A stretch of 64,000 nt of DNA, taken from contig NZ_PCPG01000001.1 of assembly GCF_002979655.1 (NCBI RefSeq), forward strand, positions 744,001-808,000. Direction: 5' to 3'. Position 1 is the first letter of the stretch; each line of letters opens with the position of its first letter. The translations under genes were made by a program, and so were the position numbers. Shown piece by piece: positions 1-64,000 of this stretch. Source of the DNA: Microbacterium sp. MYb45. GTDB lineage: Bacteria; Actinomycetota; Actinomycetes; Actinomycetales; Microbacteriaceae. The notes beneath the pieces are model-generated. The model made no database searches and had not been told where the DNA came from. It saw only the letters and a program-made list of their open reading frames with translations.

Positions 1-494
1 ACGGCCTCTCGCGCCCAGGCGACCGCGTCGAGGGTGGTCTGCGTGCGACCGCCGTGCGTCGTGACGACGAAGCCGGAGGGCGTGGTCGGCGCACGCTTCA
101 CGTCGAGCGACAGGACGAGAACCTGTGCACCGAAGCGGTCGGCGATCTCGCCGATCAGCTCGGGGCGTGCGATGGCGGCCGAGTTGACCCCCACCTTGTC
201 GGCGCCGACCGAGAGCAGCCGGGCGACGTCTTCGGCGCTGCGCACTCCCCCGCCGACCGTGAGCGGCACGAAGACCTGCTCGGCGGTTCGCTGCACGACG
301 TCGTAGGTCGTGGCTCGCGCATCGACCGTCGCGGTCACGTCGAGGAACGTGATCTCGTCGGCCCCCTGCGCCGCGTAGTGCCTGGCGAGTTCGACCGGGT
401 CACCCATGTCGCGCAGGTTCTCGAAGTTCACGCCCTTGACGACACGGCCTTCGGCCACATCCAGACACGGGATGACACGACTGGCGAGAGTCAT
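1..494 (-). CDS. hisF: Imidazole glycerol phosphate synthase subunit HisF (3' end cut by window)
   Basis: Cyclase subunit of histidine biosynthesis; with HisH it converts PRFAR plus ammonia to imidazole glycerol phosphate and AICAR. The visible 164 residues begin [21 protein letters not shown] and include [11 protein letters not shown] and NSAAIARPE, typical of the HisF TIM barrel, with the expected early Asp in CLDV. The ATG at 494 shares one base with the hisG stop (TGATG), so the two genes are probably translationally coupled. The C-terminal part lies before position 1. Identification is from recognisable family motifs; the truncation is only the window edge. Confidence 0.96.
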
Positions 495-1336
495 CAGAGC
501 CTCGCGTTGTGGATGGCGGTGACGAGGATGGCGCGGGCGCCGAGCGCATAGAGCGCATCCATGACCGGGTTGACCCGCGTGCGCGCGACCATGACGCGTA
601 CGGCCACCCACTCCGGGTCCCGCAGCGGTGAGACGGTCGGCGACTCCACGCCACCGGCGATCTTCACGGCCTCATCGAGGAGAGCGACCGGCAGGTCGTA
701 GTCGATCATCACGAAGCGGCGAGCGACCATGACGCCGCGAAGGCGGCGCAGGAGCGTCTCGGCACCCTCGGCATCGGTGGGGCCGGCGATGAGCACGGCC
801 TCCGACTGCAGGATGACCGGACCGAAGACCTCGAGCCCGGCCTGGCGGAGTGTGGTCCCCGTCTCGACGACATCGGCGACCGCGTCGGCCACACCGAGTC
901 GGACGGCCGATTCGACCGCTCCGTCGAGCGGAACGAGGTCTACCGCGATGTCGCGCTCGTCGAGGAACGCGTCGACCAGCCCCGGGTAGGAGGTGGCGAT
1001 GCGCAGTCCGTCGAGCTCGGCCACGTCGGTGTAGCGACCGGTGGGTGCCGCGAAGCGGAACGTGGATCCCGCGAAGCCGAGTGCCTCGATCTCGCGTGCA
1101 CCGGGCATGCGGGCGTCGAGCAGCAGGTCACGACCCGTGATGCCCACATCGATCGCACCGGAACCGACGTAGGTCGCGATGTCCTTGGGGCGGAGGAAGA
1201 AGAACTCGACGTCGTTGTCGGCGTCGATGACATGCAGGGTCTTGGGGTCCCGGCGTCCGGCGTAGCCCGCCTCGGCGAGCATGTCGGCGGCGGTCTCGGA
1301 GAGCGAGCCCTTGTTGGGAACGGCGATGCGCAGCAT
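494..1336 (-). CDS. hisG: ATP phosphoribosyltransferase, long form
   Basis: First enzyme of histidine biosynthesis, joining ATP and PRPP to give phosphoribosyl-ATP. At 280 residues it is the long, self-sufficient form with a C-terminal regulatory ACT-like domain (last ~75 residues, starting near the [20 protein letters not shown] stretch), so HisZ is not needed and feedback by histidine is expected from the family. The N-terminus [16 protein letters not shown] and the [20 protein letters not shown]-binding region are diagnostic. It lies 38 bp downstream of hisE and overlaps hisF by one base. Confidence 0.97.
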
Positions 1337-1374
1337 GGAGTGCTTTCAGTTCGAGAGGAGAGGAACGGAGCGCA

Positions 1375-1638
1375 TCACAGATGTCGGTAGACGTCTTGCA
1401 GGCTGAGCCCCTTCGCGAGCATCATCACCTGAACGTGATAGAGGAGTTGCGAGATCTCCTCGGCGGCGGCCTCATCGGACTCGTACTCCGACGCCATCCA
1501 CACCTCGGCGGCCTCTTCGACGATCTTCTTGCCGATCGTGTGCACGCCGCCGTCGAGCTCGGCGACCGTGCCCGATCCTTCGGGACGGGTCTCGGCCTTG
1601 ACGCTGAGCTCGGCGAACAGCTCGTCGAAAGTCTTCAC
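1375..1638 (-). CDS. hisE: Phosphoribosyl-ATP pyrophosphatase
   Basis: Second step of histidine synthesis: hydrolyses phosphoribosyl-ATP to phosphoribosyl-AMP and pyrophosphate. An 87-residue all-alpha MazG-like protein with the conserved [13 protein letters not shown] and [13 protein letters not shown] segments; length is normal for stand-alone HisE. Start is GTG at 1638, and GTGA overlaps the rpe stop by 4 bp. A TAGCCT -10-like box at 1645-1650 sits exactly 6 bp before the GTG, so a leaderless internal promoter may let the his genes be expressed apart from the upstream genes. Confidence 0.95.
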
Positions 1639-2315
1639 GATTCCAGGCTACCGGCTCGGGCGAGGTCTCTCAGCCGGGTGACGGCCGCTTCGATGTCGTC
1701 GGCGCCGTACACGGCCGAACCTGCGACGAAGGTGTCTGCTCCGGCGGCGGCGGCGTACTCGATCGTGCTGTCCGAGATACCGCCGTCGACCTGGAGCCAG
1801 ACCGAGGAGCCGCGCCGACGCGCCTCCTCCGCCAGGGAGCGGAGCTTCGGCATCGTCTCGGGCATGAAGCTCTGTCCGCCGAATCCCGGCTCGACCGTCA
1901 TCACGAGGATCTGATCGAACTCGTCGAGCACGTCGAACAGCGAATCGACCGGGGTTCCCGGCTTCACCGCGACGCCGGCGCGGGAACCGATGTCGCGCAG
2001 GCGCCGGGCGAGGGCCACAGGATCGGCGGCGGCCTCGAGGTGGAACGTGACGCTCGCCGCGCCGATCTCGGCATACTCGGGTGCCCAGCGCTCCGGGTCG
2101 GTGATCATCAGGTGCACGTCGAGCGGGATCGGGCTGGTCGCCTGGATGCGCTCGACCATCTGCGGCCCGAACGTCAGGTTGGGCACGAAGTGGTTGTCCA
2201 TCACATCGACATGCGCGAAGTCCGCTGTCGCGATGCGGGCGAGATCCGCCTGCATGTTCACGAAATCGGCGGCGAGGATGCTCGGGTTGATGCGGGGTGC
2301 GCGAGGCAGATCCAC
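1635..2315 (-). CDS. rpe: Ribulose-phosphate 3-epimerase
   Basis: Interconverts ribulose 5-phosphate and xylulose 5-phosphate in the pentose phosphate pathway. The 226-residue protein has the signature [17 protein letters not shown], the [11 protein letters not shown] strand, the [12 protein letters not shown] phosphate loop and the C-terminal VDGGIS, i.e. a complete metal-dependent TIM barrel. I chose GTG at 2315 ([18 protein letters not shown]); the open frame runs much further upstream but that part is antisense or out of frame with rsmB and has no family similarity. The gene starts 4 bp after the rsmB stop. Confidence 0.95.
1645..1650 (-). promoter_or_regulatory. Putative leaderless -10 box for hisE
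   Basis: TAGCCT on the minus strand, 6 bp before the hisE GTG. The same geometry (TAGNNT, 6-7 bp, start codon) recurs in front of rarA, ruvA, ruvC, a histidine kinase gene and others in the window. No convincing -35 was seen. Confidence 0.45.
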
Positions 2316-2319
2316 GGTC

Positions 2320-3816
2320 CTAGTCTTCCTTCCCTGTGGCGGTGACGGTTGCGGAGCGCTGCAGGAGCGCGAGGAACATCGCGTCGGTGCCGTGTCGATG
2401 CGGCCAGAGCTGTGCGCTGCCGGAACCGGAGCGCCCCTCGGTCGCGAGGTCGATCGGCGACCGCGAGACGTCGGCGATCGCTGCGCGCGCATCGAGCTCG
2501 ACGATGTCGGTGCGCCCGCGCAGCACCTCCTGCACGACGCCCGTGGTCTCGGCGAGGTGGGGCGAGCATGTGACGTATGCGACGATCCCGCCCGGGGCGA
2601 GCGCGTCGAGCGCGGCGGAGAGCAGCTCCACCTGGAGCGGTACGAGCTCGGCCACGTCGGCGGGTGACTTGCGCCACCGAGCCTCGGGCCGGCGGCGCAG
2701 CGCACCCAAGCCTGTGCAGGGCGCGTCCACGAGGATCCGGTCGAACTCGCCGGCACGCGAGGCCGCGATCTCGCGGCCGTCCTGCTCGTGCACCACGATC
2801 TCGCCGGGGACAGCGCGGAGCGCCTTGCGCACCAGGCGCGCGCGGACGGGGACGACCTCGTTGGCCTCGAGGACGACATCCTTCTCGAGCGCGATCGCCG
2901 CCAGGAGCGCGGTCTTCCCACCCGGGCCGGCACAGAGATCGAGCCACCGCTCCCCCGCGGCGATCGGTGAGACTCCGGCCAGGGCGAGCGCGACGAGCTG
3001 GGAGCCCTCGTCCTGCACGCGCACCGTGCCGCCGGAGGCCTCGACCGACAGACGCGGATCGCCACCGGGAGAGGCGAAGGCCGTCGGGGCGTAAGGCAGA
3101 CGAGGTTCGCCGGGCTCCGCGAGACCGGGCAGGGCGACGAGCGTCACATCGGGCGAGGCGTTGTCGGCCTCGAGGAGGGCGTCGAGCTCGGCGTCGCGAC
3201 CTTCCGCCGCAAGGGCGCGACGGAGCGCCCGGATCACCCAGACTGGATGTGCGGAACGCAGCGCCAGGCGCTCGTCGTCGGAGCGCGCCTGCTCTTCGAT
3301 GCGCTCCTGCCAGGCCTCCGCCGAATCCCGGGTGATGCGCCGCAGAACCGCGTTCGCGAAACTCGACGCTCCGCGACCTGATTCGATGGCGACCAGGTTC
3401 ACCGACTCGTTCACCGCGGCGTGCGAGGCGACACGTGTCGCGAGCAGCTGGTGCACCGCGAGCCGGAGCGCATCGAGAACCGCCGGGTCGATGCCGTCTA
3501 TCGCACGATCTGCCGCCGAGGCGATGATCGCGTCATAGGTCCCGAGCCGTCGCAGGGTCCCATAGGTCAGCTCGGTCGCGAGCGCCGCGTCCTGAGCGGT
3601 GAGCTTCGCGTCGGCGATGGCCGAGGGAAGCACGAGGTTCGCGTACGCGTCGGTCTCGGAGACGGCACGAAGCACGTCGTAGGCCACCCGTCTCGCGGGC
3701 TGCACGGTGCGAGCGGGACCGCGCTGACCGCCGCGATGCCCCTCCGCCGAGCTCTGGGAGCCGCGGGGTCGACCGTTCGACGGCGTGCTTCGACGGTTGC
3801 GTCGCTCGTCGCTCAT
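2320..3816 (-). CDS. rsmB: 16S rRNA m5C967 methyltransferase (RsmB/Fmu)
   Basis: SAM-dependent methyltransferase modifying a cytosine of 16S rRNA. The 498-residue protein has a basic low-complexity head (~40 residues), a NusB-like RNA-binding domain (AYDVLRAVSETDAYANLVLP onward, to ~170) and a Rossmann methyltransferase domain with the SAM loop LDLCAGPGGKTA, the PCTGLG motif and the TCSPH catalytic cysteine motif. ATG at 3816 overlaps fmt by 4 bp. Pairing with fmt, rpe and priA is the usual actinobacterial arrangement. Confidence 0.95.
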   Translation of the reverse strand: MSDERRNRRSTPSNGRPRGSQSSAEGHRGGQRGPARTVQPARRVAYDVLRAVSETDAYANLVLPSAIADAKLTAQDAALATELTYGTLRRLGTYDAIIASAADRAIDGIDPAVLDALRLAVHQLLATRVASHAAVNESVNLVAIESGRGASSFANAVLRRITRDSAEAWQERIEEQARSDDERLALRSAHPVWVIRALRRALAAEGRDAELDALLEADNASPDVTLVALPGLAEPGEPRLPYAPTAFASPGGDPRLSVEASGGTVRVQDEGSQLVALALAGVSPIAAGERWLDLCAGPGGKTALLAAIALEKDVVLEANEVVPVRARLVRKALRAVPGEIVVHEQDGREIAASRAGEFDRILVDAPCTGLGALRRRPEARWRKSPADVAELVPLQVELLSAALDALAPGGIVAYVTCSPHLAETTGVVQEVLRGRTDIVELDARAAIADVSRSPIDLATEGRSGSGSAQLWPHRHGTDAMFLALLQRSATVTATGKED

Positions 3817-4733
3817 GATCCGGCCACCAGCTCATCTCCCCCGCGCAGGCCGCGCCACCAGTCGACCGCGTTCATCGCTCCCTTGCCCGCAGGCTGCACC
3901 CTCGTGACGGCGAGTGCCCCGGTGCCCGTACCGATGTGCAGAGCGGTCTTGGTACCCCGGAGTCGTCCGGGGGGCAGCGATTCGGCATCCGTTGCCGGAG
4001 CCGCCTCGAGTACCTTGAGGGGCTGACCGGCGACGGTCGTGTGCGCTCCCGGCTCGGGAGTCACGCCGCGGAAGCGGGCGAACACGGCGTCGAGCGGCTG
4101 GTCCCAATCGAGCAGTCCGTCGGCGAGCGTGAGCTTGGCGGCGAAGGTCGGCTCGCCCTGCTGCGGAACCGCCCGCGCCGTGCCGTCCGCGATGGCGGAG
4201 ACCACATCGGCCGTGAGCTCTGCTCCGTCCAGCGCGAGCGCCTCGAGCGCCTCTCCTGCGGTCGCCGTCTCGGGAAGGTCGATCTCCCGCATGGCGAATA
4301 CGTCACCGGCATCCAGCTCGGCGACGAGCTGGAACACGCTCGCACCGAGCACCCGATCCCCCGCGATGAGCGCGCGCTGCACGGGGGCGGCTCCCCGCCA
4401 TGCGGGCAGCAGAGAGAAGTGCAGGTTGATCCACCCGGCGGTCGGGGCGGAGAGCAGCGGCTCGCGCACCAGCCCGCCGTACGCGACGATCACTCCGAGC
4501 TCGACCTGCAGCGCCGAGATCTCGGCTGTCGCGGCCTCGTCGAGCCGCGCCGTCTTGATCACGGGAAGACCCAGCTCGACGGCGGCCTGGGCGACCGGAG
4601 ACGGCGTCAGCACCCGCCTTCTCCCGAGCGGGGCATCGGGTCGCGTGACGACCGCGGCGATGTCGTGCGAGGTCGCGAGACGTCGCAGGGTGGGCACGGC
4701 GGCAGCGGGTGTGCCGGCGAAGACGAGGCGCAT
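3813..4733 (-). CDS. fmt: Methionyl-tRNA formyltransferase
   Basis: Formylates initiator Met-tRNA using 10-formyl-THF. 306 residues, normal length, beginning MRLVFAGTPAAAVPTL; it has the formyl-THF-binding and catalytic stretch NLHFSLLPAWRGAAPVQ, with the Asn, His and following SLLP characteristic of the family, and a C-terminal oligonucleotide-binding fold domain. It starts 18 bp after the priA stop and overlaps rsmB by 4 bp (ATGA). Confidence 0.97.
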   Translation of the reverse strand: MRLVFAGTPAAAVPTLRRLATSHDIAAVVTRPDAPLGRRRVLTPSPVAQAAVELGLPVIKTARLDEAATAEISALQVELGVIVAYGGLVREPLLSAPTAGWINLHFSLLPAWRGAAPVQRALIAGDRVLGASVFQLVAELDAGDVFAMREIDLPETATAGEALEALALDGAELTADVVSAIADGTARAVPQQGEPTFAAKLTLADGLLDWDQPLDAVFARFRGVTPEPGAHTTVAGQPLKVLEAAPATDAESLPPGRLRGTKTALHIGTGTGALAVTRVQPAGKGAMNAVDWWRGLRGGDELVAGS

Positions 4734-4751
4734 GAAGGTTCTCCGGAAGGG

Positions 4752-6710
4752 TCAGAGCTCTGGTTCGAGGATATCGAGGCGGACGGAGAGCGTGCTCTTG
4801 GTCGCACGCCCCTTTCTGCGGCGGCCACTCACTGCTTCGGCGACGACAGCGGCGCGCAGGGCGGTCGCCACGCGAGGGCCCGAGCCGTAGTCGAACCTCA
4901 CGAGGGCTCGCACCCGAGGGGGAACGTCGTCGGACTCGACGGGCACAGGGCCGAGTACGGCATCCCCGGGTAGGGCGAGCTCGGTGAGGGCGGCGAGAGC
5001 GTTCGCGACCGCCGGAACCGCGCCCTGGACCAGAGCCACTCTGGTCGTCGGGGGCATGTGCAGCGGCGCCCTGCTCTCCAGCTCAGACCGCGCGTGGCCT
5101 GCCTGGTTCCAGGTCGCGAGTGCCTTCGCCGCCGCACCGTTGACACCGACGAGATGGATCGGAGCGCCGGGCGCGGCCAGGGCGGTCGCGTTGGACCACC
5201 ATCGCAGACAGGATTCCGCGACTCGCAGGTCGGGCGCCTGGAGCATGCGAGGGCCGTCGAGGAGGACGACGGCACGGTATCCGCCCTCCGCGATCGGCTC
5301 CGCGCCGCGGGTCGCGACCACGAGCGCGGGTTTGGCCGGCACGCGCTCGACCGGGTGCGCACTGTCGGCGACGATCACGCGTACACCCGGGAACGCCCGC
5401 CCGAGCTCGTCGGCGGTGCGCTCGCTCCCTGAGGAGGCGAGTCGCAGCTTGGTCGAGGAGCAGGCAGGGCACGCCCAGGCGCTGGCTGCCCGGCCACACC
5501 AGCCGCACACGGGCACTGCACCCCGATGCTTCGCGCCGAGCGGGCCGCCGCAGTGGGCGCATCGCGCCGGCGCACGGCACTCGGCACAGACGAGCGAGGG
5601 CGAGAACCCGGGTCGCGAGACCTGAACGAGCACCGGCCCCTCGGCCGCTGCGGTGCGCGCGGCGAGGAAGGCGGAGGACGGCATCCGCTGCGCCGTCGGC
5701 TGCTCCATCTCCTGCGGTGTGCTGAGCACGACGCGAGGAAGCACGCGGCGTGCCGCCCTCACATCCTGCAGCCAGCCGAGAACCACGAGGCGCTCCACAT
5801 CCGTGGTGCGGGTGTGTCCCGCGAAGAGCAGCGCCGACCCCTCGAGCTCTTGTCGAAGGAGAGCCGCGTCGCGAGCGTTGACATACGGAGCGAGCGGCTC
5901 CCCCAGGAGCGGATCGCCGTCGTCCCAGATCGCGACCATCCCCGCCACGACCGGGGAGTACACGGCCGAGCGGTTGCCCACCACGATGCACGGCGCATCC
6001 TCGAGCGTGCGCAGGAATCCGCGGTAGCGGTCGGGATTCGTCTGCCGGGAGTCGTGGCGCACGACCGCTCCGGTGGGGACGAGAGCGTCGAGCGCAGCGA
6101 GGAGCCTGTCGAGATCACGGCTGTCGGGGACGACGATGATCGACGACTTGCCCGCCGCGAGCATCCGGGCCGCGGAAGATGCCAGCAGTCGGGCCCACCC
6201 CTGCAGGCCATCGACGAGCTGAGGAATCGCCTCCACGGCGGCGCGTCCGCCCGAGTCGAGCACGGCCCCGAGGCCCTCGTACAGTCCGACGGTGCCCTCG
6301 GCCACCGCGAGCGCATCCGGGTCGGGCGTCTCCGCCGGCGCATCGGCGGTCCACGCCTTCTCGACACGCACCTGACGCTTGGGGATCACCAGGCGCAGCA
6401 CATCCGAGGCCGAGCCGGCTGCCCGGTCGGCCACCCGGCGCGCGAGCGTGTGCAGACGTTCCGGCAGGACCGGGACCTCCGACACGACGCTCTCCACCTC
6501 GGAGAGCGGGCGGTCCGCGTCGTCCTCGGTGCCGATCTCGACGACGTAGCCGTCGATCACGCGCCCAGCGGTGCGCAGCGGCACGCGGACCCGAACCCCG
6601 AGCGGGACGTCGCCCAGTTCCGCAGGGAGCGCGTAGTCGAAGAGCCGATCGAGTTGAGGCAGCGGGGAATCGAGGAGCACGCGCGCGATGCGCCGGCTCA
6701 CCGGAGACAC
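4752..6710 (-). CDS. priA: PriA-like primosomal protein N' without helicase motifs
   Basis: Replication-restart protein family. The N-terminal 3'-DNA-binding domain (RRIARVLLDSPLPQLDRLFDYALP) and the eight-cysteine zinc-binding region (CAEC, CAHC, CGWC, CPAC) are clear. The Walker A site is replaced by AAGKSSIIV and the usual DEEH box reads WDDGDP, so ATP-driven helicase activity is unlikely; this degenerate form is known in actinobacteria. The start is uncertain: I chose GTG at 6710, giving 652 residues, because the open frame further upstream lies inside metK and shows no similarity. Alternatives include GTG at 6701. Confidence 0.88.
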   Translation of the reverse strand: MSPVSRRIARVLLDSPLPQLDRLFDYALPAELGDVPLGVRVRVPLRTAGRVIDGYVVEIGTEDDADRPLSEVESVVSEVPVLPERLHTLARRVADRAAGSASDVLRLVIPKRQVRVEKAWTADAPAETPDPDALAVAEGTVGLYEGLGAVLDSGGRAAVEAIPQLVDGLQGWARLLASSAARMLAAGKSSIIVVPDSRDLDRLLAALDALVPTGAVVRHDSRQTNPDRYRGFLRTLEDAPCIVVGNRSAVYSPVVAGMVAIWDDGDPLLGEPLAPYVNARDAALLRQELEGSALLFAGHTRTTDVERLVVLGWLQDVRAARRVLPRVVLSTPQEMEQPTAQRMPSSAFLAARTAAAEGPVLVQVSRPGFSPSLVCAECRAPARCAHCGGPLGAKHRGAVPVCGWCGRAASAWACPACSSTKLRLASSGSERTADELGRAFPGVRVIVADSAHPVERVPAKPALVVATRGAEPIAEGGYRAVVLLDGPRMLQAPDLRVAESCLRWWSNATALAAPGAPIHLVGVNGAAAKALATWNQAGHARSELESRAPLHMPPTTRVALVQGAVPAVANALAALTELALPGDAVLGPVPVESDDVPPRVRALVRFDYGSGPRVATALRAAVVAEAVSGRRRKGRATKSTLSVRLDILEPEL

Positions 6711-6726
6711 CAGGACCGCGGTCCCA

Positions 6727-7920
6727 TCAGAGCCCGGCAGCGCGGCGCAGTTCTTCGACGCGGTCGGTGCGCTCCCACGTGAAATCAGGGAGTTCTCGAC
6801 CGAAGTGACCGTACGCGGCCGTCTGGGCGTAGATCGGACGCAGCAGGTCGAGCTGCTCGATGATCGCCTGCGGACGCAGATCGAACACCGACGTGATCGC
6901 CTGTGTGATGACCTCGTCGGACACCTTGCCGGTGCCGAAGGTCTCGACGTAGAGACCGACCGGACGTGCGACACCGATCGCATAGGCGATCTGCACCTCG
7001 AGCCGGTCTGCGAGTCCCGCTGCCACCGCGTTCTTCGCCACCCATCGGGTCGCGTAGGCGCCGGAGCGGTCGACCTTCGACGGGTCCTTGCCGCTGAAGG
7101 CTCCTCCGCCGTGGCGGGAGGCGCCACCGTAGGTGTCGATGATGATCTTGCGGCCGGTGAGCCCGGCGTCTCCCTTGGGGCCACCGGTCACGAAGGGACC
7201 GGCCGGGTTGATGTAGAGGGTGACGTCGTCGAGGTCGAGACCGGTCGTGGCCAGCACGGGGTCGATGACGTGCTCGCGAACCCGCGCCTGCAGGTCTTCC
7301 TGCGAGATGTCGGGGTGATGCTGTGTCGAGACCACGACGGCGTCGACCGTCTTCGGGGTGAAGCCGTCGTAACCGAGGGTCACCTGGGTCTTGCCGTCGG
7401 GGCGGAGGAACGGCAGAACACCGGAGCGGCGCACCTCCGTCAACCGCTCGGCGAGCCGGTGCGCGGTCCACGCGGCCATCGGCATGAGCTGCGGCGTCTC
7501 GTTCGTCGCGAAGCCGAACATGATGCCCTGGTCGCCGGCGCCGAGGGCGTCGAGCGGATCGACCGACGATCCGTCGCGGTGCTCCTGAGCGCTGTCGACG
7601 CCGTGCGCGATGTCGGTCGACTGCTCGCCCACCGAGACACTGACACCGCAGGAGTCGCCGTCGAAGCCGGTCTCACTGGATGTGTAGCCGATGCCGTTCA
7701 CGACCTGGCGGACGATCGTGGGGATGTCGACGTAGGCCTCGGTGCGGATCTCGCCGGCGACGTGCACGAGGCCCGTCGTGACGAGCGTCTCGACCGCCAC
7801 GCGGGAGTCTCTGTCCTTGGCGATGAGCCCGTCGAGGATGCTGTCCGAGATCTGATCGCAGATCTTGTCCGGATGCCCCTCGGTGACGGACTCGGACGTG
7901 AACAGACGCAGGGCGCTCAT
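6727..7920 (-). CDS. metK: S-adenosylmethionine synthetase
   Basis: Makes SAM from methionine and ATP. 397 residues beginning [26 protein letters not shown]; it contains the signature [12 protein letters not shown] and the glycine-rich [15 protein letters not shown] loop, both intact. ATG at 7920 is preferred to an in-frame ATG 45 bp upstream because family proteins begin at this residue. It is followed after a short gap by priA and preceded by rpoZ, from which it is separated by a GC-rich hairpin (7972-7999), so it may have its own promoter. Confidence 0.97.
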
Positions 7921-7971
7921 CGAAACTCCAGAACGGGACGGACAGAGGGAGGGTGTTGCACCCATTCTGGA

Positions 7972-7999
7972 CCGCGCCTCCGACAGAAGGGAGGCGCGG
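7972..7999 (-). terminator. GC-rich hairpin after rpoZ
   Basis: Perfect 10-bp stem (CCGCGCCTCC / GGAGGCGCGG) with an 8-nt loop, located 10 bp past the rpoZ stop. No long T tract follows on the minus strand, so it would be an actinobacterial-style terminator or attenuator between rpoZ and metK. Confidence 0.6.
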
Positions 8000-8008
8000 C
8001 CTCGAATA

Positions 8009-8263
8009 TCACTCTGCGTGACGCAGGCGGAGCTTGTCCTCGTTGATCTCGTGCAGTGCGATGGTGAGCGGCTTGTCCTCGACGGAGGAGTCGACCAGCG
8101 GGCCCACGTTGTCGAAGAGGTTGCCCTCGTGCAGATCGGAGTAGTAATCGTTGATCTGGCGCGCGCGCTTGGCGGCGTAGATCACGAGCTCGTACTTGGA
8201 GTCGACGCGGTCGAGCAGGTTGTCGATGGGGGGATCGATGATGCCGTTGTTGTGTCCGGCCAT
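8009..8263 (-). CDS. rpoZ: RNA polymerase omega subunit
   Basis: Small subunit that assists beta' folding and core RNA polymerase assembly. 84 residues; recognised from [29 protein letters not shown], the conserved omega helix. Sits between gmk and metK, the usual actinobacterial order. ATG at 8261-8263 follows a GAGGTCTCACC stretch that can act as a ribosome-binding site. Confidence 0.95.
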
Positions 8264-8329
8264 GGTGAGACCTCCTGGTCAGGCGACGGGATCGTCGCGA
8301 AGTCGGTGCGAAATGGCGCGCGAAGACGC

Positions 8330-9241
8330 TCAGCGCGCAGAGCTTGAAGACAATTCTACGACCTCGCGGGCCGCCGTGGCGACGTCCTCGTTCACGATGA
8401 GGTGATCGAACTCGTTTTGAGCGGCGAGTTCGCCCTTCGCGGTGCGCAGTCGACGGGCGCGCTCCTCGGCATCTTCGGTGCCACGGCCGACCAGCCGGTG
8501 CACCAGTTCGTCCCAGCTCGGAGGCAGCAGGAAGATGAGCGTCGCGGCGGGTTCCGCGGCGCGCACCTGACGAGCGCCCTGCAGGTCGATCTCGAGCAGA
8601 ACGGTCTTGCCTGCGGCCAGAGCCTCGTCGATGGGCCCCCGCGGCGTGCCGTAGCGCGACTTGTTGTGGACCACCGCGTACTCGAGGAGTTCCCCGTCGG
8701 CGATCAGCCGATCGAACTCCGCGTCGTCGACGAAGTAGTAGTGCACGCCGTGGATCTCGCCGGGGCGCGGGGGCCGTGTGGTCGCTGACACCGAGAGGTG
8801 GATCTCCGGATTGTGCTCGCGGATGTGCGCGGCGACCGTGCCCTTGCCGACCGCGGTGGGGCCGGCGAGCACGAGCAGTCGACTCCGCGCTCCTCGCGCG
8901 CTCGGCGCGGGGAAGCGCGTGTCGAGCCATTCCTCGAGTACCCGGCGCTGACGAGCTCCGAGCCCACCGAGGCGCTTGACCGGAGAGATCTGCAGCTCCT
9001 CCAGTACCCGGTCGCGCTTGCCGGCACCGATCGCGGGGAGAGCGAGGAGGAAGTCGGTGATGCGCATCGACCCCTCGACGGAGTCGGCATCCGCGGTGGC
9101 GCGGTGCAGCACGGTCTGCGGGGTCACCACCCGCATCGTGAGATCGCGCTTCACCGAAGCCCTGGCGCGCCGACGCTCCACGGCGCGGCGTGCGGCAGCA
9201 GCCCTGTCGACTTCGGGAACCGTGCGCTGCGCGTCAGACAC
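8330..9241 (-). CDS. gmk: Guanylate kinase with N-terminal mIHF-like domain
   Basis: Phosphorylates GMP to GDP. The 303-residue frame (GTG at 9241, overlapping the pyrF stop by 8 bp) has two parts. Residues ~60-107 ([20 protein letters not shown] and [15 protein letters not shown]) resemble the helix-two-turn-helix DNA-binding domain of actinobacterial integration host factor (mIHF). Residues ~120-303 are a guanylate kinase with P-loop GPTAVGKGT, the GMP-binding [10 protein letters not shown] segment and a lid region. In mycobacteria mihF and gmk are separate neighbours; here they form one open frame. An internal start for a stand-alone kinase cannot be excluded. Confidence 0.93.
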
Positions 9242-10079
9242 CGGCCACCTCGAGGTACTCGGCGGCGCGTGCGGTGATCGCCTCGGCCAGATCCGCGGGA
9301 CCCGCCGAGAGGATGCTGCGGCTCTCACTCGCGATCACCGCTTCCGACATCGGGCCGAAGCGGCGACGGAGGTCGGCCGGCGTGGCCCCCTGGGCGCCGA
9401 AGCCGGGAGCGAGGATGGGAGCTGCCGGTGCGAAGGGCTCGATGCCGGCCAGGGTCCAGTCGACGGTCGCGCCGATCACGAAACCGAAACTCCCCCACTC
9501 CCCTGCCGCTGACTCCACGGCGTTGCGAGCGGAGACCTCGCTGATGACCACAGCGGACACCGTCGCACCCGTCGAGCCGGTGGAGCGCTGCAGGAGCTCG
9601 GCCTCGGGGTTGCTGGTCGCGGCGAGCACGAACAGCCCCTTGCCATGGTCGGCGGCCAGCGCGAATGCCCCGTCGAGAGCACCGACTCCGAGGAACGGGT
9701 TGACCGTGAGCGCGTCGGCCTCCAGTGGTGAACCCGGAGTCAGCCACGCACGCGCGTAGTCGTCCATCGTCGAACCGATGTCTCCCCGCTTGGCGTCGAC
9801 GATCACGACGAGACCGGCCGCGCGTGCCGCTGCGAGAACATCTTCGAGTGCGGCGATGCCCTGGGAGCCGAAGCGCTCGAAGAACGAGACCTGGGGCTTG
9901 ACGATGCCCACCCGCCCGGAAGCGGCCTCGACCGTGCGCAGGCCGAACTCGCGGACGCCCTGCGCATCGTCGCTCAGCCCCCACGCCGCGAGCAACGCGG
10001 CGTGGGGGTCGATGCCGACACAGAGCGGTCCGCGTGCGTGCAGCGCCGCGCGGACCCGCTCGCCGAAGCGTGCGCTCAC
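9234..10079 (-). CDS. pyrF: Orotidine 5'-phosphate decarboxylase (type 2)
   Basis: Last step of UMP synthesis. 281 residues, the longer type-2 form found in actinobacteria, with the catalytic Asp-Lys-Asp motif in [12 protein letters not shown] and the substrate loop [11 protein letters not shown]. The GTG at 10079 overlaps the carB stop by 4 bp, and its own stop lies inside the gmk start region, so it is part of one long pyrimidine transcript. Confidence 0.96.
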
Positions 10080-13000
10080 AGTGCCGCCTTCCGCTCCAGC
10101 GCGTACTCCTGGAGGCTCTTGACCTGGAAGCCCTCGTGGGCCGCGTCCATGCCGCTCACCGCGGCGCCGAGCACGGCCATGGTCGTGAACAGGGCCTTGT
10201 CAGCGGCGACCGCTGCCGCGCGGATCTCATACCCGTCGGCACGGGCCGCCCCACCTGACGGGGTGTTCACGACGATGTCGATCGCCCCCTCGTTGATGAG
10301 GTCGACGATGTTCTTCGCCCCGGACTCCTGCGTCGCACTGAACTTCTCGACGACGGTCACGGCGATGCCGTTGCGGGAGAGGATCTCGGCGGTGCCCTCG
10401 GTCGCGACGATCGTGAAGCCCAGCTGCTGCAGTCGGTGCGCGGGCAGGATCACGGCGCGCTTGTCCGAGTCGGCGACCGAGATGAATACGGTGCCCGAGG
10501 TGGGCATGCCGCCGTAGGCCGCGGCCTGGCTCTTCGCGAACGCTGTCGGGAAGTCACGGTCGATGCCCATGACCTCACCGGTGGAGCGCATCTCCGGGCC
10601 GAGGATCGAGTCGACCGTCTTGCCGTCGGCCGTACGGAACCGCTTGAACGGGAGCACGGCCTCCTTGACCGACACGGGGGCGTCGAGCGGAACGCGGGAT
10701 CCGTCCTGCTCGGGCAGCATGCCCTCGGCGCGCAGCTCGGCGATCGTGGAACCGGTCATCACACGGCTCGCGGCCTTGGCCATCGGGATGCCGAGCGCCT
10801 TGGAGACGAAGGGCACGGTCCGGCTGGCGCGGGGGTTCGCCTCGATGACGTAGAGCACACCGGCGCTGATGGCGAACTGCACGTTCAGCAGTCCGCGCAC
10901 GCCGACGCCCTTCGCGATGGCCAGAGTGGCCTCGCGCACGCGGTCCACATCGGTGCGGCCGAGCGAGACCGGAGGCAAGGTGCAGCTCGAGTCGCCGGAG
11001 TGGATGCCGGCCTCTTCGAGGTGCTCCATGACGCCGCCGATGTACAGATCGGTGCCGTCGTAGAGCGCGTCCACGTCGAGTTCGATCGCGTCGTCGAGGA
11101 AGCGGTCGACCAGGAGCGGCTTGCCCTCCTCGATGACGACCTCGCCCGCGGTGCGCACGAAGTAGTCACGCAGCGACGCGGTGTCGTAGACGATCTCCAT
11201 GCCGCGTCCGCCGAGCACGAAGCTCGGGCGCACCAGCACCGGGTAGCCGATCTCCTCGGCGATGCGTACGGCGCCCTCGACGTCGATCGCGGTGCCGTTT
11301 CGCGGCGCCACGAGCCCTGCCTCGTCGAGCAGACGGGAGAAGAGCTCGCGCTCCTCGGCCAGGTCGATCGCCTCGGGGCTGGTGCCGAGCACCGTGTACC
11401 CGGCTGCCTCGATGCCCTTCGCGAGCCCGAGCGGCGTCTGGCCGCCGAGCTGGCACACGACGCCGAGGATGGTTCCGCTCGCGGCTTCCGCGTCGAGCAC
11501 CTCCAGCACGTCTTCGAGCGTCAGCGGCTCGAAGTACAGGCGGTCGGAGGTGTCGTAGTCGGTCGACACGGTCTCCGGGTTGCAGTTGACCATCACGGTC
11601 TCGAAGCCGGCGTCCGACAGCGCGAACGAGGCGTGCACGCACGAGTAGTCGAATTCGACGCCCTGACCGATGCGGTTCGGGCCCGAGCCGATGATGACGA
11701 CCTTGGTCCGCTCGGACGGTGCCACCTCGGTCTCGTAGTCGTAGCTCGAGTAGTGGTACGGCGTGAGAGCCGGGAACTCGCCGGCGCAGGTGTCGACCGT
11801 CTTGTACACCGGGCGGATGCCGAGGCCGTGGCGGACGCCGCGCACCTCTGCCTCGTTCGTGCCGCGGATCTCGGCGAGCTGCGCGTCGGAGAAGCCGTGC
11901 TCCTTGGCGTACCGGAGGGTCGCGGCGTCGAGCTCGGGAGCCGTGCGGACGATCTCGGCGACCTCGTTGATCAGCACGATCTGGTCGAGGAACCACGGGT
12001 CGATCGCCGTCGCGTCGAAGGCCTGCTCGACGGTCGCCCCCTTGCGCAGCGCCTGCTGCAGCGTCACGATCCGGCCGTCGGTCGGGATCTTCGAGATCTC
12101 GAGGAGTTCCTCCACCGAGCGCTCCTCCGGGCCCCAGTGGAAGCTGGATCCGCGCTTCTCCAGCGAGCGGAGCGCCTTCTGCAGCGCGGTCGCGTAGTTG
12201 CGGCCGATCGCCATCGCCTCGCCCACCGACTTCATGGTCGTGGTCAGCGTCGCGTCGGCCGCCGGGAACTTCTCGAACGCGAAGCGCGGCACCTTGACCA
12301 CGACGTAGTCGAGCGTGGGCTCGAAGCTCGCCGGAGTCACACCCGTGATGTCGTTCGGAATCTCGTCGAGGCGGTAGCCGAGCGCGAGCTTGGCCGCGAG
12401 CTTGGCGATCGGGAATCCCGTCGCCTTCGAGGCCAGGGCGCTGGAGCGCGAGACGCGCGGGTTCATCTCGATGACGATGATGCGGCCGTTCGACGGGTCC
12501 ACCGCGAACTGGATGTTGCAGCCACCGGTGTCGACGCCGACGGCACGGATGATGTCGATGCCGATGTCGCGCATCTTCTGGTACTCGCGGTCGGTGAGGG
12601 TCAGCGCGGGCGCGACCGTGATCGAGTCGCCCGTGTGCACGCCGACCGGGTCGACGTTCTCGATGGAGCAGACCACGACCGTGTTGTCGGCCGTGTCGCG
12701 CATGAGCTCGAGTTCGTACTCCTTCCAGCCGAGGATGGACTCCTCCAGGAGCACCTCGGTGGTGGGCGAGTCGCGCAGGCCCGCACCGGCGATGCGACGC
12801 AGGTCGCTCTCGTCGTAAGCGAAGCCGGACCCCAGGCCGCCCATCGTGAAGCTCGGGCGGACCACGAGCGGGTAGCCGAGCTCGTCGGCGGCCGCGAGAA
12901 CCTCGTCCATCGTGTGGGCGATGCGGGAATCCGCCACATCGGCACCGGCATCGAGGACCAGCTGCTTGAAGATCTGGCGGTCCTCGCCCTTGTTGATCGC

Positions 13001-13363
13001 CTCGAAGTTCGCGCCGATGAGCTCGACGTCGTACTTCTCGAGGATGCCGTGGTTGTGCAGTTCGATCGCCGCGTTCAGCGCGGTCTGGCCGCCGAGGGTC
13101 GGGAGGATCGCGTCGGGGCGCTCCTTGGCGATGATCGTCTCGATGACCTGCCAGGTGATCGGCTCGATGTAGGTCGCGTCGGCGAAGTCGGGGTCGGTCA
13201 TGATCGTGGCCGGGTTGGAGTTGACCAGGATGACCCGGACACCCTCTTCACGGAGCACGCGGCACGCCTGGGTGCCGGAGTAGTCGAACTCGCAGGCCTG
13301 ACCGATGACGATCGGGCCGGAGCCGATGACGAGGACGGAGTTGATGTCGTCGCGCTTGGGCAT
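10076..13363 (-). CDS. carB: Carbamoyl-phosphate synthase large subunit
   Basis: Makes carbamoyl phosphate from bicarbonate, ammonia and two ATP for pyrimidine and arginine synthesis. 1095 residues, normal length, with two homologous ATP-grasp halves (each starting with a [20 protein letters not shown]- or [20 protein letters not shown]-like segment) and a C-terminal MGS-type allosteric domain from ~residue 940. ATG shares one base with the carA stop (TAATG). The long plus-strand frame opposite this gene is a composition artefact. Confidence 0.98.
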
Positions 13364-14541
13364 TACTTGGAGTCCTTCTGGCTGGCGATGACCAGGTCGC
13401 GGAACCTGTCGAAGAGGTAGTTGGCGTCGTGCGGGCCGGCCGCCGCCTCGGGGTGGTACTGCACCGAGAAGGCCGGGATGTCGAGGGCGCGGAGGCCCTC
13501 GACGACGTTGTCGTTGAGGCCGACGTGACTGACCTCGACCTTGCCGTAGCCGTTCGGGCTGTCGAAAGAGCCCTCCAGGGGCGCCTCGACCGCGAAGCCG
13601 TGGTTGTGGGCCGTGATCTCGACCTTGCCGGTCTGCTTGTCGAGCACCGGCTGGTTGATACCGCGGTGGCCGAAGGGCAGCTTGTAGGTGCCGAGACCGA
13701 GCGCGCGGCCGAGCAGCTGGTTGCCGAAGCAGATGCCGAAGAACGGGAGGCCGTCATCGAGCACCGAGCGGAGCAGCTCGACGTGGTCGCCGGAGGCCGC
13801 GGGGTCACCGGGGCCGTTCGAGTAGAAGACCGCCACGGGGTCGATCGCCCGGATCTCGTCGATCGTGACATCCTGCGGAAGCACGTGCACCTCGAAGCCG
13901 CGGGCGGCGAGGTTGTCGATCGTCGCCTGCTTCACGCCGAGGTCGAGGACGGCGAGGTTGCCGATCCGGTTGCCCATCGCCGTGGTGATGGTCGCGACGT
14001 CGACCGAGACCTCGGCGGAGAGGTTGCGTCCCGCCATCTCGGGCGCTTCTCGGACGATGCGCACCTGCTCCTCCGGATCGAGGGCGGCATCCGGGCCGGA
14101 GAAGATCCCGCCGCGCATGGAGCCGGCCGAGCGGATGTGGCGGGTGATCGCCCGGGTGTCGATGCCGCTGATGCCCACGATGCCGTCTTCGACGAGCACG
14201 TCGTCGAGCGAGGCGTTCGCACGCCAGTTGGAGACCACACGCGAGGGGTCGCGCACGATGTATCCGGAGACCCAGATGCGACGGGATTCCGCATCCTCGT
14301 CGTTCATGCCGGTGTTGCCGATGTGCGGTGCCGTCTGCAGGACGATCTGGCCCGCGTAGGAGGGGTCGGTGATCGTCTCCTGGTAACCGGACATGCCGGT
14401 CGCGAAGACGACTTCGCCCAGCGTGCGTCCGCGGGCGCCGTAGGCGCGTCCGGTGTGGCGGGTGCCGTCTTCCAGGACGAGGACGGCGGGATCGGGGAGC
14501 TGGGCCGCGGGGGCCTGTCCGGGGGGTGTCGAGAGTGTCAT
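13363..14541 (-). CDS. carA: Carbamoyl-phosphate synthase small subunit
   Basis: Glutamine amidotransferase subunit that supplies ammonia to CarB. 392 residues; N-terminal CPSase_sm domain ([20 protein letters not shown]) and a class I glutaminase domain with the nucleophile in [12 protein letters not shown] and the His/Glu pair in [15 protein letters not shown] at 14541 overlaps the upstream membrane-protein gene by 4 bp. Confidence 0.98.
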
Positions 14542-15050
14542 GACGTTGCTCCTGTGTCGGGGGCGGCGGGGACGAGCCGCTGCAGGTCGGAGATGAGAGT
14601 CCGCGGGTCGCCGGTGGCGAGCCGCAGGTAGCTGTCGACGATCGTGTCGTCGTCGATGTTCCAGGCGATGCGCACGAGGCCGCCGGGCTCGACGACCCGG
14701 TCGATCGTGACCGTGGCGCGGTCGACGGCGACGAGCCGGGCGCTCGCGAGGAACACCGTCGGCTCGCCGTCGAGGCAGAGGGCGATGCCGCGATCCGTGA
14801 GGGCGAGTTCGCCGCGGGCCCGGTACGCGAGGGGCGACACCGCCAGACGCTCGAGCGGCTGCTCGTGCCGTGTCGTCGACACGTACAGCACCTCGTCGCG
14901 GCGGGAGACCTCCGCATGCTCCGGAACCCCCAGCGGGGCTGTGAACACGGAGTCGCGGCGGATTCGTCGTCGCCAGGCGAAGAGCATTGTGAGCAGCACC
15001 AGGAGCGCGACCGCGATCGTGATCGCGACGGCGAGATCCCGAGCGCTCAT
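14538..15050 (-). CDS. Membrane-anchored protein of the pyr operon (bacterial PH-like)
   Basis: 170 residues with one N-terminal membrane helix (about residues 7-25, [21 protein letters not shown]) followed by a short basic patch and a soluble beta-rich domain. It overlaps pyrC and carA by 4 bp on either side, so it is co-translated with them. Actinobacterial pyr operons often hold a single-helix protein at this position; I recognise it by position and topology and by a resemblance to bacterial PH-type domains. The biochemical role is unknown; a regulatory or scaffolding role for the pyrimidine enzymes would be speculation. Confidence 0.75.
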
Positions 15051-16351
15051 GCGCCGAGCTCCTCGACGACGTTGCCGCCGTCGACCGTGAGGACGCCCCC
15101 GTGGATCGTGTATTCGACCCGTCCGGGAAGAGCCCTGCCGAGGTACGGCGAGTTCACACTGCGGCCGTGCAGATCCGCTTCGGTGAAGACGCCGTCGACG
15201 GAGGCGTCGTAGAGCGTGATCTGCGCCGGCTGACCGACCTCGAGCGGGGTGCCGTGACCGGCGAGTCGGCCGATGCGCGCCGGCGTCGCGCTCATCACGC
15301 GTGCGACATCGGACCACTCCAGCAGTCCGGTCTGCACCATCGACTGGTGCACGACGCGCAGCGCGCTCTCGAGGCCCACCATGCCGTTCGCGGCAGCCTG
15401 CCACTCGCACGCCTTGTGTTCGCTCGGGTGCGGGGCGTGGTCGGTGGCCACGATGTCGATCGTGCCGTCGGCGAGGCCCTCGCGCACGGCGAGCACATCC
15501 TCTTCCCGGCGCAGCGGCGGGTTGACCTTGTACCGCGCGTCGTATCCGCGCACCAGCTCGTCGGTCAGCAGCAGGTGGTGCGGGGTGACCTCGGCCGTGA
15601 CATCGATACCGCGCTTCTTGGCCCAGCGGATGATGTCCACCGACCCCGCGGTGGAGAGGTGGCAGACGTGCAGGCGCGAGCCGACATGCTCCGCGAGCAG
15701 CACGTCGCGGGCGATGATCGACTCTTCGGCGACGGCGGGCCAGCCTGCGAGGCCCAGCTCCGCCGAGACCGTGCCCTCGTTCATCTGGGCGCCCTCGGTG
15801 AGGCGGGGATCCTGCGCGTGCTGGGCGATGACTCCCCCGAAGGACTTCACATACTCCAGCGCACGGCGCATGATCAGCGGGTCGAACACGCAGAAGCCGT
15901 CGTCGCTGAAGACGCGGACCTGCGCGCGGGAGGTCGCCATGGCGCCCAGCTCGGCGAGACGCTCGCCCTTCTGGCCGACGGTGACCGCGCCGATGGGCTG
16001 CACGGTGGCGTAGCCGGCTGCTTCACCGAGGGCGAGCTCCTGCTCGACCACACCGGCGGTGTCGGCGACCGGCGAGGTGTTGGGCATGGCGAAGACGGCC
16101 GTGAAGCCGCCGGCGGCCGCAGCCCTCGTGCCGGTGAGGATCGTCTCGGAGGCTTCGTAGCCCGGTTCGCGCAGATGCGTGTGCAGGTCGACGAGTCCGG
16201 GCAGCGCGACGAGTCCCGCCGCGTCGACGACGCGCGCGCCTGAGCGGCTCAACCCGCTGCCGATCTCGGCGATCCGGCCGTCCTCGATGATGATGTCGGC
16301 GCTCTCGGCACCGAGAAGCTGTGCGCCGGTGATGACGAGGGTCTCGTTCAC
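15047..16351 (-). CDS. pyrC: Dihydroorotase
   Basis: Cyclises carbamoyl aspartate to dihydroorotate. 434 residues, class I amidohydrolase; metal ligands are visible in [10 protein letters not shown] (HxH) and further on in the [14 protein letters not shown] and ATDHAPH motifs. GTG start at 16351, overlapping pyrB by 4 bp. Length and motifs fit a zinc-dependent, catalytically intact enzyme. Confidence 0.97.
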
Positions 16352-17313
16352 AGGTCTCCCCCTCGTTCGTCGTCTCGTTCTCCTGCCAGCAGCAGGTACA
16401 GCACCGCCATGCGGACGGACACCCCGTTCGTGACCTGTTCCAGCACCGTCGAACGGGGGGAATCGGCTGCTTCCGAAGAGATCTCCAGTCCCCGGTTCAT
16501 GGGTCCGGGGTGCATCACAATGCTACCGCCCGGAAGAGCCGCCACTCGCCGCGCGTCCAGGCCCCAGCGGCGGGAATACTCCCGCTCAGTCGGGAAATAC
16601 GCGGCGTTCATCCGTTCGAGCTGGATGCGCAGCATCATCACCGCGTCCGGCTCGTCCGCCAGCGCGTGATCGAGGTCGTACACGACCCGGACCGGCCAGA
16701 GCGAGACGTTCTGCGGAACCAGCGTAGGCGGAGCCACCAGGGTGACCTCGGCACCGAGGGTGGTGAGCAGCCAGACATTCGAGCGGGCGACCCGCGAGTG
16801 CAGGACGTCGCCCACGATCACGACGCGCATTCCGCTCAGGTCCTGGCCGCGGCTGTCGGCGCCGAACCGACGCTTGCGGATGGTGAAGGCGTCGAGCAGA
16901 GCCTGGGTCGGATGCTCATGGGTGCCGTCGCCGGCGTTCACGACCCCGGCCGAGATCCACCCGCTGGTCGCGAGGGTCTGCGGTGCACCGGAGCCCGGGT
17001 GACGGACCACGACCGCATCGGCACCGATCGCCTCGAGGGTCTGAGCCGTGTCCTTCAGGCTCTCGCCCTTCGAGACACTGGAACCCTTCGCGGCGAAGTT
17101 GATGACATCGGCGGAGAGGCGCTTGGCGGCGGCCTCGAACGAGATGCGGGTGCGGGTCGAGTCTTCGAAGAAGAGGTTCACGACGGTCTTGCCGCGCAGC
17201 GTCGGGAGCTTCTTGACCTCACGCGACTGCGTGTCGGACATGTCCTCGGCGACGTCGAGGATGCGCAGGGCGGTGGCCTTGTCGAGGGTGCGGGTGTCGA
17301 GGAGGTGTCTCAT
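16348..17313 (-). CDS. pyrB: Aspartate carbamoyltransferase catalytic subunit
   Basis: Condenses carbamoyl phosphate and aspartate. 321 residues with the carbamoyl-phosphate site [13 protein letters not shown], the HPTQALLD motif and the [11 protein letters not shown]-terminal stretch. ATG at 17313 overlaps pyrR by 4 bp. No pyrI regulatory subunit gene is adjacent, as usual in actinobacteria. Confidence 0.98.
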
Positions 17314-17840
17314 TCGCCGATCGTCACCTCCTCGGCCCCGTCGTTCTCGAGGAGGCGCACGTTGACCCGCTCGGTGCGGGCGGAGGGGATGTTCTTGCCG
17401 ATGAAGTCCGGACGGATCGGAAGCTCGCGGTGCCCGCGGTCGACGAGGATCGCGAGGCGCACGACGGCGGGGCGTCCGATGGACTGGATCGCGTCGAGAG
17501 CAGCGCGGATGCTGCGACCGGAGAAGAGCACGTCGTCGACGAGGACGACGGTCTTGCCGTCGATGCCGCCCACCGGGATCTCGGTCGGCTGCGGAGAACG
17601 GGTCGGGTGCTTGGCGAGGTCATCACGGAACAGCGTGACATCGAGCGATCCGACCGGGACGGACTGCTGTGCGATCTCGCTGATCAGCAGGCCGAGTCGG
17701 TGGGCGAGAGTGACGCCCCGGGTCGGAATGCCCAGCAGGACGAGGCTCTCGGCGCCTCGATTGGACTCGAGGATCTCGTGCGCGATCCGGGTCAGCGCTC
17801 GTGAGATGTCGGCTTCGTGCAGCACAGTGCGCATGCTCAT
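17310..17840 (-). CDS. pyrR: Bifunctional pyr operon regulator / uracil phosphoribosyltransferase
   Basis: UMP-sensing RNA-binding regulator with weak UPRTase activity; first gene of the operon. 176 residues from ATG at 17840 ([19 protein letters not shown]), with the PRPP loop [18 protein letters not shown]. An in-frame ATG at 17834 is an equally plausible start. PyrR in mycobacteria acts near the ribosome-binding site rather than through a long attenuator; the 84-bp leader here is too short for a classical three-attenuator arrangement, which fits that mode (inference). Confidence 0.95.
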
Positions 17841-17924
17841 CGGCCGCTCCCTTCTCCGCCTCACAGGACGGTGTTAAAGGTTGCTTGTCATGCCAGTGTA
17901 TCGGAGCGATGAGGCTCCCGAGGG

Positions 17925-19502
17925 TCAGCTGGCCTCTTGCAGCACCGGGTCGGTGACGTCATCGATCTTCGACGAACGGATCGCGTGACCGGCGGTGGAA
18001 AGGCAGCGCCCGGTCTTCAGATCCCACTTCCAGTCGTGCATGCTGCACGTGAGGATGCCGTCTTCGTCGACCGTGCCTGTGCGAGTGAGATCTGCGCGCA
18101 GGTGCGGGCAGCGACGCTGAACGACCCAGTCACCGATCTCGGTGTCTTCGGTCTGGTCGGTCTGCTCCTGATACCAGTTCTCGACGTACTCGATGCGGTC
18201 GACCGAGAGGCACTTGAGGAACGTGGTCAGGAACTCGTTGAACTTGCCGCTGCGGCCCACGGAGAACTGCATCGAGAGGAAGATCGAGTTCGACCAGTCG
18301 ATCTCGTGGTCGACGATGTTGGTCGACACCAGATCGGCGGGGATGGTGTACCAGTACACGCACTCTTCGCCCGCGTACTCGCGGACCTTCGCGCGCGGGA
18401 AGTCCACGACCATGTCGAGTTCGCCGATGCGGAAGCGCACACAGCCACCGACGCCGAGCCGGATCGTGCGGGACTTCTTCAGCAGCGGCTCCCACCACGT
18501 CTTGAGGGCTTCGAGCATCTCCGCGGGCGGGATGATCTCGGCGCGAGAGGCCTCCTCATCGCGGATCTCCTGCTGTCGGCTCGCGCGCTGCTCCTCGAGG
18601 TAGTCCCACTTCTCATCGAAGATGTGCGCGATCTCGGCCTCGGTGTAGAGGGTCTGCTCGCTGGTGACCGCTCCCCCATCGACCGTGACCACGGTGCCGG
18701 GGATGAAGAGCTGGCCGTCGTACTGCGGCGCGAGTTCCTTCATGTGCGCGAGGAACTGCTTCTGATCCGTGAAGATAGACTCGCCGTTCTTGCCGAGCCC
18801 GTTGAAGTCGAACAGGTCGTCGCGGAGGAACATGGGCGGGCCGGCCATCGGGAAGACGTGCGGGGCATCGACCTTCTCGATGTAGTACATGGCGCGCTTG
18901 TTCTGCGCCTCGCGCTTGAGCCGAGCGAAGTTCTGCTTGGCATCCAGCGGCAGGTCGTAGACCATGGGCCACCAGATCGCACCGGAGACCTGGGTGAAGT
19001 ACGCGTCGGGCTTCCCGAAATCGAGCAGCTTCTCGAGGTCGAGCGGGTGCGAGTCGTTCTGGTTGAGCACCGAGCCGGTACCGTCGTCGACGCTCAGGGA
19101 GGAGTCACCGATCGGACCGTCGCTGGGCGCGCGCAGCGGTGTGATCATCATCTTGAGCTCACCACGCTCGATGACCCGACCCGCGGGCGCGTAGGTGATG
19201 TTCGTGTAGCCGAGCGCGCGGATGTCCTTTTCGAGGTCATCGGTCGGGTACTCCGGAAGAAGCACCTCGATGTCCTTGCGGATGTAGCGCTCGAGCAGCT
19301 TCGGGTCGAAGTGGTCGCGGTGGCGGTGCGAGATCCAGAGGAAGTCGGCCTCACGCCCGAAACGCTCCCAGTCGAGCCCTCGGTTGTCGGGGAACGGGAA
19401 CCAGGATCCGTAGAAAGAAGGCCCGAGGACCGGGTCGCAGATGATGTTCCCGCCCAAGGTCTCGATGAACATCCCGGCGTGGCCGAGTCCCGTGATCCGC
19501 AT
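17925..19502 (-). CDS. Metallo-beta-lactamase fold / Rieske [2Fe-2S] protein
   Basis: 525 residues combining an N-terminal metallo-beta-lactamase fold (metal motif SHRHRDHFD, H59-x-H61-x-D63-H64) and a C-terminal Rieske domain with cluster ligands in RRCPHLRADL (CxH, ~463) and TCSMHDWKWD (CxxH, ~487). The middle region (~320-450) is unassigned. The order differs from CMP-sialic acid hydroxylase, which carries the Rieske domain first, though the pairing of folds is similar. The substrate is unknown. The start is supported by GGGAGGA five bases before ATG 19502 and an upstream TACAAT box. The gene is monocistronic by spacing, between the pyr operon and the SNF2 gene. Confidence 0.85.
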   Translation of the reverse strand: MRITGLGHAGMFIETLGGNIICDPVLGPSFYGSWFPFPDNRGLDWERFGREADFLWISHRHRDHFDPKLLERYIRKDIEVLLPEYPTDDLEKDIRALGYTNITYAPAGRVIERGELKMMITPLRAPSDGPIGDSSLSVDDGTGSVLNQNDSHPLDLEKLLDFGKPDAYFTQVSGAIWWPMVYDLPLDAKQNFARLKREAQNKRAMYYIEKVDAPHVFPMAGPPMFLRDDLFDFNGLGKNGESIFTDQKQFLAHMKELAPQYDGQLFIPGTVVTVDGGAVTSEQTLYTEAEIAHIFDEKWDYLEEQRASRQQEIRDEEASRAEIIPPAEMLEALKTWWEPLLKKSRTIRLGVGGCVRFRIGELDMVVDFPRAKVREYAGEECVYWYTIPADLVSTNIVDHEIDWSNSIFLSMQFSVGRSGKFNEFLTTFLKCLSVDRIEYVENWYQEQTDQTEDTEIGDWVVQRRCPHLRADLTRTGTVDEDGILTCSMHDWKWDLKTGRCLSTAGHAIRSSKIDDVTDPVLQEAS

Positions 19503-19530
19503 TGCATTCCTCCCGAAAGTGAACCGTTCG

Positions 19531-19536
19531 ATTGTA
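19531..19536 (-). promoter_or_regulatory. Putative -10 box for the MBL/Rieske gene
   Basis: TACAAT on the minus strand, 28 bp before the ATG and upstream of a GGGAGGA ribosome-binding site. No good -35 is visible; the box abuts the hairpin at 19536-19560. Confidence 0.45.
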
Positions 19537-19560
19537 CCGAGGGCTCCCTGTGGGCTCGGT
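19536..19560 (-). terminator. Hairpin downstream of the SNF2 gene
   Basis: ACCGAG/CTCGGT arms with an inner CCC-TGT-GGG stem, about 24 bp past the SNF2 stop. Candidate terminator; no T tract, so moderate confidence. Confidence 0.45.
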
Positions 19561-19583
19561 CGACCTCGCCGTGAGTATTCCGG

Positions 19584-22541
19584 TCAGGCGTCGAAGAGCC
19601 CGCGGATGTCCTCGGCGGAGAGCGACTGCGCGAACAGTGCCTCGTCGTCCAGCACCGCCGTGAACAGGCGGGCCTTCCGACGCTGGAGTTCGAGCACCTT
19701 CTCCTCGATCGTGCCCGTGGCGATCATGCGGTAGACGAACACCTGGCTGTCCTGACCGATGCGGTGCGTGCGGTCCACAGCCTGCGCCTCGGCGGCCGGG
19801 TTCCACCACGGGTCGAGCAGGAACACGTAGTCGGCCTCGGTGAGGGTGAGTCCGAATCCGCCGGCCTTCAGGCTGATGAGGAACACCGGCTGCTCCCCCG
19901 ACGTGAAGCCGTCGACCACCTTCTGACGGTGCCGCGTCGAACCGTCCAGATGCGCATACGGGATGCCTGCGGCATCAAGGCGCGCCGCGGCCATGTCGAG
20001 GAACGACGTGAACTGGCTGAACACCAGAGCCCGATGGCCCTCGGCCTGCAGCTCGATCACGCGCTCGAGTAACACGTCGAGCTTGCGCGAGCCGATCTTC
20101 GCGTCTTCGGGATCGATCAGTCCGGGAGCCAGGCTGAGCATGCGCATCAGCGTCAGGGAGCGGAACACGATGAAGCGGTTGCGGTCGAGGTCTTCCAGCA
20201 GTCCCAGCACCTTCTGCCGCTCACGCTGCAGGACGACCTCGTAGAGCGCCCGGTGGGAGGAACTCAGCTCGACCTCGAGGATCTGCTCCTGTTTCGCCGG
20301 CAGCTCCGGCGCGACGAGTTCTTTCGTGCGCCGCAGCAGGAGCGGGCGGATGCGGCGGCGCAGCCGTTCGAGTCGACGCTGCCGATAGGCGCCGCCCTCC
20401 TCGTTCTCGGGGACCTTGCCCTGCTCGATCGGCTGGATGTAGTCCTCGCGGAACTTCCGGGCCGAGGCGAAGAGGCCCGGCGCCGTCAGCTTGAGCAGGG
20501 CCCACAGCTCGCTGAGACTGTTCTCCATCGGGGTTCCGGTGACCGCGAAGGTGACGTCCGCGCGGAACGTCGCGACCGCGCGGTGCAGCTTGGTCTCGGG
20601 GTTCTTCACGAACTGGGCTTCATCGAGGATGAGCCCGGCCCATTCGACCCCGGCGTACACGTCCTCGTCGAGCCGTGCGACCGCATAGCTCGTGATCACG
20701 AGGTCGATGTCCCGCAGCGAGTCCGTCAATGGCGGCCCCTGTGTGCTCGCCCTGACCTGCACGCGCAGCGTCGGCGCGAATCGCGCGGCCTCGCTGCGCC
20801 AGGTCGCGAGGACAGACGTGGGCACGACGACGAGGAACGGTCGCCGCTCCCCCGCTTCGCGCGCGTGCATGATGAGCGCCAGCAGCTGCAGCGTCTTGCC
20901 GAGGCCCATGTCGTCGGCGAGGATGCCGCCGAGACGGTGCGCCCAGAGAAAGGCGAGCCAGTCCAGACCCTCTTTCTGATAAGGGCGGAGTTCGGCCGTG
21001 ATTCCCTGCGGCACCGCGACCGCCGGCACGGAACTCGCCCGACGCAGCCCGTCGGCCGTCGCCCGCCATGTCACTGCGGGAAGAGCCTCGTCGGCGAGAT
21101 CCTCGAACTCCTCCCAGAGATCGGTCTGATGTCGGCTGATCCGCGGGCCGGCTTCCCACTCCTCGAGTTCGCCGGCCTCCTCGATCAGTTCGCGGAGGCG
21201 GTCGAGCGCCCGGTGATTCAGGGAGAAATAGCCGCCGTCGGAGAGCAGGAGCTTCTTCTTGCCCTTGCTCAATGCGGTGAAGAGGGGTCCGAACGGGATG
21301 GTGCGGCCGTCGATCTTCACCAGGACGCCGAGATCGAACCAGTCGGGATCAGTGCTCTCGACCGTGGTCACCGTGATCTCGGGCTCGCCCGTGAGCTCGT
21401 GATAGCTCTTGCTGCGGCCGGTGACGGTGACGGTGACGCCCTCGGCCTCGAGCGCCGGCACCACTCGGGTGACGAATTCGGCGGCCGCGACGTCGTGGAA
21501 AGCCCCGGTGGGCGCGAGCTCCTCCCCCAGTCGTTCCGTCCACGCGGCCTGAAGCGCATCCCTGAGCGCATCTTCGGCGACGGTGTCTCGCACCGCATCG
21601 GAACTCGGCGTGAAAGGCACGAGTCCGAACCCGCGGTAGTCCCACGCGAACGAATACTTGACGGTGTCGCCCCGCTGGAAGGACAGCTCCAGCACGGCAC
21701 GGGGCGCCGGAAGAGGAGGCAGCTCGACCCGACCGACCGACCGCACATCGATGCGACGCGCCAGCAGCGGGTAGGCATCACGGAAGAATGCCGCCTCGTC
21801 ACCGGCAGGCACCTCGAGGCCCTTGCCGGCGCCGAGCAGGGCGTGCACGGGGCGGCTGATCGCCACCTCGGCCAGCGTGACACGGAGATTCGTGCCGCGT
21901 TGTGCGACCTCGTACAGACCACTGTGCCCGATCGGATGCACGGCGAGCGGGTCGACCTCGCGGCCGTCGATCGTGACGGCGGGGTGCACGACGAGGCCAC
22001 CGCCCTCGCGTGCGACGGTCGCACCGATCGATGCACGCTCCGCGAGCACGACGGTCGTGCTCTTCTGGGTGGCGACCAGCGGGATGCCGACGTCGGCCGC
22101 GGCACGCAGATGCCCCCAGAGCAGGCCGGACTCGATCAGGTCGGCGACCAGCCAGTCGCCGGCCGTGCCCGACAGAAGAGTGTCGCGCGCGATGCTGAGC
22201 AGATCGGCGAACCACCGCGACCGGTCGCGTCCGTACTGCGTGGGCGAGCGGCGGACGGCGTCCCACGATGCCGTGCCCTGCACCCAGGCGCCGGTCGACG
22301 CACTCTTCTCGAGCGGCCGGATGCCGAGCAGGATCTCGCCGGTACGCTTCGCCACGTCGCGCGCGGTCGCCGTGCGCTGCGGGCGGGACGCCCACGGGTT
22401 CGCGCCGCGGCCGTCGCGCAGCCGCAGTTCCACACCGAGTGCGAGTGGAGTTTCTGCGTCGTCGCGCGGAGAACCGAGAATCGACCGCCAGTCCGCGGAT
22501 GACGAGCCCTCCGAGCGGGACGGATCGGACGCGAGGGACAT
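19584..22541 (-). CDS. SNF2-family DEAD/DEAH-type ATPase (Swi2/Snf2 helicase-like)
   Basis: 985 residues. From ~530 on it is a complete SNF2 motor: ELRPYQKEGLDWL, Walker A in ADDMGLGKT, DEAQ box ILDEAQFVKN, TGTPMENSL, and a C-terminal helicase domain with VFSQFTSFLD, LISLKAGGFGLTLTEAD and HRIGQDSQVFVYRMI. These proteins translocate on double-stranded DNA and remodel protein-DNA complexes. The N-terminal ~500 residues resemble the SNF2-associated region of bacterial relatives but no SWIM zinc finger is visible. ATG 22541 is chosen as the first plausible start after nusB; the open frame upstream overlaps nusB antisense to no family. Cellular role is not established. Confidence 0.9.
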   Translation of the reverse strand: MSLASDPSRSEGSSSADWRSILGSPRDDAETPLALGVELRLRDGRGANPWASRPQRTATARDVAKRTGEILLGIRPLEKSASTGAWVQGTASWDAVRRSPTQYGRDRSRWFADLLSIARDTLLSGTAGDWLVADLIESGLLWGHLRAAADVGIPLVATQKSTTVVLAERASIGATVAREGGGLVVHPAVTIDGREVDPLAVHPIGHSGLYEVAQRGTNLRVTLAEVAISRPVHALLGAGKGLEVPAGDEAAFFRDAYPLLARRIDVRSVGRVELPPLPAPRAVLELSFQRGDTVKYSFAWDYRGFGLVPFTPSSDAVRDTVAEDALRDALQAAWTERLGEELAPTGAFHDVAAAEFVTRVVPALEAEGVTVTVTGRSKSYHELTGEPEITVTTVESTDPDWFDLGVLVKIDGRTIPFGPLFTALSKGKKKLLLSDGGYFSLNHRALDRLRELIEEAGELEEWEAGPRISRHQTDLWEEFEDLADEALPAVTWRATADGLRRASSVPAVAVPQGITAELRPYQKEGLDWLAFLWAHRLGGILADDMGLGKTLQLLALIMHAREAGERRPFLVVVPTSVLATWRSEAARFAPTLRVQVRASTQGPPLTDSLRDIDLVITSYAVARLDEDVYAGVEWAGLILDEAQFVKNPETKLHRAVATFRADVTFAVTGTPMENSLSELWALLKLTAPGLFASARKFREDYIQPIEQGKVPENEEGGAYRQRRLERLRRRIRPLLLRRTKELVAPELPAKQEQILEVELSSSHRALYEVVLQRERQKVLGLLEDLDRNRFIVFRSLTLMRMLSLAPGLIDPEDAKIGSRKLDVLLERVIELQAEGHRALVFSQFTSFLDMAAARLDAAGIPYAHLDGSTRHRQKVVDGFTSGEQPVFLISLKAGGFGLTLTEADYVFLLDPWWNPAAEAQAVDRTHRIGQDSQVFVYRMIATGTIEEKVLELQRRKARLFTAVLDDEALFAQSLSAEDIRGLFDA

Positions 22542-22587
22542 GCCCCCATCCTCTCCGACACCACCGACAGTGCCTCGCGGCGGACGA

Positions 22588-22998
22588 TCAGGCGGAGCGG
22601 GCTGCCCGCGCGAGGACGCCGTGCACGAACGCGCCGGAGTCGTCGGTCGAGAACTCCTTCGCGAGCTCCACGGCCTCGTCGATCGCCACGGCCGTCGGAA
22701 CCTCGTCGTTGTAGAGGATCTCCCACACCGCGATGCGGAGCAGCGCGCGGTCGACCGCGGGCATCCGCTCGAGCTTCCAGTCGCGGCTGTGCGTCGTGAT
22801 CTGCTCATCGATCTCGTCGCGCTGGTCGATGATGCCGTCGACGATCTCGCGGGCGTAGAGCCAGGAGGCCTCACGTGCCGGCTCGCTGGCCGCACGCTTC
22901 GCCTCGGCCGCCAACGTCACGGCGATGTCATCCCCGCGCACATCGGCGGAGAACAGGATGTCGAGAGCGCGCTTGCGCGCCTTCGTCCGGGCGCTCAC
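22588..22998 (-). CDS. nusB: Transcription antitermination factor NusB
   Basis: Binds boxA RNA with S10 to promote rRNA antitermination. 136 residues, all-helical; recognised from KARKRALDILFSADVRG, the VDRALLRIAVWEILY motif and DDSGAFVHGVLARA. GTG start at 22998, 3 bp after the efp stop, so it is co-transcribed with efp as in other actinobacteria. Confidence 0.96.
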   Translation of the reverse strand: MSARTKARKRALDILFSADVRGDDIAVTLAAEAKRAASEPAREASWLYAREIVDGIIDQRDEIDEQITTHSRDWKLERMPAVDRALLRIAVWEILYNDEVPTAVAIDEAVELAKEFSTDDSGAFVHGVLARAARSA

Positions 22999-23001
22999 GC
23001 C

Positions 23002-23562
23002 TTACTTCTCGCGGCCGAGGTAGTCACCCGTGCGGGTGTCGACCTTGACCTTGGTGCCGGTCTCGACGAACAGCGGCACCTGGATCTCGTAGCCGGTCTC
23101 GAGCGTCGCGGGCTTGGTGCCGGCCGACGAGCGGTCGCCCTGCAGGCCTGGCTCGGTGTAGGTGATCTCGAGGATCACGGATGCCGGAAGGTCGATGTAC
23201 AGCGGGTTGCCGTTGTTCAGGGCGATGGTCACGGCCTGGTTCTCGAGAAGGAAGTTCTTCGCGTCGCCGACAGTGGCGGCGCCGACCGTGATCTGGTCGA
23301 AGTCGGTCTGATCCATGAAGACGTAGCCGTCGCCGTCGGTGTACAGGTACGTGTAGTCGCGGCGGTCGACGTTCTCGATCTCGATCTTCGCGCCCGCGTT
23401 GTACGTGCGGTCGACGACCTTGCCGGAGACGACGTTCTTCAGCTTCGTGCGCACGAACGCGCCACCCTTGCCGGGCTTGACGTGCTGGAACTCGATGACG
23501 CTCCAGAGCTGCCCGTCGATGCTGAGGACGACGCCGTTCTTGATGTCTGCGGTAGATGCCAT
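23002..23562 (-). CDS. efp: Elongation factor P
   Basis: Relieves ribosome stalling at polyproline. 186 residues, three KOW/OB-like domains. The tip loop reads [10 protein letters not shown] with Lys32; the PGKGG form resembles actinobacterial EF-P that works without lysylation, and no epmA/B gene is nearby. The start ATG 23562 gives the normal N-terminus [13 protein letters not shown]. It is preceded by a 212-bp gene-free leader region carrying a TAGACT box. Confidence 0.96.
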
Positions 23563-23614
23563 GCGCTGCGAGTTCCGTTCGTGTGTCTGCGGTTTCGGAC
23601 GAGGCCGACAGTCG

Positions 23615-23620
23615 AGTCTA
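23615..23620 (-). promoter_or_regulatory. Putative -10 box for efp-nusB
   Basis: TAGACT on the minus strand, 52 bp before the efp ATG, in the otherwise gene-free stretch 23563-23774. The same hexamer is found upstream of rpsD. No clear -35. Confidence 0.45.
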
Positions 23621-23774
23621 AGGGATGAGCGGCCGGACCCCCGCACGGCCCATGCCGTGGATCAGCCCCTCCCACGAGAACGTAGGCCCGCAGCACCGCC
23701 TCGCACGCCCCGTGGACGTCATCCGTTTCGGCGCTCAGCTGATGGCCATCGCCATGGACGGCGACTCGTTTCGA

Positions 23775-24209
23775 TCAGAGGTGCGTGACCAGTTCGCGCA
23801 CGGCGTCGGCATATCCGTCGACGCCGCGTCCGACGATGCGGACCACGGCGACATCATGCAGGTAGGAGTGGTGGCGGAACTCCTCGCGCGCGTACACATC
23901 GGAGATGTGTACCTCGGCGAACGGCAGCGACACACCCGTCAGCGCGTCCCGCAGCACCACGGAGGTGTGCGTGAGCCCCCCGGGGTTGATGACGATGGCT
24001 GTGCAGTCCTCGCGGGCAGCATGGATCGCGTCGATCAGGACGCCCTCGTGGTTGCTCTGCACCGCGCGCACCTCGAAGTCGAACTCGGCGGCGGCGGCGG
24101 CGGTGATCCGCTCCACATCAGCGAGCGTCGCCGTGCCGTAGACCTCGGGTTCGCGCGTGCCCAGCAGGTTCAGGTTCGGGCCGTTGACCAGGAGGATACG
24201 GCGGCTCAC
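23775..24209 (-). CDS. aroQ: 3-dehydroquinate dehydratase, type II
   Basis: Third step of the shikimate pathway. 144 residues of the dodecameric type II family: [21 protein letters not shown] with catalytic Tyr, the [14 protein letters not shown] and [17 protein letters not shown] loops, and the [17 protein letters not shown] histidine. GTG start at 24209 overlaps the aroB stop by 4 bp. Confidence 0.97.
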
Positions 24210-25294
24210 GCGCCCACCTCCTGGTAGGCGGCGAACATCAGCGACTCGTCCGGGGCCTGCAGCACGGTGGGCTTGGCGATGTCATCGAGCAGGATGAAAC
24301 GGAGCATCCCGCCGCGGCTCTTCTTGTCGCGCTGCATCGTGGCGAGCAGTTGCGGCCACGCTCCGGCGCGGTACGACGTGGGAAGCCCCAGAGACTCGAG
24401 GACGGTGCGGTGGCGTTCGGCCGCGGCGTCGGAGAGCCGGCCCGCGAGGCGAGAGAGCTCCGCGGCGTACAGCATCCCCACCGAGATCGCCGCACCATGC
24501 CGCCAGCGGTACCGCTCGGCGTGCTCGATCGCGTGCCCGAGGGTGTGTCCGTAGTTCAGGATCTCGCGGAGACCCGCCTCGCGGAAGTCGTCGGAGACCA
24601 CCTCCGCCTTCATGCCGATAGCCAGCTCGATCGCACGACGGAATTCGTCGGTGGTCGTATCCACCGCGCGGACGGGATCAGCCTCGATGATGTCGAGGAT
24701 CTCCGGTGCCCAGATGAACCCGGCCTTGACCACCTCGGCGAACCCTGCCGTCGCCTCGTTCGGGCTGAGACTGGCGAGCTCGTCGAGGTCGCCGATCACG
24801 GCGCTGGGTGCCCAGAACGCGCCGACGAGGTTCTTGCCCTCGGCGGTGTTGACGCCCGTCTTTCCGCCGACCGCGGCGTCGACCAGTCCGAGCACGGTGG
24901 TGGGCACCTGGACCAGCTGCACACCGCGCAGCCAAGTCGCCGCGACGAAACCGGCGAGATCGGTCACCGCACCCCCGCCGTAGCCGACGACGGCGTCGCT
25001 GCGGGTGAAGTCGGCCTGCCCCATCACCTGCCAGCAGAATGCGGCCACTTCGATGCGCTTGCCCTGCTCCGCGTCCGGGATCTCGGCGAGAAGCACTTCG
25101 CGCGGCCCCTCAGCGGTGTCGGCGAGCAGACGGTCGCGCAGCTCGGCCGCGCGTGCCGCGAGCGTCGGCGGGTGCACGACCAGGATCTTGCGCACACCCG
25201 GCGCGAGGGCCGCCGAGACCTGCTCCAGGATCGCCCGCCCGATCGTGATGTCGTAGGCATCGTTCCCGGTGACGCTGATGGTCGTCGTGCTCAT
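24206..25294 (-). CDS. aroB: 3-dehydroquinate synthase
   Basis: Second step of the shikimate pathway, NAD- and metal-dependent. 362 residues from ATG 25294 ([20 protein letters not shown]), with [20 protein letters not shown], the [19 protein letters not shown] motif and the metal histidines in [14 protein letters not shown] longer in-frame start exists upstream but overlaps aroK by far more than the 4-bp ATGA junction chosen here. Confidence 0.97.
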
Positions 25295-25812
25295 CGCTGC
25301 TCTCTCCTCCATGTCACGATGTCGTCCACGATCCTCTGCATCGGACGACGTGAGGTGTCGAAGGTCGTCGAGGCGACCTCGGCGTACCACCTCCGGCGTT
25401 CCTCGAAGATCTTCTTCCAGCGCTCGACCGGATCCTCCTCGCCCGCCAGCAGCGGACGATTGCTGCCGCGCAGGCGGTCGGCCACCGCATCGACGCTCAC
25501 CGTCAGGAAGACGACCGGTTGATCCTTGAGCAGATCGCGCGTGTCGGCCTGCGTCACCGCGCCACCTCCGAGGGAGATCACGCCGCCCTCGGAGAGCGCC
25601 TCCGCCACCGCTGCCCGCTCGAGGTCGCGGAAGTGCGCCTCGCCGTGCTCGGCGAAGATGGCGGGGATCGGGCCGTGCGTCGCGACGATGCGCTTGTCGG
25701 TGTCGACGAAAGCGACTCCCAGTCGACGCGCGACGCGTCGACCGACGCTGGTCTTGCCGGCGGCCATCGGGCCGACCAGCACCAGCGTCAGCGGGTCAGC
25801 CTCGCTCGTCAT
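25291..25812 (-). CDS. aroK: Shikimate kinase
   Basis: Phosphorylates shikimate. 173 residues; Walker A in [12 protein letters not shown], the shikimate-binding DTDKRI and FRDLERAAV motifs, the SLGGGAV loop and a lid with RPLL. ATG at 25812 overlaps the aroC end by 17 bp, which is longer than the other junctions, so the exact start is a little less certain. Confidence 0.95.
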
Positions 25813-27025
25813 GCGCGATGAGCGCCGCCTCGGACGCGGGTGTCGTGCGCAGCTCCGCGGGGATGCCGTCGAGGTACCCGTCGAGGTTGCGCCGCGTCTC
25901 ACGGATGCTGTCGCCGCCGAACTTCTCCAGCACGGCGTTCGCCAGCTCGACCGCGACCATGGCCTCGGCGACCACACCCGCCGCGGGAACCGCGCACACG
26001 TCGGAGCGCTGGTGATGGGCGGTCGCGTCGTCGCCGGTCGCGATGTCGATGGTGCGCAGCGCGTGCGGCACCGTGGCGATCGGCTTCATACCGGCACGCA
26101 CGCGCAGCACGGTGCCCGTGGACATGCCGCCCTCGGTGCCGCCGGCGCGGTCGGAGCCGCGGGTGATGCCGTCAGCGGTCGCGAACAGCTCGTCGTGCGC
26201 CGCCGAGCCACGACGGCGCGTGGTCTCGAATCCGTCGCCCACCTCGACGCCCTTGATCGCCTGGATGCTCATCAGTGCCTGGGCGAGGCGGGCGTCCAGA
26301 CGCCGGTCCCAGTGCACATGCGAGCCGAGCCCCGGCGGCAGGCCGTACGCCAGCACCTCGACGATGCCTCCGAGCGTGTCGCCGTCCTTCTTCGCGTCAT
26401 CGACCTCGGCGACCATGAGTGCCGACGTCGCGGCGTCGAAGCAGCGGAGCGGATCGGCGTCCAAGGCGTCCACGTCGTCCGGCGTCGGAAGAGCAGAGCC
26501 CGGAGGAACCTGCACCGGACCGATCGAGAGCGTGTGGCTGACCAGACGGATGCCGAGCTCGCCGAGGAACGAACGGGCGATGGCGCCGAGAGCGACGCGT
26601 GCCGCCGTCTCGCGCGCGCTCGCACGCTCGAGGATCGGACGCGCCTCGTCGAAGTCGTACTTCTGCATGCCGACGAGGTCGGCGTGCCCCGGGCGTGGCC
26701 GCGTGAGCGGAGCGCTGCGCCCACGGGACTTGTCGGTGAGCTCGACGGGTTCGGGGTTCATGACCTCGATCCACTTCGGCCACTCGGTGTTGCCGATGCG
26801 CAGGGCGATCGGGCTGCCCAGGCTCTTTCCGTGGCGGACGCCGCCCGAGAGGGTCAGCTCATCCTGCTCGAACTTCATGCGCGAGCCGCGGCCGTAGCCC
26901 AGCTTTCGACGGGCGAGATCGGCCTGGATGGCCTCGGAGGAGACAGGGACGCCGGAGGGCAGACCCTCCATGACGGCGATGAGTTCTGGGCCGTGGGATT
27001 CGCCGGCCGTGAGCACGCGGAGCAT
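25796..27025 (-). CDS. aroC: Chorismate synthase
   Basis: Final shikimate-pathway step, FMN-dependent 1,4-elimination giving chorismate. 409 residues with [19 protein letters not shown], the [15 protein letters not shown] stretch, [13 protein letters not shown], and the C-terminal [19 protein letters not shown] signature. The gene leads into aroK and aroB; aroE lies 60 bp upstream. Confidence 0.97.
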
Positions 27026-27085
27026 TGCTCCAGTCTCCCACGGGTTCGGACCCCCGCTGCGCCGCGTTTCGTCCTGCGAGTCGGG

Positions 27086-27898
27086 TCAGAGCGCGGCGCG
27101 CATGGCGGCAACGACCGAGTCCTCATCCGGTAGCTCGATGCGGGGGTCACCGTGATGGAAGATGCGGATCTGACGCACGGCCTGGTGCAGCAGCATGCCG
27201 AGTCCGGAGATCACCGTGCCATCCCCCCAATGCGCCGCGAGAGCCGAGGGCCACGGCGCGTACGCGGCGTCGAAGAGCGCTCCCCCGCTCGCTGCCAAGG
27301 CCGTCGAGGTGTCGACGGGGAGTGCGGTCCCACTCGGCAGCGTGGCGATCGTGAGGTCGGCGGACGCGGTCGGCCCATCGAGCGGCTGCGCCTCCACCAC
27401 GACGTCGATGCGCGCTCCGAGCGCCACCAGCCCCGCCGCTCGTTCGGGTCGTCGGGCATGCACGACCACCCGGGTCGCACCCAGCTCCGACGCCGCCACG
27501 AGCGCGGAGGCAGCCGTGGCGCCGGCCCCGAGGATGCGGACCGTTCCCGCCTCGGTCACCCCGGCCTCGGCCAGTGCGTCGACGATCCCTCCGACGTCGG
27601 TGTTGAAACCCGCGGGTGCGTCCCCGAGCAGCAGAGTGTTGACGGCGCCGGTGAGCTCGGCGTGGGCGTCCCTCGTCTCAGCGGCGCGAAACGCCTCCTC
27701 CTTCAACGGCATGGTCAGCGAGAGACCGCGCCAGGAGTCGTCGAGTCCTCGGAGCGCCCCCGCGAATCCGTCGGCGGTGACCTGACGGCGCCCGTACTCC
27801 CAGTCCATGCCCAGCACGCGGTAGGCCGCGGCGTGCAGGTCCGGTGACTTGGAGTGCGCGATCGGGTCGCCCCAGACCGCCAGACGGGTACCTGTCAC
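27086..27898 (-). CDS. aroE: Shikimate dehydrogenase
   Basis: NADPH-dependent reduction of 3-dehydroshikimate. 270 residues from GTG 27898: substrate motif WGDPIAHSKSPDLHAAAY, catalytic Lys in MPLKEEAF, the Asn/Asp in FNTDVGGIVDAL, and a Rossmann loop ILGAGATAASAL. The pathway set aroE-aroC-aroK-aroB-aroQ is therefore contiguous. GTG lies 4 bp after the mltG stop. The much longer open frame upstream belongs to another frame of mltG. Confidence 0.95.
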   Translation of the reverse strand: MTGTRLAVWGDPIAHSKSPDLHAAAYRVLGMDWEYGRRQVTADGFAGALRGLDDSWRGLSLTMPLKEEAFRAAETRDAHAELTGAVNTLLLGDAPAGFNTDVGGIVDALAEAGVTEAGTVRILGAGATAASALVAASELGATRVVVHARRPERAAGLVALGARIDVVVEAQPLDGPTASADLTIATLPSGTALPVDTSTALAASGGALFDAAYAPWPSALAAHWGDGTVISGLGMLLHQAVRQIRIFHHGDPRIELPDEDSVVAAMRAAL

Positions 27899-27902
27899 CG
27901 TC

Positions 27903-29423
27903 TCAGCAGCCCGCGTCGGGGTTTTCCCGGCACCACGCGCGCCACTTCTCGATCCCCTGTTCGTGCTCGGACATGGTCTCGGAGAACTGCGTCTCCCCGG
28001 TTTCGAGGTTGATCGTGACGAAGTACAGCCAGGGACCGTCCGCCGGATGCATGGCGGCATCGATGGCAGCGTCGCTCGCGCTCGAGATCGGGGTCGCGGG
28101 GAGTCCTTGGCGCTTATAGGTGTTCCACTCGTTGTCGCTCTCGAGCGCCTCCTTGGAGCTCGAGACGACACCCTCGTGCAGCGATCCATAACCGTACTGG
28201 GCTGTCGAGTCCATCTGCAGCAGCATGTCGATATCCAGACGGTTCTGGATGACTCGCGACACCTTCGCGAAGTCGTCCAGTCGGCCTTCACGCTGGATGA
28301 TCGAGGCGATCGTCAGCACGCGCTGCGCGTCTTCGGGCGGCACTCCTGCCTCATCGAGCGCTTGGCGGGTGCGGTCGACCATCCGCTGGATGACCTGCGT
28401 CGGGGTGACCTCAGGGTCGAAGGTGTACACGGCCGGGAACAGCCAGCCTTCGAGGCTACGCGCGTCGACGCCGTACTGCGACGGGTCCTTGACGGCCGCC
28501 TCGAAGTCGGCGAGCGGGAGGCCGAGAGTCTCGGCCATGCCGGGCAGCGACGAGACGATCGTCGCGCCCTCGCCGACCGACACCGTGTTCTCGAGCTTGT
28601 TGGCCTCATCCTCGAGAGCGGCGAGAGCAGCCTCGGCCGTCATCTTCTGCTGCAGGCGGTACACACCGGGGTAGAACGTCGGGTTGATGCCCTCATCGAC
28701 CAAGTAGTCGTAGAACACATCCTCGGTCTTCGTGACGCCCGCTTCGTAGAGAGCGATCGAGACCGGCCCGCCGGTGTCACCTTCCTTGATCGTGACCAGT
28801 GCTTCGCCGGTCGCCTGCCCTGGTTCCCAGTCCTTCGACGGCCCCCAGCCCATGGCCTCGCTGATCCTGTCACCGTAGGTGTTCGCCACCCAGACGCCGG
28901 CTCCCGCGAGCCCGCCGACGATTGCGAGGACGATGATCAGCGCGATCAGGCATCCCTTGCGACGCTTCTTCTTCGGCGTGGCGTCGACGTGATCGTCGTG
29001 CGGGGCGAAGAGATCGTCGAGCCCGCCGCCGATCACGGGCTCCGGCGCCGCGGCCGGCGCCGCGGATGCTGCCGGCGGCCGGGTCACGGGAACGGCTCGC
29101 GTCGGCGTATCGCCCGCGTCCACGGAGTCGGCCGAGTCGCGCACAGGGGTCGGCGACGGGGACTCGCGGTTCGCCGCGGCCGCCTCGTCGGCGGACGCAC
29201 GGACCGGCACGGGCGATGGCTGCAGATGGTCACCCGATGCGCCGTTCGTGGGCGCCGTGGCATCCCCCGAGGCGGCTTCACGAGCCGCACGACGCGAACC
29301 CGGAGCGGGCGCACTGTTGTCGACCGTCGGAATCTGCGTGGTCGGCTCCGGAAGGTTCTCGAACAGCTCCCCCAGGCGGGAGTCTGCGTCATGCCGCGGC
29401 GTTTCGTTGTCGCGTTCGGACAT
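27903..29423 (-). CDS. mltG: Endolytic murein transglycosylase MltG (YceG-like)
   Basis: Cleaves nascent glycan strands and sets their length at the membrane. 506 residues: a long hydrophilic, Pro/Ala-rich cytoplasmic head (~1-155), a basic patch KKKRRK, one membrane helix (ALIIVLAIVGGLAGAGVWV), a LysM-like and a YceG domain. Diagnostic motifs LEGWLFPAVYTF and ASIIQREG are present; many relatives read ASIIEKE, so the first acidic residue is Gln while the final Glu is kept. Sits 2 bp after ruvX, the standard order alaS-ruvX-mltG-aroE. Confidence 0.93.
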   Translation of the reverse strand: MSERDNETPRHDADSRLGELFENLPEPTTQIPTVDNSAPAPGSRRAAREAASGDATAPTNGASGDHLQPSPVPVRASADEAAAANRESPSPTPVRDSADSVDAGDTPTRAVPVTRPPAASAAPAAAPEPVIGGGLDDLFAPHDDHVDATPKKKRRKGCLIALIIVLAIVGGLAGAGVWVANTYGDRISEAMGWGPSKDWEPGQATGEALVTIKEGDTGGPVSIALYEAGVTKTEDVFYDYLVDEGINPTFYPGVYRLQQKMTAEAALAALEDEANKLENTVSVGEGATIVSSLPGMAETLGLPLADFEAAVKDPSQYGVDARSLEGWLFPAVYTFDPEVTPTQVIQRMVDRTRQALDEAGVPPEDAQRVLTIASIIQREGRLDDFAKVSRVIQNRLDIDMLLQMDSTAQYGYGSLHEGVVSSSKEALESDNEWNTYKRQGLPATPISSASDAAIDAAMHPADGPWLYFVTINLETGETQFSETMSEHEQGIEKWRAWCRENPDAGC

Positions 29424-29425
29424 CG

Positions 29426-29899
29426 TCAGGCGTGCTCCTCGTCAGGCGAGATGGCCGCACCGGCCGGGTTTCCGGTGCTCTTCTCCATATCGATCGCCTG
29501 CTGCAGAAGCACCACGGCGGCGACCTGATCCACAATGCTACGAGACTTCTTCTGAGATCTCCCGGAACTGCGCAGGGCGGCGTGCGCGGAAACGGTGCTC
29601 AGACGCTCGTCGATGAGCCGCACGACGATGCCACTGCGCAGCTGGAGAGCCGCCGCGAACTCCCGTGCGTCCGTTGTCGACGGCGTATCGGCGCCCCGCA
29701 TGTTCACCGGCAGTCCGACCACGAACTCCAGAGGCTCGTACTCCCCCGCGAGCTGGACGAGGCGATCGATCGACGCCTCGTCCCGCGGGACCGTCTCGAC
29801 CGGCACGGCGAGCATGCCGTCCGGGTCGCAGCGGGCGACACCGACCCTCGCCCGACCCACGTCGATGCCGAGCCGCACACCGCGGCGGAAGCCGCTCAC
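29426..29899 (-). CDS. ruvX: Holliday junction resolvase-like RuvX (YqgF)
   Basis: RNase H-fold nuclease family involved in 16S rRNA maturation or junction resolution. 157 residues; acidic residues in LGIDVGRARVGVA, the FVVGLPVNMRG strand, LIDERLSTVSAH and the C-terminal IVDQVAAVVLLQ Asp. GTG start at 29899 overlaps the alaS stop by 4 bp. Confidence 0.94.
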   Translation of the reverse strand: MSGFRRGVRLGIDVGRARVGVARCDPDGMLAVPVETVPRDEASIDRLVQLAGEYEPLEFVVGLPVNMRGADTPSTTDAREFAAALQLRSGIVVRLIDERLSTVSAHAALRSSGRSQKKSRSIVDQVAAVVLLQQAIDMEKSTGNPAGAAISPDEEHA

Positions 29900-32556
29900 G
29901 CGCCGTGCAGCTCCTGCGAGATGGCCTCGAGAGCCGTGGGAAGAGCCTCGGCGTCCGCGCCGCCGCCCTGCGCGACATCATCGCGTCCTCCGCCACCGCC
30001 GCCGAGTACACCGGCGGCGCGCTTCGCGAGCGCACCCGCCTTCGCGCCGGCGGATCGAGCAGCATCGTTCGTCGCCACGACCACGACCGGGCGGGCGTTG
30101 ACGACCGCCCCCAGGGCGACGACCGCCGCATCGGAGCCGAGCCGATCGCGCACGCCGTTGACGAGGTCGCGCACATCATCGGCAGATGCCACATCGCCGA
30201 GGTTGAGTGCTGCCAGTCGGAAGGCACCGACACGCTTCGCGGCCTCCACGATCGCCGGGATCTGCCCCGCGCGCTCTTTGGACTCGAACTGCGCGATGCG
30301 CTTCTCCGCGGCCTTCAGGCTCGCCGTGAGATCGGCGATCCGCTCGGGCAACTGCTCACGGGGCGTCTTCAGCGAGCTGGTGAGCTGCGAGACGATCGCC
30401 CGCTCGGCTGCGAGCTCGCGGAAGGCATCGGCGCCGACGAGGGCCTCGATACGGCGGTTGGATGCGCCGACGGACGACTCTCCGACGAGGCTGACCAGAC
30501 CGATCTCGGCACTCGTGCCCACGTGGGTACCGGCGCACAGCTCACGCGACCAGGGCCCGCCGATGTCGACCATGCGCACGACGTCGCCGTACTTCTCGCC
30601 GAACAGCGCCATGGCGCCGGCTTCCTTCGCCTCGTCGAGGGAGACGATTCGCGTTGTCACCTCGAGGGCGTCCTGCACGGCGCGGTTGGTGATCTCCTCG
30701 ATCTCGCTGCGCGTGTCCGCGGAGAGCGCCTGCGACCACGAGAAGTCGAATCGCATGTAACCCGCGCGGTTCAACGACCCCGCCTGCGTGGCGGTCGGTC
30801 CGAGCGTGTCCCGGAGAGCGGCATGCACGAGGTGCGTCGCCGAGTGCGCCTGGCGTGCCGCGCGACGGTTGGCGGCGTCCACGACTGTCGTGGCGACGTC
30901 GTCGACCGCGACGCTTCCGCGGGCGACCTCGACGGTGTGGCTGATGAGACCGGGAACGGGCTTCTGCACATCGAGGACCTCGAGCTCGTAGCCCGGTCCG
31001 ATGATCGTGCCCTTGTCGGCGACCTGACCGCCCGACTCCGCATACAGCGTGGTCTCGCTGAGCACGACCTCGGCGATCTGCCCCTCGGCGGCGCTGCGCA
31101 CCGGAACCCCGTCGACGAGCAGCCCGATGACACGCGACTCGACCTCGAGCGCCGTGTATCCGTCGAAGCCGGTCTCGCCCAGGGCGCGCAGGTCGCGGTA
31201 CACCGAGACGTCGGCGAGCTGACGCTTGCGATTGCGAGCGTCGTCCTTGGCGCGCTGGCGCTGCTCCTGCATGAGCGTGTCGAACGCGGTGCGGTCGACC
31301 TCGAGCCCGGCCTCTTCGGCAACCTCGAGGGTGAGATCGATCGGGAAGCCGTAGGTGTCGTGCAGCAGGAAGGCCTCGGGACCACTGAGGGTCTTGCCGC
31401 CGCCCTTCTTGGTCTCGTCCAGAGCGAGGTCGAGGATCGTCGAACCGGCGACGAGCGTGCGACGGAAGGTCTCCTCCTCCGCGAAGGCCGACGCCGAGAG
31501 CACAGACCAGTCCTTCTCGAGCTCCGGGTATGTGGTCTTCATCACGTCGCGCGATGCGGCGAACAGCTCGGGGAACACCGGCTCGTCGACGCCGAGTAGA
31601 CGCATGGAGCGAACGGTGCGGCGCATGAGGCGGCGGAGGATGTACCCGCGTCCCTCGTTGGAGGGACGAACCCCGTCGGAGAGGAGCATGAGAGAGGAGC
31701 GCACGTGGTCGGCGACGACGCGGAAGCGCACGTCGTCCTCGTGCTGCACGCCGTAGGGGCGCCCGGAGAGCTCGACGGCGCGGTCCAGCACCGGACGCAC
31801 CTGGTCGGACTCGTACATGTTCTCGACGCCCTGCTTGAGGAACGCGACGCGCTCGAGGCCCATGCCCGTGTCGATGTTCTTCATCGGCAGTTCGCCGATG
31901 ATGTCGAACTCCGTCTTGCTGCGGATGTTCTCGAGGAGGTCCTGCATGAACACGAGGTTCCAGATCTCCAGGAACCGCGAGTCGTCGACGGCCGGGCCGC
32001 CGTCCTTGCCGTAGGCCGGACCGCGATCGAAGAAGATCTCGGAGTCGGGGCCACCGGGGCCGGGCTGTCCGGTGTTCCAGTAGTTGTCCGCGCGTCCGAG
32101 ACGCTGGATACGCTCGGGCTTCAGCCCGATGATGTCGCGCCAGATCGCCTCGGCCTCGTCGTCGGTCTCGTAGACGGTGACCCAGAGGTCCTTCTCATCG
32201 AAACCGAGACCGCCGTCGGACTCGGAGCTCGTCAGCAGCTCCCAGGCGTAGCGGATCGCGCCTTCTTTGAAGTAGTCGCCGAACGACCAGTTGCCGAGCA
32301 TCTGGAAGAACGTGCCGTGACGCGCGGTGCGACCGACCTCTTCGATGTCGTTCGTGCGGATGCACTTCTGCACATCGGCGATGCGCGGATGCGGGGCGGG
32401 GACGACGCCCGTGAGGTACGGGATCATCGGCACCATCCCGGCCACCGTGAACAGCAGCGACGGATCGTCGCTGACGAGGGAGGCTGAGGGGACGATGAGG
32501 TGGTCGTTCTTCTCGAAGAAGTCGAGGTAACGCTGCGCGATCTCCGCAGTTTTCAT
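29896..32556 (-). CDS. alaS: Alanyl-tRNA synthetase
   Basis: Charges tRNA-Ala and edits mischarged Ser/Gly. 886 residues: class II catalytic core (MKTAEIAQRYLDFFEKNDHL; FTVAGMVPMIPYL), tRNA-recognition domain, editing domain with metal ligands in HSATHLVHAAL and CAGTHVGTSAEIG, and a glycine-rich C-Ala region. The start ATG is at 32556. The downstream ruvX and mltG genes follow without gaps. Confidence 0.98.
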   Translation of the reverse strand: MKTAEIAQRYLDFFEKNDHLIVPSASLVSDDPSLLFTVAGMVPMIPYLTGVVPAPHPRIADVQKCIRTNDIEEVGRTARHGTFFQMLGNWSFGDYFKEGAIRYAWELLTSSESDGGLGFDEKDLWVTVYETDDEAEAIWRDIIGLKPERIQRLGRADNYWNTGQPGPGGPDSEIFFDRGPAYGKDGGPAVDDSRFLEIWNLVFMQDLLENIRSKTEFDIIGELPMKNIDTGMGLERVAFLKQGVENMYESDQVRPVLDRAVELSGRPYGVQHEDDVRFRVVADHVRSSLMLLSDGVRPSNEGRGYILRRLMRRTVRSMRLLGVDEPVFPELFAASRDVMKTTYPELEKDWSVLSASAFAEEETFRRTLVAGSTILDLALDETKKGGGKTLSGPEAFLLHDTYGFPIDLTLEVAEEAGLEVDRTAFDTLMQEQRQRAKDDARNRKRQLADVSVYRDLRALGETGFDGYTALEVESRVIGLLVDGVPVRSAAEGQIAEVVLSETTLYAESGGQVADKGTIIGPGYELEVLDVQKPVPGLISHTVEVARGSVAVDDVATTVVDAANRRAARQAHSATHLVHAALRDTLGPTATQAGSLNRAGYMRFDFSWSQALSADTRSEIEEITNRAVQDALEVTTRIVSLDEAKEAGAMALFGEKYGDVVRMVDIGGPWSRELCAGTHVGTSAEIGLVSLVGESSVGASNRRIEALVGADAFRELAAERAIVSQLTSSLKTPREQLPERIADLTASLKAAEKRIAQFESKERAGQIPAIVEAAKRVGAFRLAALNLGDVASADDVRDLVNGVRDRLGSDAAVVALGAVVNARPVVVVATNDAARSAGAKAGALAKRAAGVLGGGGGGRDDVAQGGGADAEALPTALEAISQELHGA

Positions 32557-32611
32557 AGAGTGCCGGGTGTCCTTGCGTGAAGATGCCGCGCCGTGGCGCT
32601 GCTGCGGTGGT

Positions 32612-32800
32612 TCAGTTGTCGCCCGGCTCCGTGAGCCGTGCCTCCTGCTCGCGGTAGGCGTCGCCGATGAGAGCGGTAAATCCGTTGATCCTGGCGTCGA
32701 CCTCGGCGAGGATGTCGTGACCGCGCGGGTCCTTGTTCATGAAGTGAGCCGCGACGAAGCCGCCGATCACACCGACCAGGAACCATTGCACGTTCTTCAT
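32612..32800 (-). CDS. Small single-helix membrane protein
   Basis: 62 residues, MKNVQWFLVGVIGGFVAAHFM and a hydrophilic tail. One membrane helix at ~5-20, positively charged residue before it, tail likely cytoplasmic or external. Placed between rpsD and alaS, where actinobacteria usually carry one or two small membrane proteins of unknown function. Coding status is supported by position, an ATG start and high-GC third positions; function is not known. Confidence 0.7.
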   Translation of the reverse strand: MKNVQWFLVGVIGGFVAAHFMNKDPRGHDILAEVDARINGFTALIGDAYREQEARLTEPGDN

Positions 32801-32859
32801 GTCGTCATCCTTGCCCTTGATCCGCGAAGGCGCGGTGTCACCATCGTATGCCGAAACGA

Positions 32860-32891
32860 CAAGAGGCGTCGGGTCACCCCGACGCCTCTTG
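32860..32891 (-). terminator. Rho-independent-like terminator of rpsD
   Basis: Perfect 14-bp stem (CAAGAGGCGTCGGG and its complement) with a 4-nt loop, 35 bp past the rpsD stop. On the minus strand it is followed by TCGTTTCGG, a short T-rich stretch. Confidence 0.8.
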
Positions 32892-32925
32892 CGCTGCTGC
32901 TCTCAGAGAACAGCGTGAGCGATGC

Positions 32926-33555
32926 TCAGCGTGCTGCGTAGTACTCGACGACGAGCTGCACTTCACAGGTCACGGGGACCTCGGCGCGCTTCGGACGACG
33001 AACCAGACGCGACTGGAGCTTGTCGAGCTCGACCTCGAGGTAGCCGGGAACGGGCGGCAGAACCTCGGCGTGACCGCCGGCTGCTGCCACCTGGAAGGGC
33101 TCGGTGCCCTCGCTCTTGGGCTTGACGTGGATGAGCTGACCCGGCTTCACGCGGAACGACGGGCGGTCGACGAGCTGGCCGTCGACGAGGATGTGACGGT
33201 GCACGACAAGCTGGCGAGCCTGTGCGGTGGTGCGGGCGAAGCCCGAACGCACCACGAGAGCGTCGAGACGCATCTCGAGGAGCTCGACCAGGTTCTCACC
33301 GGTCAGACCGTCGTGGCGACGAGCCTCGTTGAACGTGTTGCGCATCTGCTTCTCGCGGATGCCGTACTGCTCGCGCAGACGCTGCTTCTCACGCAGACGG
33401 ACGGCGTAGTCGCTGTCTGCCTTGCGCTTGGTGCGGCCGTGCTCACCCGGAGCGTAGGGACGCTTCTCGAGGTAGCGGGCGGCCTTCGGGGTGAGCGGGA
33501 TGCCGAGGGCACGGCTCAGACGCACCTTGCGGCGGTCCTGGGACTTCGTAGTCAC
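32926..33555 (-). CDS. rpsD: 30S ribosomal protein S4
   Basis: Primary 16S rRNA-binding protein of the small subunit. 209 residues, with the S4 RNA-binding domain (MRLDALVVRSGFARTTAQARQLVVHRHI). The N-terminus has no Cys zinc knuckle, so this is the zinc-free (C-minus) form. GTG start at 33555, with a gene-free leader of about 145 nt to the TAGACT box; S4 proteins often repress their own translation, but no specific leader structure was confirmed. Confidence 0.97.
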   Translation of the reverse strand: MTTKSQDRRKVRLSRALGIPLTPKAARYLEKRPYAPGEHGRTKRKADSDYAVRLREKQRLREQYGIREKQMRNTFNEARRHDGLTGENLVELLEMRLDALVVRSGFARTTAQARQLVVHRHILVDGQLVDRPSFRVKPGQLIHVKPKSEGTEPFQVAAAGGHAEVLPPVPGYLEVELDKLQSRLVRRPKRAEVPVTCEVQLVVEYYAAR

Positions 33556-33699
33556 GAAGCTGTCCTTCCGATGACGTGGTCGCGACTTTCACGACTCACG
33601 GACGTATCGTCCGCGTTCTGCCTTGGAGCGCACGCCGGGGCGCCAGCAAGGTGTGGTGTGAACGAGGAGATGCCCGAAAACACGGTTTCGAGCCGCTCA

Positions 33700-33705
33700 A
33701 GTCTA
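33700..33705 (-). promoter_or_regulatory. Putative -10 box for rpsD
   Basis: TAGACT on the minus strand (sequence TTAGACTTGAG) about 145 bp before the rpsD start codon, just downstream of the rarA hairpin. Same hexamer as upstream of efp. -35 not clear. Confidence 0.45.
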
Positions 33706-33718
33706 ACAGATCGCGGCT

Positions 33719-33736
33719 CCGCGCCTGATCGCGCGG
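33719..33736 (-). terminator. Short GC hairpin after rarA
   Basis: CCGCGC/GCGCGG stem with 6-nt loop immediately after the rarA stop codon; candidate terminator separating rarA from rpsD. Confidence 0.4.
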
Positions 33737-33737
33737 G

Positions 33738-35126
33738 TCACCGGTCGCCGAGGATGCGGCGGATGCGCTCCAGTCGCGAACCGATGTCGCGCTCGGCACC
33801 CAGGTTCTTCGGCTCGTAGTAGTGCTTACCGTCGAGCTCGTCGGGCAGATACTGCTGCGCCACCACGCCGTACTCGCTGTCGTGCGAGTAGACGTAACCG
33901 CGCCCGTGCCCGAGGCGCTTGGCGCCCGGATAGTGCGCGTCGCGCAGGTGCAGCGGCACACGTCCGAAACCTCCGGAGCGGATGTCGGCGATCGCGGCAT
34001 CGATTCCCACATAGGCGGCGTTGGATTTCGCGGTGGTGGCGAGGTACACGGTCGCCTCGGCAAGCGGGATGCGTCCCTCCGGCATGCCGATGAACGCGAC
34101 CGCGTCGGCAGCGGCGACCGCGATGACGAGACCCTGAGGGTCGGCCAGACCGACGTCTTCCGACGCGGAGATCACCAGGCGCCGGGCGATGAACCGCGGG
34201 TCCTCCCCCGCCTCGATCATGCGCGCGAGGTAGTGCAGCGCCGCATCGGGGTCGGACCCTCTGATCGACTTGATGAACGCACTGATGACGTCGTAGTGCT
34301 CGTCGCCCTGCCGGTCGTAGCGCAGAAGCGCCTTGTCGACGGCCTGGGCGACGTCGTCGGCGGAGACCTCCGGTACTGCCGCAGCGGCGTCCGCCTCGGC
34401 CGATCCGCTGTCCTCGCCTTCGTCGGAGCCAGCCTCCGCGGAGGATGCGTGCGAGAGGGCGACCGCAGCACCGGCCTCGAGACCCGTCAGCGCGCGCCTG
34501 GCGTCCCCCGAGGCGAGCCGGATCAGTGCGGCGCGAGCTTCGGCGCTCAGCGCCACGGCCCCGTTCAGCCCCCGTGCGTCGACGACGGCACGATCCACGA
34601 GTACACCGATGTCATCGTCGGTGAGCGGCTGGAGCGTGAGCAGCAGGGAACGGGACAGCAGCGGAGAGATCACCGAGAACGAGGGGTTCTCGGTGGTCGC
34701 GGCGATCAGGATCACCCACCCGTTCTCGACGCCGGGCAGCAGAGCGTCCTGCTGCGCCTTCGTGAACCGGTGGATCTCATCGAGGAAGAGGATCGTGGTC
34801 TGACCGTAGAGGTCGCGCTGCGTGATCGCCTCCTGCATCACCTCGCGCACGTCTTTGACGCCGGCGGTGATGGCGGACAGCTCGACGAAGCGGCGCCCGG
34901 ACGAGCGCGCGATCGCCTGCGCAAGCGTGGTCTTTCCGGTGCCCGGCGGCCCCCAGAGGATGATCGAGACCGCTCCGGGCGAAGTCGCCTCCGGATCGGC
35001 GAGGGCGACGATGGGAGACCCTGCACGCAACAGGTGCCGCTGCCCCGCGACCTCGTCGAGCGAGATCGGGCGCATGCGCACGGCGAGAGGCGTCTGCCCG
35101 GAGAGCAGCGCGGCAGGGGACGTCAT
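33738..35126 (-). CDS. rarA: Replication-associated recombination protein RarA (MgsA)
   Basis: Clamp-loader-like AAA+ ATPase acting at stalled forks. 462 residues: Walker A GPPGTGKTTLAQ, Walker B ILFLDEIHRFTKAQQD, sensor ATTENPSF, and the RarA C-terminal tetramerisation domain (DEHYDVISAFIKSIRGSDPDAALHY). An acidic Ser/Glu/Ala-rich insert lies at ~230-255, between the ATPase lid and the C-terminal domain. The ATG lies 6 bp after a TAGCCT box, suggesting a leaderless mRNA. Confidence 0.96.
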   Translation of the reverse strand: MTSPAALLSGQTPLAVRMRPISLDEVAGQRHLLRAGSPIVALADPEATSPGAVSIILWGPPGTGKTTLAQAIARSSGRRFVELSAITAGVKDVREVMQEAITQRDLYGQTTILFLDEIHRFTKAQQDALLPGVENGWVILIAATTENPSFSVISPLLSRSLLLTLQPLTDDDIGVLVDRAVVDARGLNGAVALSAEARAALIRLASGDARRALTGLEAGAAVALSHASSAEAGSDEGEDSGSAEADAAAAVPEVSADDVAQAVDKALLRYDRQGDEHYDVISAFIKSIRGSDPDAALHYLARMIEAGEDPRFIARRLVISASEDVGLADPQGLVIAVAAADAVAFIGMPEGRIPLAEATVYLATTAKSNAAYVGIDAAIADIRSGGFGRVPLHLRDAHYPGAKRLGHGRGYVYSHDSEYGVVAQQYLPDELDGKHYYEPKNLGAERDIGSRLERIRRILGDR

Positions 35127-35132
35127 CCCTCC

Positions 35133-35138
35133 AGGCTA
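35133..35138 (-). promoter_or_regulatory. Putative leaderless -10 box for rarA
   Basis: TAGCCT on the minus strand, 6 bp (GGAGGG) before the rarA ATG. The GGAGGG could also be read as a ribosome-binding site, but its spacing to ATG is zero, which favours leaderless initiation. Confidence 0.5.
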
Positions 35139-35230
35139 CCGGCGGCCCCCGACACTTCGGGCGATCGGGCAGCTCCCGGTAGGCTCTCAGGCGACGCTGC
35201 GTACCGGCGTCGGAACGGGAGATCCAGGGC

Positions 35231-35527
35231 ATGGCCGCACGCGGTTCCAAGAACGCACAGTCACGCACCGCGGCAGAGCGCGCACGACTGCACACCGCGC
35301 GTACCCAATGGCACGAGGGGCAGATCCGGCGCCGCGTCCGGGACAACACGATCGCCGCGATCGTCGGCGGCCTCATCGTCGTCGCCGCGATCGGCAGTCA
35401 GGTCGTGCACGCGCAGGTGACCGCACCCGAGCCGGCTCCGACGCCGACCGTCGAGCCGACGACGGCTCCCACCGACGCGCCCACGGAGAGCCCGGCACCG
35501 CTCCCCTCCGAGAGCCCCGCCGAGTAG
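35231..35527 (+). CDS. Small membrane protein with Pro/Thr-rich tail
   Basis: 98 residues: a basic N-terminal half (RTAAERARLHTARTQWHEGQ), one membrane helix (~41-58, IAAIVGGLIVVAAIGSQVV) and a tail of Pro, Thr, Ser, Glu (PTVEPTTAPTDAPTESPAP), probably extracytoplasmic. Divergent from rarA, ending 22 bp before the convergent flavoprotein gene. A TAGGCT box lies at 35180-35185. I do not recognise a family; coding status is supported by topology and codon bias. Confidence 0.65.
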   Translation: MAARGSKNAQSRTAAERARLHTARTQWHEGQIRRRVRDNTIAAIVGGLIVVAAIGSQVVHAQVTAPEPAPTPTVEPTTAPTDAPTESPAPLPSESPAE

Positions 35528-35549
35528 CTCCCCGGGCCGACCGCTCTCG

Positions 35550-36788
35550 CTAACCGCGGCTCGGCAGCACGTAGGACGACGGGTCCGCTTCGAGCCGGGC
35601 GCCGACGAGGGTGTGCAGAGCCGGGTACGCCGAAGCGTCGCCGACCAGGATCCCCCCGAGCAGCGTGTGCGCATCACCTGCCAGCACCAGTTTCCGGTAC
35701 ACCCCGGCGACGGGATCCGCGTAGAGCACGTCGACCGCGTCCGGCGTCCGTGCGAGCGCGTCCCCGAAGCTCGCCACATCGACACCCGCCAGGGTGATGG
35801 CAGCGGATTCATCGAACCCGGCGAACCTCGCTTCGTGGCCGAGGATGCGCCGCACCGCCACATCGGCCATCTCGCGGGCCGGAGCGACCAGACCGAAGCG
35901 GCGCCCGTCGAGGCTGGCGACCTCTCCGATTGCCAGCACCGCCGGATCCGACGTCCGGCAGGCGTCGTCGATGACGATGCCTCCGTAGGGATGAACCGCG
36001 ATCCCGGCATTGCGTGCGAGCTCGTCGCGCGCGCGCAGCCCGACCGTGAACACGACGACGTCCACACGCTGGAAGGAGCCGTCCTGGAACTCGATCGCCG
36101 TGACGACGCCGGATTCGTCCGGGTCGAGCCGTGTCACGCGCGTCCCGGTGCGCACCGCGATCCCCCGCGCCTGCAGATGGCGCTTCACGATGCTTCCCGC
36201 GGTGCCGTCGAGCTGCGCCTCCATCAGCCGATCCGCGTACTGCACCACCGTGGCATCGACCCCGATCGCCTGCAAGGCCCCGGCAGCCTCGAGCCCGATG
36301 GGGCCTCCGCCGACGACCACCCCGCGCAGATCACGTTCGAGCTCCGACGCGCGTGCGCCCACGAACGCACGGAGCGCCTCGGCATCCTCGACGGTGCGAT
36401 ACGAGAAGCAACCGGGTAGTCCCGCACCCTCGACCGCCACCCGACCGGCCGAGGCCCCGGTCGCGAGCACCAGCGTGTCGTAGCGATGCAGGCGACGGGA
36501 ACGGGTGCGCACGGTCTTCGCCCGCCGGTCGATGTGCAGCACGCGATCGTCGACGACCAACTCGACGCGGTCATCCTCGAACGCGTCGAAGGGCAACGGG
36601 AGATCGTCGGCCGACCCGCCGAGGAACAGCTCTCGAAGGCGGGTGCGGTCGTACGGTCGGCGGCCCTCATCGCCGATCACCGTGACCCGCACGTCGTCGC
36701 CCGCCCGCTGCATGAGCTGTTCGACGAAGCGCTGCGCGGCCATCCCCGCACCGACGACGACGATCTCGGTGGCGAGCGGATGATTCAT
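35550..36788 (-). CDS. NirB-like FAD/NAD(P)-dependent oxidoreductase
   Basis: 412 residues, start ATG 36788 with AGGAG nine bases upstream. Two Rossmann motifs are clear: VVVGAGMAAQRFVEQ (FAD) and VVVGGGPIGLEAAG (NAD). It aligns over its whole length with the N-terminal ~410 residues of NirB in this window, including the closing LVLAGDAHTLLGGILVGDAS, but lacks the [2Fe-2S] and siroheme parts. It therefore looks like a stand-alone flavoprotein, perhaps the electron-donor subunit of an assimilatory nitrate reductase (inference; no such reductase gene is in the window). A 41-bp element upstream is shared with nirB. Confidence 0.85.
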   Translation of the reverse strand: MNHPLATEIVVVGAGMAAQRFVEQLMQRAGDDVRVTVIGDEGRRPYDRTRLRELFLGGSADDLPLPFDAFEDDRVELVVDDRVLHIDRRAKTVRTRSRRLHRYDTLVLATGASAGRVAVEGAGLPGCFSYRTVEDAEALRAFVGARASELERDLRGVVVGGGPIGLEAAGALQAIGVDATVVQYADRLMEAQLDGTAGSIVKRHLQARGIAVRTGTRVTRLDPDESGVVTAIEFQDGSFQRVDVVVFTVGLRARDELARNAGIAVHPYGGIVIDDACRTSDPAVLAIGEVASLDGRRFGLVAPAREMADVAVRRILGHEARFAGFDESAAITLAGVDVASFGDALARTPDAVDVLYADPVAGVYRKLVLAGDAHTLLGGILVGDASAYPALHTLVGARLEADPSSYVLPSRG

Positions 36789-36842
36789 CGGTACAGCTCC
36801 TGTCGGCGGCGATCGTGCCGTAGCGCTGACGCTATGCGGACT

Positions 36843-36883
36843 GTGTTTCCCGGATGTCACGCGAGGTGTTTCACGCCGCGAAC
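36843..36883. promoter_or_regulatory. Bipartite element shared with the nirB promoter (GlnR-like?)
   Basis: Lies between the flavoprotein gene and nirC. GTGTTTC occurs twice, 23 bp apart, and the second copy extends to GGTGTTTCACGCCGCGAAC. The element at 44058-44098 upstream of nirB has the same length, spacing and orientation, with 29 of 41 bases identical. On the minus strand it contains GTGAC-N6-GAAAC, which fits a GlnR half-site. Likely a nitrogen-response operator serving both directions; regulator identity is inferred. Confidence 0.6.
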
Positions 36884-37045
36884 GATCGCATCACGGATGG
36901 ATAACGACCGCGCATCTCACACCTCGCTGAAGGGGAAGTGAGAGATTCGCACCACAGACGTAACGTCCGGTGCGGCCCGCGGAAACGAGGCTCCCGCATG
37001 CTCGAGTCAGTCGAGCATCCGTGCTCCCGTCCCCGTGGAGGTCCT

Positions 37046-37969
37046 GTGTCCTACATCAAGCCCGCCGAGCTCGCCACACGCATGGTGGATGCCGGCGCCT
37101 ACAAGCTGCAACTGTCCACCCGCGACACCCTGATCCGCGCCTTCATGGGCGCCGCACTCCTCACGATCGCGGCTGCCTTCGCGGTCACGGTCTCGACACA
37201 GACCGGTCAGCCGTTGCTGGGCGCCGTCCTGTTCCCGGTCGGGTTCGTGATGCTGTATCTGCTCGGTTACGACCTGCTCACCGGCGTGTTCACCCTCGGA
37301 CCGCTCGCTGTGCTCGACCGCCGCCCCGGTGCCACGTTCGGCGCACTGATGCGCAACTGGGGGCTCGTCTTCCTCGGCAACTTCGGCGGTGCCTTCCTGG
37401 TCGCGATCATGATGGCCGTGTACTTCACCTACGGGTTCTCGACCGCGCCCAGTGCCGTGGGCGAGGCCATCAGCGAGATCGGCCACGGGCGCACGGTCGG
37501 ATACGCGGATCACGGCGCCGCAGGCATGCTGACGCTCTTCATCCGCGGCGTGCTGTGCAACTGGATGGTCTCCACCGGCGTGGTGCTCGCGATGGTGTCG
37601 GACAGCACGATCGGCAAGATCGTCGCGATGTGGCTGCCGATCATGCTGTTCTTCTACATGGGCTTCGAGCACTCGATCGTGAACATGTTCCTGTTCCCCT
37701 CCGGGCTCCTGATGGGCGCCGACTTCACCGTCTGGGATTACCTCGTCTGGAACGAGCTGCCGACGGTCGTGGGGAACCTCGTCGGAGGGCTACTCTTCGT
37801 CGGCCTGCCGATCTACTACACGCACGGCCGCCCGAAGGCTCGGGCCGCCCGCGAGGCGCGTCACACCGAGCGCCGGTCCCGCGTGGAGGTCGTCACGACG
37901 GCCGCAGCGGAGGAGCCGGTGCAGGGCCTCGGCACCAGCGCGGCTGAGCGCGAACCGTCCCGGGTCTGA
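37046..37969 (+). CDS. nirC: Formate/nitrite transporter family protein (NirC-like)
   Basis: Pentameric FNT channel, here most likely nitrite uptake. 307 residues from GTG 37046 (VSYIKPAELATRMVDAG) with GGAGG upstream; the open frame extends 36 codons further but those have no family similarity. Six membrane helices are readable, e.g. FMGAALLTIAAAFAVTV, LGAVLFPVGFVMLYLLG, the GNFGGAFLVAIMM segment and GFEHSIVNMFLFPSGLL, which holds the FNT central-pore histidine region. A ~50-residue charged tail follows. Context with nirB, nirD and siroheme genes points to nitrite. Confidence 0.9.
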   Translation: MSYIKPAELATRMVDAGAYKLQLSTRDTLIRAFMGAALLTIAAAFAVTVSTQTGQPLLGAVLFPVGFVMLYLLGYDLLTGVFTLGPLAVLDRRPGATFGALMRNWGLVFLGNFGGAFLVAIMMAVYFTYGFSTAPSAVGEAISEIGHGRTVGYADHGAAGMLTLFIRGVLCNWMVSTGVVLAMVSDSTIGKIVAMWLPIMLFFYMGFEHSIVNMFLFPSGLLMGADFTVWDYLVWNELPTVVGNLVGGLLFVGLPIYYTHGRPKARAAREARHTERRSRVEVVTTAAAEEPVQGLGTSAAEREPSRV

Positions 37970-37984
37970 GGGGAATGCACGCCC

Positions 37985-38020
37985 GAGAGGGGGCGGATGC
38001 GTCGGCATCCGCCCCCTCTC
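37985..38020. terminator. Bidirectional terminator hairpin
   Basis: Perfect 16-bp stem (GAGAGGGGGCGGATGC and its complement) with loop GTCG, lying between the convergent nirC and sirohydrochlorin chelatase genes, 15 and 26 bp from their stops. Strong structure usable from both strands. Confidence 0.85.
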
Positions 38021-38046
38021 CGTATGCGCTCCGGGTGCGCTCCGGG

Positions 38047-38724
38047 TCAGGCGGAGCGGAAGCGCTCGACGATGACCTCGGCGATGCGCGGGTCCGCCCC
38101 GAGCGGTGCCGAGACCAGGTCCGCTCCGGATCTCTCCACGAGACCGGCGAAGTACCCCGGCGCGAGGACATGGCTCGCGGCGATCACCCGCGAGGCTCCT
38201 CGCTCGCGCGCGAAGCTCACGGCGTCCGCGATGCGGGGCTCGATCGCCGACGCGTAACCGATCGTGACCGGCACCGGGATCAGGTCGGCGAGGTGCGCGG
38301 CCGCCGTGGTGACATCGGCGACCGCCGCAGGGTTGCTGGAGCCCGCCGCCGCGAGCACGACGTGATCGCCCGGAAGCCAGCGGTCGTGAACCGCCGTACG
38401 CAGCCGCGCGCGCAGGACCTCGGCGATGAGCGGATGGGTGCCCAAGGGCTCCCCCTGCCGCACGCCGTCATACGGACGGACCGCGCGCGCGATGTCGACC
38501 GCGGTGTGGAAACCCACCGAGAGCAGCAGCGGCACCACGACGACGTCATCGTCGAGATGTTCCTGTTCGACGACCTCGGGCACCGCCGGTTCCTGCACGT
38601 CGACGAAGGCCTGGACGACACGGGTGCCCGGAATACGTGCGCGCACGAGATCGACGATGTCTTCGACCGTGCGGCGTCCTGTGGGGGAATCCGTGCCGTG
38701 GGAGCAGGCGACCAGGGTGGTCAT
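38047..38724 (-). CDS. Sirohydrochlorin chelatase (CbiX/SirB type)
   Basis: Inserts iron (or cobalt) into sirohydrochlorin; here the last step of siroheme for NirB. 225 residues in two CbiX halves: MTTLVACSHGTDSPTGRRT with a first His, VVPLLLSVGFHTAVDI with the second His, and a C-terminal half with VVLAAAGSSNPAA and ASHVLAPGYFAG. ATG 38724 overlaps the HemD-type gene by 4 bp. Metal specificity is inferred from the operon. Confidence 0.9.
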   Translation of the reverse strand: MTTLVACSHGTDSPTGRRTVEDIVDLVRARIPGTRVVQAFVDVQEPAVPEVVEQEHLDDDVVVVPLLLSVGFHTAVDIARAVRPYDGVRQGEPLGTHPLIAEVLRARLRTAVHDRWLPGDHVVLAAAGSSNPAAVADVTTAAAHLADLIPVPVTIGYASAIEPRIADAVSFARERGASRVIAASHVLAPGYFAGLVERSGADLVSAPLGADPRIAEVIVERFRSA

Positions 38725-39851
38725 CGGGGTTCCTCCACGGTGAGTCGGTAACCGCGTTTGACGATGGTCTGGATCGCCGCAGCGCCGCCCAGAGCCTCGC
38801 GCAGCCGGGCGACCGCCATCTCGACGGCGTGGGCGCTCTCGCCTCCTCGGGGCAACGCGAGTCCCAGCTCCTCCCGCGAGAGCACGCGTCCGGCGGCATC
38901 GAAGAGCTCGCTCAGGATGCTCGCTCCGGCGCGGGAGAGCGGAACGAACGCGCCGTCGATCAGCACACCGCGGCTGCGCATCTCCATCGCGCCGAGAGCC
39001 GTGTGCAGCCGCGGGGCGGCACCCGACGCGTAGTGGTCGACCACGCAGCGCACCAGCGAGCCCAGGCGTCCACGTGCGGCCAGGGTGGCGGTGAGCCCGG
39101 CATCCGCGAGTGGGGCGGCCGTGATCGGCCCGACGGCGGCCAGCAGCAGGCGCCCGGACGCGGCCCGGCGACGGATCGACTCGAGCGCGTCGGCACGGAC
39201 GGCCGTCCTCACCCACTCGGCGGCACCGGGTGCGGAGGTGAAGAGCACGGCGTCCACTTCACCAGCTCCCGCCTGCACGACGGAGCGGCGCACGATCTGA
39301 GGGTCCGGCGGCGGGCCCCAGCGATACACGGTGATGCTGACCACGTCCGCTCCCAGCCCCGACAGGAGGGTGTCGAGTCCGTCGGCCCCCGCGCCGTGGT
39401 GCTGAATCGCGATGCGCCGCCCGGCCACCCCTTCGGCTGCGAGGTACTCCCCCACTTCCGCGGAGGTCTCGGACTCCGCGACCCAGTCGGCGATGAAGCC
39501 CGCCTGCTGGATCGCCCCGTGAGCCTTGGGCCCTCGTGCGATGAACTGTGCTCCGGCCAGCGCGGCGGAGAGGTCCTCGGCCAGGTCGTTCTCGTGCGCG
39601 GCATCGATCCATCCGCGGAATCCCACCCCGGTCGTCACGATCACGATGTCAGGAGGGGAAGCGACGAGATCGCGGGTGCGGGCGATGAGGAGCTCATCGT
39701 CCTCGTTGGGGATGATGCTCAGGGCGGGCGCGCGGTACACCTGGCCGCCGCGTCGCTCGAGAGCCGCGACGAGATCGCCGGAACGTCGGTCGGCGGCGAC
39801 GACGATGGTGCATCCGGCCAACACCGGAGTCAGTGGAACGCGGATCGTCAC
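38721..39851 (-). CDS. Uroporphyrinogen-III synthase with C-terminal winged-helix DNA-binding domain
   Basis: 376 residues, GTG start at 39851. Residues ~10-260 are a HemD-like two-domain fold (LAGCTIVVAADRRSGDLVAAL, IVTTGVGFRGW, VLFTSAPGAAEWVR, AVGPITAAPLADAG). Residues ~280-376 are an OmpR-type winged helix (GVLIDGAFVPLSRAGASIL, LLFDAAGRVLSREEL, AVARLREALG, IQTIVKRGYRLTV). The same architecture occurs next to nitrite reductase in mycobacteria (Rv0260c type), where it is considered a regulator. It may sense a tetrapyrrole and regulate the nirBD or siroheme genes (inference). Confidence 0.88.
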   Translation of the reverse strand: MTIRVPLTPVLAGCTIVVAADRRSGDLVAALERRGGQVYRAPALSIIPNEDDELLIARTRDLVASPPDIVIVTTGVGFRGWIDAAHENDLAEDLSAALAGAQFIARGPKAHGAIQQAGFIADWVAESETSAEVGEYLAAEGVAGRRIAIQHHGAGADGLDTLLSGLGADVVSITVYRWGPPPDPQIVRRSVVQAGAGEVDAVLFTSAPGAAEWVRTAVRADALESIRRRAASGRLLLAAVGPITAAPLADAGLTATLAARGRLGSLVRCVVDHYASGAAPRLHTALGAMEMRSRGVLIDGAFVPLSRAGASILSELFDAAGRVLSREELGLALPRGGESAHAVEMAVARLREALGGAAAIQTIVKRGYRLTVEEPR

Positions 39852-41083
39852 GCCAGGACAGCCCCGATCGTGTCCGACGAGGGGAAGAGCAGTCCCGCGC
39901 CCGCGACCTCGCCGACAACGATCACCGCGGGGTTGCGGAGGCCCACGGCCTCGGCATCGGCGACCGCCCTGCCGAGGGTGGTCCGCGTCGTGCGCTGCTG
40001 CGCCGTGTGGCCGCTCTCGACGAACGCGATCGGCCTCTCTGCCGGCACACCGTGTGCGAGTGCCGCGGTGACCAGACGTTCGAGGGCGGCCACGCCCATC
40101 AGGACCACCGTGGTCACGGTCGCATCGGCCAGCGCCGCGAGCGTACCCTCGCCGATGATGCCCTGCCCGTTCACGACGTGGAAAGCTGCGGCCGTGCCTC
40201 GATGCGTGACGGGAATGCCTGCCGCTTGCGGAACAGCGATCGCGCTCGATATCCCCGGAGTGATGTCGACCGGGATGCCCGCAGCCAGGCACGCCCGCAT
40301 CTCCTCGCCACCGCGTCCGAAGACGAACGGATCCCCGCCCTTGAGCCGGACGACGCGTCGGCCCTCCGCTGCCCGCCCCACGATGATGCGGTTGATCTCG
40401 TCCTGCGGCACGGGGTGCCGACCGGGGGTCTTCCCGACGTCGATCACCTCGACATCGGGGTCGAGCCCGTGGACGATCTCCGCCGCGGGTCCCAGGCGGT
40501 CGGTCACGACCACGTCGGCTTCGGCGATGAGCCGACGCGCGCGCACCGTCATCAGGTCCGCGGGGCCCGGCCCACCTCCGACCAGGTCGACGCGTCCACT
40601 CCGACCGGCACGGCGCCGACGCAGCGGGATGCGGCCTTCGCCTGCGAGGCCGACGATCGCATCCCGCACGGCGACCGACCGACGCGGGTCGGCACCGACC
40701 GTACTGGTCACCGCGACGGTCACGTCACCGATCTCGGCCTGTGCGGTGAGCCTGGTCGACCCGTGGGCGCCGTCGGAGGCATTGATGCAGAGGATCCGTT
40801 TGCGCTCGCAGCGTTCCGCGACACCGCGGTCGACGCGGGCGTCGCCGGTGGCCGTGTGCACGAGCCACGCCCCGGCGAGATCCGTTCCTCGGAAGCGACC
40901 GGCGCGCCAGACGAGACCGTGAAGCTCGACCAGCCGCGCGGTCTCCGGATGCAGGACGGGGGCGACGATCCGCACCCGCGCCCCTTCGTCGAGGAACCGG
41001 CGGATCCTCTTCGCCGCGACCGCGCCACCACCCACCAGCAGCACGTCGCGTCCGGTGAGGTCGACGCCCAGCATCACGGTCAT
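39848..41083 (-). CDS. cobA: Siroheme synthase: precorrin-2 dehydrogenase/uroporphyrinogen-III C-methyltransferase
   Basis: 411 residues. The N-terminal ~150 residues form a CysG/SirC Rossmann domain (GRDVLLVGGGAVAAKRIRRFL, VHTATGDARVDRGVAE), and from ~165 a complete SUMT domain (VDLVGGGPGPADLMTVRA, VVTDRLGP, VRLKGGDPFVFGRGGEE, GISSAIAVPQAAGIPVTHR). It should methylate uroporphyrinogen III twice and oxidise precorrin-2 to sirohydrochlorin, leaving the chelation to the downstream CbiX-type enzyme. ATG at 41083 overlaps nirD by 4 bp. Confidence 0.93.
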   Translation of the reverse strand: MTVMLGVDLTGRDVLLVGGGAVAAKRIRRFLDEGARVRIVAPVLHPETARLVELHGLVWRAGRFRGTDLAGAWLVHTATGDARVDRGVAERCERKRILCINASDGAHGSTRLTAQAEIGDVTVAVTSTVGADPRRSVAVRDAIVGLAGEGRIPLRRRRAGRSGRVDLVGGGPGPADLMTVRARRLIAEADVVVTDRLGPAAEIVHGLDPDVEVIDVGKTPGRHPVPQDEINRIIVGRAAEGRRVVRLKGGDPFVFGRGGEEMRACLAAGIPVDITPGISSAIAVPQAAGIPVTHRGTAAAFHVVNGQGIIGEGTLAALADATVTTVVLMGVAALERLVTAALAHGVPAERPIAFVESGHTAQQRTTRTTLGRAVADAEAVGLRNPAVIVVGEVAGAGLLFPSSDTIGAVLA

Positions 41084-41442
41084 CGGATCTCCTCGATGTT
41101 CAGCTCGATCTGACCGTCTCGAACGGTCACGTCCCAGACCCGCAGCGTCGCCGAGGCTTTGCCCTGTGTGTCGAGACACTCCCCCGTTCGCAGGTCGAAG
41201 ACCTGCTTGTGCATCGGTGAAGCCAGCGTCGGCACATCGCCCCGCGTGCCCACGATCCCGCGGGACATCACATGGGCGCCGCTGTAGGGATCGAGGTTGG
41301 ACACCGCATGCACCGAGCCATCGGCGAGGACGAAGAGCGCGATCTGGACCGAGCCGAACAGCGCCGCCCTGCCTCGCTCCACCTCGAGGTCGCTGAGCGC
41401 GCAGACGCGGACTCGCGTTCCGGTCTCGGGGCTGAGCGTCAT
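41080..41442 (-). CDS. nirD: Nitrite reductase [NAD(P)H] small subunit
   Basis: 120 residues with a Rieske-like beta fold lacking the cluster Cys/His ligands, as in NirD generally; recognised from VRVCALSDLEVERGRAALF, the NLDPYSGAHVMSRGIVG stretch and SPMHKQVFDLRTGECLD. Works with NirB to reduce nitrite to ammonia. ATG 41442 overlaps the nirB stop by 4 bp and the following gene by 4 bp. Confidence 0.95.
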   Translation of the reverse strand: MTLSPETGTRVRVCALSDLEVERGRAALFGSVQIALFVLADGSVHAVSNLDPYSGAHVMSRGIVGTRGDVPTLASPMHKQVFDLRTGECLDTQGKASATLRVWDVTVRDGQIELNIEEIR

Positions 41443-44018
41443 CGTCGCACCTCCAGAGTCGTGCCGGCGATCATGACGCTCGCGTCGAAACGTTCCTCCG
41501 TCGTCGCCGGCCGCACCTGACCGCGCTCGGAAACGTAGGCCAGAGAAGGGTCGGGGGTGTCGGTCGCATTCACGAAGGACTCGAAGCGCCGCAGTTTCAC
41601 CGGGTCGCGCAGGGTCGCCGCCCACTCGTCCTCATAGCGGTCGACGTGCACGCTCATGGCCGCGTCGAGGTCGTCGCAGATGCCGAGGCTGTCGTCGAAG
41701 ATCACCTCACGGAGGCCGTCCAGCCCGCCGTCGAGCTCGGCACACCACCCTGCCGTGCGCTGGAGGCGATCCGCCGTGCGGATGTAATACATGAAGAAGC
41801 GGTCGATCGCGCGGATGAGGCCCTCGTCGTCGAGGTCGGCGGCGAGGAGCTCCGCGTGGCGCGGCGAGAAGCCGCCGTTGCCGCCGACGTACATGTTCCA
41901 CCCCGACTCGGTGGCGATCACACCGACGTCCTTCGACCGGGCCTCCGCGCACTCGCGCGCGCAGCCGGACACACCGACCTTGAGCTTGTGCGGCGCCCGA
42001 AGACCCCGATAGCGGAGCTCGAGGCGCACGGCCATGCCGACGGCATCCAGCACCCCGTACCGGCACCAGGTCGAGCCGACGCACGACTTCACCGTGCGCA
42101 GCGCCTTGCCGTACGCCTGCCCGGACTCGAACCCGGCGTCGACCAGCCGCTGCCAGATCTGCGGCAGCTGCTCCAGGCGGGCGCCGAACATGTCGATCCG
42201 CTGCCCGCCGGTGATCTTCGTGTAGAGCCCGTAGTCCTCGGCGATGTTGCCGATCGCGATCAGTCCCGCAGGGGTGACCTCGCCACCGGGCATCCGCGGC
42301 ACAACCGAGTACGTGCCGTCCTTCTGCATGTTGGCCATCACGTGGTCGTTGGTGTCCTGCAGAGCCGCGTTCTCGCCGTCGAGCACGTGCGCACCGACGA
42401 GGACGGACAGAATGCTCGCCAAAGCCGGCTTGCAGATGTCGCAGCCGCGCCCGGTGCCGAAACGGGCGATGATCGCGCTGAAGGTCGTGATTTCCGACAC
42501 GCGCACCGCGTCGAAGAGCTGGCGGCGCGACATCGAGAAGTGCTCGCACAGGGCGTCGGAGGTCGTCTGACCGAGCTTGGTCAGCTCCTGGCCGACGATC
42601 TTCTTGACCGCGAAGAGGCAGGAGCCGCAGGTGGCGCCCGCCTTGGTGCAGGCCTTCACGGCCGCGGCGTCGGTGCACCCCTCGGCGTGCACCGCCTCCC
42701 GGATGCGTCCGGCCGTCACGTTCGAGCAGGAGCAGACGACCGCCTCGGCCGGCAGCTCGCTGTCGGGAAGCGCGGTGCCGCCGTCCGGCATCAGGTAGGC
42801 GGCGGGGTCTGCGCCCAGCGCAGCACCCACCAGGGGGCGGAGCATTCCGTATGCCGAGGCATCGCCGACGAGGATGCCGCCCAAGAGTGTCTTTGCGTCG
42901 TCCGAGAGGACCAGCTTCTTGTAGACCCCGTTGACCGGGTCGGTGTAGACCACGTCCAGGGCATTCGGTGTGGAGGCGAACGCGTCGCCGAAGCTCGCCA
43001 CATCCACACCGGAGAGCTTCAACTTCGACGAGTCGTCGTAGCCGGGGAAAGTGGCATCGCCGCCGAGAATCCGAGTGGCCGCCACCTCGGCCATGGCGTA
43101 TCCGGGGGCCACGAGTCCGACGGAGCGTCCTTCGAAGTTGGCGACCTCGCCGATCGCGAGGACGTCGTCGTCGGCGGTGCGGCACCTCGAATCGATCAGT
43201 ACGCCACCGTTGGGGTGCACGGCGAGATCGGCGAGGCGTGCCAGTGAGTCCTGCGGGCGCACGCCGACGGTGAAGATGACGACGTCCGTTCCCTGCATAC
43301 TGCCGTCCTGGAACTGCAGTGCCGCGACGGAGCCGGAGGCATCCGGGTCGATCCGTGTGGTCCGCGTTCCCGTCCGCACATCGATGCCCTTCGACTCGAT
43401 CAGGCGGCGCAGGATGGTGCCACCCGCGAGGTCGAGCTGGGCGGACATGAGCCGGTCCGACGACTGCACCACCATGCACTCGACGTCGAGACCCTGCAAC
43501 GCGCCTGCCGCCTCAAGGCCCAACAGTCCGCCGCCGATCACCGTCCCGCGCAACGGGCGGCCGAGCGACGCCGCGCGGCGCTGGACGAACGCGTCGATCG
43601 CGGCGACATCGTCGAGCGTCCGATAGACGAAGCAGCCGGGGAGCTCAGCGCCGTCGACGGCCGGCCGCATGGCGTAGGAGCCGGTCGCGAGGACGAGTGT
43701 CCCGTAGGCGTGGACCGCACCCGAGCGGGTGCGCACCGTGCGACGAGCCCGATCGATCCCGGTGACGCGATCATCGCCGATGAAGCGCACCCTGTCGTCC
43801 TGGAGGGTCTGCGGATCGAGTGCGAGGTCGTCGGCGCTCGCACCGGTGAAGAACGAGGTCAGACCGACGCGGTCGTACGGCGCTCGCGCCTCCTCGCCGA
43901 TGACCGTGACTGTCGGCGCCGAACCGTCGCCGCGGAGCAGGCTCTCGACGAATCGGTGCGCGACCATTCCCGCCCCCACCACCACGACATCCGACGATGT
44001 GCTCTCCCGAACGATCAC
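41439..44018 (-). CDS. nirB: Nitrite reductase [NAD(P)H] large subunit
   Basis: Six-electron reduction of nitrite to ammonium in the cytoplasm. 859 residues: FAD and NAD domains (VVVVGAGMVAHRFVES; IGGGLLGLEAAG), a [2Fe-2S] BFD-type domain near 425-480 (VVCSCSNVTAGRIREAV, GATCGSCLFAVKK), a second Cys pair in GRGCDICKPALASIL, and the siroheme/[4Fe-4S] site near 645-690 with C-x5-C in SCVGSTWCRYG and C-x3-C in GCARECAEA. All cluster ligands are intact. First gene of a nirB-nirD-cobA-hemD-chelatase operon with 4-bp overlaps throughout. Confidence 0.97.
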   Translation of the reverse strand: MIVRESTSSDVVVVGAGMVAHRFVESLLRGDGSAPTVTVIGEEARAPYDRVGLTSFFTGASADDLALDPQTLQDDRVRFIGDDRVTGIDRARRTVRTRSGAVHAYGTLVLATGSYAMRPAVDGAELPGCFVYRTLDDVAAIDAFVQRRAASLGRPLRGTVIGGGLLGLEAAGALQGLDVECMVVQSSDRLMSAQLDLAGGTILRRLIESKGIDVRTGTRTTRIDPDASGSVAALQFQDGSMQGTDVVIFTVGVRPQDSLARLADLAVHPNGGVLIDSRCRTADDDVLAIGEVANFEGRSVGLVAPGYAMAEVAATRILGGDATFPGYDDSSKLKLSGVDVASFGDAFASTPNALDVVYTDPVNGVYKKLVLSDDAKTLLGGILVGDASAYGMLRPLVGAALGADPAAYLMPDGGTALPDSELPAEAVVCSCSNVTAGRIREAVHAEGCTDAAAVKACTKAGATCGSCLFAVKKIVGQELTKLGQTTSDALCEHFSMSRRQLFDAVRVSEITTFSAIIARFGTGRGCDICKPALASILSVLVGAHVLDGENAALQDTNDHVMANMQKDGTYSVVPRMPGGEVTPAGLIAIGNIAEDYGLYTKITGGQRIDMFGARLEQLPQIWQRLVDAGFESGQAYGKALRTVKSCVGSTWCRYGVLDAVGMAVRLELRYRGLRAPHKLKVGVSGCARECAEARSKDVGVIATESGWNMYVGGNGGFSPRHAELLAADLDDEGLIRAIDRFFMYYIRTADRLQRTAGWCAELDGGLDGLREVIFDDSLGICDDLDAAMSVHVDRYEDEWAATLRDPVKLRRFESFVNATDTPDPSLAYVSERGQVRPATTEERFDASVMIAGTTLEVRR

Positions 44019-44057
44019 GAGCCCTCCTCTGTCCGTGGACTCGACGATAGAGACACG

Positions 44058-44098
44058 GTGTTTCGCGAAAGGCCGGGGCGGTGTTACACGGATCGAAC
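44058..44098 (-). promoter_or_regulatory. Bipartite element upstream of nirB (GlnR-like?)
   Basis: GTGTTTC and GTGTTAC 23 bp apart, the second extending to GGTGTTACACGGATCGAAC, 40 bp before the nirB start. Same layout as the element at 36843-36883 upstream of the flavoprotein gene. Probably an operator or activator site for nitrogen control; regulator not identified in this window. Confidence 0.6.
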
Positions 44099-44173
44099 GT
44101 TCTTCTCACAACTCGGTAACAGTCGTGTGAGATCGCGCTTCGAGCGAGTCCGGCAGGGCCCCGCGGGGCGTAC

Positions 44174-44179
44174 TAGGCT
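44174..44179 (+). promoter_or_regulatory. Putative -10 box for the DUF349 gene
   Basis: TAGGCT, 50 bp upstream of the GTG start, followed by an AAGGAGAATCAC ribosome-binding site. -35 not assigned. Confidence 0.4.
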
Positions 44180-44229
44180 GAGCCTCGTCCCTTCCGCCTC
44201 CCGCGGCCCTACCGCGCAAGGAGAATCAC

Positions 44230-45588
44230 GTGTCTGCCACCGAGCCCTCGAAGCCGACTCCCCCCGTCCCCGCACCACCCGCCGTGCCGATGCCGCCGAA
44301 GGCACCCAAGCCGGCAGCCGTCGTGCCCGCCGCACCTGCGCCGTCTCCGGCCGCGTCGTCGACCTCCGCCGAATGGGGCCGCGTCTCCGACGACGGCACC
44401 GTCGAGGTACGCGAAGGCGAGGTCTGGCGCGTGGTCGGCCAGTACCCCGACGGCACGCCCGAGGAGGCGCTCGCCTACTTCGTGCGCAAGTTCGACGACA
44501 TTGCCTTCAAGGTGCACACGCTCGAACAGCGTCACCAGGCAGGCGGCGCCTCGGCGAGCGACCTCGCGAAGCAGGCCGGTCATCTCATCGACGAAGCGAC
44601 GGATGCCGCTGCCGTCGGCGACCTCGCAGGTCTGCGAGACCGTCTGAACGCCCTGACCTCATCGCTGTCCGAAGCCACCGAGCAGGAGGCGCAGCAGGCC
44701 AAGGAACTCGTCGACAAGGCGATCGCCGAGCGCACCGTGCTCGTGGAGAAGGCCGAGGCGATCGCCGCGCGCGACCTCAGCAAGGTGCAGTGGAAGCAGG
44801 TCACGGCCGAGCTCGGCGAGCTGTTCGACGCGTGGCAGGCGCAGCAGCAGAGTGGTCCCCGCCTCTCCAAGGGCATCTCCCAGCAGCTCTGGAAGCGGTT
44901 CCGCGATGCGCGCGCCGTGGTCGACAAGCAGCGTCGCGCCTTCTACTCCGAGCTCGACGATGCGCACAAGAGCGCTCGCGACGTGAAGACCCGCCTGGTC
45001 GAGCGTGCCGAGGCACTCGCGCCGCGCGGCACCGACGGGATTCCCGCCTACCGCACCCTGCTCGACGAGTGGAAGGCGGCCGGGCGCGCCGGGCGCAAGG
45101 CAGACGATGCACTGTGGGCGCGGTTCAAGGCGGCGGGCGATGCCCTGTACGCTGCTCGCGCCGAGCAGTCCGCCGCGGAAGAAGCGGAATCCGCCCCGAA
45201 GATCGAGGCCCGAGAGGCTCTCCTCGACGAGGCCAAGGCGGTCGCCGACGAGTCGAACATCAAGCGTGCTCGCGCGCTGCTCACCCGCATCCAGCGGCAG
45301 TGGGATGAGATCGGCCGCATCTTCCCGCGGGACAAGGAGCGCGCGCTCGACGACAAGCTCCGCACGATCGAGCAGGGGCTGAAGGCCCGTGAAGACGTGG
45401 ACTGGAAGAAGAACAACCCCGAGACCAAGGCACGCGCGAACGACATGAGCTCGCAGCTGCAGGAGGCCATCGAGAAGCTCGAAGCCGAGGTCGCCGCCGC
45501 TGAGAAGGCCGGCGACAAGAAGGCCGCGAAGGAAGCCGCTGACGCCCTCGAGGCTCGCCGCGCCTGGCTGAGTGCTCTGGGCGGCTGA
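44230..45588 (+). CDS. DUF349 domain-containing protein
   Basis: 452 residues, GTG start with AAGGAG upstream. A Pro/Ala-rich head (~1-50) is followed by several DUF349-type helical repeats (WKQVTAELGELFDAWQ, LWKRFRDARAVVDKQRRAF, LLDEWKAAGRAGRKADDALW, LLTRIQRQWDEIG) and a charged coiled-coil tail rich in Lys, Glu and Ala. The family is widespread in actinobacteria next to relA; function is not known, though the helical repeats and charge suggest a binding or chaperone-like role. Confidence 0.85.
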   Translation: MSATEPSKPTPPVPAPPAVPMPPKAPKPAAVVPAAPAPSPAASSTSAEWGRVSDDGTVEVREGEVWRVVGQYPDGTPEEALAYFVRKFDDIAFKVHTLEQRHQAGGASASDLAKQAGHLIDEATDAAAVGDLAGLRDRLNALTSSLSEATEQEAQQAKELVDKAIAERTVLVEKAEAIAARDLSKVQWKQVTAELGELFDAWQAQQQSGPRLSKGISQQLWKRFRDARAVVDKQRRAFYSELDDAHKSARDVKTRLVERAEALAPRGTDGIPAYRTLLDEWKAAGRAGRKADDALWARFKAAGDALYAARAEQSAAEEAESAPKIEAREALLDEAKAVADESNIKRARALLTRIQRQWDEIGRIFPRDKERALDDKLRTIEQGLKAREDVDWKKNNPETKARANDMSSQLQEAIEKLEAEVAAAEKAGDKKAAKEAADALEARRAWLSALGG

Positions 45589-45617
45589 CCTTCTCCACAG
45601 GTCTCCGCGACCGTCTC

Positions 45618-45664
45618 GAACGCGGGGTGCACTGCGCCAGACTGGCGTGATGCACCCCGCGTTC
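45618..45664. repeat. 47-bp palindrome spanning a start codon
   Basis: Perfect 14-bp arms, GAACGCGGGGTGCA at 45618-45631 and its complement at 45651-45664, around a 19-nt centre that itself holds CGCCAG-A-CTGGCG (45635-45647), all on one symmetry axis at 45641. The right arm includes the start codon and first codons of the AbiEi-like gene. It could be an autoregulatory operator, an RNA hairpin hiding the start codon, or a terminator of the DUF349 gene 30 bp upstream. Confidence 0.75.
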
Positions 45665-46201
45665 CTCTATGTCCCCGGCGAGCGGTTGAGCCAGACCGAA
45701 CTCAGCGCGGCCCGCATCGACGGCCATGTGGTCGACGTGGGTGACGCGTACATCCCTGCCGATCTCGTCGAGGGGCCGGATGTACGGGCGAGCACCATCG
45801 CCGCGCTCGTCCGGCCGGGCACCGCCGCATGCCACCAGACGGCCGCGTGGGTCCACGGCGCCGGTGACACGCCGCCGGTCGTGCATCACGTCAAGCGCTG
45901 CGTGGATCGTCGGATCCGTCCGGTCACCAGCGCGCGCGTGGTCTTCCACGACACACTGCTGCCCGCAGCCGACGTCCTCACGCTCAGCGGCGTCGCGGTG
46001 TCGAGCCCGGCCCGGACGATGCTCGACCTCGCGACGACACTGCACCGCGACCCGCGGGTGCTGCCGTGGATGGATCTTCTCGCCGTCGTCTGCCCCGACA
46101 CCCCGGACGCGGCGATGAACGCGCTGCAGGACCTTCGACGCGTGCCGGGCAGCCGCATGGGTTCGGCCGCTCTGCAGCGCCTCGCCGTCAGGAGGAGGTG
46201 A
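45650..46201 (+). CDS. AbiEi-like antitoxin family protein (orphan)
   Basis: 183 residues. The segment SGVAVSSPARTMLDLATTL and the preceding PPVVHHVKRC region are characteristic of the C-terminal half of type IV AbiEi-family antitoxins found singly in actinobacteria. The usual N-terminal winged helix is less obvious here, and no AbiEii nucleotidyltransferase toxin is next to it, so an orphan regulator is likely. Its 3' end overlaps the convergent relA by 14 bp. Start chosen at ATG 45650, inside a large palindrome; a later start is possible. Confidence 0.7.
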   Translation: MHPAFLYVPGERLSQTELSAARIDGHVVDVGDAYIPADLVEGPDVRASTIAALVRPGTAACHQTAAWVHGAGDTPPVVHHVKRCVDRRIRPVTSARVVFHDTLLPAADVLTLSGVAVSSPARTMLDLATTLHRDPRVLPWMDLLAVVCPDTPDAAMNALQDLRRVPGSRMGSAALQRLAVRRR

Positions 46202-48440
46202 CCCGGTAGACGTCGTAGACGGCGTCGATCCGACGGACCGCGTTCAGTACACGGTCCAGGTGCACGGCATCGCCCATCTCGAAGACGAACCGGCTCAGAG
46301 CCAAGCGCTCATCGGTGGTGGTGACCGTCGCCGAGAGGATGTTGACGTGGTGCTCGCTCAGCACGCGCGTCACATCGGAGAGAAGGCCCGAGCGGTCGAG
46401 CGCCTCGACCTGGATCTGCACGCGGAACACGCTCTTCGTCGTCGGGGCCCACGACACCTCGACGAAGCGGTCCTGCTCGTTGCTGAGCGCCTTGACGTTG
46501 ACGCAGTCCGCCCGGTGCACCGAGACGCCACTACCGCGCGTCACGAATCCGACGATCTGGTCACCGGGAACCGGGGTGCAGCACTTGGCCAGCTTCACCA
46601 GGATGTCGTTGGCGCCGCGCACCAGCACGCCGGAGTCGCCGGATCGCGGCTCACGCGTCGGGACGCTCCCGGGCAGATCGATGGCGCCCGTGCTGGGGTC
46701 GTTGGCCGCGACCAGAGCCGTGACCTTCTCGAGCACCGACTGCGTCGACACGTGTCCTTCGCCGACCGCCGCGTAGAGCGCCGAGACGTCTTCGTAGTGC
46801 AGCCCGCGCGCGACCTCGGCGAACGAGTCCTGGCTCATCAGCTTCTGCAGCGGCAGGTTCTGACGGCGCATCGCGCGGGCGATGGCCTCCTTGCCCTGCT
46901 CGATGGCCTCTTCGCGGCGCTCCTTGGTGAACCAGCCGCGGATCTTGTTCCGCGCCCGGGTGCTCGCGACGAAACCGAGCCAGTCCTGGCTGGGGCCGGC
47001 ATCCGGGTTCTTCGAGGTGAACACCTCGACCACGTCACCGCTCTTGAGTTCCGATTCCAGAGGCACGAGGCGCCCGTTGACCTTGGCACCCATCGTGCGG
47101 TGGCCGATCTCGGTGTGCACCGCGTAGGCGAAGTCCACGGGAGTCGCGCTGGCCGGCAGGCCGATCACCCGCCCCTTGGGCGTGAAGACGTAGACCTCCT
47201 TCGCACCGATCTCGAAGCGCAGCGAGTCGAGGAACTCACCGGGGTCAGCGGTCTCGGCCTGCCAGTCGGAGATGTGCGCGAGCCACGCCATGTCCGTGTC
47301 GGAGGCGCGGACCTCGGTCTTGCCACCGCCGTTCATCCGCTCCTTGTACATCCAGTGCGCGGCGACACCGTACTCGGCCTGCTGATGCATCTCGTGCGTA
47401 CGGATCTGAATCTCGACCGTGCGACCGGCGGGACCGATGACCGTGGTGTGCAGCGACTGATAGAGGTTGAACTTCGGGGTGGCGATGTAGTCCTTGAACC
47501 GGCCGGGCAGCGGCGTCCAGCGAGCGTGGATCGCACCCAGGACGGCGTAGCAGTCGCGCACCGAGGAGACGAGGACGCGGATGCCGATCAGATCGTAGAT
47601 GTCGTCGAACTCGCGGCCGCGGATGACCATCTTCTGGTACACCGAGTAGAGCTGCTTCGGGCGCCCGACGACTTTGCCGCGGATGCGGAGATCGCGCAGA
47701 TCCTCGTCGATCTCCTCGACCACCTGAGCGAGATACTTCTCGCGCTGCGGGGTCCGCTGCGCGATGAGGCTGTGGATCTCGTTGTAGATCTTCGGGTGCA
47801 GCACAGCGAACGAGAGGTCTTCGAGCTCGGACTTGATCGCCTGGATGCCGAGACGGTTCGCCAGCGGGGCGTAGATCTCGAGCGTCTCCTTGGCCTTCTT
47901 CGTGGCCTTCTCCGGTGGGACGAAACCCCAGGTGCGCGCATTGTGCAGGCGGTCGGCCAGCTTGATGAGCAGGACCCGGATGTCCTTCGACATCGCCACG
48001 ATCATCTTGCGGACCGTCTCGGCCTGCGCGCTCTCGCCGTACTTGACCTTGTCGAGCTTGGTCACGCCGTCGACGAGCATCGCGACCTCGTCGCCGAACT
48101 CGGCGGTGAGATCGGTCAGCGCGTAGCCCGTGTCTTCGACCGTGTCGTGCAGGAGCGCCGCAGCGATGGCCCGCGGGCCCAGACCGAGCTCGGCGAGGAT
48201 CTGTGCGACAGCCAGCGGGTGCGTGATGTACGGCTCGCCGCTCTGGCGCTTCTGCCCCTCGTGCTTCTCCTTCGCGACCGCGTATGCGCGTTCGATGACG
48301 GAGAAGTCGCCCTTGGGATGATTCGCACGCACCGTGCGGATCAAGTTGTCGAGGTCGTTGATGCGGGACGCGCGGGAGAAGATGCGGGGAACCAGTCGTC
48401 GCAGACTCGAACCCTGCGATGACGTCTGCGGTTCCGCCAT
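46188..48440 (-). CDS. relA: Bifunctional (p)ppGpp synthetase/hydrolase (RelA/SpoT type)
   Basis: Stringent-response enzyme. 750 residues: HD hydrolase domain (LLHDTVEDTGYALTDL, IKLADRLHNARTWG), synthetase domain (FDDIYDLIGIRVLVSSV, GRFKDYIATPKFNLYQSLHTTV), TGS (EVYVFTPKGRVIGLPASATPVDFAY), helical and zinc-finger regions (AKCCTPVPGDQIVGFV), and a C-terminal ACT domain. Both catalytic domains look intact. ATG at 48440 preferred to an in-frame TTG one codon earlier; GGGAGG lies upstream. Confidence 0.97.
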   Translation of the reverse strand: MAEPQTSSQGSSLRRLVPRIFSRASRINDLDNLIRTVRANHPKGDFSVIERAYAVAKEKHEGQKRQSGEPYITHPLAVAQILAELGLGPRAIAAALLHDTVEDTGYALTDLTAEFGDEVAMLVDGVTKLDKVKYGESAQAETVRKMIVAMSKDIRVLLIKLADRLHNARTWGFVPPEKATKKAKETLEIYAPLANRLGIQAIKSELEDLSFAVLHPKIYNEIHSLIAQRTPQREKYLAQVVEEIDEDLRDLRIRGKVVGRPKQLYSVYQKMVIRGREFDDIYDLIGIRVLVSSVRDCYAVLGAIHARWTPLPGRFKDYIATPKFNLYQSLHTTVIGPAGRTVEIQIRTHEMHQQAEYGVAAHWMYKERMNGGGKTEVRASDTDMAWLAHISDWQAETADPGEFLDSLRFEIGAKEVYVFTPKGRVIGLPASATPVDFAYAVHTEIGHRTMGAKVNGRLVPLESELKSGDVVEVFTSKNPDAGPSQDWLGFVASTRARNKIRGWFTKERREEAIEQGKEAIARAMRRQNLPLQKLMSQDSFAEVARGLHYEDVSALYAAVGEGHVSTQSVLEKVTALVAANDPSTGAIDLPGSVPTREPRSGDSGVLVRGANDILVKLAKCCTPVPGDQIVGFVTRGSGVSVHRADCVNVKALSNEQDRFVEVSWAPTTKSVFRVQIQVEALDRSGLLSDVTRVLSEHHVNILSATVTTTDERLALSRFVFEMGDAVHLDRVLNAVRRIDAVYDVYRVTSS

Positions 48441-48462
48441 CAACTCACCTCCCGATCACTTC

Positions 48463-48468
48463 ATCCTA
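48463..48468 (-). promoter_or_regulatory. Putative -10 box for relA
   Basis: TAGGAT on the minus strand, 22 bp before the relA ATG with GGGAGG in between; no clear -35. Follows the secF hairpin. Confidence 0.4.
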
Positions 48469-48483
48469 CGCGTGCTGAGGGCG

Positions 48484-48499
48484 CCGAGCTTCCGCTCGG
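48484..48499 (-). terminator. Hairpin downstream of secF
   Basis: CCGAGC-TTCC-GCTCGG, 22 bp after the secF stop, with partial extension of the stem on both sides. Candidate terminator between secF and relA. Confidence 0.45.
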
Positions 48500-48520
48500 A
48501 GCACCCTCGGCCCGGACCCC

Positions 48521-49510
48521 TCAGGCTTCGACGGACGCCCGGCTGCGAGCCTCGCGGATGCGGGCGTCGCGCTCCTTGAGCTGGGGCTCGTTCTCGCGGA
48601 ACAGCGAGTAGAGCGGTGCGGCCACGAACAGCGTGGAGTACGTCGCGACGAGGATGCCGACGAAGATCGACAGCGAGATGTCGGTGAGCGATTCCGCACC
48701 GAGCCAGAAGGCGCCGATGAAGAGCACGGCGCCGACCGGCAACGCCGCGACCACAGACGTGTTGATGGAGCGCACGAGGGTCTGGTTAACGGCGAGGTTC
48801 ACCGATTCGCCGAACAGTCGGGCAGACTTCTCCCCGTCTTCGGTGGTGTTCTCCCTGACCTTGTCGAACACGACAGTGGTGTCGTACAGCGAGTACGCCA
48901 GGATCGTCAGGAAGCCGATGACGGCAGCCGGAGAGATCTCGAAGCCCGCCAGCGCGTAGACGCCGACCGTGATGACGAGCACGTCGAGCAGGCCGATGAT
49001 CGCCGCCGCCGACATCTTCCACGTGCGGAAGTAGATCGCGAGGATCAGGAACGTGAGGGCGAGGAAGATCGCGAGACCCCACAGCGACTGCTTCGTGACG
49101 TTCTCGCCCCAGGCCGGGCCGATGAACGACGACGTCACATTGGCGGGCTCCACACCGTAGGCGTCTGCGAGGGCTTCCGCGACGTCCTGCGTCTCGGCGG
49201 CGCTCATCTGGTCGGTCTGGACGCGGATGTCCTTTCCGTTCAGGACGACGACCTTGGTCGCGGCTCCCGGCACGACCGACTGGACGGCCTCCTTCGCGGT
49301 GTCCTGATCGACCGTGTCGGGCGCCTGCACCGTGAACTGGGACCCACCGGTGAACTCGATGGAGAACTGGATGGGGCGGATGAGCGGCACGAGGGCCGAA
49401 CCGACGACGAGCACGATGGCGATGATGAACCACAGGCGACGCTTGCCGACGAACGGGAAAGAGGTCTTGCCGGAATAGAGGTTGTTTCCGAACTCATTCA
49501 TGGAAGGCAT
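48521..49510 (-). CDS. secF: Protein translocase subunit SecF
   Basis: Membrane subunit that assists Sec-dependent export using the proton motive force. 329 residues, six membrane helices, one before and five after the periplasmic loop that carries FTGGSQFTVQAPDTVDQ; conserved motif VLAYSLYDTTVVFDKVRENT. Hydrophilic charged tail. ATG shares one base with the secD stop (TGATG). Confidence 0.97.
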   Translation of the reverse strand: MPSMNEFGNNLYSGKTSFPFVGKRRLWFIIAIVLVVGSALVPLIRPIQFSIEFTGGSQFTVQAPDTVDQDTAKEAVQSVVPGAATKVVVLNGKDIRVQTDQMSAAETQDVAEALADAYGVEPANVTSSFIGPAWGENVTKQSLWGLAIFLALTFLILAIYFRTWKMSAAAIIGLLDVLVITVGVYALAGFEISPAAVIGFLTILAYSLYDTTVVFDKVRENTTEDGEKSARLFGESVNLAVNQTLVRSINTSVVAALPVGAVLFIGAFWLGAESLTDISLSIFVGILVATYSTLFVAAPLYSLFRENEPQLKERDARIREARSRASVEA

Positions 49511-51258
49511 CAGGCGTCTCCCTCACTTCCGGGCTTGGTGGGTCTGTCGCCCGCGAGTGCCTCGGCGCGCTTTCGTTCTGCGATGGTCTGGCGGCGATCC
49601 GCCTCGCCCCGGGAGCGGGCGTTCTTCGCACCGCGACCGGCCGATGCCGTCGAGACCTCCCGGTACTGGGACCGGCTTCGGTACACCGCACCGAGCGCCT
49701 CGGGGTCGAGGCCCGAGAGCTTGTGACCGCCGCCGAAGAATCGGGTGCGCGCAAGGAGCTGCATCACCGGGTGCGTGAAGATCACGAAGATGAACACGTC
49801 GATCAGGGTGGTGAGACCGAGTGTGAAGGCGAAGCCCTTCACCGTGGCGTCGGCGAGGATGTAGAGCACGACCGCAGCCAGGATGTTGATCGACTTCGAG
49901 ATGTAGATGGTCCGCTTCGCGCGGCCCCAGCCGTCTTCGACCGCGGCGGTGATCGACTTGCCGTCGCGCAGCTCATCTCGTATTCGTTCGAAGTAGACGA
50001 TGAACGAGTCGGCGGTGAAGCCGATCGAGACGATCAGACCGGCGACGCCGGCGAGCGAGAGACGGAAGCCGAGCCGCCAGGCGAGGATGCAGATGATGAT
50101 GTAGGTCAGGACGGCCATCACCGCGATCGAGGCGATGATCACCGAACCGAGCGCGCGATACACGATGAGCGAGTAGATCGCGACGAGTGCGAGACCGATG
50201 AGACCCGCGATCAGACCGATCTGCAGCTGCTGGGTTCCGAGAGTCGCCGAGATCGTGTCGGAGCTCTGCACGACGAAGCTGAGCGGCAGGGCACCGAACT
50301 TCAGCTGGTCGGCGAGCGTCGTCGCCGTCTCCTGCGTGAAGCTGCCCGAGATGCTGGGACGGCCGTCGAGGATGACGCCGTTCATCCGCGGAGCGCTGAT
50401 CACGTCGCCGTCGAGCACGAACGCGAACTGATCGCGCGGGGACAGACCGTCGATGCGGTTCTGGTTGAGACGCGTGCTGACCTTGCCGAAGGCATCGCCG
50501 CCCTCGCCGTTCATGGTCAGCTGCACGATCCACGCGCCGGACTTCTGATCGCGACCCGCGGAGGCATCCGTGATCGCGGTGCCGTCGAGCTCGGCCGGTC
50601 CGAGGAGGAACTTCTGCGCCTTGTCCGGGGAGCAGGCGACGACCGGCTCGTCCTTCGGGGCACGGGCGGGGTCGTTGTCCGGGTTCTCGCAGTCGTAGGC
50701 CTGGAACTCCGCTGCCAGCTTGTCCGTCACCCATGACAGGTCGCTCGCGTCGGTCGGCTCGGCGGTCGGCGTCGCATTCAGCGACGGGTCCGGGCTGGGG
50801 TACGGAGTGGAGTTCCCATCCTCGCCGACGAACTCGGTGCTCGCGGCCGTCGTGTACAGCACGGGTCGCAGCTCGAGCTGCGCGCTCGCCTGGATGCGCT
50901 CACGAGTCTGCGCATCCGCCTCGCCCGGGATCTGGACGACGATGTTCTGTCCACCCTCGGTCGTGATGTCGGCCTCGGCCACACCCGACGCATCCACGCG
51001 CTGGCGGATGATCGCCGCGGCCTGGTCGAGCTGCTCCTGCGTGGGAGCCGCTCCGTCCTCGGTCTCGGCGCTGAGGACGATCTGGGTGCCGCCCTGCAGG
51101 TCGAGTGCGAGCTCAGGAGTCCAGGAACTGACCGGCTGGCCTTCGGCGTCCTTGATGACGTACACGCCCAGCGAGTTGATGCCGAACAGAACACCCGTCA
51201 CGAGGAGCAGGCCGAGGAGGACCCGCCAGGCGTGACGGACGGGAGAAGATGAAGCCAC
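49510..51258 (-). CDS. secD: Protein translocase subunit SecD
   Basis: Partner of SecF. 582 residues: N-terminal helix (LLGLLLVTGVLFGINSLGVYV), large external P1 domain (LALDLQGGTQIVLSAE; IRQRVDASGVAEADI), and a five-helix C-terminal bundle with GLALVAIYSLIVYRALG, GFTADSFIVYFERIRDELR and a basic cytoplasmic tail. GTG start at 51258. The external domain carries an extra Ser/Pro/Thr stretch around residue 145. Confidence 0.97.
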   Translation of the reverse strand: MASSSPVRHAWRVLLGLLLVTGVLFGINSLGVYVIKDAEGQPVSSWTPELALDLQGGTQIVLSAETEDGAAPTQEQLDQAAAIIRQRVDASGVAEADITTEGGQNIVVQIPGEADAQTRERIQASAQLELRPVLYTTAASTEFVGEDGNSTPYPSPDPSLNATPTAEPTDASDLSWVTDKLAAEFQAYDCENPDNDPARAPKDEPVVACSPDKAQKFLLGPAELDGTAITDASAGRDQKSGAWIVQLTMNGEGGDAFGKVSTRLNQNRIDGLSPRDQFAFVLDGDVISAPRMNGVILDGRPSISGSFTQETATTLADQLKFGALPLSFVVQSSDTISATLGTQQLQIGLIAGLIGLALVAIYSLIVYRALGSVIIASIAVMAVLTYIIICILAWRLGFRLSLAGVAGLIVSIGFTADSFIVYFERIRDELRDGKSITAAVEDGWGRAKRTIYISKSINILAAVVLYILADATVKGFAFTLGLTTLIDVFIFVIFTHPVMQLLARTRFFGGGHKLSGLDPEALGAVYRSRSQYREVSTASAGRGAKNARSRGEADRRQTIAERKRAEALAGDRPTKPGSEGDA

Positions 51259-51314
51259 GTGTGTTCAGCTTTCTGGGAGGACGGAGATCCGAAGGGCCGC
51301 GCCGGCCGCGGAGA

Positions 51315-51716
51315 TTACTTGTCGTCGGCGTCGCGCTCGAGGCGAGCGCGCGTCTCCTCGGGAGTCTCGAGCGCGGGGGCGGCCGCCTCGTCGACGGCCG
51401 GCTCCTCGATCACATCGACAGGGGCGTCGACGATCGCGTCCTTGGGCTCGACGACGCGGAGGATCGCCTGGCTGTGGACGTCGATGATGGTGCCCGGCGC
51501 GATCTCGACGAGCGCGGGCGTGTCGAGGTCGTCAGGGTCGTACGAGACGATCGTCCCGTAGATGCCGCCCTGCAGGAGCACCTTGGCGCCGGGAACGGTC
51601 TTGGTCGCCTTCTCCTCCTGCTCGGCCTTCATCTGCTTCGTGCGCTTGCGCGTGTTGAAGATCATGAAGACGAGGAGGACGGCGAGAAGGCCGAAGAGCA
51701 GGAATTCCATGGGCAT
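51315..51716 (-). CDS. yajC: Preprotein translocase subunit YajC
   Basis: Small SecDF accessory. 133 residues: one N-terminal membrane helix (EFLLFGLLAVLLVFMIF), the YajC domain (GAKVLLQGGIYGTIVSYD, VEIAPGTIIDVHSQAI) and an acidic Ala/Pro-rich tail longer than in E. coli. Lies 56 bp upstream of secD in the usual yajC-secD-secF order. Confidence 0.94.
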   Translation of the reverse strand: MPMEFLLFGLLAVLLVFMIFNTRKRTKQMKAEQEEKATKTVPGAKVLLQGGIYGTIVSYDPDDLDTPALVEIAPGTIIDVHSQAILRVVEPKDAIVDAPVDVIEEPAVDEAAAPALETPEETRARLERDADDK

Positions 51717-51788
51717 GGGGGAAGCGCCTTTCTCAGGTGCACGCTCCAGCCTTTGGGCGCGCGAAGGTAACCGGGAAGTCTTCAGTGA

Positions 51789-52814
51789 TTATAGGTCATC
51801 CAACTTAAGCATCCCGTCCGGATGCGCGACGCCGAGATGCGCGTAGGCCTCCGGCATCGCCACACGACCGCGCGGCGTGCGTCCGAGGAAGCCGATGCGA
51901 ACGAGGTACGGCTCCACCACGCTCTCCACGGTCTCGCCCTCTTCGCCGACCGCCACGGCGAGCGTGCTCAGGCCGACCGGTCCTCCGCGGAAACGGCGGA
52001 CCAGCGCCTCCAGCACCGCGCGGTCCAGCCGGTCGAGGCCGATCGCGTCGACGTCGTAGAGTTCGAGCGCCGCGCGCACGTCGTGGATCGTGGCCCCGCC
52101 CTCGCCGTGCACGAGGGCGTAGTCGCGGACCCGGCGCAGCAGGCGGTTCGCGATGCGGGGGGTGCCTCGAGAGCGGCGTGCGATCTCGGAGAGCGCATCG
52201 GTCGGCACGTCGACGCCGAGGACCGCGGCCGAACGGGCGATGACCTGCTCGAGCTCGGGCTCGTCGTAGAACTCCAGGTGTCCGGTGAATCCGAATCGGT
52301 CGCGCAGCGGATTCGGCAGCAGACCGGATCGCGTCGTGGCCCCGACGAGTGTGAAGGGAGAGAGCTCGAGCGGGATGCTCGTCGCTCCGGCGCCCTTGCC
52401 GACCATGATGTCGATCCGGTAGTCCTCCATCGCCAGGTACAGCATCTCCTCTGCGGAGCGCGCCATGCGATGGATTTCGTCGATGAAGAGCACCTCCCCC
52501 GGCACCAGGCTGGAGAGCAGGGCTGCGAGGTCGCCGGCGTGCTGGATCGCCGGGCCGCTCGACATGCGCAGCGGCCGCTCGCTCTCGTGGGCCACGATCA
52601 TCGCCAGCGTCGTCTTCCCGAGCCCCGGGGGGCCGGCGAGCAGGATGTGGTCGGCAGGACGGCTCTGGATGCGCGCAGCTTCGAGCAGCAGCTGCAGCTG
52701 TCCGCGCACCTTCTGCTGTCCGACGAAATCGCCCAGGCTGGTCGGGCGCAGTGCGCCCTCGATGGCGAGCTCGGTCTCGTCGGAGGGTTCGGTCGCGTCG
52801 AGGGGGTCAGCCAC
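51789..52814 (-). CDS. ruvB: Holliday junction branch-migration helicase RuvB
   Basis: AAA+ motor working with RuvA at four-way junctions. 341 residues: [21 protein letters not shown], Walker [14 protein letters not shown], Walker [10 protein letters not shown], sensor GATTRSGLL, and a C-terminal winged helix ([14 protein letters not shown]). GTG start at 52814 overlaps ruvA by 8 bp. Confidence 0.98.
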
Positions 52815-53427
52815 GAGCCTGGCCTCCCTGCGCGGGGCCGAGGAGCGCGAGGGTGCGTCGCAACAGCAGGGCCACGGTCGCCCGCTCGGCCTCCGTCGCC
52901 TCGGATGCCGTCTGGGCTGCCGCCTCGGCGGCGACCTTCTCCGACCAGCCGAGGCCGACCAGCGCCGCGGCCACCTGCGTGACCACGTCGGTGCCGCCCG
53001 ACATCACGGGCCTCGACGGCGCCGCGAAGGCCTGCACCTTGCCTGCAAGCTGCAGAACGATGAGTTTCGCCGTCTTGGGGCCGATGCCGGAGACCCGCCG
53101 GAACGGCGCATCGTCTTCCGCTGTCACGGCTTCGGCGATCTGATCGCCCGTGAGGTGCGAGAGCACCCCCAACGCGGATTTCGGCCCGACGCCGGTCACG
53201 CTGATCAGCAGGCCGAAGATCTCGAGCTCGCCGCGATCCGCGAAGCCGAACAGGGAGAGCGAGTCCTCACGGACGATGAGGCTCGTGTGCAAGAGGAGCT
53301 TCTCCCCCACGGTCGCGGTGTGTGCGACATCGGCAGGGACGGCGACGGCGAACCCGACACCACCCACGTCGATGACGACCTGATCGGACGTCGCATGCTG
53401 GACGACGCCGTGCAGTGAGGAGATCAT
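52807..53427 (-). CDS. ruvA: Holliday junction binding protein RuvA
   Basis: Tetrameric junction-binding protein. 206 residues: OB-fold ([20 protein letters not shown]), tandem helix-hairpin-helix ([32 protein letters not shown]) and C-terminal RuvB-binding helices ([16 protein letters not shown]). ATG 53427 lies 6 bp after a TAGGCT box, so a separate leaderless start for ruvAB is possible. Confidence 0.97.
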
Positions 53428-53433
53428 CCCCTC

Positions 53434-53439
53434 AGCCTA
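53434..53439 (-). promoter_or_regulatory. Putative leaderless -10 box for ruvA
   Basis: TAGGCT on the minus strand with 6 bp (GAGGGG) to the ATG; in the 27-bp gap between ruvC and ruvA. Confidence 0.45.
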
Positions 53440-53454
53440 GGGCGTGGTTCGGAC

Positions 53455-54021
53455 CTATGTTCGAGCGACACGCTTCTCGGCGTCCGCCCAGGCCCGTTGC
53501 GCGGGAGTGAGCGCCCCCTGCCCGGATGCCGTGGGGCCACCGCGACGCCAGGCATGGCACAGCGCGATCGCCAGAGCGTCCGCGGCGTCAGCCGGCTGCG
53601 GAAGCGCATCCAGGCGCAGGATGCGCGCGATCATGGTCTGCACCTGCCGCTTGTCGGCCGCGCCGTAGCCGGTCACGGCCGCCTTGACCTCGCTCGGCGT
53701 GTGCGTGGCGGCGGGCAACCCGGACTCGGCCGCGATCAGCAGCGCGACTCCGCTGGCCTGAGCCGTCCCCATCACGGAGTGGGTGTTCTGCTGGGCGAAG
53801 ACGCGCTCGACGGCGACCGCGTCCGGGCGGTGCTCAGCGATCACGGCGCGGATGCCAGCGGCGACGATCGCGAGACGATCGCCGGTCTCCGCGTCCGGCG
53901 ATGACCGGATCACTCCCACGTGCACCAGCGTGCCGCGACGCGAAGGATCGACGTCGACGATTCCGACACCACAACGCGTGAGCCCGGGGTCGATGCCGAG
54001 CACGCGCAGAGAGGAGGTCAC
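53455..54021 (-). CDS. ruvC: Crossover junction endodeoxyribonuclease RuvC
   Basis: Resolves Holliday junctions. 188 residues, RNase H fold with the acidic residues in LRVLGIDPGLTRCGVG, AVERVFAQQNTHSVMGTAQ, GYGAADKRQVQ and DAADALAIALCH. GTG start at 54021, 6 bp after a TAGCCT box. First gene of ruvC-ruvA-ruvB. Confidence 0.97.
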   Translation of the reverse strand: MTSSLRVLGIDPGLTRCGVGIVDVDPSRRGTLVHVGVIRSSPDAETGDRLAIVAAGIRAVIAEHRPDAVAVERVFAQQNTHSVMGTAQASGVALLIAAESGLPAATHTPSEVKAAVTGYGAADKRQVQTMIARILRLDALPQPADAADALAIALCHAWRRGGPTASGQGALTPAQRAWADAEKRVART

Positions 54022-54027
54022 TCCCCC

Positions 54028-54033
54028 AGGCTA
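54028..54033 (-). promoter_or_regulatory. Putative leaderless -10 box for ruvC
   Basis: TAGCCT on the minus strand, 6 bp (GGGGGA) before the ruvC GTG, in the gap after yebC. Confidence 0.5.
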
Positions 54034-54066
54034 GGCGCGCGAGGAGACACCGGCCGTCCGGCGCGC

Positions 54067-54828
54067 CTACGCGTCGTCGTTCTCGAGCTCGGCCTGCACC
54101 TCGGCCGACAGGTCGAAGTTGGTGAACACGTTCTGCACGTCTTCGCTGTCTTCGAGAGCATCGATCAGGCGGAAGACCTTCCGCGCGGTGTCGGCGTCGA
54201 TCTCGACCTTGAGGTTCGGGACGAACTCGACGTCCGCCGACTCGTAGTCGATCCCGGCTTCCTGCAGCGCGCTGCGCACGGCCACCAGGTCGGTCGCCTC
54301 GGTGATGACCTCGAAGCCCTCGGCATGCGGCTCGATCTCCTCGGCTCCCGCCTCGAGCGCCGCCATCATGACGTCGTCCTCGGTGGTTCCCTCGGAGCCG
54401 ACGACGATGACGCCCTTGCGGCTGAAGTTGTAGGCGACGCTGCCGGGGTCGGCCAGAGTCCCACCGTTGCGACTGAGGGCAGTGCGGACTTCAGCGGCTG
54501 CGCGGTTCTTGTTGTCGGTCAGACACTCGATCATGAGGGCGACGCCGTTGGGTCCGTAGCCCTCGTACATGATCGAGAGATACTCGACGGCTTCGCCACC
54601 GATGCCCGCACCGCGCTTCACCGCGCGGTCGATGTTGTCCTTGGGGACGGACGTCTTCTTGGCCTTCTGAACGGCGTCGAAGAGCGTCGGGTTGCCCGCC
54701 AGGTCGGGTCCGCCGAGCTTCGCGGCGACCTCGATGTTCTTGATGAGCTTGGCCCAGGACTTCGCGCGCCTGGAGTCGATGATGGCCTTCTTGTGCTTCG
54801 TGGTCGCCCACTTGGAATGCCCGGACAT
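54067..54828 (-). CDS. YebC/PmpR family transcriptional or translational regulator
   Basis: 253 residues, beginning [23 protein letters not shown], the family signature, followed by [16 protein letters not shown] and the three-domain YebC body with FSRKGVIVV. Proteins of this family act as DNA-binding regulators or as ribosome-associated factors at polyproline. ATG 54828; an in-frame ATG 51 bp upstream is less likely. Precedes ruvC, as is common. Confidence 0.95.
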
Positions 54829-54877
54829 AAGTCTCCGCTCGTCGTATCCGCCCCGGAACGTGCCCAGGGCGTCGTCC

Positions 54878-54883
54878 ATTCTA
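54878..54883 (-). promoter_or_regulatory. Putative -10 box for yebC
   Basis: TAGAAT on the minus strand, 49 bp before the yebC ATG. -35 not resolved. Confidence 0.45.
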
Positions 54884-54936
54884 TCGAAAAGCCGCGGTCG
54901 ACCGAGCGGCGTCCACCGCGGCCGTCCGCGCAGCCC

Positions 54937-55539
54937 TCATTCGCGCGGGTCGCGGCCCTGCAGGGTCACCGGGGCCGCACCGATCTGCAGCAACATGCGC
55001 GATTCATCGCCGCGCGCGACGCGCACATGTTCGGTGATGTACCCCGCGACCTCGTCGCTCGGCTCACCCTCGGCACAGGTTCCGACCGCGGTGTTCGCCT
55101 GCCGGACGAGCGCCATCATCATGGGGACGCGCTGGAGGAGGCGATCGGCTTCCTCCGGCTTGCCGACCGCTTCGGCGATCGCCCGCTCGCCCTTCGTCTG
55201 GTAGTCGCAGGCGAGCACGTGGGCTGCTCCGAACGCGGCCTGATCCCGCAACGGGGCGGTGGGATCGTGCAGGGCGTAGTAGCGGGCGACCTCGTCACGG
55301 AGCCACGGCACCAGCGGCAGGAGAGACTCCTGCGTCGCCTGATCGAGTTCTCCGCCCTGCAGCACCGGCTCCATCGCCGCCACGACCGCGTCCATCCATC
55401 CGCGCAGCGCAGTGGTGCGCGCCTCGTCTTCGGCGGCCCCGTTGATCATCGCCGACGCGCGATCGTAGACATGCAGTCGCTGCAGATTCATGTAGAGGTT
55501 GTTCAGGCCGATGAGTTGCCATTCCCGTGCGCCGATCAT
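54937..55539 (-). CDS. Hypothetical protein, helical
   Basis: 200 residues, not recognised. It begins MIGAREWQLIGLNNLYMNLQ and is mostly predicted helical and soluble, with no signal peptide or membrane helix; Asp/Glu-rich. The segment EPSDEVAGYITEHVRVARGD near the end is the least helical part. Start ATG 55539 lies 7 bp after TAGGGT, fitting a leaderless mRNA. It is divergent from the PLP-decarboxylase gene across 68 bp. Confidence 0.7.
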   Translation of the reverse strand: MIGAREWQLIGLNNLYMNLQRLHVYDRASAMINGAAEDEARTTALRGWMDAVVAAMEPVLQGGELDQATQESLLPLVPWLRDEVARYYALHDPTAPLRDQAAFGAAHVLACDYQTKGERAIAEAVGKPEEADRLLQRVPMMMALVRQANTAVGTCAEGEPSDEVAGYITEHVRVARGDESRMLLQIGAAPVTLQGRDPRE

Positions 55540-55546
55540 GCGCTCA

Positions 55547-55552
55547 ACCCTA
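55547..55552 (-). promoter_or_regulatory. Putative leaderless -10 box for the 200-residue hypothetical gene
   Basis: TAGGGT on the minus strand, 7 bp before the ATG at 55539. Confidence 0.4.
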
Positions 55553-55595
55553 CCGAGGCGTCGCGCGACCTCTGGCGCGAGAAGACACCCGGGTG

Positions 55596-55601
55596 TAGGC
55601 C
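55596..55601 (+). promoter_or_regulatory. Putative leaderless -10 box for the PLP-decarboxylase gene
   Basis: TAGGCC, 6 bp before ATG 55608. The last base departs from the TANNNT consensus, so weaker than the others. Confidence 0.3.
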
Positions 55602-55607
55602 TGAGGC

Positions 55608-57002
55608 ATGAACGAGATGGCTCCTGACGACAGGTCGCGCGCACTGGATACCGCGCATCACGCCGCCCTCCGCTTCCTCGACTCGGTCGCCGAGCGACCG
55701 GTGTGGCCACGGGCTTCACTCGACGACATGCTGACGACCTTCGGCGGCCCGCTCCCGGAACACGGCATGGATCCCGCGACTGTGGTCGAGGAGATGGCCG
55801 TGCTCGCCGATCCCGGCCTCGTCGCGATCCCCGGCGGCCGCTTCTTCGGCTTCGTGATCGGTGGCACCCATCCGGCCGCCCTCGCCGCCGACTGGCTCGT
55901 CTCGGCGTGGGATCAGAACTCGGGCTCGTCGACCCTCACACCCGCCACGGTCGCGATGGAACGCGTCGCCGGGCAGTGGATGCTCGACCTCTTCGGCCTC
56001 CCCGCGACCGCCAGCGTCGGTTTCGTCACGGGCGGGCAGCTCGCCAACTTCACCTGCCTCGCCACCGCTCGACATGCGGTGCTGGCGCGCGCAGGGTGGG
56101 ACATCGCCGAGCAGGGATTCCACGGTTCTCCCCCGCTGCGGTTCGTCGTCGGCGCGGACCGGCACGGGTCCATCGACCGTGCCGCACGCTTCCTGGGGAT
56201 CGGGCGGGCGGAACTGACGGTCGTCCCGTCCGACGATCAAGGGCGTATGAGCCCGGATGCGCTCGAGCAGGCTCTCGCCGGCGGCGACGGCCCCCTCATC
56301 GTGTGTCTGCAGGCCGGAGAGGTGCACACGGGCGCCTTCGACGACTTCGCCGCGCTGATCCCCATCGCGCGACGTCACGGCGCCTGGGTGCACATCGACG
56401 GCGCGTTCGGGCTGTGGGCGGCGGCGTCTGCCGGGTTGAGCCACCTCACCGCCGGCATGGCGGATGCCGACTCCTGGGCGACGGACGCCCACAAGACGCT
56501 GAACGTGCCGTACGACTGCGGCATGGCGATCGTGCGCGACCCGGCGGACGCCATCGCGGCGTTCCGCACCGGAGGTGACTATCTGATCTATTCGGGGCTC
56601 GACCCGTGGGATGTGACGCCCGAGCTCTCGCGACGCGCCCGCGGGGTTCCCGCGTGGGCCGCGCTGCGCAGTCTCGGACGCTCGGGCATCGCCGAGCTAA
56701 TGGACCGTCTGCACGCGAACGCCGTCGCGATGGCTGCGGGGCTCCGATCCGTGGAGACAGTGGAAGTCATCAACGACGTCGTCTATACCCAGGTCATGTT
56801 CCACCTCGGCTCCGACCGGGCGACGCGCGCGCTCGGCGCGGCGATCCTCACCGAGGGGACGGCGGCCATGACGGGTGCCGAGTGGGGCGGCCGTGCGGCC
56901 CTGCGGTGCTCGATGTCTTCGTGGGCGACCACCCCGGAGGATGTCGACCGCACCGTCGAGGCCATCCGCGGCCTGGTCGCCGCGGGTTCACGCGCCGAAT
57001 GA
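55608..57002 (+). CDS. PLP-dependent decarboxylase (group II)
   Basis: 464 residues of the glutamate/aromatic amino acid decarboxylase family. Visible: cofactor loop VTGGQLANFTCL (~140-151), stacking His in GADRHGSIDRAA (H186), HIDGAFGLW with Asp264, and the Schiff-base lysine in WATDAHKTLNVPYDCG (K296). The substrate cannot be told from sequence reading; the family includes aromatic-L-amino-acid, glutamate and diaminobutyrate decarboxylases and some aldolase-like variants. Monocistronic by spacing. Confidence 0.88.
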   Translation: MNEMAPDDRSRALDTAHHAALRFLDSVAERPVWPRASLDDMLTTFGGPLPEHGMDPATVVEEMAVLADPGLVAIPGGRFFGFVIGGTHPAALAADWLVSAWDQNSGSSTLTPATVAMERVAGQWMLDLFGLPATASVGFVTGGQLANFTCLATARHAVLARAGWDIAEQGFHGSPPLRFVVGADRHGSIDRAARFLGIGRAELTVVPSDDQGRMSPDALEQALAGGDGPLIVCLQAGEVHTGAFDDFAALIPIARRHGAWVHIDGAFGLWAAASAGLSHLTAGMADADSWATDAHKTLNVPYDCGMAIVRDPADAIAAFRTGGDYLIYSGLDPWDVTPELSRRARGVPAWAALRSLGRSGIAELMDRLHANAVAMAAGLRSVETVEVINDVVYTQVMFHLGSDRATRALGAAILTEGTAAMTGAEWGGRAALRCSMSSWATTPEDVDRTVEAIRGLVAAGSRAE

Positions 57003-57011
57003 TCGAGATCG

Positions 57012-57040
57012 TTGGCCCTGCCGCCGGCTGCTGCTAGCGT
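57012..57040 (+). promoter_or_regulatory. Promoter of the phosphotransferase gene
   Basis: -35 TTGGCC (57012-57017), 17-bp spacer, extended -10 TGC-TAGCGT (57032-57040). 55 bp before the ATG. Best-looking two-part promoter in the window. Confidence 0.55.
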
Positions 57041-57095
57041 CGAGGAACCCGTGCCCCGGGGATGCCGCGACGCTGCGAGCGAAGGGAACGACACG

Positions 57096-58043
57096 ATGAG
57101 CGCAGGCGCCGATCGCCTTCGACCGGAGTGGACCGCACTCCCCCTGGTGCTGCGCGCGCGCATCGTCGACAGGATCGGAGGACGATTCGTCCGCGATGAA
57201 CCGGCCCAGAGCGGATTCAGCGCGTCCTACGCGGGTGTGGTCACCACCACGAAGGGAAAGGCCTTCGTGAAGGCCTGCGCGCGGGACTGGCATCCTGATT
57301 CCCTGCACTTCCTCCGTGCCGAGATGCAGGTGCTCGCGACGCTGCCACCGACGGTCGCCCCGGCAGTGCTGGGCGAGGTCGACGAGACTGCCGGTTCCGC
57401 GCTCGTGCTCGAAGCGATCGACGGACACCACCCCGGCAGCCCCTGGTCGGCGGATGATCTGCATTCGATCGCTGCGACCCTCCGCATCGTCGCCTCGACG
57501 AAAGCGCCGCTCGATCTGCCTGACGCGGCCGACAGCATGTCCGACTTCACCCGATGGGAGGTTATCTCCCTCGATGAGCGTCTGCTCGCAGGTCTCCCGG
57601 CCATGGTGCGTGGGCGGATGACCGACCTGCTGCGCATCGAACAGGGCTTCCGTGCTGCGGTCGGCGGAGACGTCATCGCCCACGACGACGTGCGGGCCGA
57701 CAACATCCTCATCAGTGATGGGCACGCACGATTCGTAGACTGGCCGCACGCCCGCCGCGGAGCCCCCTGGATCGATCTCCCCTGTCTGCTGCCGAGCGTC
57801 GAGGCATCGGGCGGTCCCGCGTGCGAAGAGACATGGCCGCTGTTCGAAGAGCACGGAGCCCCGCCCGTTCACGACATGCTGCCGGTCATCTCGGGCTTCG
57901 CGTCTTACCTCTGGTTCGCACAGGCACAACCCGAGATTCCGCAGCTTCCCGGACTCCGCGCATTCCAGCGGGCGCAAGCCGGACCCGCGCTGCGGTGGCT
58001 CGCCGCCCTGCTGCAGGTTCAGGATCGCGCGGCGTCGAGGTAG
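57096..58043 (+). CDS. Aminoglycoside phosphotransferase-like (APH) family protein
   Basis: 315 residues with a kinase-like fold. The catalytic HxDxxxxN motif is HDDVRADN (H196, D198, N203) and the metal-binding Asp is in FVDWPHARRG (D215); a likely ATP-binding Lys is in AFVKACARD (K59). ATG 57096 follows GAAGGGAA. The substrate is unknown; such proteins phosphorylate antibiotics, sugars or other small molecules, and presence alone is not evidence of resistance. Its end overlaps the convergent response regulator by 25 bp. Confidence 0.8.
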   Translation: MSAGADRLRPEWTALPLVLRARIVDRIGGRFVRDEPAQSGFSASYAGVVTTTKGKAFVKACARDWHPDSLHFLRAEMQVLATLPPTVAPAVLGEVDETAGSALVLEAIDGHHPGSPWSADDLHSIAATLRIVASTKAPLDLPDAADSMSDFTRWEVISLDERLLAGLPAMVRGRMTDLLRIEQGFRAAVGGDVIAHDDVRADNILISDGHARFVDWPHARRGAPWIDLPCLLPSVEASGGPACEETWPLFEEHGAPPVHDMLPVISGFASYLWFAQAQPEIPQLPGLRAFQRAQAGPALRWLAALLQVQDRAASR

Positions 58044-58681
58044 GTCAGCACCGCTCGCACTCGGCGGTTCTCCTCGACAGGTCCGAGACCGAGCTTGGTG
58101 AAGATGTTGCCGATGTGCTTGCTCACGGCCGCGTCCGTCAGCGTGAGTGAGTCGGCGATGTCGGAGTTCGACTGTCCGTCTGCCATCAGGCCGAGCACCT
58201 CACGCTCGCGACCGGTGAGCGCGTCGAGCGGTCCCTGGCGCGAGCTGCTCAGGAGGTGCTGGACCACGTCCGGGTCGATGACGGTGCCACCCGCTGCGAC
58301 CGTGTCGAGTGCGACCGCGAAGTCGCGGACACGGCTCACCCGATCTTTCAGCAGATAGCCGATGCCGCCACCCGGAAGCGTGAGCAGTTCTCGCGCGTAC
58401 GTGTCCGCGATGTACTGGGAAAGCACCATGACCGGTTGCGCCGGGTGCAGGGCGCGGATGTCGAGCGCGGCGCGGAGCCCATCGTCCGTGTCGTCCGGCG
58501 GCATGCGCACGTCGGTCACGACGAGGTCGGGCGCATCGCCGGCCGCGGCCAAGCGCTCGAACGCCTCCCGTAGCTCGGGCGCCGACTGCGCGGTCGTGAC
58601 GACGACGTGGCCGAGCCGTTCGAGCAGAGCCGTGAGCGCCTCACGCAGCAGAGCGGAGTCTTCAGCGAGCAGCAGACGCAT
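58019..58681 (-). CDS. NarL/LuxR-family response regulator
   Basis: 220 residues. Receiver domain with acidic pair E7/D8, phospho-acceptor Asp57 (VVTDVRMP), and Lys in GYLLKDRV; LuxR-type helix-turn-helix near 155-210 (LTGREREVLGLMADGQSNSDIADSL; AVSKHIGNIFTKLGL). Overlaps the kinase gene by 20 bp; a cognate pair. Probable targets include the divergent ABC transporter (inference from the palindrome at 59996-60011). Confidence 0.93.
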   Translation of the reverse strand: MRLLLAEDSALLREALTALLERLGHVVVTTAQSAPELREAFERLAAAGDAPDLVVTDVRMPPDDTDDGLRAALDIRALHPAQPVMVLSQYIADTYARELLTLPGGGIGYLLKDRVSRVRDFAVALDTVAAGGTVIDPDVVQHLLSSSRQGPLDALTGREREVLGLMADGQSNSDIADSLTLTDAAVSKHIGNIFTKLGLGPVEENRRVRAVLTYLDAARS

Positions 58682-59945
58682 CCGGCACCGCCCATTCCCT
58701 ATGCAGCGGCATCGTCATGTGGAGCGTCGTCGGCCCGCCGTCCGGGCTGTCGATCGTGAACCGACCACCGAGGGTGGCGGCGCGTTCGGTGAGTCCTCGC
58801 AGGCCCGTTCCGCCATTCGCATCCGCTCCGCCCTGTCCGTCGTCGGTGGCGAGCACGTCGAGGACGTCGTGCCTCACCCCGACACGCACGGTAAGCCTGG
58901 TCGCGACAGTGTGCTTGGCCGCGTTGCTGATCGCCTCCGTGACGAAATAGTATGCGGCTGTCTCCACGGGCGCTGGAAGCCTGCCCAGGTCCGAGATCTC
59001 GAGCCGGAGCGGGATCGGCGCCCGGTCGGCCAACTCGTCCAGGGCCGCTCGGAGACCGTGATCGGTGAGAACGGCAGGGTGGATGCCGCGCACGGTGTCC
59101 CGCAGCGTCGCCATCGCGTGCTCCGCCTGTCCCTGGGCGGCGTCGAGCGCACCGCGGACCAGGGCAGTGTCCGAACCCGTCGCGTCGAGGTCGTCGAGTT
59201 CGAGACTCACCATGCCGAGGCGCGCGGCGAGCGTCACGAGCTCTTGCTGGACGCCATCGTGCAGGTCGCGTTCGATGCGCCGCCGCTCCGCCTCGAAGGC
59301 TTCGACCAGCGCAGCGCGCGACTGCACGAGACGCTCCACGTTGCGCGTCATCTCGTGCAGTCGAGGACCGCAGAGCGAACGCAGCAATGTGGCCTGGCCT
59401 GCGGCGAGCACGGCGTTGGCGTAGGCGAACACGCACAGCGAGAGCGCGGCGATCGGGACGAGCAGCAACCAGGTATGAGGAGTCGCGACGATCCAGACGT
59501 CGCCGAAGAGGTTGAGCCGCGTGGGTCCACGCACGCCGGACACGGCGACGTAGACGAGGAGCACGAGCAGCAGGCCTTGGAAGAACAGCACGGCGAGCAC
59601 GAGCCAGCCGACGACCAGATCGACCAGCAGCGCGACGGTCTCCCTCCAGGTCGCTCCCTCGTTCATCCGCACGGACAGCCAGATATGACGTTGGTCGCGC
59701 CGGAGGGGAACGTGACCGGACGGCTGAGCAGGAAAACCCAGGAGCCGGGTACGTCGCCGCTCGAGCGCGCCGATCACGATGCCCCACAGGGGCAGAAACA
59801 GCAACGTCAGGATGGCGATCGGCAGCAGCAGAAGACCGATCGCAACGCTCGCCGACAGGTAGCCGAGCGCGCGCCATGGCCACGCGCCGAACAAAAACCG
59901 CCAGGGTGCGCGCATCACCGCGTGCCACATGGTCGGCGCTCTCAT
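58662..59945 (-). CDS. Sensor histidine kinase (HisKA_3 type)
   Basis: 427 residues: four to five membrane helices in the first ~180 residues (e.g. SASVAIGLLLLPIAILTLLF, LLVDLVVGWLVLAVLFFQG), no large external sensing domain, then a HisKA_3 dimerisation domain with His229 in RRIERDLHDGVQQEL and an HATPase domain with N-box EAISNAAKH and G-box DDGQGGADANGGTGL. The layout fits kinases that sense membrane stress through their partner transporter. ATG 59945 is 6 bp after TAGGGT. Confidence 0.92.
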   Translation of the reverse strand: MRAPTMWHAVMRAPWRFLFGAWPWRALGYLSASVAIGLLLLPIAILTLLFLPLWGIVIGALERRRTRLLGFPAQPSGHVPLRRDQRHIWLSVRMNEGATWRETVALLVDLVVGWLVLAVLFFQGLLLVLLVYVAVSGVRGPTRLNLFGDVWIVATPHTWLLLVPIAALSLCVFAYANAVLAAGQATLLRSLCGPRLHEMTRNVERLVQSRAALVEAFEAERRRIERDLHDGVQQELVTLAARLGMVSLELDDLDATGSDTALVRGALDAAQGQAEHAMATLRDTVRGIHPAVLTDHGLRAALDELADRAPIPLRLEISDLGRLPAPVETAAYYFVTEAISNAAKHTVATRLTVRVGVRHDVLDVLATDDGQGGADANGGTGLRGLTERAATLGGRFTIDSPDGGPTTLHMTMPLHREWAVPDASAAR

Positions 59946-59951
59946 GCCTCA

Positions 59952-59957
59952 ACCCTA
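59952..59957 (-). promoter_or_regulatory. Putative leaderless -10 box for the histidine kinase gene
   Basis: TAGGGT on the minus strand, 6 bp (TGAGGC) before ATG 59945, in the divergent region with the ABC transporter. Confidence 0.45.
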
Positions 59958-59995
59958 CGGATCGCGGAGCCGGGCAGTGGGCGATCGAGCGAAGA

Positions 59996-60011
59996 GTAGA
60001 GCCAGCTCTAC
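59996..60011. promoter_or_regulatory. Inverted repeat, likely response-regulator site
   Basis: GTAGAG-CCAG-CTCTAC, perfect 6-bp arms with 4-bp centre, 58 bp before the ABC transporter start and 51 bp from the kinase start. The spacing fits binding by a dimeric NarL-type regulator (inference). Confidence 0.5.
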
Positions 60012-60068
60012 CGCGACTGTCCACTCCGGTCTCTCGCGCCGCCTCCCGGTGCGCGCTCGAATGGGGGC

Positions 60069-60809
60069 GTGATCGAACCATTGATTCGCGCCGCGAACCT
60101 CGAGAAGACATTCCCCGGAACCGGTCGGAAGGAGCCGCGCGTCCCCGTCCTGCGCGGGATATCCCTCGATGTGCATCCCGGCGAGATGGTGAGCATCGTC
60201 GGTCCGAGCGGTTCCGGCAAGTCGACCCTGCTCTACTGCCTCTCGGGTCTCGAGCCCTACGACACCGGGAGCGTCCACCTCGCAGGACGAGAGCTCTCGT
60301 CCCTTCGGCGCGGCGCGCTCGCCGCCCTGCGTCGCCGTCACGTCGGATTCGTGTTCCAGTCCTTCAATCTCATCCCCTCGCTGACGGCGCGGGAGAACAT
60401 CGCGCTTCCCGCCCGGCTTGCGCGGCAGAGCGTGCAGCGCGCGGACGTTGACCGTGCGCTCGCCGACGTCGGCCTGACGGACCGTGGCGGGCATCGCCCC
60501 GGACAGCTCTCGGGCGGCCAACAGCAGCGGATCGCCATCGCCCGCGTGCTCGCCCTGCGGCCGGACATCGTGTTCGCGGATGAACCCACCGGATCGCTCG
60601 ACACGGCCACGGGCGCCGACGTGCTCCGCCTGCTTCGCGCATCTGCGGGCGATGGCAGATCCGTCGTCATGGTCACCCACGATCTCGAGGCCGCCGGGCT
60701 CGCCGATCGCGTCCTCGTGCTCCGCGACGGGAGCATTCATCGAGAACTGCGACGGCCCACTCCGGAACAGGTTCTCGAGGCGATCACTCTCGCCGGGGCT
60801 TCGGCATGA
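60069..60809 (+). CDS. ABC transporter ATP-binding protein (MacB/LolD type)
   Basis: 246 residues, GTG start. Walker A GPSGSGKST (45-53), Q-loop FVFQSFNLIP, signature LSGGQQQ (147-153), Walker B IVFADEP (167-173) and H-loop VMVTHD. The class that pairs with FtsX-like permeases, often acting in peptide-antibiotic sensing or mechanotransmission. It overlaps the permease gene by 4 bp and is divergent from a two-component system, so a self-tuned export or defence module is likely (inference). Confidence 0.93.
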   Translation: MIEPLIRAANLEKTFPGTGRKEPRVPVLRGISLDVHPGEMVSIVGPSGSGKSTLLYCLSGLEPYDTGSVHLAGRELSSLRRGALAALRRRHVGFVFQSFNLIPSLTARENIALPARLARQSVQRADVDRALADVGLTDRGGHRPGQLSGGQQQRIAIARVLALRPDIVFADEPTGSLDTATGADVLRLLRASAGDGRSVVMVTHDLEAAGLADRVLVLRDGSIHRELRRPTPEQVLEAITLAGASA

Positions 60810-62149
60810 TCGCCCTGATCGTCTCCGATCTGATGTTGCGGTGGCGCGTCTGGTTCGGAGTGCTCACTGTGACCGTCACCTCCGGATTCGTCGGTGCGCA
60901 CGCCGCCGGTCTGCTCGAGACCGGTGCCTTCCACGGTGGCGCCGTGCAGGAGGGGCTCGCCAGCACCAGCTCCGCTGTGATCATGTTCGCGGCCATCACA
61001 GCGCTCATCGTGCTCGGTTCCACGGCGAACCTCACGATCGCCCTGCAGCTGCGGGACTACGCGCTGTGGCAGCTCGTCGGCGTCCGGCCCGCGCTGGTCG
61101 CCGTCGTCGTTCTCACCCAGCTCGGCGTCATCGGCATCATCGGCGCGTTCGTCGGCTGGCTCCTCGCGCTGCTGATGTTCCCGTCCCTCTTCGTCTGGGT
61201 GTTCCGGGAGTGGCCCGAGATGCAGGGCGTGAGCCTCCACCTCGGTATCGGCAGCGGCCTCATCGTGATCGCCGCGGTTGCGCTCACCGTGGTTCTCGGA
61301 GGACTGCGCAGCGCGCGACGGGCGAGCCGGACCCCGGCCATCGAGGCGCTGCGTGATGCGGAACCCCCGCGGATCCGGATGGGATGGTTCCGCATCATCC
61401 TGACCGTGTCCGCGCTCGGAGGCACCACGGCGCTCGCGATGAACCTCGACGGCGACGCGTCGATGTCCGCTTTCTCGGGGCAGGCCATCCTGTTCACGCC
61501 GTTGATCGCGGCCGCCCTCGCCGCCGCGGGGCCGGTGGTGTTCCCTCTCGTCCTCCGCGGCTGGACTTCGCTACTGCCGACAACGGTCTCCGCGACGTGG
61601 TTCCTCGCCCGGAACTCCGCCCGTTACCGCCTGGCACGCTCGAGCGCGGCGATCGGTCCGCTCATGGTTGCGATCGCCCTCGCGGGCGGGCTCTACACGA
61701 CCGGCGCCACGATGGCCGCAGCGGAAGCCGCGCGAAACGGCAGCGACGCGGGATTCGATCTCGCCCCCGAGGGAGTCGTGATCCTCCTCGGCGGGCCCCT
61801 CCTCCTCGCGGGCGTGGCGGCCGCGGCGACCGTATTCATGTCCGGTCATACCCGCGAGCGGGAATTCGCGCTCATCCAGGCCGTGGGCTCCACGCGCGGT
61901 GCGATCGTGCTCACCGCGATCTGGGAAGCTGTGGCCTATGCGGTCACTGCGGCCATGTTGGGGGTGGCCGCCACTGCGGTCGGAGGCCTCGTCATCGCCG
62001 GAAAGCTCTCGCTGCCCGGCCCCGTCATCGCGTTCCCGACGATCGGGCTGATCGCCGGCGGTGGACTCGCCCTGCTCCTGGCCGCCACGGTGCTGCCGAC
62101 GGTCACCGCGCTCGGCACCGAGATTCCCCGCTCCCTCGCCGTGGAGTAG
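60806..62149 (+). CDS. FtsX-like ABC transporter permease
   Basis: 447 residues, about eight to ten membrane helices in two FtsX-type blocks; LQLRDYALWQLVGVRPALVA and REREFALIQAVGSTRGAIVL are the conserved cytoplasmic coupling stretches of each. The external loop between helices 1 and 2 is short, so it is not a BceB permease with the ~200-residue loop. ATG 60806 overlaps the ATPase gene by 4 bp. Confidence 0.9.
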   Translation: MIALIVSDLMLRWRVWFGVLTVTVTSGFVGAHAAGLLETGAFHGGAVQEGLASTSSAVIMFAAITALIVLGSTANLTIALQLRDYALWQLVGVRPALVAVVVLTQLGVIGIIGAFVGWLLALLMFPSLFVWVFREWPEMQGVSLHLGIGSGLIVIAAVALTVVLGGLRSARRASRTPAIEALRDAEPPRIRMGWFRIILTVSALGGTTALAMNLDGDASMSAFSGQAILFTPLIAAALAAAGPVVFPLVLRGWTSLLPTTVSATWFLARNSARYRLARSSAAIGPLMVAIALAGGLYTTGATMAAAEAARNGSDAGFDLAPEGVVILLGGPLLLAGVAAAATVFMSGHTREREFALIQAVGSTRGAIVLTAIWEAVAYAVTAAMLGVAATAVGGLVIAGKLSLPGPVIAFPTIGLIAGGGLALLLAATVLPTVTALGTEIPRSLAVE

Positions 62150-62238
62150 ACACAGTCGCGATCCGAGCGCGGCCGCAGGGGCTGACGCGCTCGCATACTC
62201 GCGAAGGGCCGCGACGCCATCCGGACGTTGGTGTTCCT

Positions 62239-62247
62239 TGCTATCGT
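62239..62247 (+). promoter_or_regulatory. Extended -10 promoter of the retron
   Basis: TGC-TATCGT, an extended -10 of the TGnTANNNT type. A start about 7 bp downstream (~62254) coincides with the beginning of the a1 repeat at 62252. No -35 (ATCCGG at the expected place), as usual for extended -10 promoters. Confidence 0.45.
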
Positions 62248-62251
62248 GGCC

Positions 62252-62273
62252 GCGTGCGATGGCTTGCGGACGA
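62252..62273 (+). repeat. Retron a1 inverted repeat
   Basis: Starts GCGTGCGATGGC; complementary to 62401-62422 over 22 nt, 20 exact pairs. Confidence 0.75.
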
Positions 62274-62400
62274 GGCGAGTGGTTCACGACGTGTTCCGCT
62301 CTCTCCGGGGTCACCCCGGGGTACGCAGTCTGACCTGGAACGAACGCCGCAGGCGCCTTACTGCGCTTCGCGCAGACCGGTGCCCGCACTGATGGACGAG

Positions 62401-62422
62401 TCGTACGCAGGCCATCGCACGC
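62401..62422 (+). repeat. Retron a2 inverted repeat
   Basis: Ends GCCATCGCACGC; pairs with 62252-62273. It lies 28 nt before the reverse transcriptase start codon. Confidence 0.75.
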
Positions 62423-62450
62423 CCGGCGCCCGTTCCGCGGCTGCCCTCTG

Positions 62451-63821
62451 ATGGCGCCCTCCACCGCATCACGCGTGCTGGGGCGCACGCCGCGACCGTT
62501 GCCGTCGTTGGTGGCCGCCTCTCTGGCCGACGCTTTCCTCGCCTCACAGGTCTGGGCGAAGGAGCAGCTCGTCGAGGCCGGCGCGTACGTCATGGGAGCG
62601 CGTCGCCGTTGGCTCTCTCCGCTCGTCGGCGACGTGTTGACCGCCTTCGTCCGCCCGCCTGTCGATGCCCCGCGACTGCTGACGTCGGTGATCCTCCGTT
62701 CGCCCGATTTCGCCGAAGCGGTGCGCAAAGCCGACGAGCGCCGTTCGCCGCTGCGCATCCACCACCACGTAGTCGGTCCGTCGTCGTCGCAGCCGCCCTC
62801 GGGCGCTCTTCCCCGCATCGACAGCATCCCGGATCTCGCCGCCATGCTCGATCTGGACGTCGGCCGGCTCCAGTGGTTCGCCGACACCAAAAACTGGAAT
62901 CGGCGCGCGCGCACAGGGGCCTTGCACCACTACCGGTACGAGTGGCGCACACGGCACGGGCGGATCCCCAGGTTGCTAGAGATCCCGGAGCAACGGATGC
63001 GCCGTGTGCAGCGCAGTCTCCTGGAACAGGTGCTCGGCCTCATAGCCGTGAACGATGCCGCCCACGGTTTCATGCCCGGTCGCAGCGCGGCCACCGGGGC
63101 GGCGCTCCACACGGGGGCCGACATCGTCATATCCCTCGACCTCACCACGTTCTTCTCACGCGTGACGGGCGGTCGCATCTACGGAACACTTCGGCAGTCG
63201 GGACTGTCCGAACCCGTCGCGCACGTCGTGACCGGGCTGTGCACCAACGCCGTTCTTCCGCGCGTGCTTGCTGCCATGCCACCGGGCGGATCATCCGACG
63301 AGCGGTTCGCCCTGCGTCGGGCTCTGGCCACGAGTCATCTGCCGCAGGGCGCTCCCTCCTCGCCGATGCTTGCCAACCTCGCCATCCGGCGCCTCGACTC
63401 ACGGCTGACGGGATGGGCGGATGCCGTCGACGCGACCTACACGCGATACGCCGATGACCTCGCGTTCAGCGGCGGTCCGAGACTCGCGAAGCGACCTGAT
63501 GCCTTCATCCGTGGTGTGCAGCGGATCATCGAGGACGAGGGGCACGTTGCCAACCCGCGCAAAACGAGGGTCCGACGCCAGGGCGTCAGGCAGAGCGTGA
63601 CCGGAATCGTCGTCAACCAGCGAACGAATGTCTCACGAGACGACTATGACCGGCTCAAGGCGACGATCCACAACTGCGTCGTGCACGGTCCGCGCAGTCA
63701 GAATCACCGCCGACTCGACGATTTCCGCGCACATCTGCTCGGCCGCATCTCGTGGGTCGAGAGCCTGAACCCCCAGCGAGGCGCGAAACTCCGGGCGGAG
63801 TTTCTGCGTATCCGTTGGTGA
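62451..63821 (+). CDS. Retron reverse transcriptase
   Basis: 456 residues. The reverse transcriptase core (~160-455) has motif A SLDLTTFF (D230), motif B LPQGAPSSPMLANL, catalytic YADD (Y333-D336, in TRYADDLAFSGG) and the retron hallmarks NDAAH (201-205, spacing of NAxxH) and VTG (383-385, in SVTGIVVN). Residues 1-~130 are a separate, mainly helical domain of unknown role, found in this kind of RT in actinobacteria and myxobacteria as far as I recall. No ribosome-binding site is visible before ATG 62451. Rare codons ATA (twice) and CTA occur, unlike its neighbours, hinting at transfer. Confidence 0.92.
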   Translation: MAPSTASRVLGRTPRPLPSLVAASLADAFLASQVWAKEQLVEAGAYVMGARRRWLSPLVGDVLTAFVRPPVDAPRLLTSVILRSPDFAEAVRKADERRSPLRIHHHVVGPSSSQPPSGALPRIDSIPDLAAMLDLDVGRLQWFADTKNWNRRARTGALHHYRYEWRTRHGRIPRLLEIPEQRMRRVQRSLLEQVLGLIAVNDAAHGFMPGRSAATGAALHTGADIVISLDLTTFFSRVTGGRIYGTLRQSGLSEPVAHVVTGLCTNAVLPRVLAAMPPGGSSDERFALRRALATSHLPQGAPSSPMLANLAIRRLDSRLTGWADAVDATYTRYADDLAFSGGPRLAKRPDAFIRGVQRIIEDEGHVANPRKTRVRRQGVRQSVTGIVVNQRTNVSRDDYDRLKATIHNCVVHGPRSQNHRRLDDFRAHLLGRISWVESLNPQRGAKLRAEFLRIRW

Positions 63822-63896
63822 CCGGTGCGACCAGGCACGAGTGGCCAAGTGACCCTACCGTCGGACGACCGGCACGGATGGCGCAGGATGGAGGCA

Positions 63897-64000
63897 TGCG
63901 CAGATCACGACACATCACTCCTGCCGTTCGCACGTCGGACGTGCGCGACGACGCGCCGACCCCGGCAGACGTACTGCGGTATCTCGTCCACCTTCCGGAT
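63897..64000 (+). CDS. Unidentified CDS, 5' part only
   Basis: 34 visible codons from ATG 63897, eight bases after a GGAGG-like ribosome-binding site (GATGGAGGC), reading MRRSRHITPAVRTSDVRDDA and then PTPADVLRYLVHLPD. It runs out of the window. 75 bp after the reverse transcriptase gene on the same strand, so it could be the retron partner gene, but the gap and own ribosome-binding site leave independence equally possible. Family not recognisable from this stretch. Confidence 0.5.

What the first reader, a model, noticed from the sequence alone, without database searches (positions are those of the whole stretch)
62451..62840. N-terminal helical extension of the retron RT as possible effector
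The first ~130 residues precede the RT core and have no recognised motif. No separate effector gene is visible between the permease and the RT. If the extension is conserved with the RT, it may be the effector or an effector-docking domain.
Basis: inference. Interest (0 to 1): 0.6.

Follow-up and report, generated by a model that had tools for sequence, protein, structure and literature searches.

The report
Retron enzyme's conserved helical front domain
The extra piece at the front of this bacterial reverse transcriptase is a real, conserved small helical domain that belongs to a stripped-down retron made of one RNA and one protein; what the piece does is open, but it looks more like a docking or assembly part than a toxic enzyme.

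Summary
The RT (62451-63821 +, 456 aa) has a conserved ~90-residue all-helical N-terminal domain (NTD, residues ~19-107) and a short variable linker; from ~126 on it is ordinary retron RT. Directly upstream lies a retron ncRNA (62252-62422; a1/a2 inverted repeat, 27 of 40 pairs with compensatory changes). ncRNA plus RT form the whole shared unit: against seven Microbacterium loci in other contexts, DNA identity stops near -239 and at or just past the RT stop. The ncRNA model matches all 51 large-flank homologous loci, which sit in at least 30 gene contexts; no retron effector family was seen next door. The NTD accompanies this RT family (PADLOC RT_other/RT_outgroup) in Actinobacteria and Burkholderia. 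The one III-A RT examined (with a PRTase effector gene) lacks it; one type XIII RT has an unrelated N-terminus. But nothing shows the NTD is toxic: no invariant residue, no significant Pfam, PDB-sequence or fold match, and its best conserved positions look structural. An extended N-terminus of unknown function is already published for myxococcal retron RTs. Best reading: a non-enzymatic docking/assembly module of a two-part 'orphan' retron; effector status stays open.

The parts
62212..63822 (+). self-contained retron cassette (promoter region, ncRNA, RT)
   Evidence: blastn identity between the window locus and L006, L009, L109, L110, L007, L105, L106 begins at -239 to -215 and ends at or within ~20 nt of the RT stop; no further match of 80 nt or more in the flanks
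62238..62247 (+). promoter-like extended -10 (TTGCTATCGT) just before the ncRNA
   Evidence: same or nearly same in most Microbacterium loci printed; promoter role is inference
62252..62422 (+). retron ncRNA (msr-msd); model R1 match 62253-62421
   Evidence: 176.2 bits, E 9.5e-32 (R1 was built from an alignment that includes this copy); 27 of 40 pairs with changes on both sides, 96.0% cells paired against 80.2% in shuffles
62252..62273 (+). a1 arm of inverted repeat
   Evidence: pairs with 62401-62422
62401..62422 (+). a2 arm of inverted repeat
62274..62274 (+). candidate priming guanosine (context CGAGG)
   Evidence: inference from position at the end of a1 and the published TAGC/CAGC/GAGC/CAGA contexts
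62451..63821 (+). retron RT, 456 aa, YADD at residues 333-336 (63447-63458)
   Evidence: Y333, D335, D336 invariant in the 41 aligned homologs
62505..62771 (+). N-terminal helical domain (residues ~19-107)
   Evidence: AF2 pLDDT block means 91-94 for residues 21-90; conserved in 41 aligned homologs
62772..62825 (+). variable linker (residues 108-125)
   Evidence: length 15-89 residues among 41 homologs; low pLDDT

Best explanation
The region encodes a conserved, non-enzymatic helical domain fused in front of the RT of a two-part retron (ncRNA + RT, no linked effector). Shown: the ncRNA structure, the domain's conservation and predicted fold, and the absence of a linked effector in the loci scanned. 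Inferred: the RT makes msDNA from the ncRNA and stays bound to it, as other retron RTs do, and the NTD is a protein-protein module of that particle. It either assembles RT-msDNA units or docks a partner encoded elsewhere in the genome. Any output of the retron would therefore pass through this protein or a partner in trans.
For: Unit boundaries contain only ncRNA and RT. ncRNA found with 51 of 51 large-flank homologous loci and with 73 of 80 smaller loci, many of them the same genomes (of the 7 misses, 4 are weak hits of other RT kinds, 2 are cut by a contig end (L045, L139), 1 is an unclassified distant RT). At least 30 gene contexts among 51 loci. Neighbours include housekeeping genes such as recA and dnaB, and no Pfam family occurs in more than 3 of 133 ORFs. 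NTD homologous from Actinobacteria to Burkholderia (hhalign probability 85%, 82 columns). Purifying selection on residues 1-107, omega 0.12-0.52 in eight pairs against 0.12-0.19 for the RT part. Best conserved NTD positions are W35, W54, F29, P70, D72, G49, which look like core and helix-cap positions rather than an active site. Net charge varies from -7 to +10 in 40 NTDs, which does not suggest a constant nucleic-acid-binding face. No stand-alone NTD seen: of 58 genomes 5 have good matches, all in frames of 495-546 aa that also have the ncRNA.
Against: No partner protein, complex or msDNA has been observed. A weakly conserved helical domain could also be a fast-evolving toxin. AF2 did not model the RT core (pTM 0.30), so contacts between NTD and RT cannot be judged. 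A partner in trans was not searched for. The insignificant rows of the PDB profile search include the DNA-binding protein HU (E 0.40 and 0.46), and 28 of 40 NTDs have a positive net charge of 2 or more except as listed, which leaves room for nucleic-acid binding.
Confidence: 0.5

Rival explanations
1. The NTD is the effector itself: a small fused toxin kept silent by the RT-msDNA and released by phage infection, a fourth kind of single-gene retron next to the Toprim, protease and TIR fusions.
For: No other protein in the cassette; no dedicated retron effector seen beside it; NTD evolves faster than the RT; the one III-A RT examined, which has a dedicated effector gene, lacks the NTD (L118).
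Against: No invariant residue such as a catalytic site would need (A6: no invariant column, only W35, P70 and L77 nearly invariant); no significant match to any solved or viral fold.
Confidence: 0.22
2. The NTD is an RNA-handling part of the RT: it grips the msr or the a1/a2 stem and is needed for msDNA synthesis, with no role downstream.
For: NTD and ncRNA family occur together wherever the upstream DNA is present in RTs of this family; window NTD is arginine-rich (net +6); mean net charge of 40 NTDs is +2.8.
Against: Charge sign is not conserved (-7 to +10); other retron RTs make msDNA without such a domain (general knowledge; their profiles align from residue 118 on).
Confidence: 0.2
3. The extension is a passive or mis-annotated N-terminus without function.
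For: Residues 1-18 are poorly conserved and low in pLDDT.
Against: Residues 19-107 conserved over two phyla, purifying selection, confident fold.
Confidence: 0.03

Closest known systems
Myxococcal retrons Mx162, Mx65, Sa163, Ne144 (Simon et al. 2019, PMC6868368, passages read)
   Same: RT with an extended N-terminal region of unknown function; msr-msd RNA with complementary ends, a general retron feature
   Different: Mx162 and Sa163 are reported as probably vertically inherited, the Microbacterium cassette sits in differing contexts; homology of the two N-terminal regions could not be tested (no myxococcal sequence reached)
PADLOC RT_other / RT_outgroup profiles
   Same: window RT and the Tsukamurella, Burkholderia, Dietzia, Modestobacter and L102 relatives score 478-577 bits with RT_other, N-terminus included
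   Different: profile names only; no function or effector is given with them
Single-gene retrons with fused effector (I-C Toprim, XI protease, XII TIR)
   Same: one protein carries RT plus an extra domain
   Different: extra domain is N-terminal and short, and no Toprim, protease or TIR family matches it; their PADLOC best stretches lie at residues 162-440
Type XIII (Methylobacterium L115) and type III-A (Sulfitobacter L118) retrons
   Same: related RT core
   Different: the XIII N-terminus does not align with the NTD; the III-A RT has only ~30-40 residues before the part aligned with our residue ~120 and has a PRTase_III-A neighbour

Membership tests
retron | structured ncRNA with a1/a2 inverted repeat next to the RT | tested here: met
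retron | RT with YADD and the VTG of region Y (VTG recalled) | tested here: met
   YADD at residues 333-336; VTG in QSVTGIVVN; alignment
retron | region X NAXXH (14 of 16 validated retrons per PMC6868368) | tested here: inconclusive
   window has GAALH: A and H kept (A217 nearly invariant, H220 invariant), N replaced, as in the two published outliers
retron | msDNA with 2'-5' branch is made | not testable with these tools
   needs nucleic-acid analysis
PADLOC RT_other / RT_outgroup | near full-length profile match including the N-terminus | tested here: met
   577 and 541 bits
myxococcal extended-N-terminus retrons (Mx162 group) | extended N-terminal region before the RT motifs | tested here: met
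   ~107 residues plus linker before the retron RT core
myxococcal extended-N-terminus retrons (Mx162 group) | sequence homology of the N-terminal region to Mx162 | not testable with these tools
   no myxococcal RT was reached; the one genome-contig scan returned only Microbacterium and Modestobacter
single-gene effector-fusion retrons | recognisable effector domain fused to the RT | tested here: not met
   no Pfam or NCBIfam domain in residues 1-140 above cut-off
type XIII retron | type XIII N-terminus | tested here: not met
   window matches RT_XIII only from profile position 108; hhalign of the NTD with the L115 N-terminus finds nothing
known small helical folds in PDB | fold match of the NTD | tested here: inconclusive
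   Foldseek best E 3.7, VIA best Z 4.8 over 59 residues, rmsd 3.3

The most novel reading that the evidence does not exclude
A minimal two-part retron in which a ~90-residue helical N-terminal domain of the RT is the whole output module: a new, non-enzymatic effector or adaptor, mobile as a 1.6-kb cassette and shared by Actinobacteria and Burkholderia.
Probability: 0.25. Interest if true: 0.7.

Novelty: new member of a known kind. Interest (0 to 1): 0.42.

Why it matters
How retrons without any linked effector work is an open question. This family gives it a clean test object: one RNA and one protein in 1.6 kb, found in many backgrounds, with a well-bounded extra domain that can be deleted or expressed alone. 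If the domain proves to be an effector, or an adaptor for a protein in trans, it would explain the orphan retrons.

Tried and rejected
Rfam found nothing in 60000-64000, so the ncRNA was modelled from homologs instead. ARAGORN found no tRNA in the window.

A neighbour effector was looked for and not found. All-against-all comparison of ORFs of 80 aa or more within 6 kb in 51 loci gave two clusters that span 11 and 7 locus groups, at scattered distances and on both strands. The first holds ABC-type ATPases, judged from the window copy; the second was not identified. Next came a cluster of ORFs over the ncRNA itself, and several clusters from one genus with conserved synteny (L078-L081). A downstream minus-strand ORF shared by L087, L093, L097 and L101 is a TetR regulator in the three copies tested. 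The alpha/beta hydrolase downstream in the window (63896 on) lies outside the unit, which ends at the RT stop or within ~20 nt of it in L006, L009, L109 and L110. Effectors under 80-100 aa or over 900 aa, or further than 6 kb away, would have been missed.

NTD identity: Pfam, NCBIfam, PDB sequences by profile (best E 0.11) and Foldseek PDB and BFVD gave nothing significant. The best structural row, bacteriocin NKR-5-3B at Z 4.8 over 59 residues, is at the level that the tool calls a common arrangement and is not used. The fold search with the whole model tested mainly the RT palm.

Type XIII as a home was considered: a phylum scan with RT_XIII gave 8 of 396 genomes, none matching before profile position 107, and the XIII N-terminus in L115 is unrelated. 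Viral contigs: no relative. Phage records: 14, RT-core matches from residue 122 on. Plasmid records: 280, best rows from residue 119 on in tblastn, though the N-termini of four of them proved to be of the same kind.

Dropped rows: L026, L040, L041 and L042 are weak RT-core hits of other kinds and were left out of family counts. L003-L005, L009, L012, L080, L083, L084, L093, L104 and L108-L111 were left out of alignment A4 (near-identical, truncated, uncertain start, or broken); 41 sequences were kept. L090 was left out of A6 (short). A8 used 15 of the 40 NTDs of A6. For L076, L077, L079, L081 and L085 no ATG/GTG/TTG lies within 150 nt after the ncRNA, so their rows begin at the first open in-frame codon after it. 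ORFs were picked mechanically (100-900 aa, at most two per side), and some are not genes.

Full report
What is there. The RT reads 62451-63821 on the + strand. Pfam RVT_1 matches residues 174-375. The best PADLOC profiles are RT_other (577 bits) and RT_outgroup (541 bits), both covering the N-terminal part; the best stretches of the other 23 profiles displayed (of 55 that match) begin at residue 118 or later. Solved relatives by sequence are retron RTs such as Ec86, Ec67, Ec78 and Ec83, with best stretches from residue 160 of the window protein on (profile search).

The retron is complete in its parts. Upstream of the RT lies a 22-nt inverted repeat, 62252-62273 with 62401-62422, spanning 171 nt. 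Twenty-four homologous upstream regions align with 40 consensus pairs, 27 of them with changes on both sides. 96.0% of cells pair against 80.2% in shuffles and 36.7-47.7% in slid controls. A covariance model built from them matches just upstream of the RT in 51 of 51 large-flank loci, E 8e-9 or better (24 of these contributed to the model). With smaller flanks it is found in 73 of 80 loci at E <= 0.001, many of them the same genomes. The seven misses are four weak hits of other RT kinds (L026, L040-L042), two loci whose contig ends at the RT start (L045, L139) and one distant unclassified RT (L147). It also matches upstream of the Tsukamurella, Dietzia and two Burkholderia RTs (E 2.1e-13 to 1.4e-7), and not significantly at the Methylobacterium or Sulfitobacter loci.

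How far the unit reaches. Compared with the window locus, L006, L009, L109, L110, L007, L105 and L106 share DNA (75-96% identity) only from -239/-215 to the RT stop or about 20 nt past it. L004 and L108 share the downstream side as well, L003 and L005 both sides. At the protein level L006, L007 and L105 share neighbours with one another, and so do L009 and L110, but not with the window apart from frames that run over the ncRNA. So the cassette sits in several contexts within one genus. Among 51 loci there are 30 clusters of gene context. This is a lower bound, because the largest cluster is held together partly by spurious ORFs over the ncRNA. Of 133 neighbouring ORFs from 36 loci, no Pfam family occurs in more than 3; 25 of 118 families were displayed. 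PADLOC hits are scattered defence genes in 1-3 ORFs each. None of the 24 families at E <= 1e-14, nor of the 25 of 46 displayed at E <= 1e-5, is a retron effector.

Distribution. 14 of 366 Microbacterium genomes match, the window's own included and one of them weak. 50 of 398 genomes drawn from the family match, own included, three weak. 17 of 394 drawn from the class match, own included, three weak. RTs with the RT_other profile from near the N-terminus on are also found in Tsukamurella, Dietzia and Burkholderia records (the second Burkholderia, L117, was judged by alignment).

The N-terminal domain. AlphaFold2 gives pLDDT block means of 91-94 for residues 21-90, as helices, when the domain is folded alone (mean 80.6, pTM 0.69). 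In the full model the same helices appear but the RT core fails (mean 57.6, pTM 0.30, 11 sequences), so nothing can be said on NTD-RT contacts. Information content is 1.63 bits per position for residues 19-97 against 2.55 for the RT (41 sequences). No column is invariant over 40 NTDs; W35, P70 and L77 are nearly so. Between close relatives omega is 0.12-0.52 for residues 1-107 and 0.12-0.19 for the RT part (eight pairs). Pairwise distances of NTD and RT correlate at r 0.74 over 820 pairs, so the NTD largely follows its RT. The Actinobacterial NTD profile aligns with the two Burkholderia NTDs (probability 85%, 82 columns) and weakly with the mainly Mycobacteriales set (44%, 52 columns), and not with the type XIII N-terminus. 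hhalign values for such pairs are not calibrated against a database. Foldseek finds nothing significant in PDB (best E 3.7) or BFVD (best E 0.62); this does not prove a new fold. Two marginal matches (E 0.006 and 0.009) among 58 genomes are taken as chance.

Reading. That keeps the idea alive but does not establish it. The conserved residues sit at turns and helix starts or are hydrophobic, which suits a folded interaction module more than an enzyme; this is inference from sequence and predicted helices. Charge varies in sign, with a positive mean of +2.8, and HU appears among the insignificant PDB rows (E 0.40), so nucleic-acid binding is not excluded. I favour docking or assembly (0.5) over fused toxin (0.22) and RNA handling (0.2).

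Comparison with the known. Simon et al. 2019 (passages read) state that the myxococcal retron RTs have an extended N-terminus of unknown function, that these RTs group together, and that Mx162 and Sa163 were probably inherited vertically. A 2022 review (PMC8867640, passages read) notes, citing an earlier survey, that some retrons lack a clear association with nearby effector genes. So the kind is known. What is added here is the domain's bounds, its predicted fold, its spread with a conserved ncRNA through Actinobacteria and Burkholderia, and the cassette limits. I saw no paper on the domain itself in the listings, which cover open-licence papers only.

Noticed in passing
L129, L130, L131, L138, L144 (same genome as L112), L068 (same genome as L088); exception L049/L076: In 6 of the 7 genomes of one genus (g182) that were found to carry this RT, the retron ncRNA lies upstream of the RT on the opposite strand, divergent from it; the short gap carries a palindrome CAGCCTAGGCTG in all 6, perhaps a bidirectional promoter.
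   Followed up: partly
window 62212-63822: The ncRNA-RT unit occurs in several contexts within Microbacterium with sharp ends and no other gene inside; how it moves is unknown.
   Followed up: partly
window 62334-62450; L077, L079, L081, L085: The RT reading frame is open back into the ncRNA, and in these four loci no ATG, GTG or TTG lies within 150 nt after the ncRNA end, so RT translation may start inside the ncRNA or at another codon.
   Followed up: no
L039/L043 (G443) and L142 (G842): Copies in which the RT is split into two matches, apparently broken genes; described only.
   Followed up: no
L115 6590-8395: A Methylobacterium type XIII RT frame of 602 aa with a C-terminal extension that ends in a hydrophobic stretch.
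   Followed up: no
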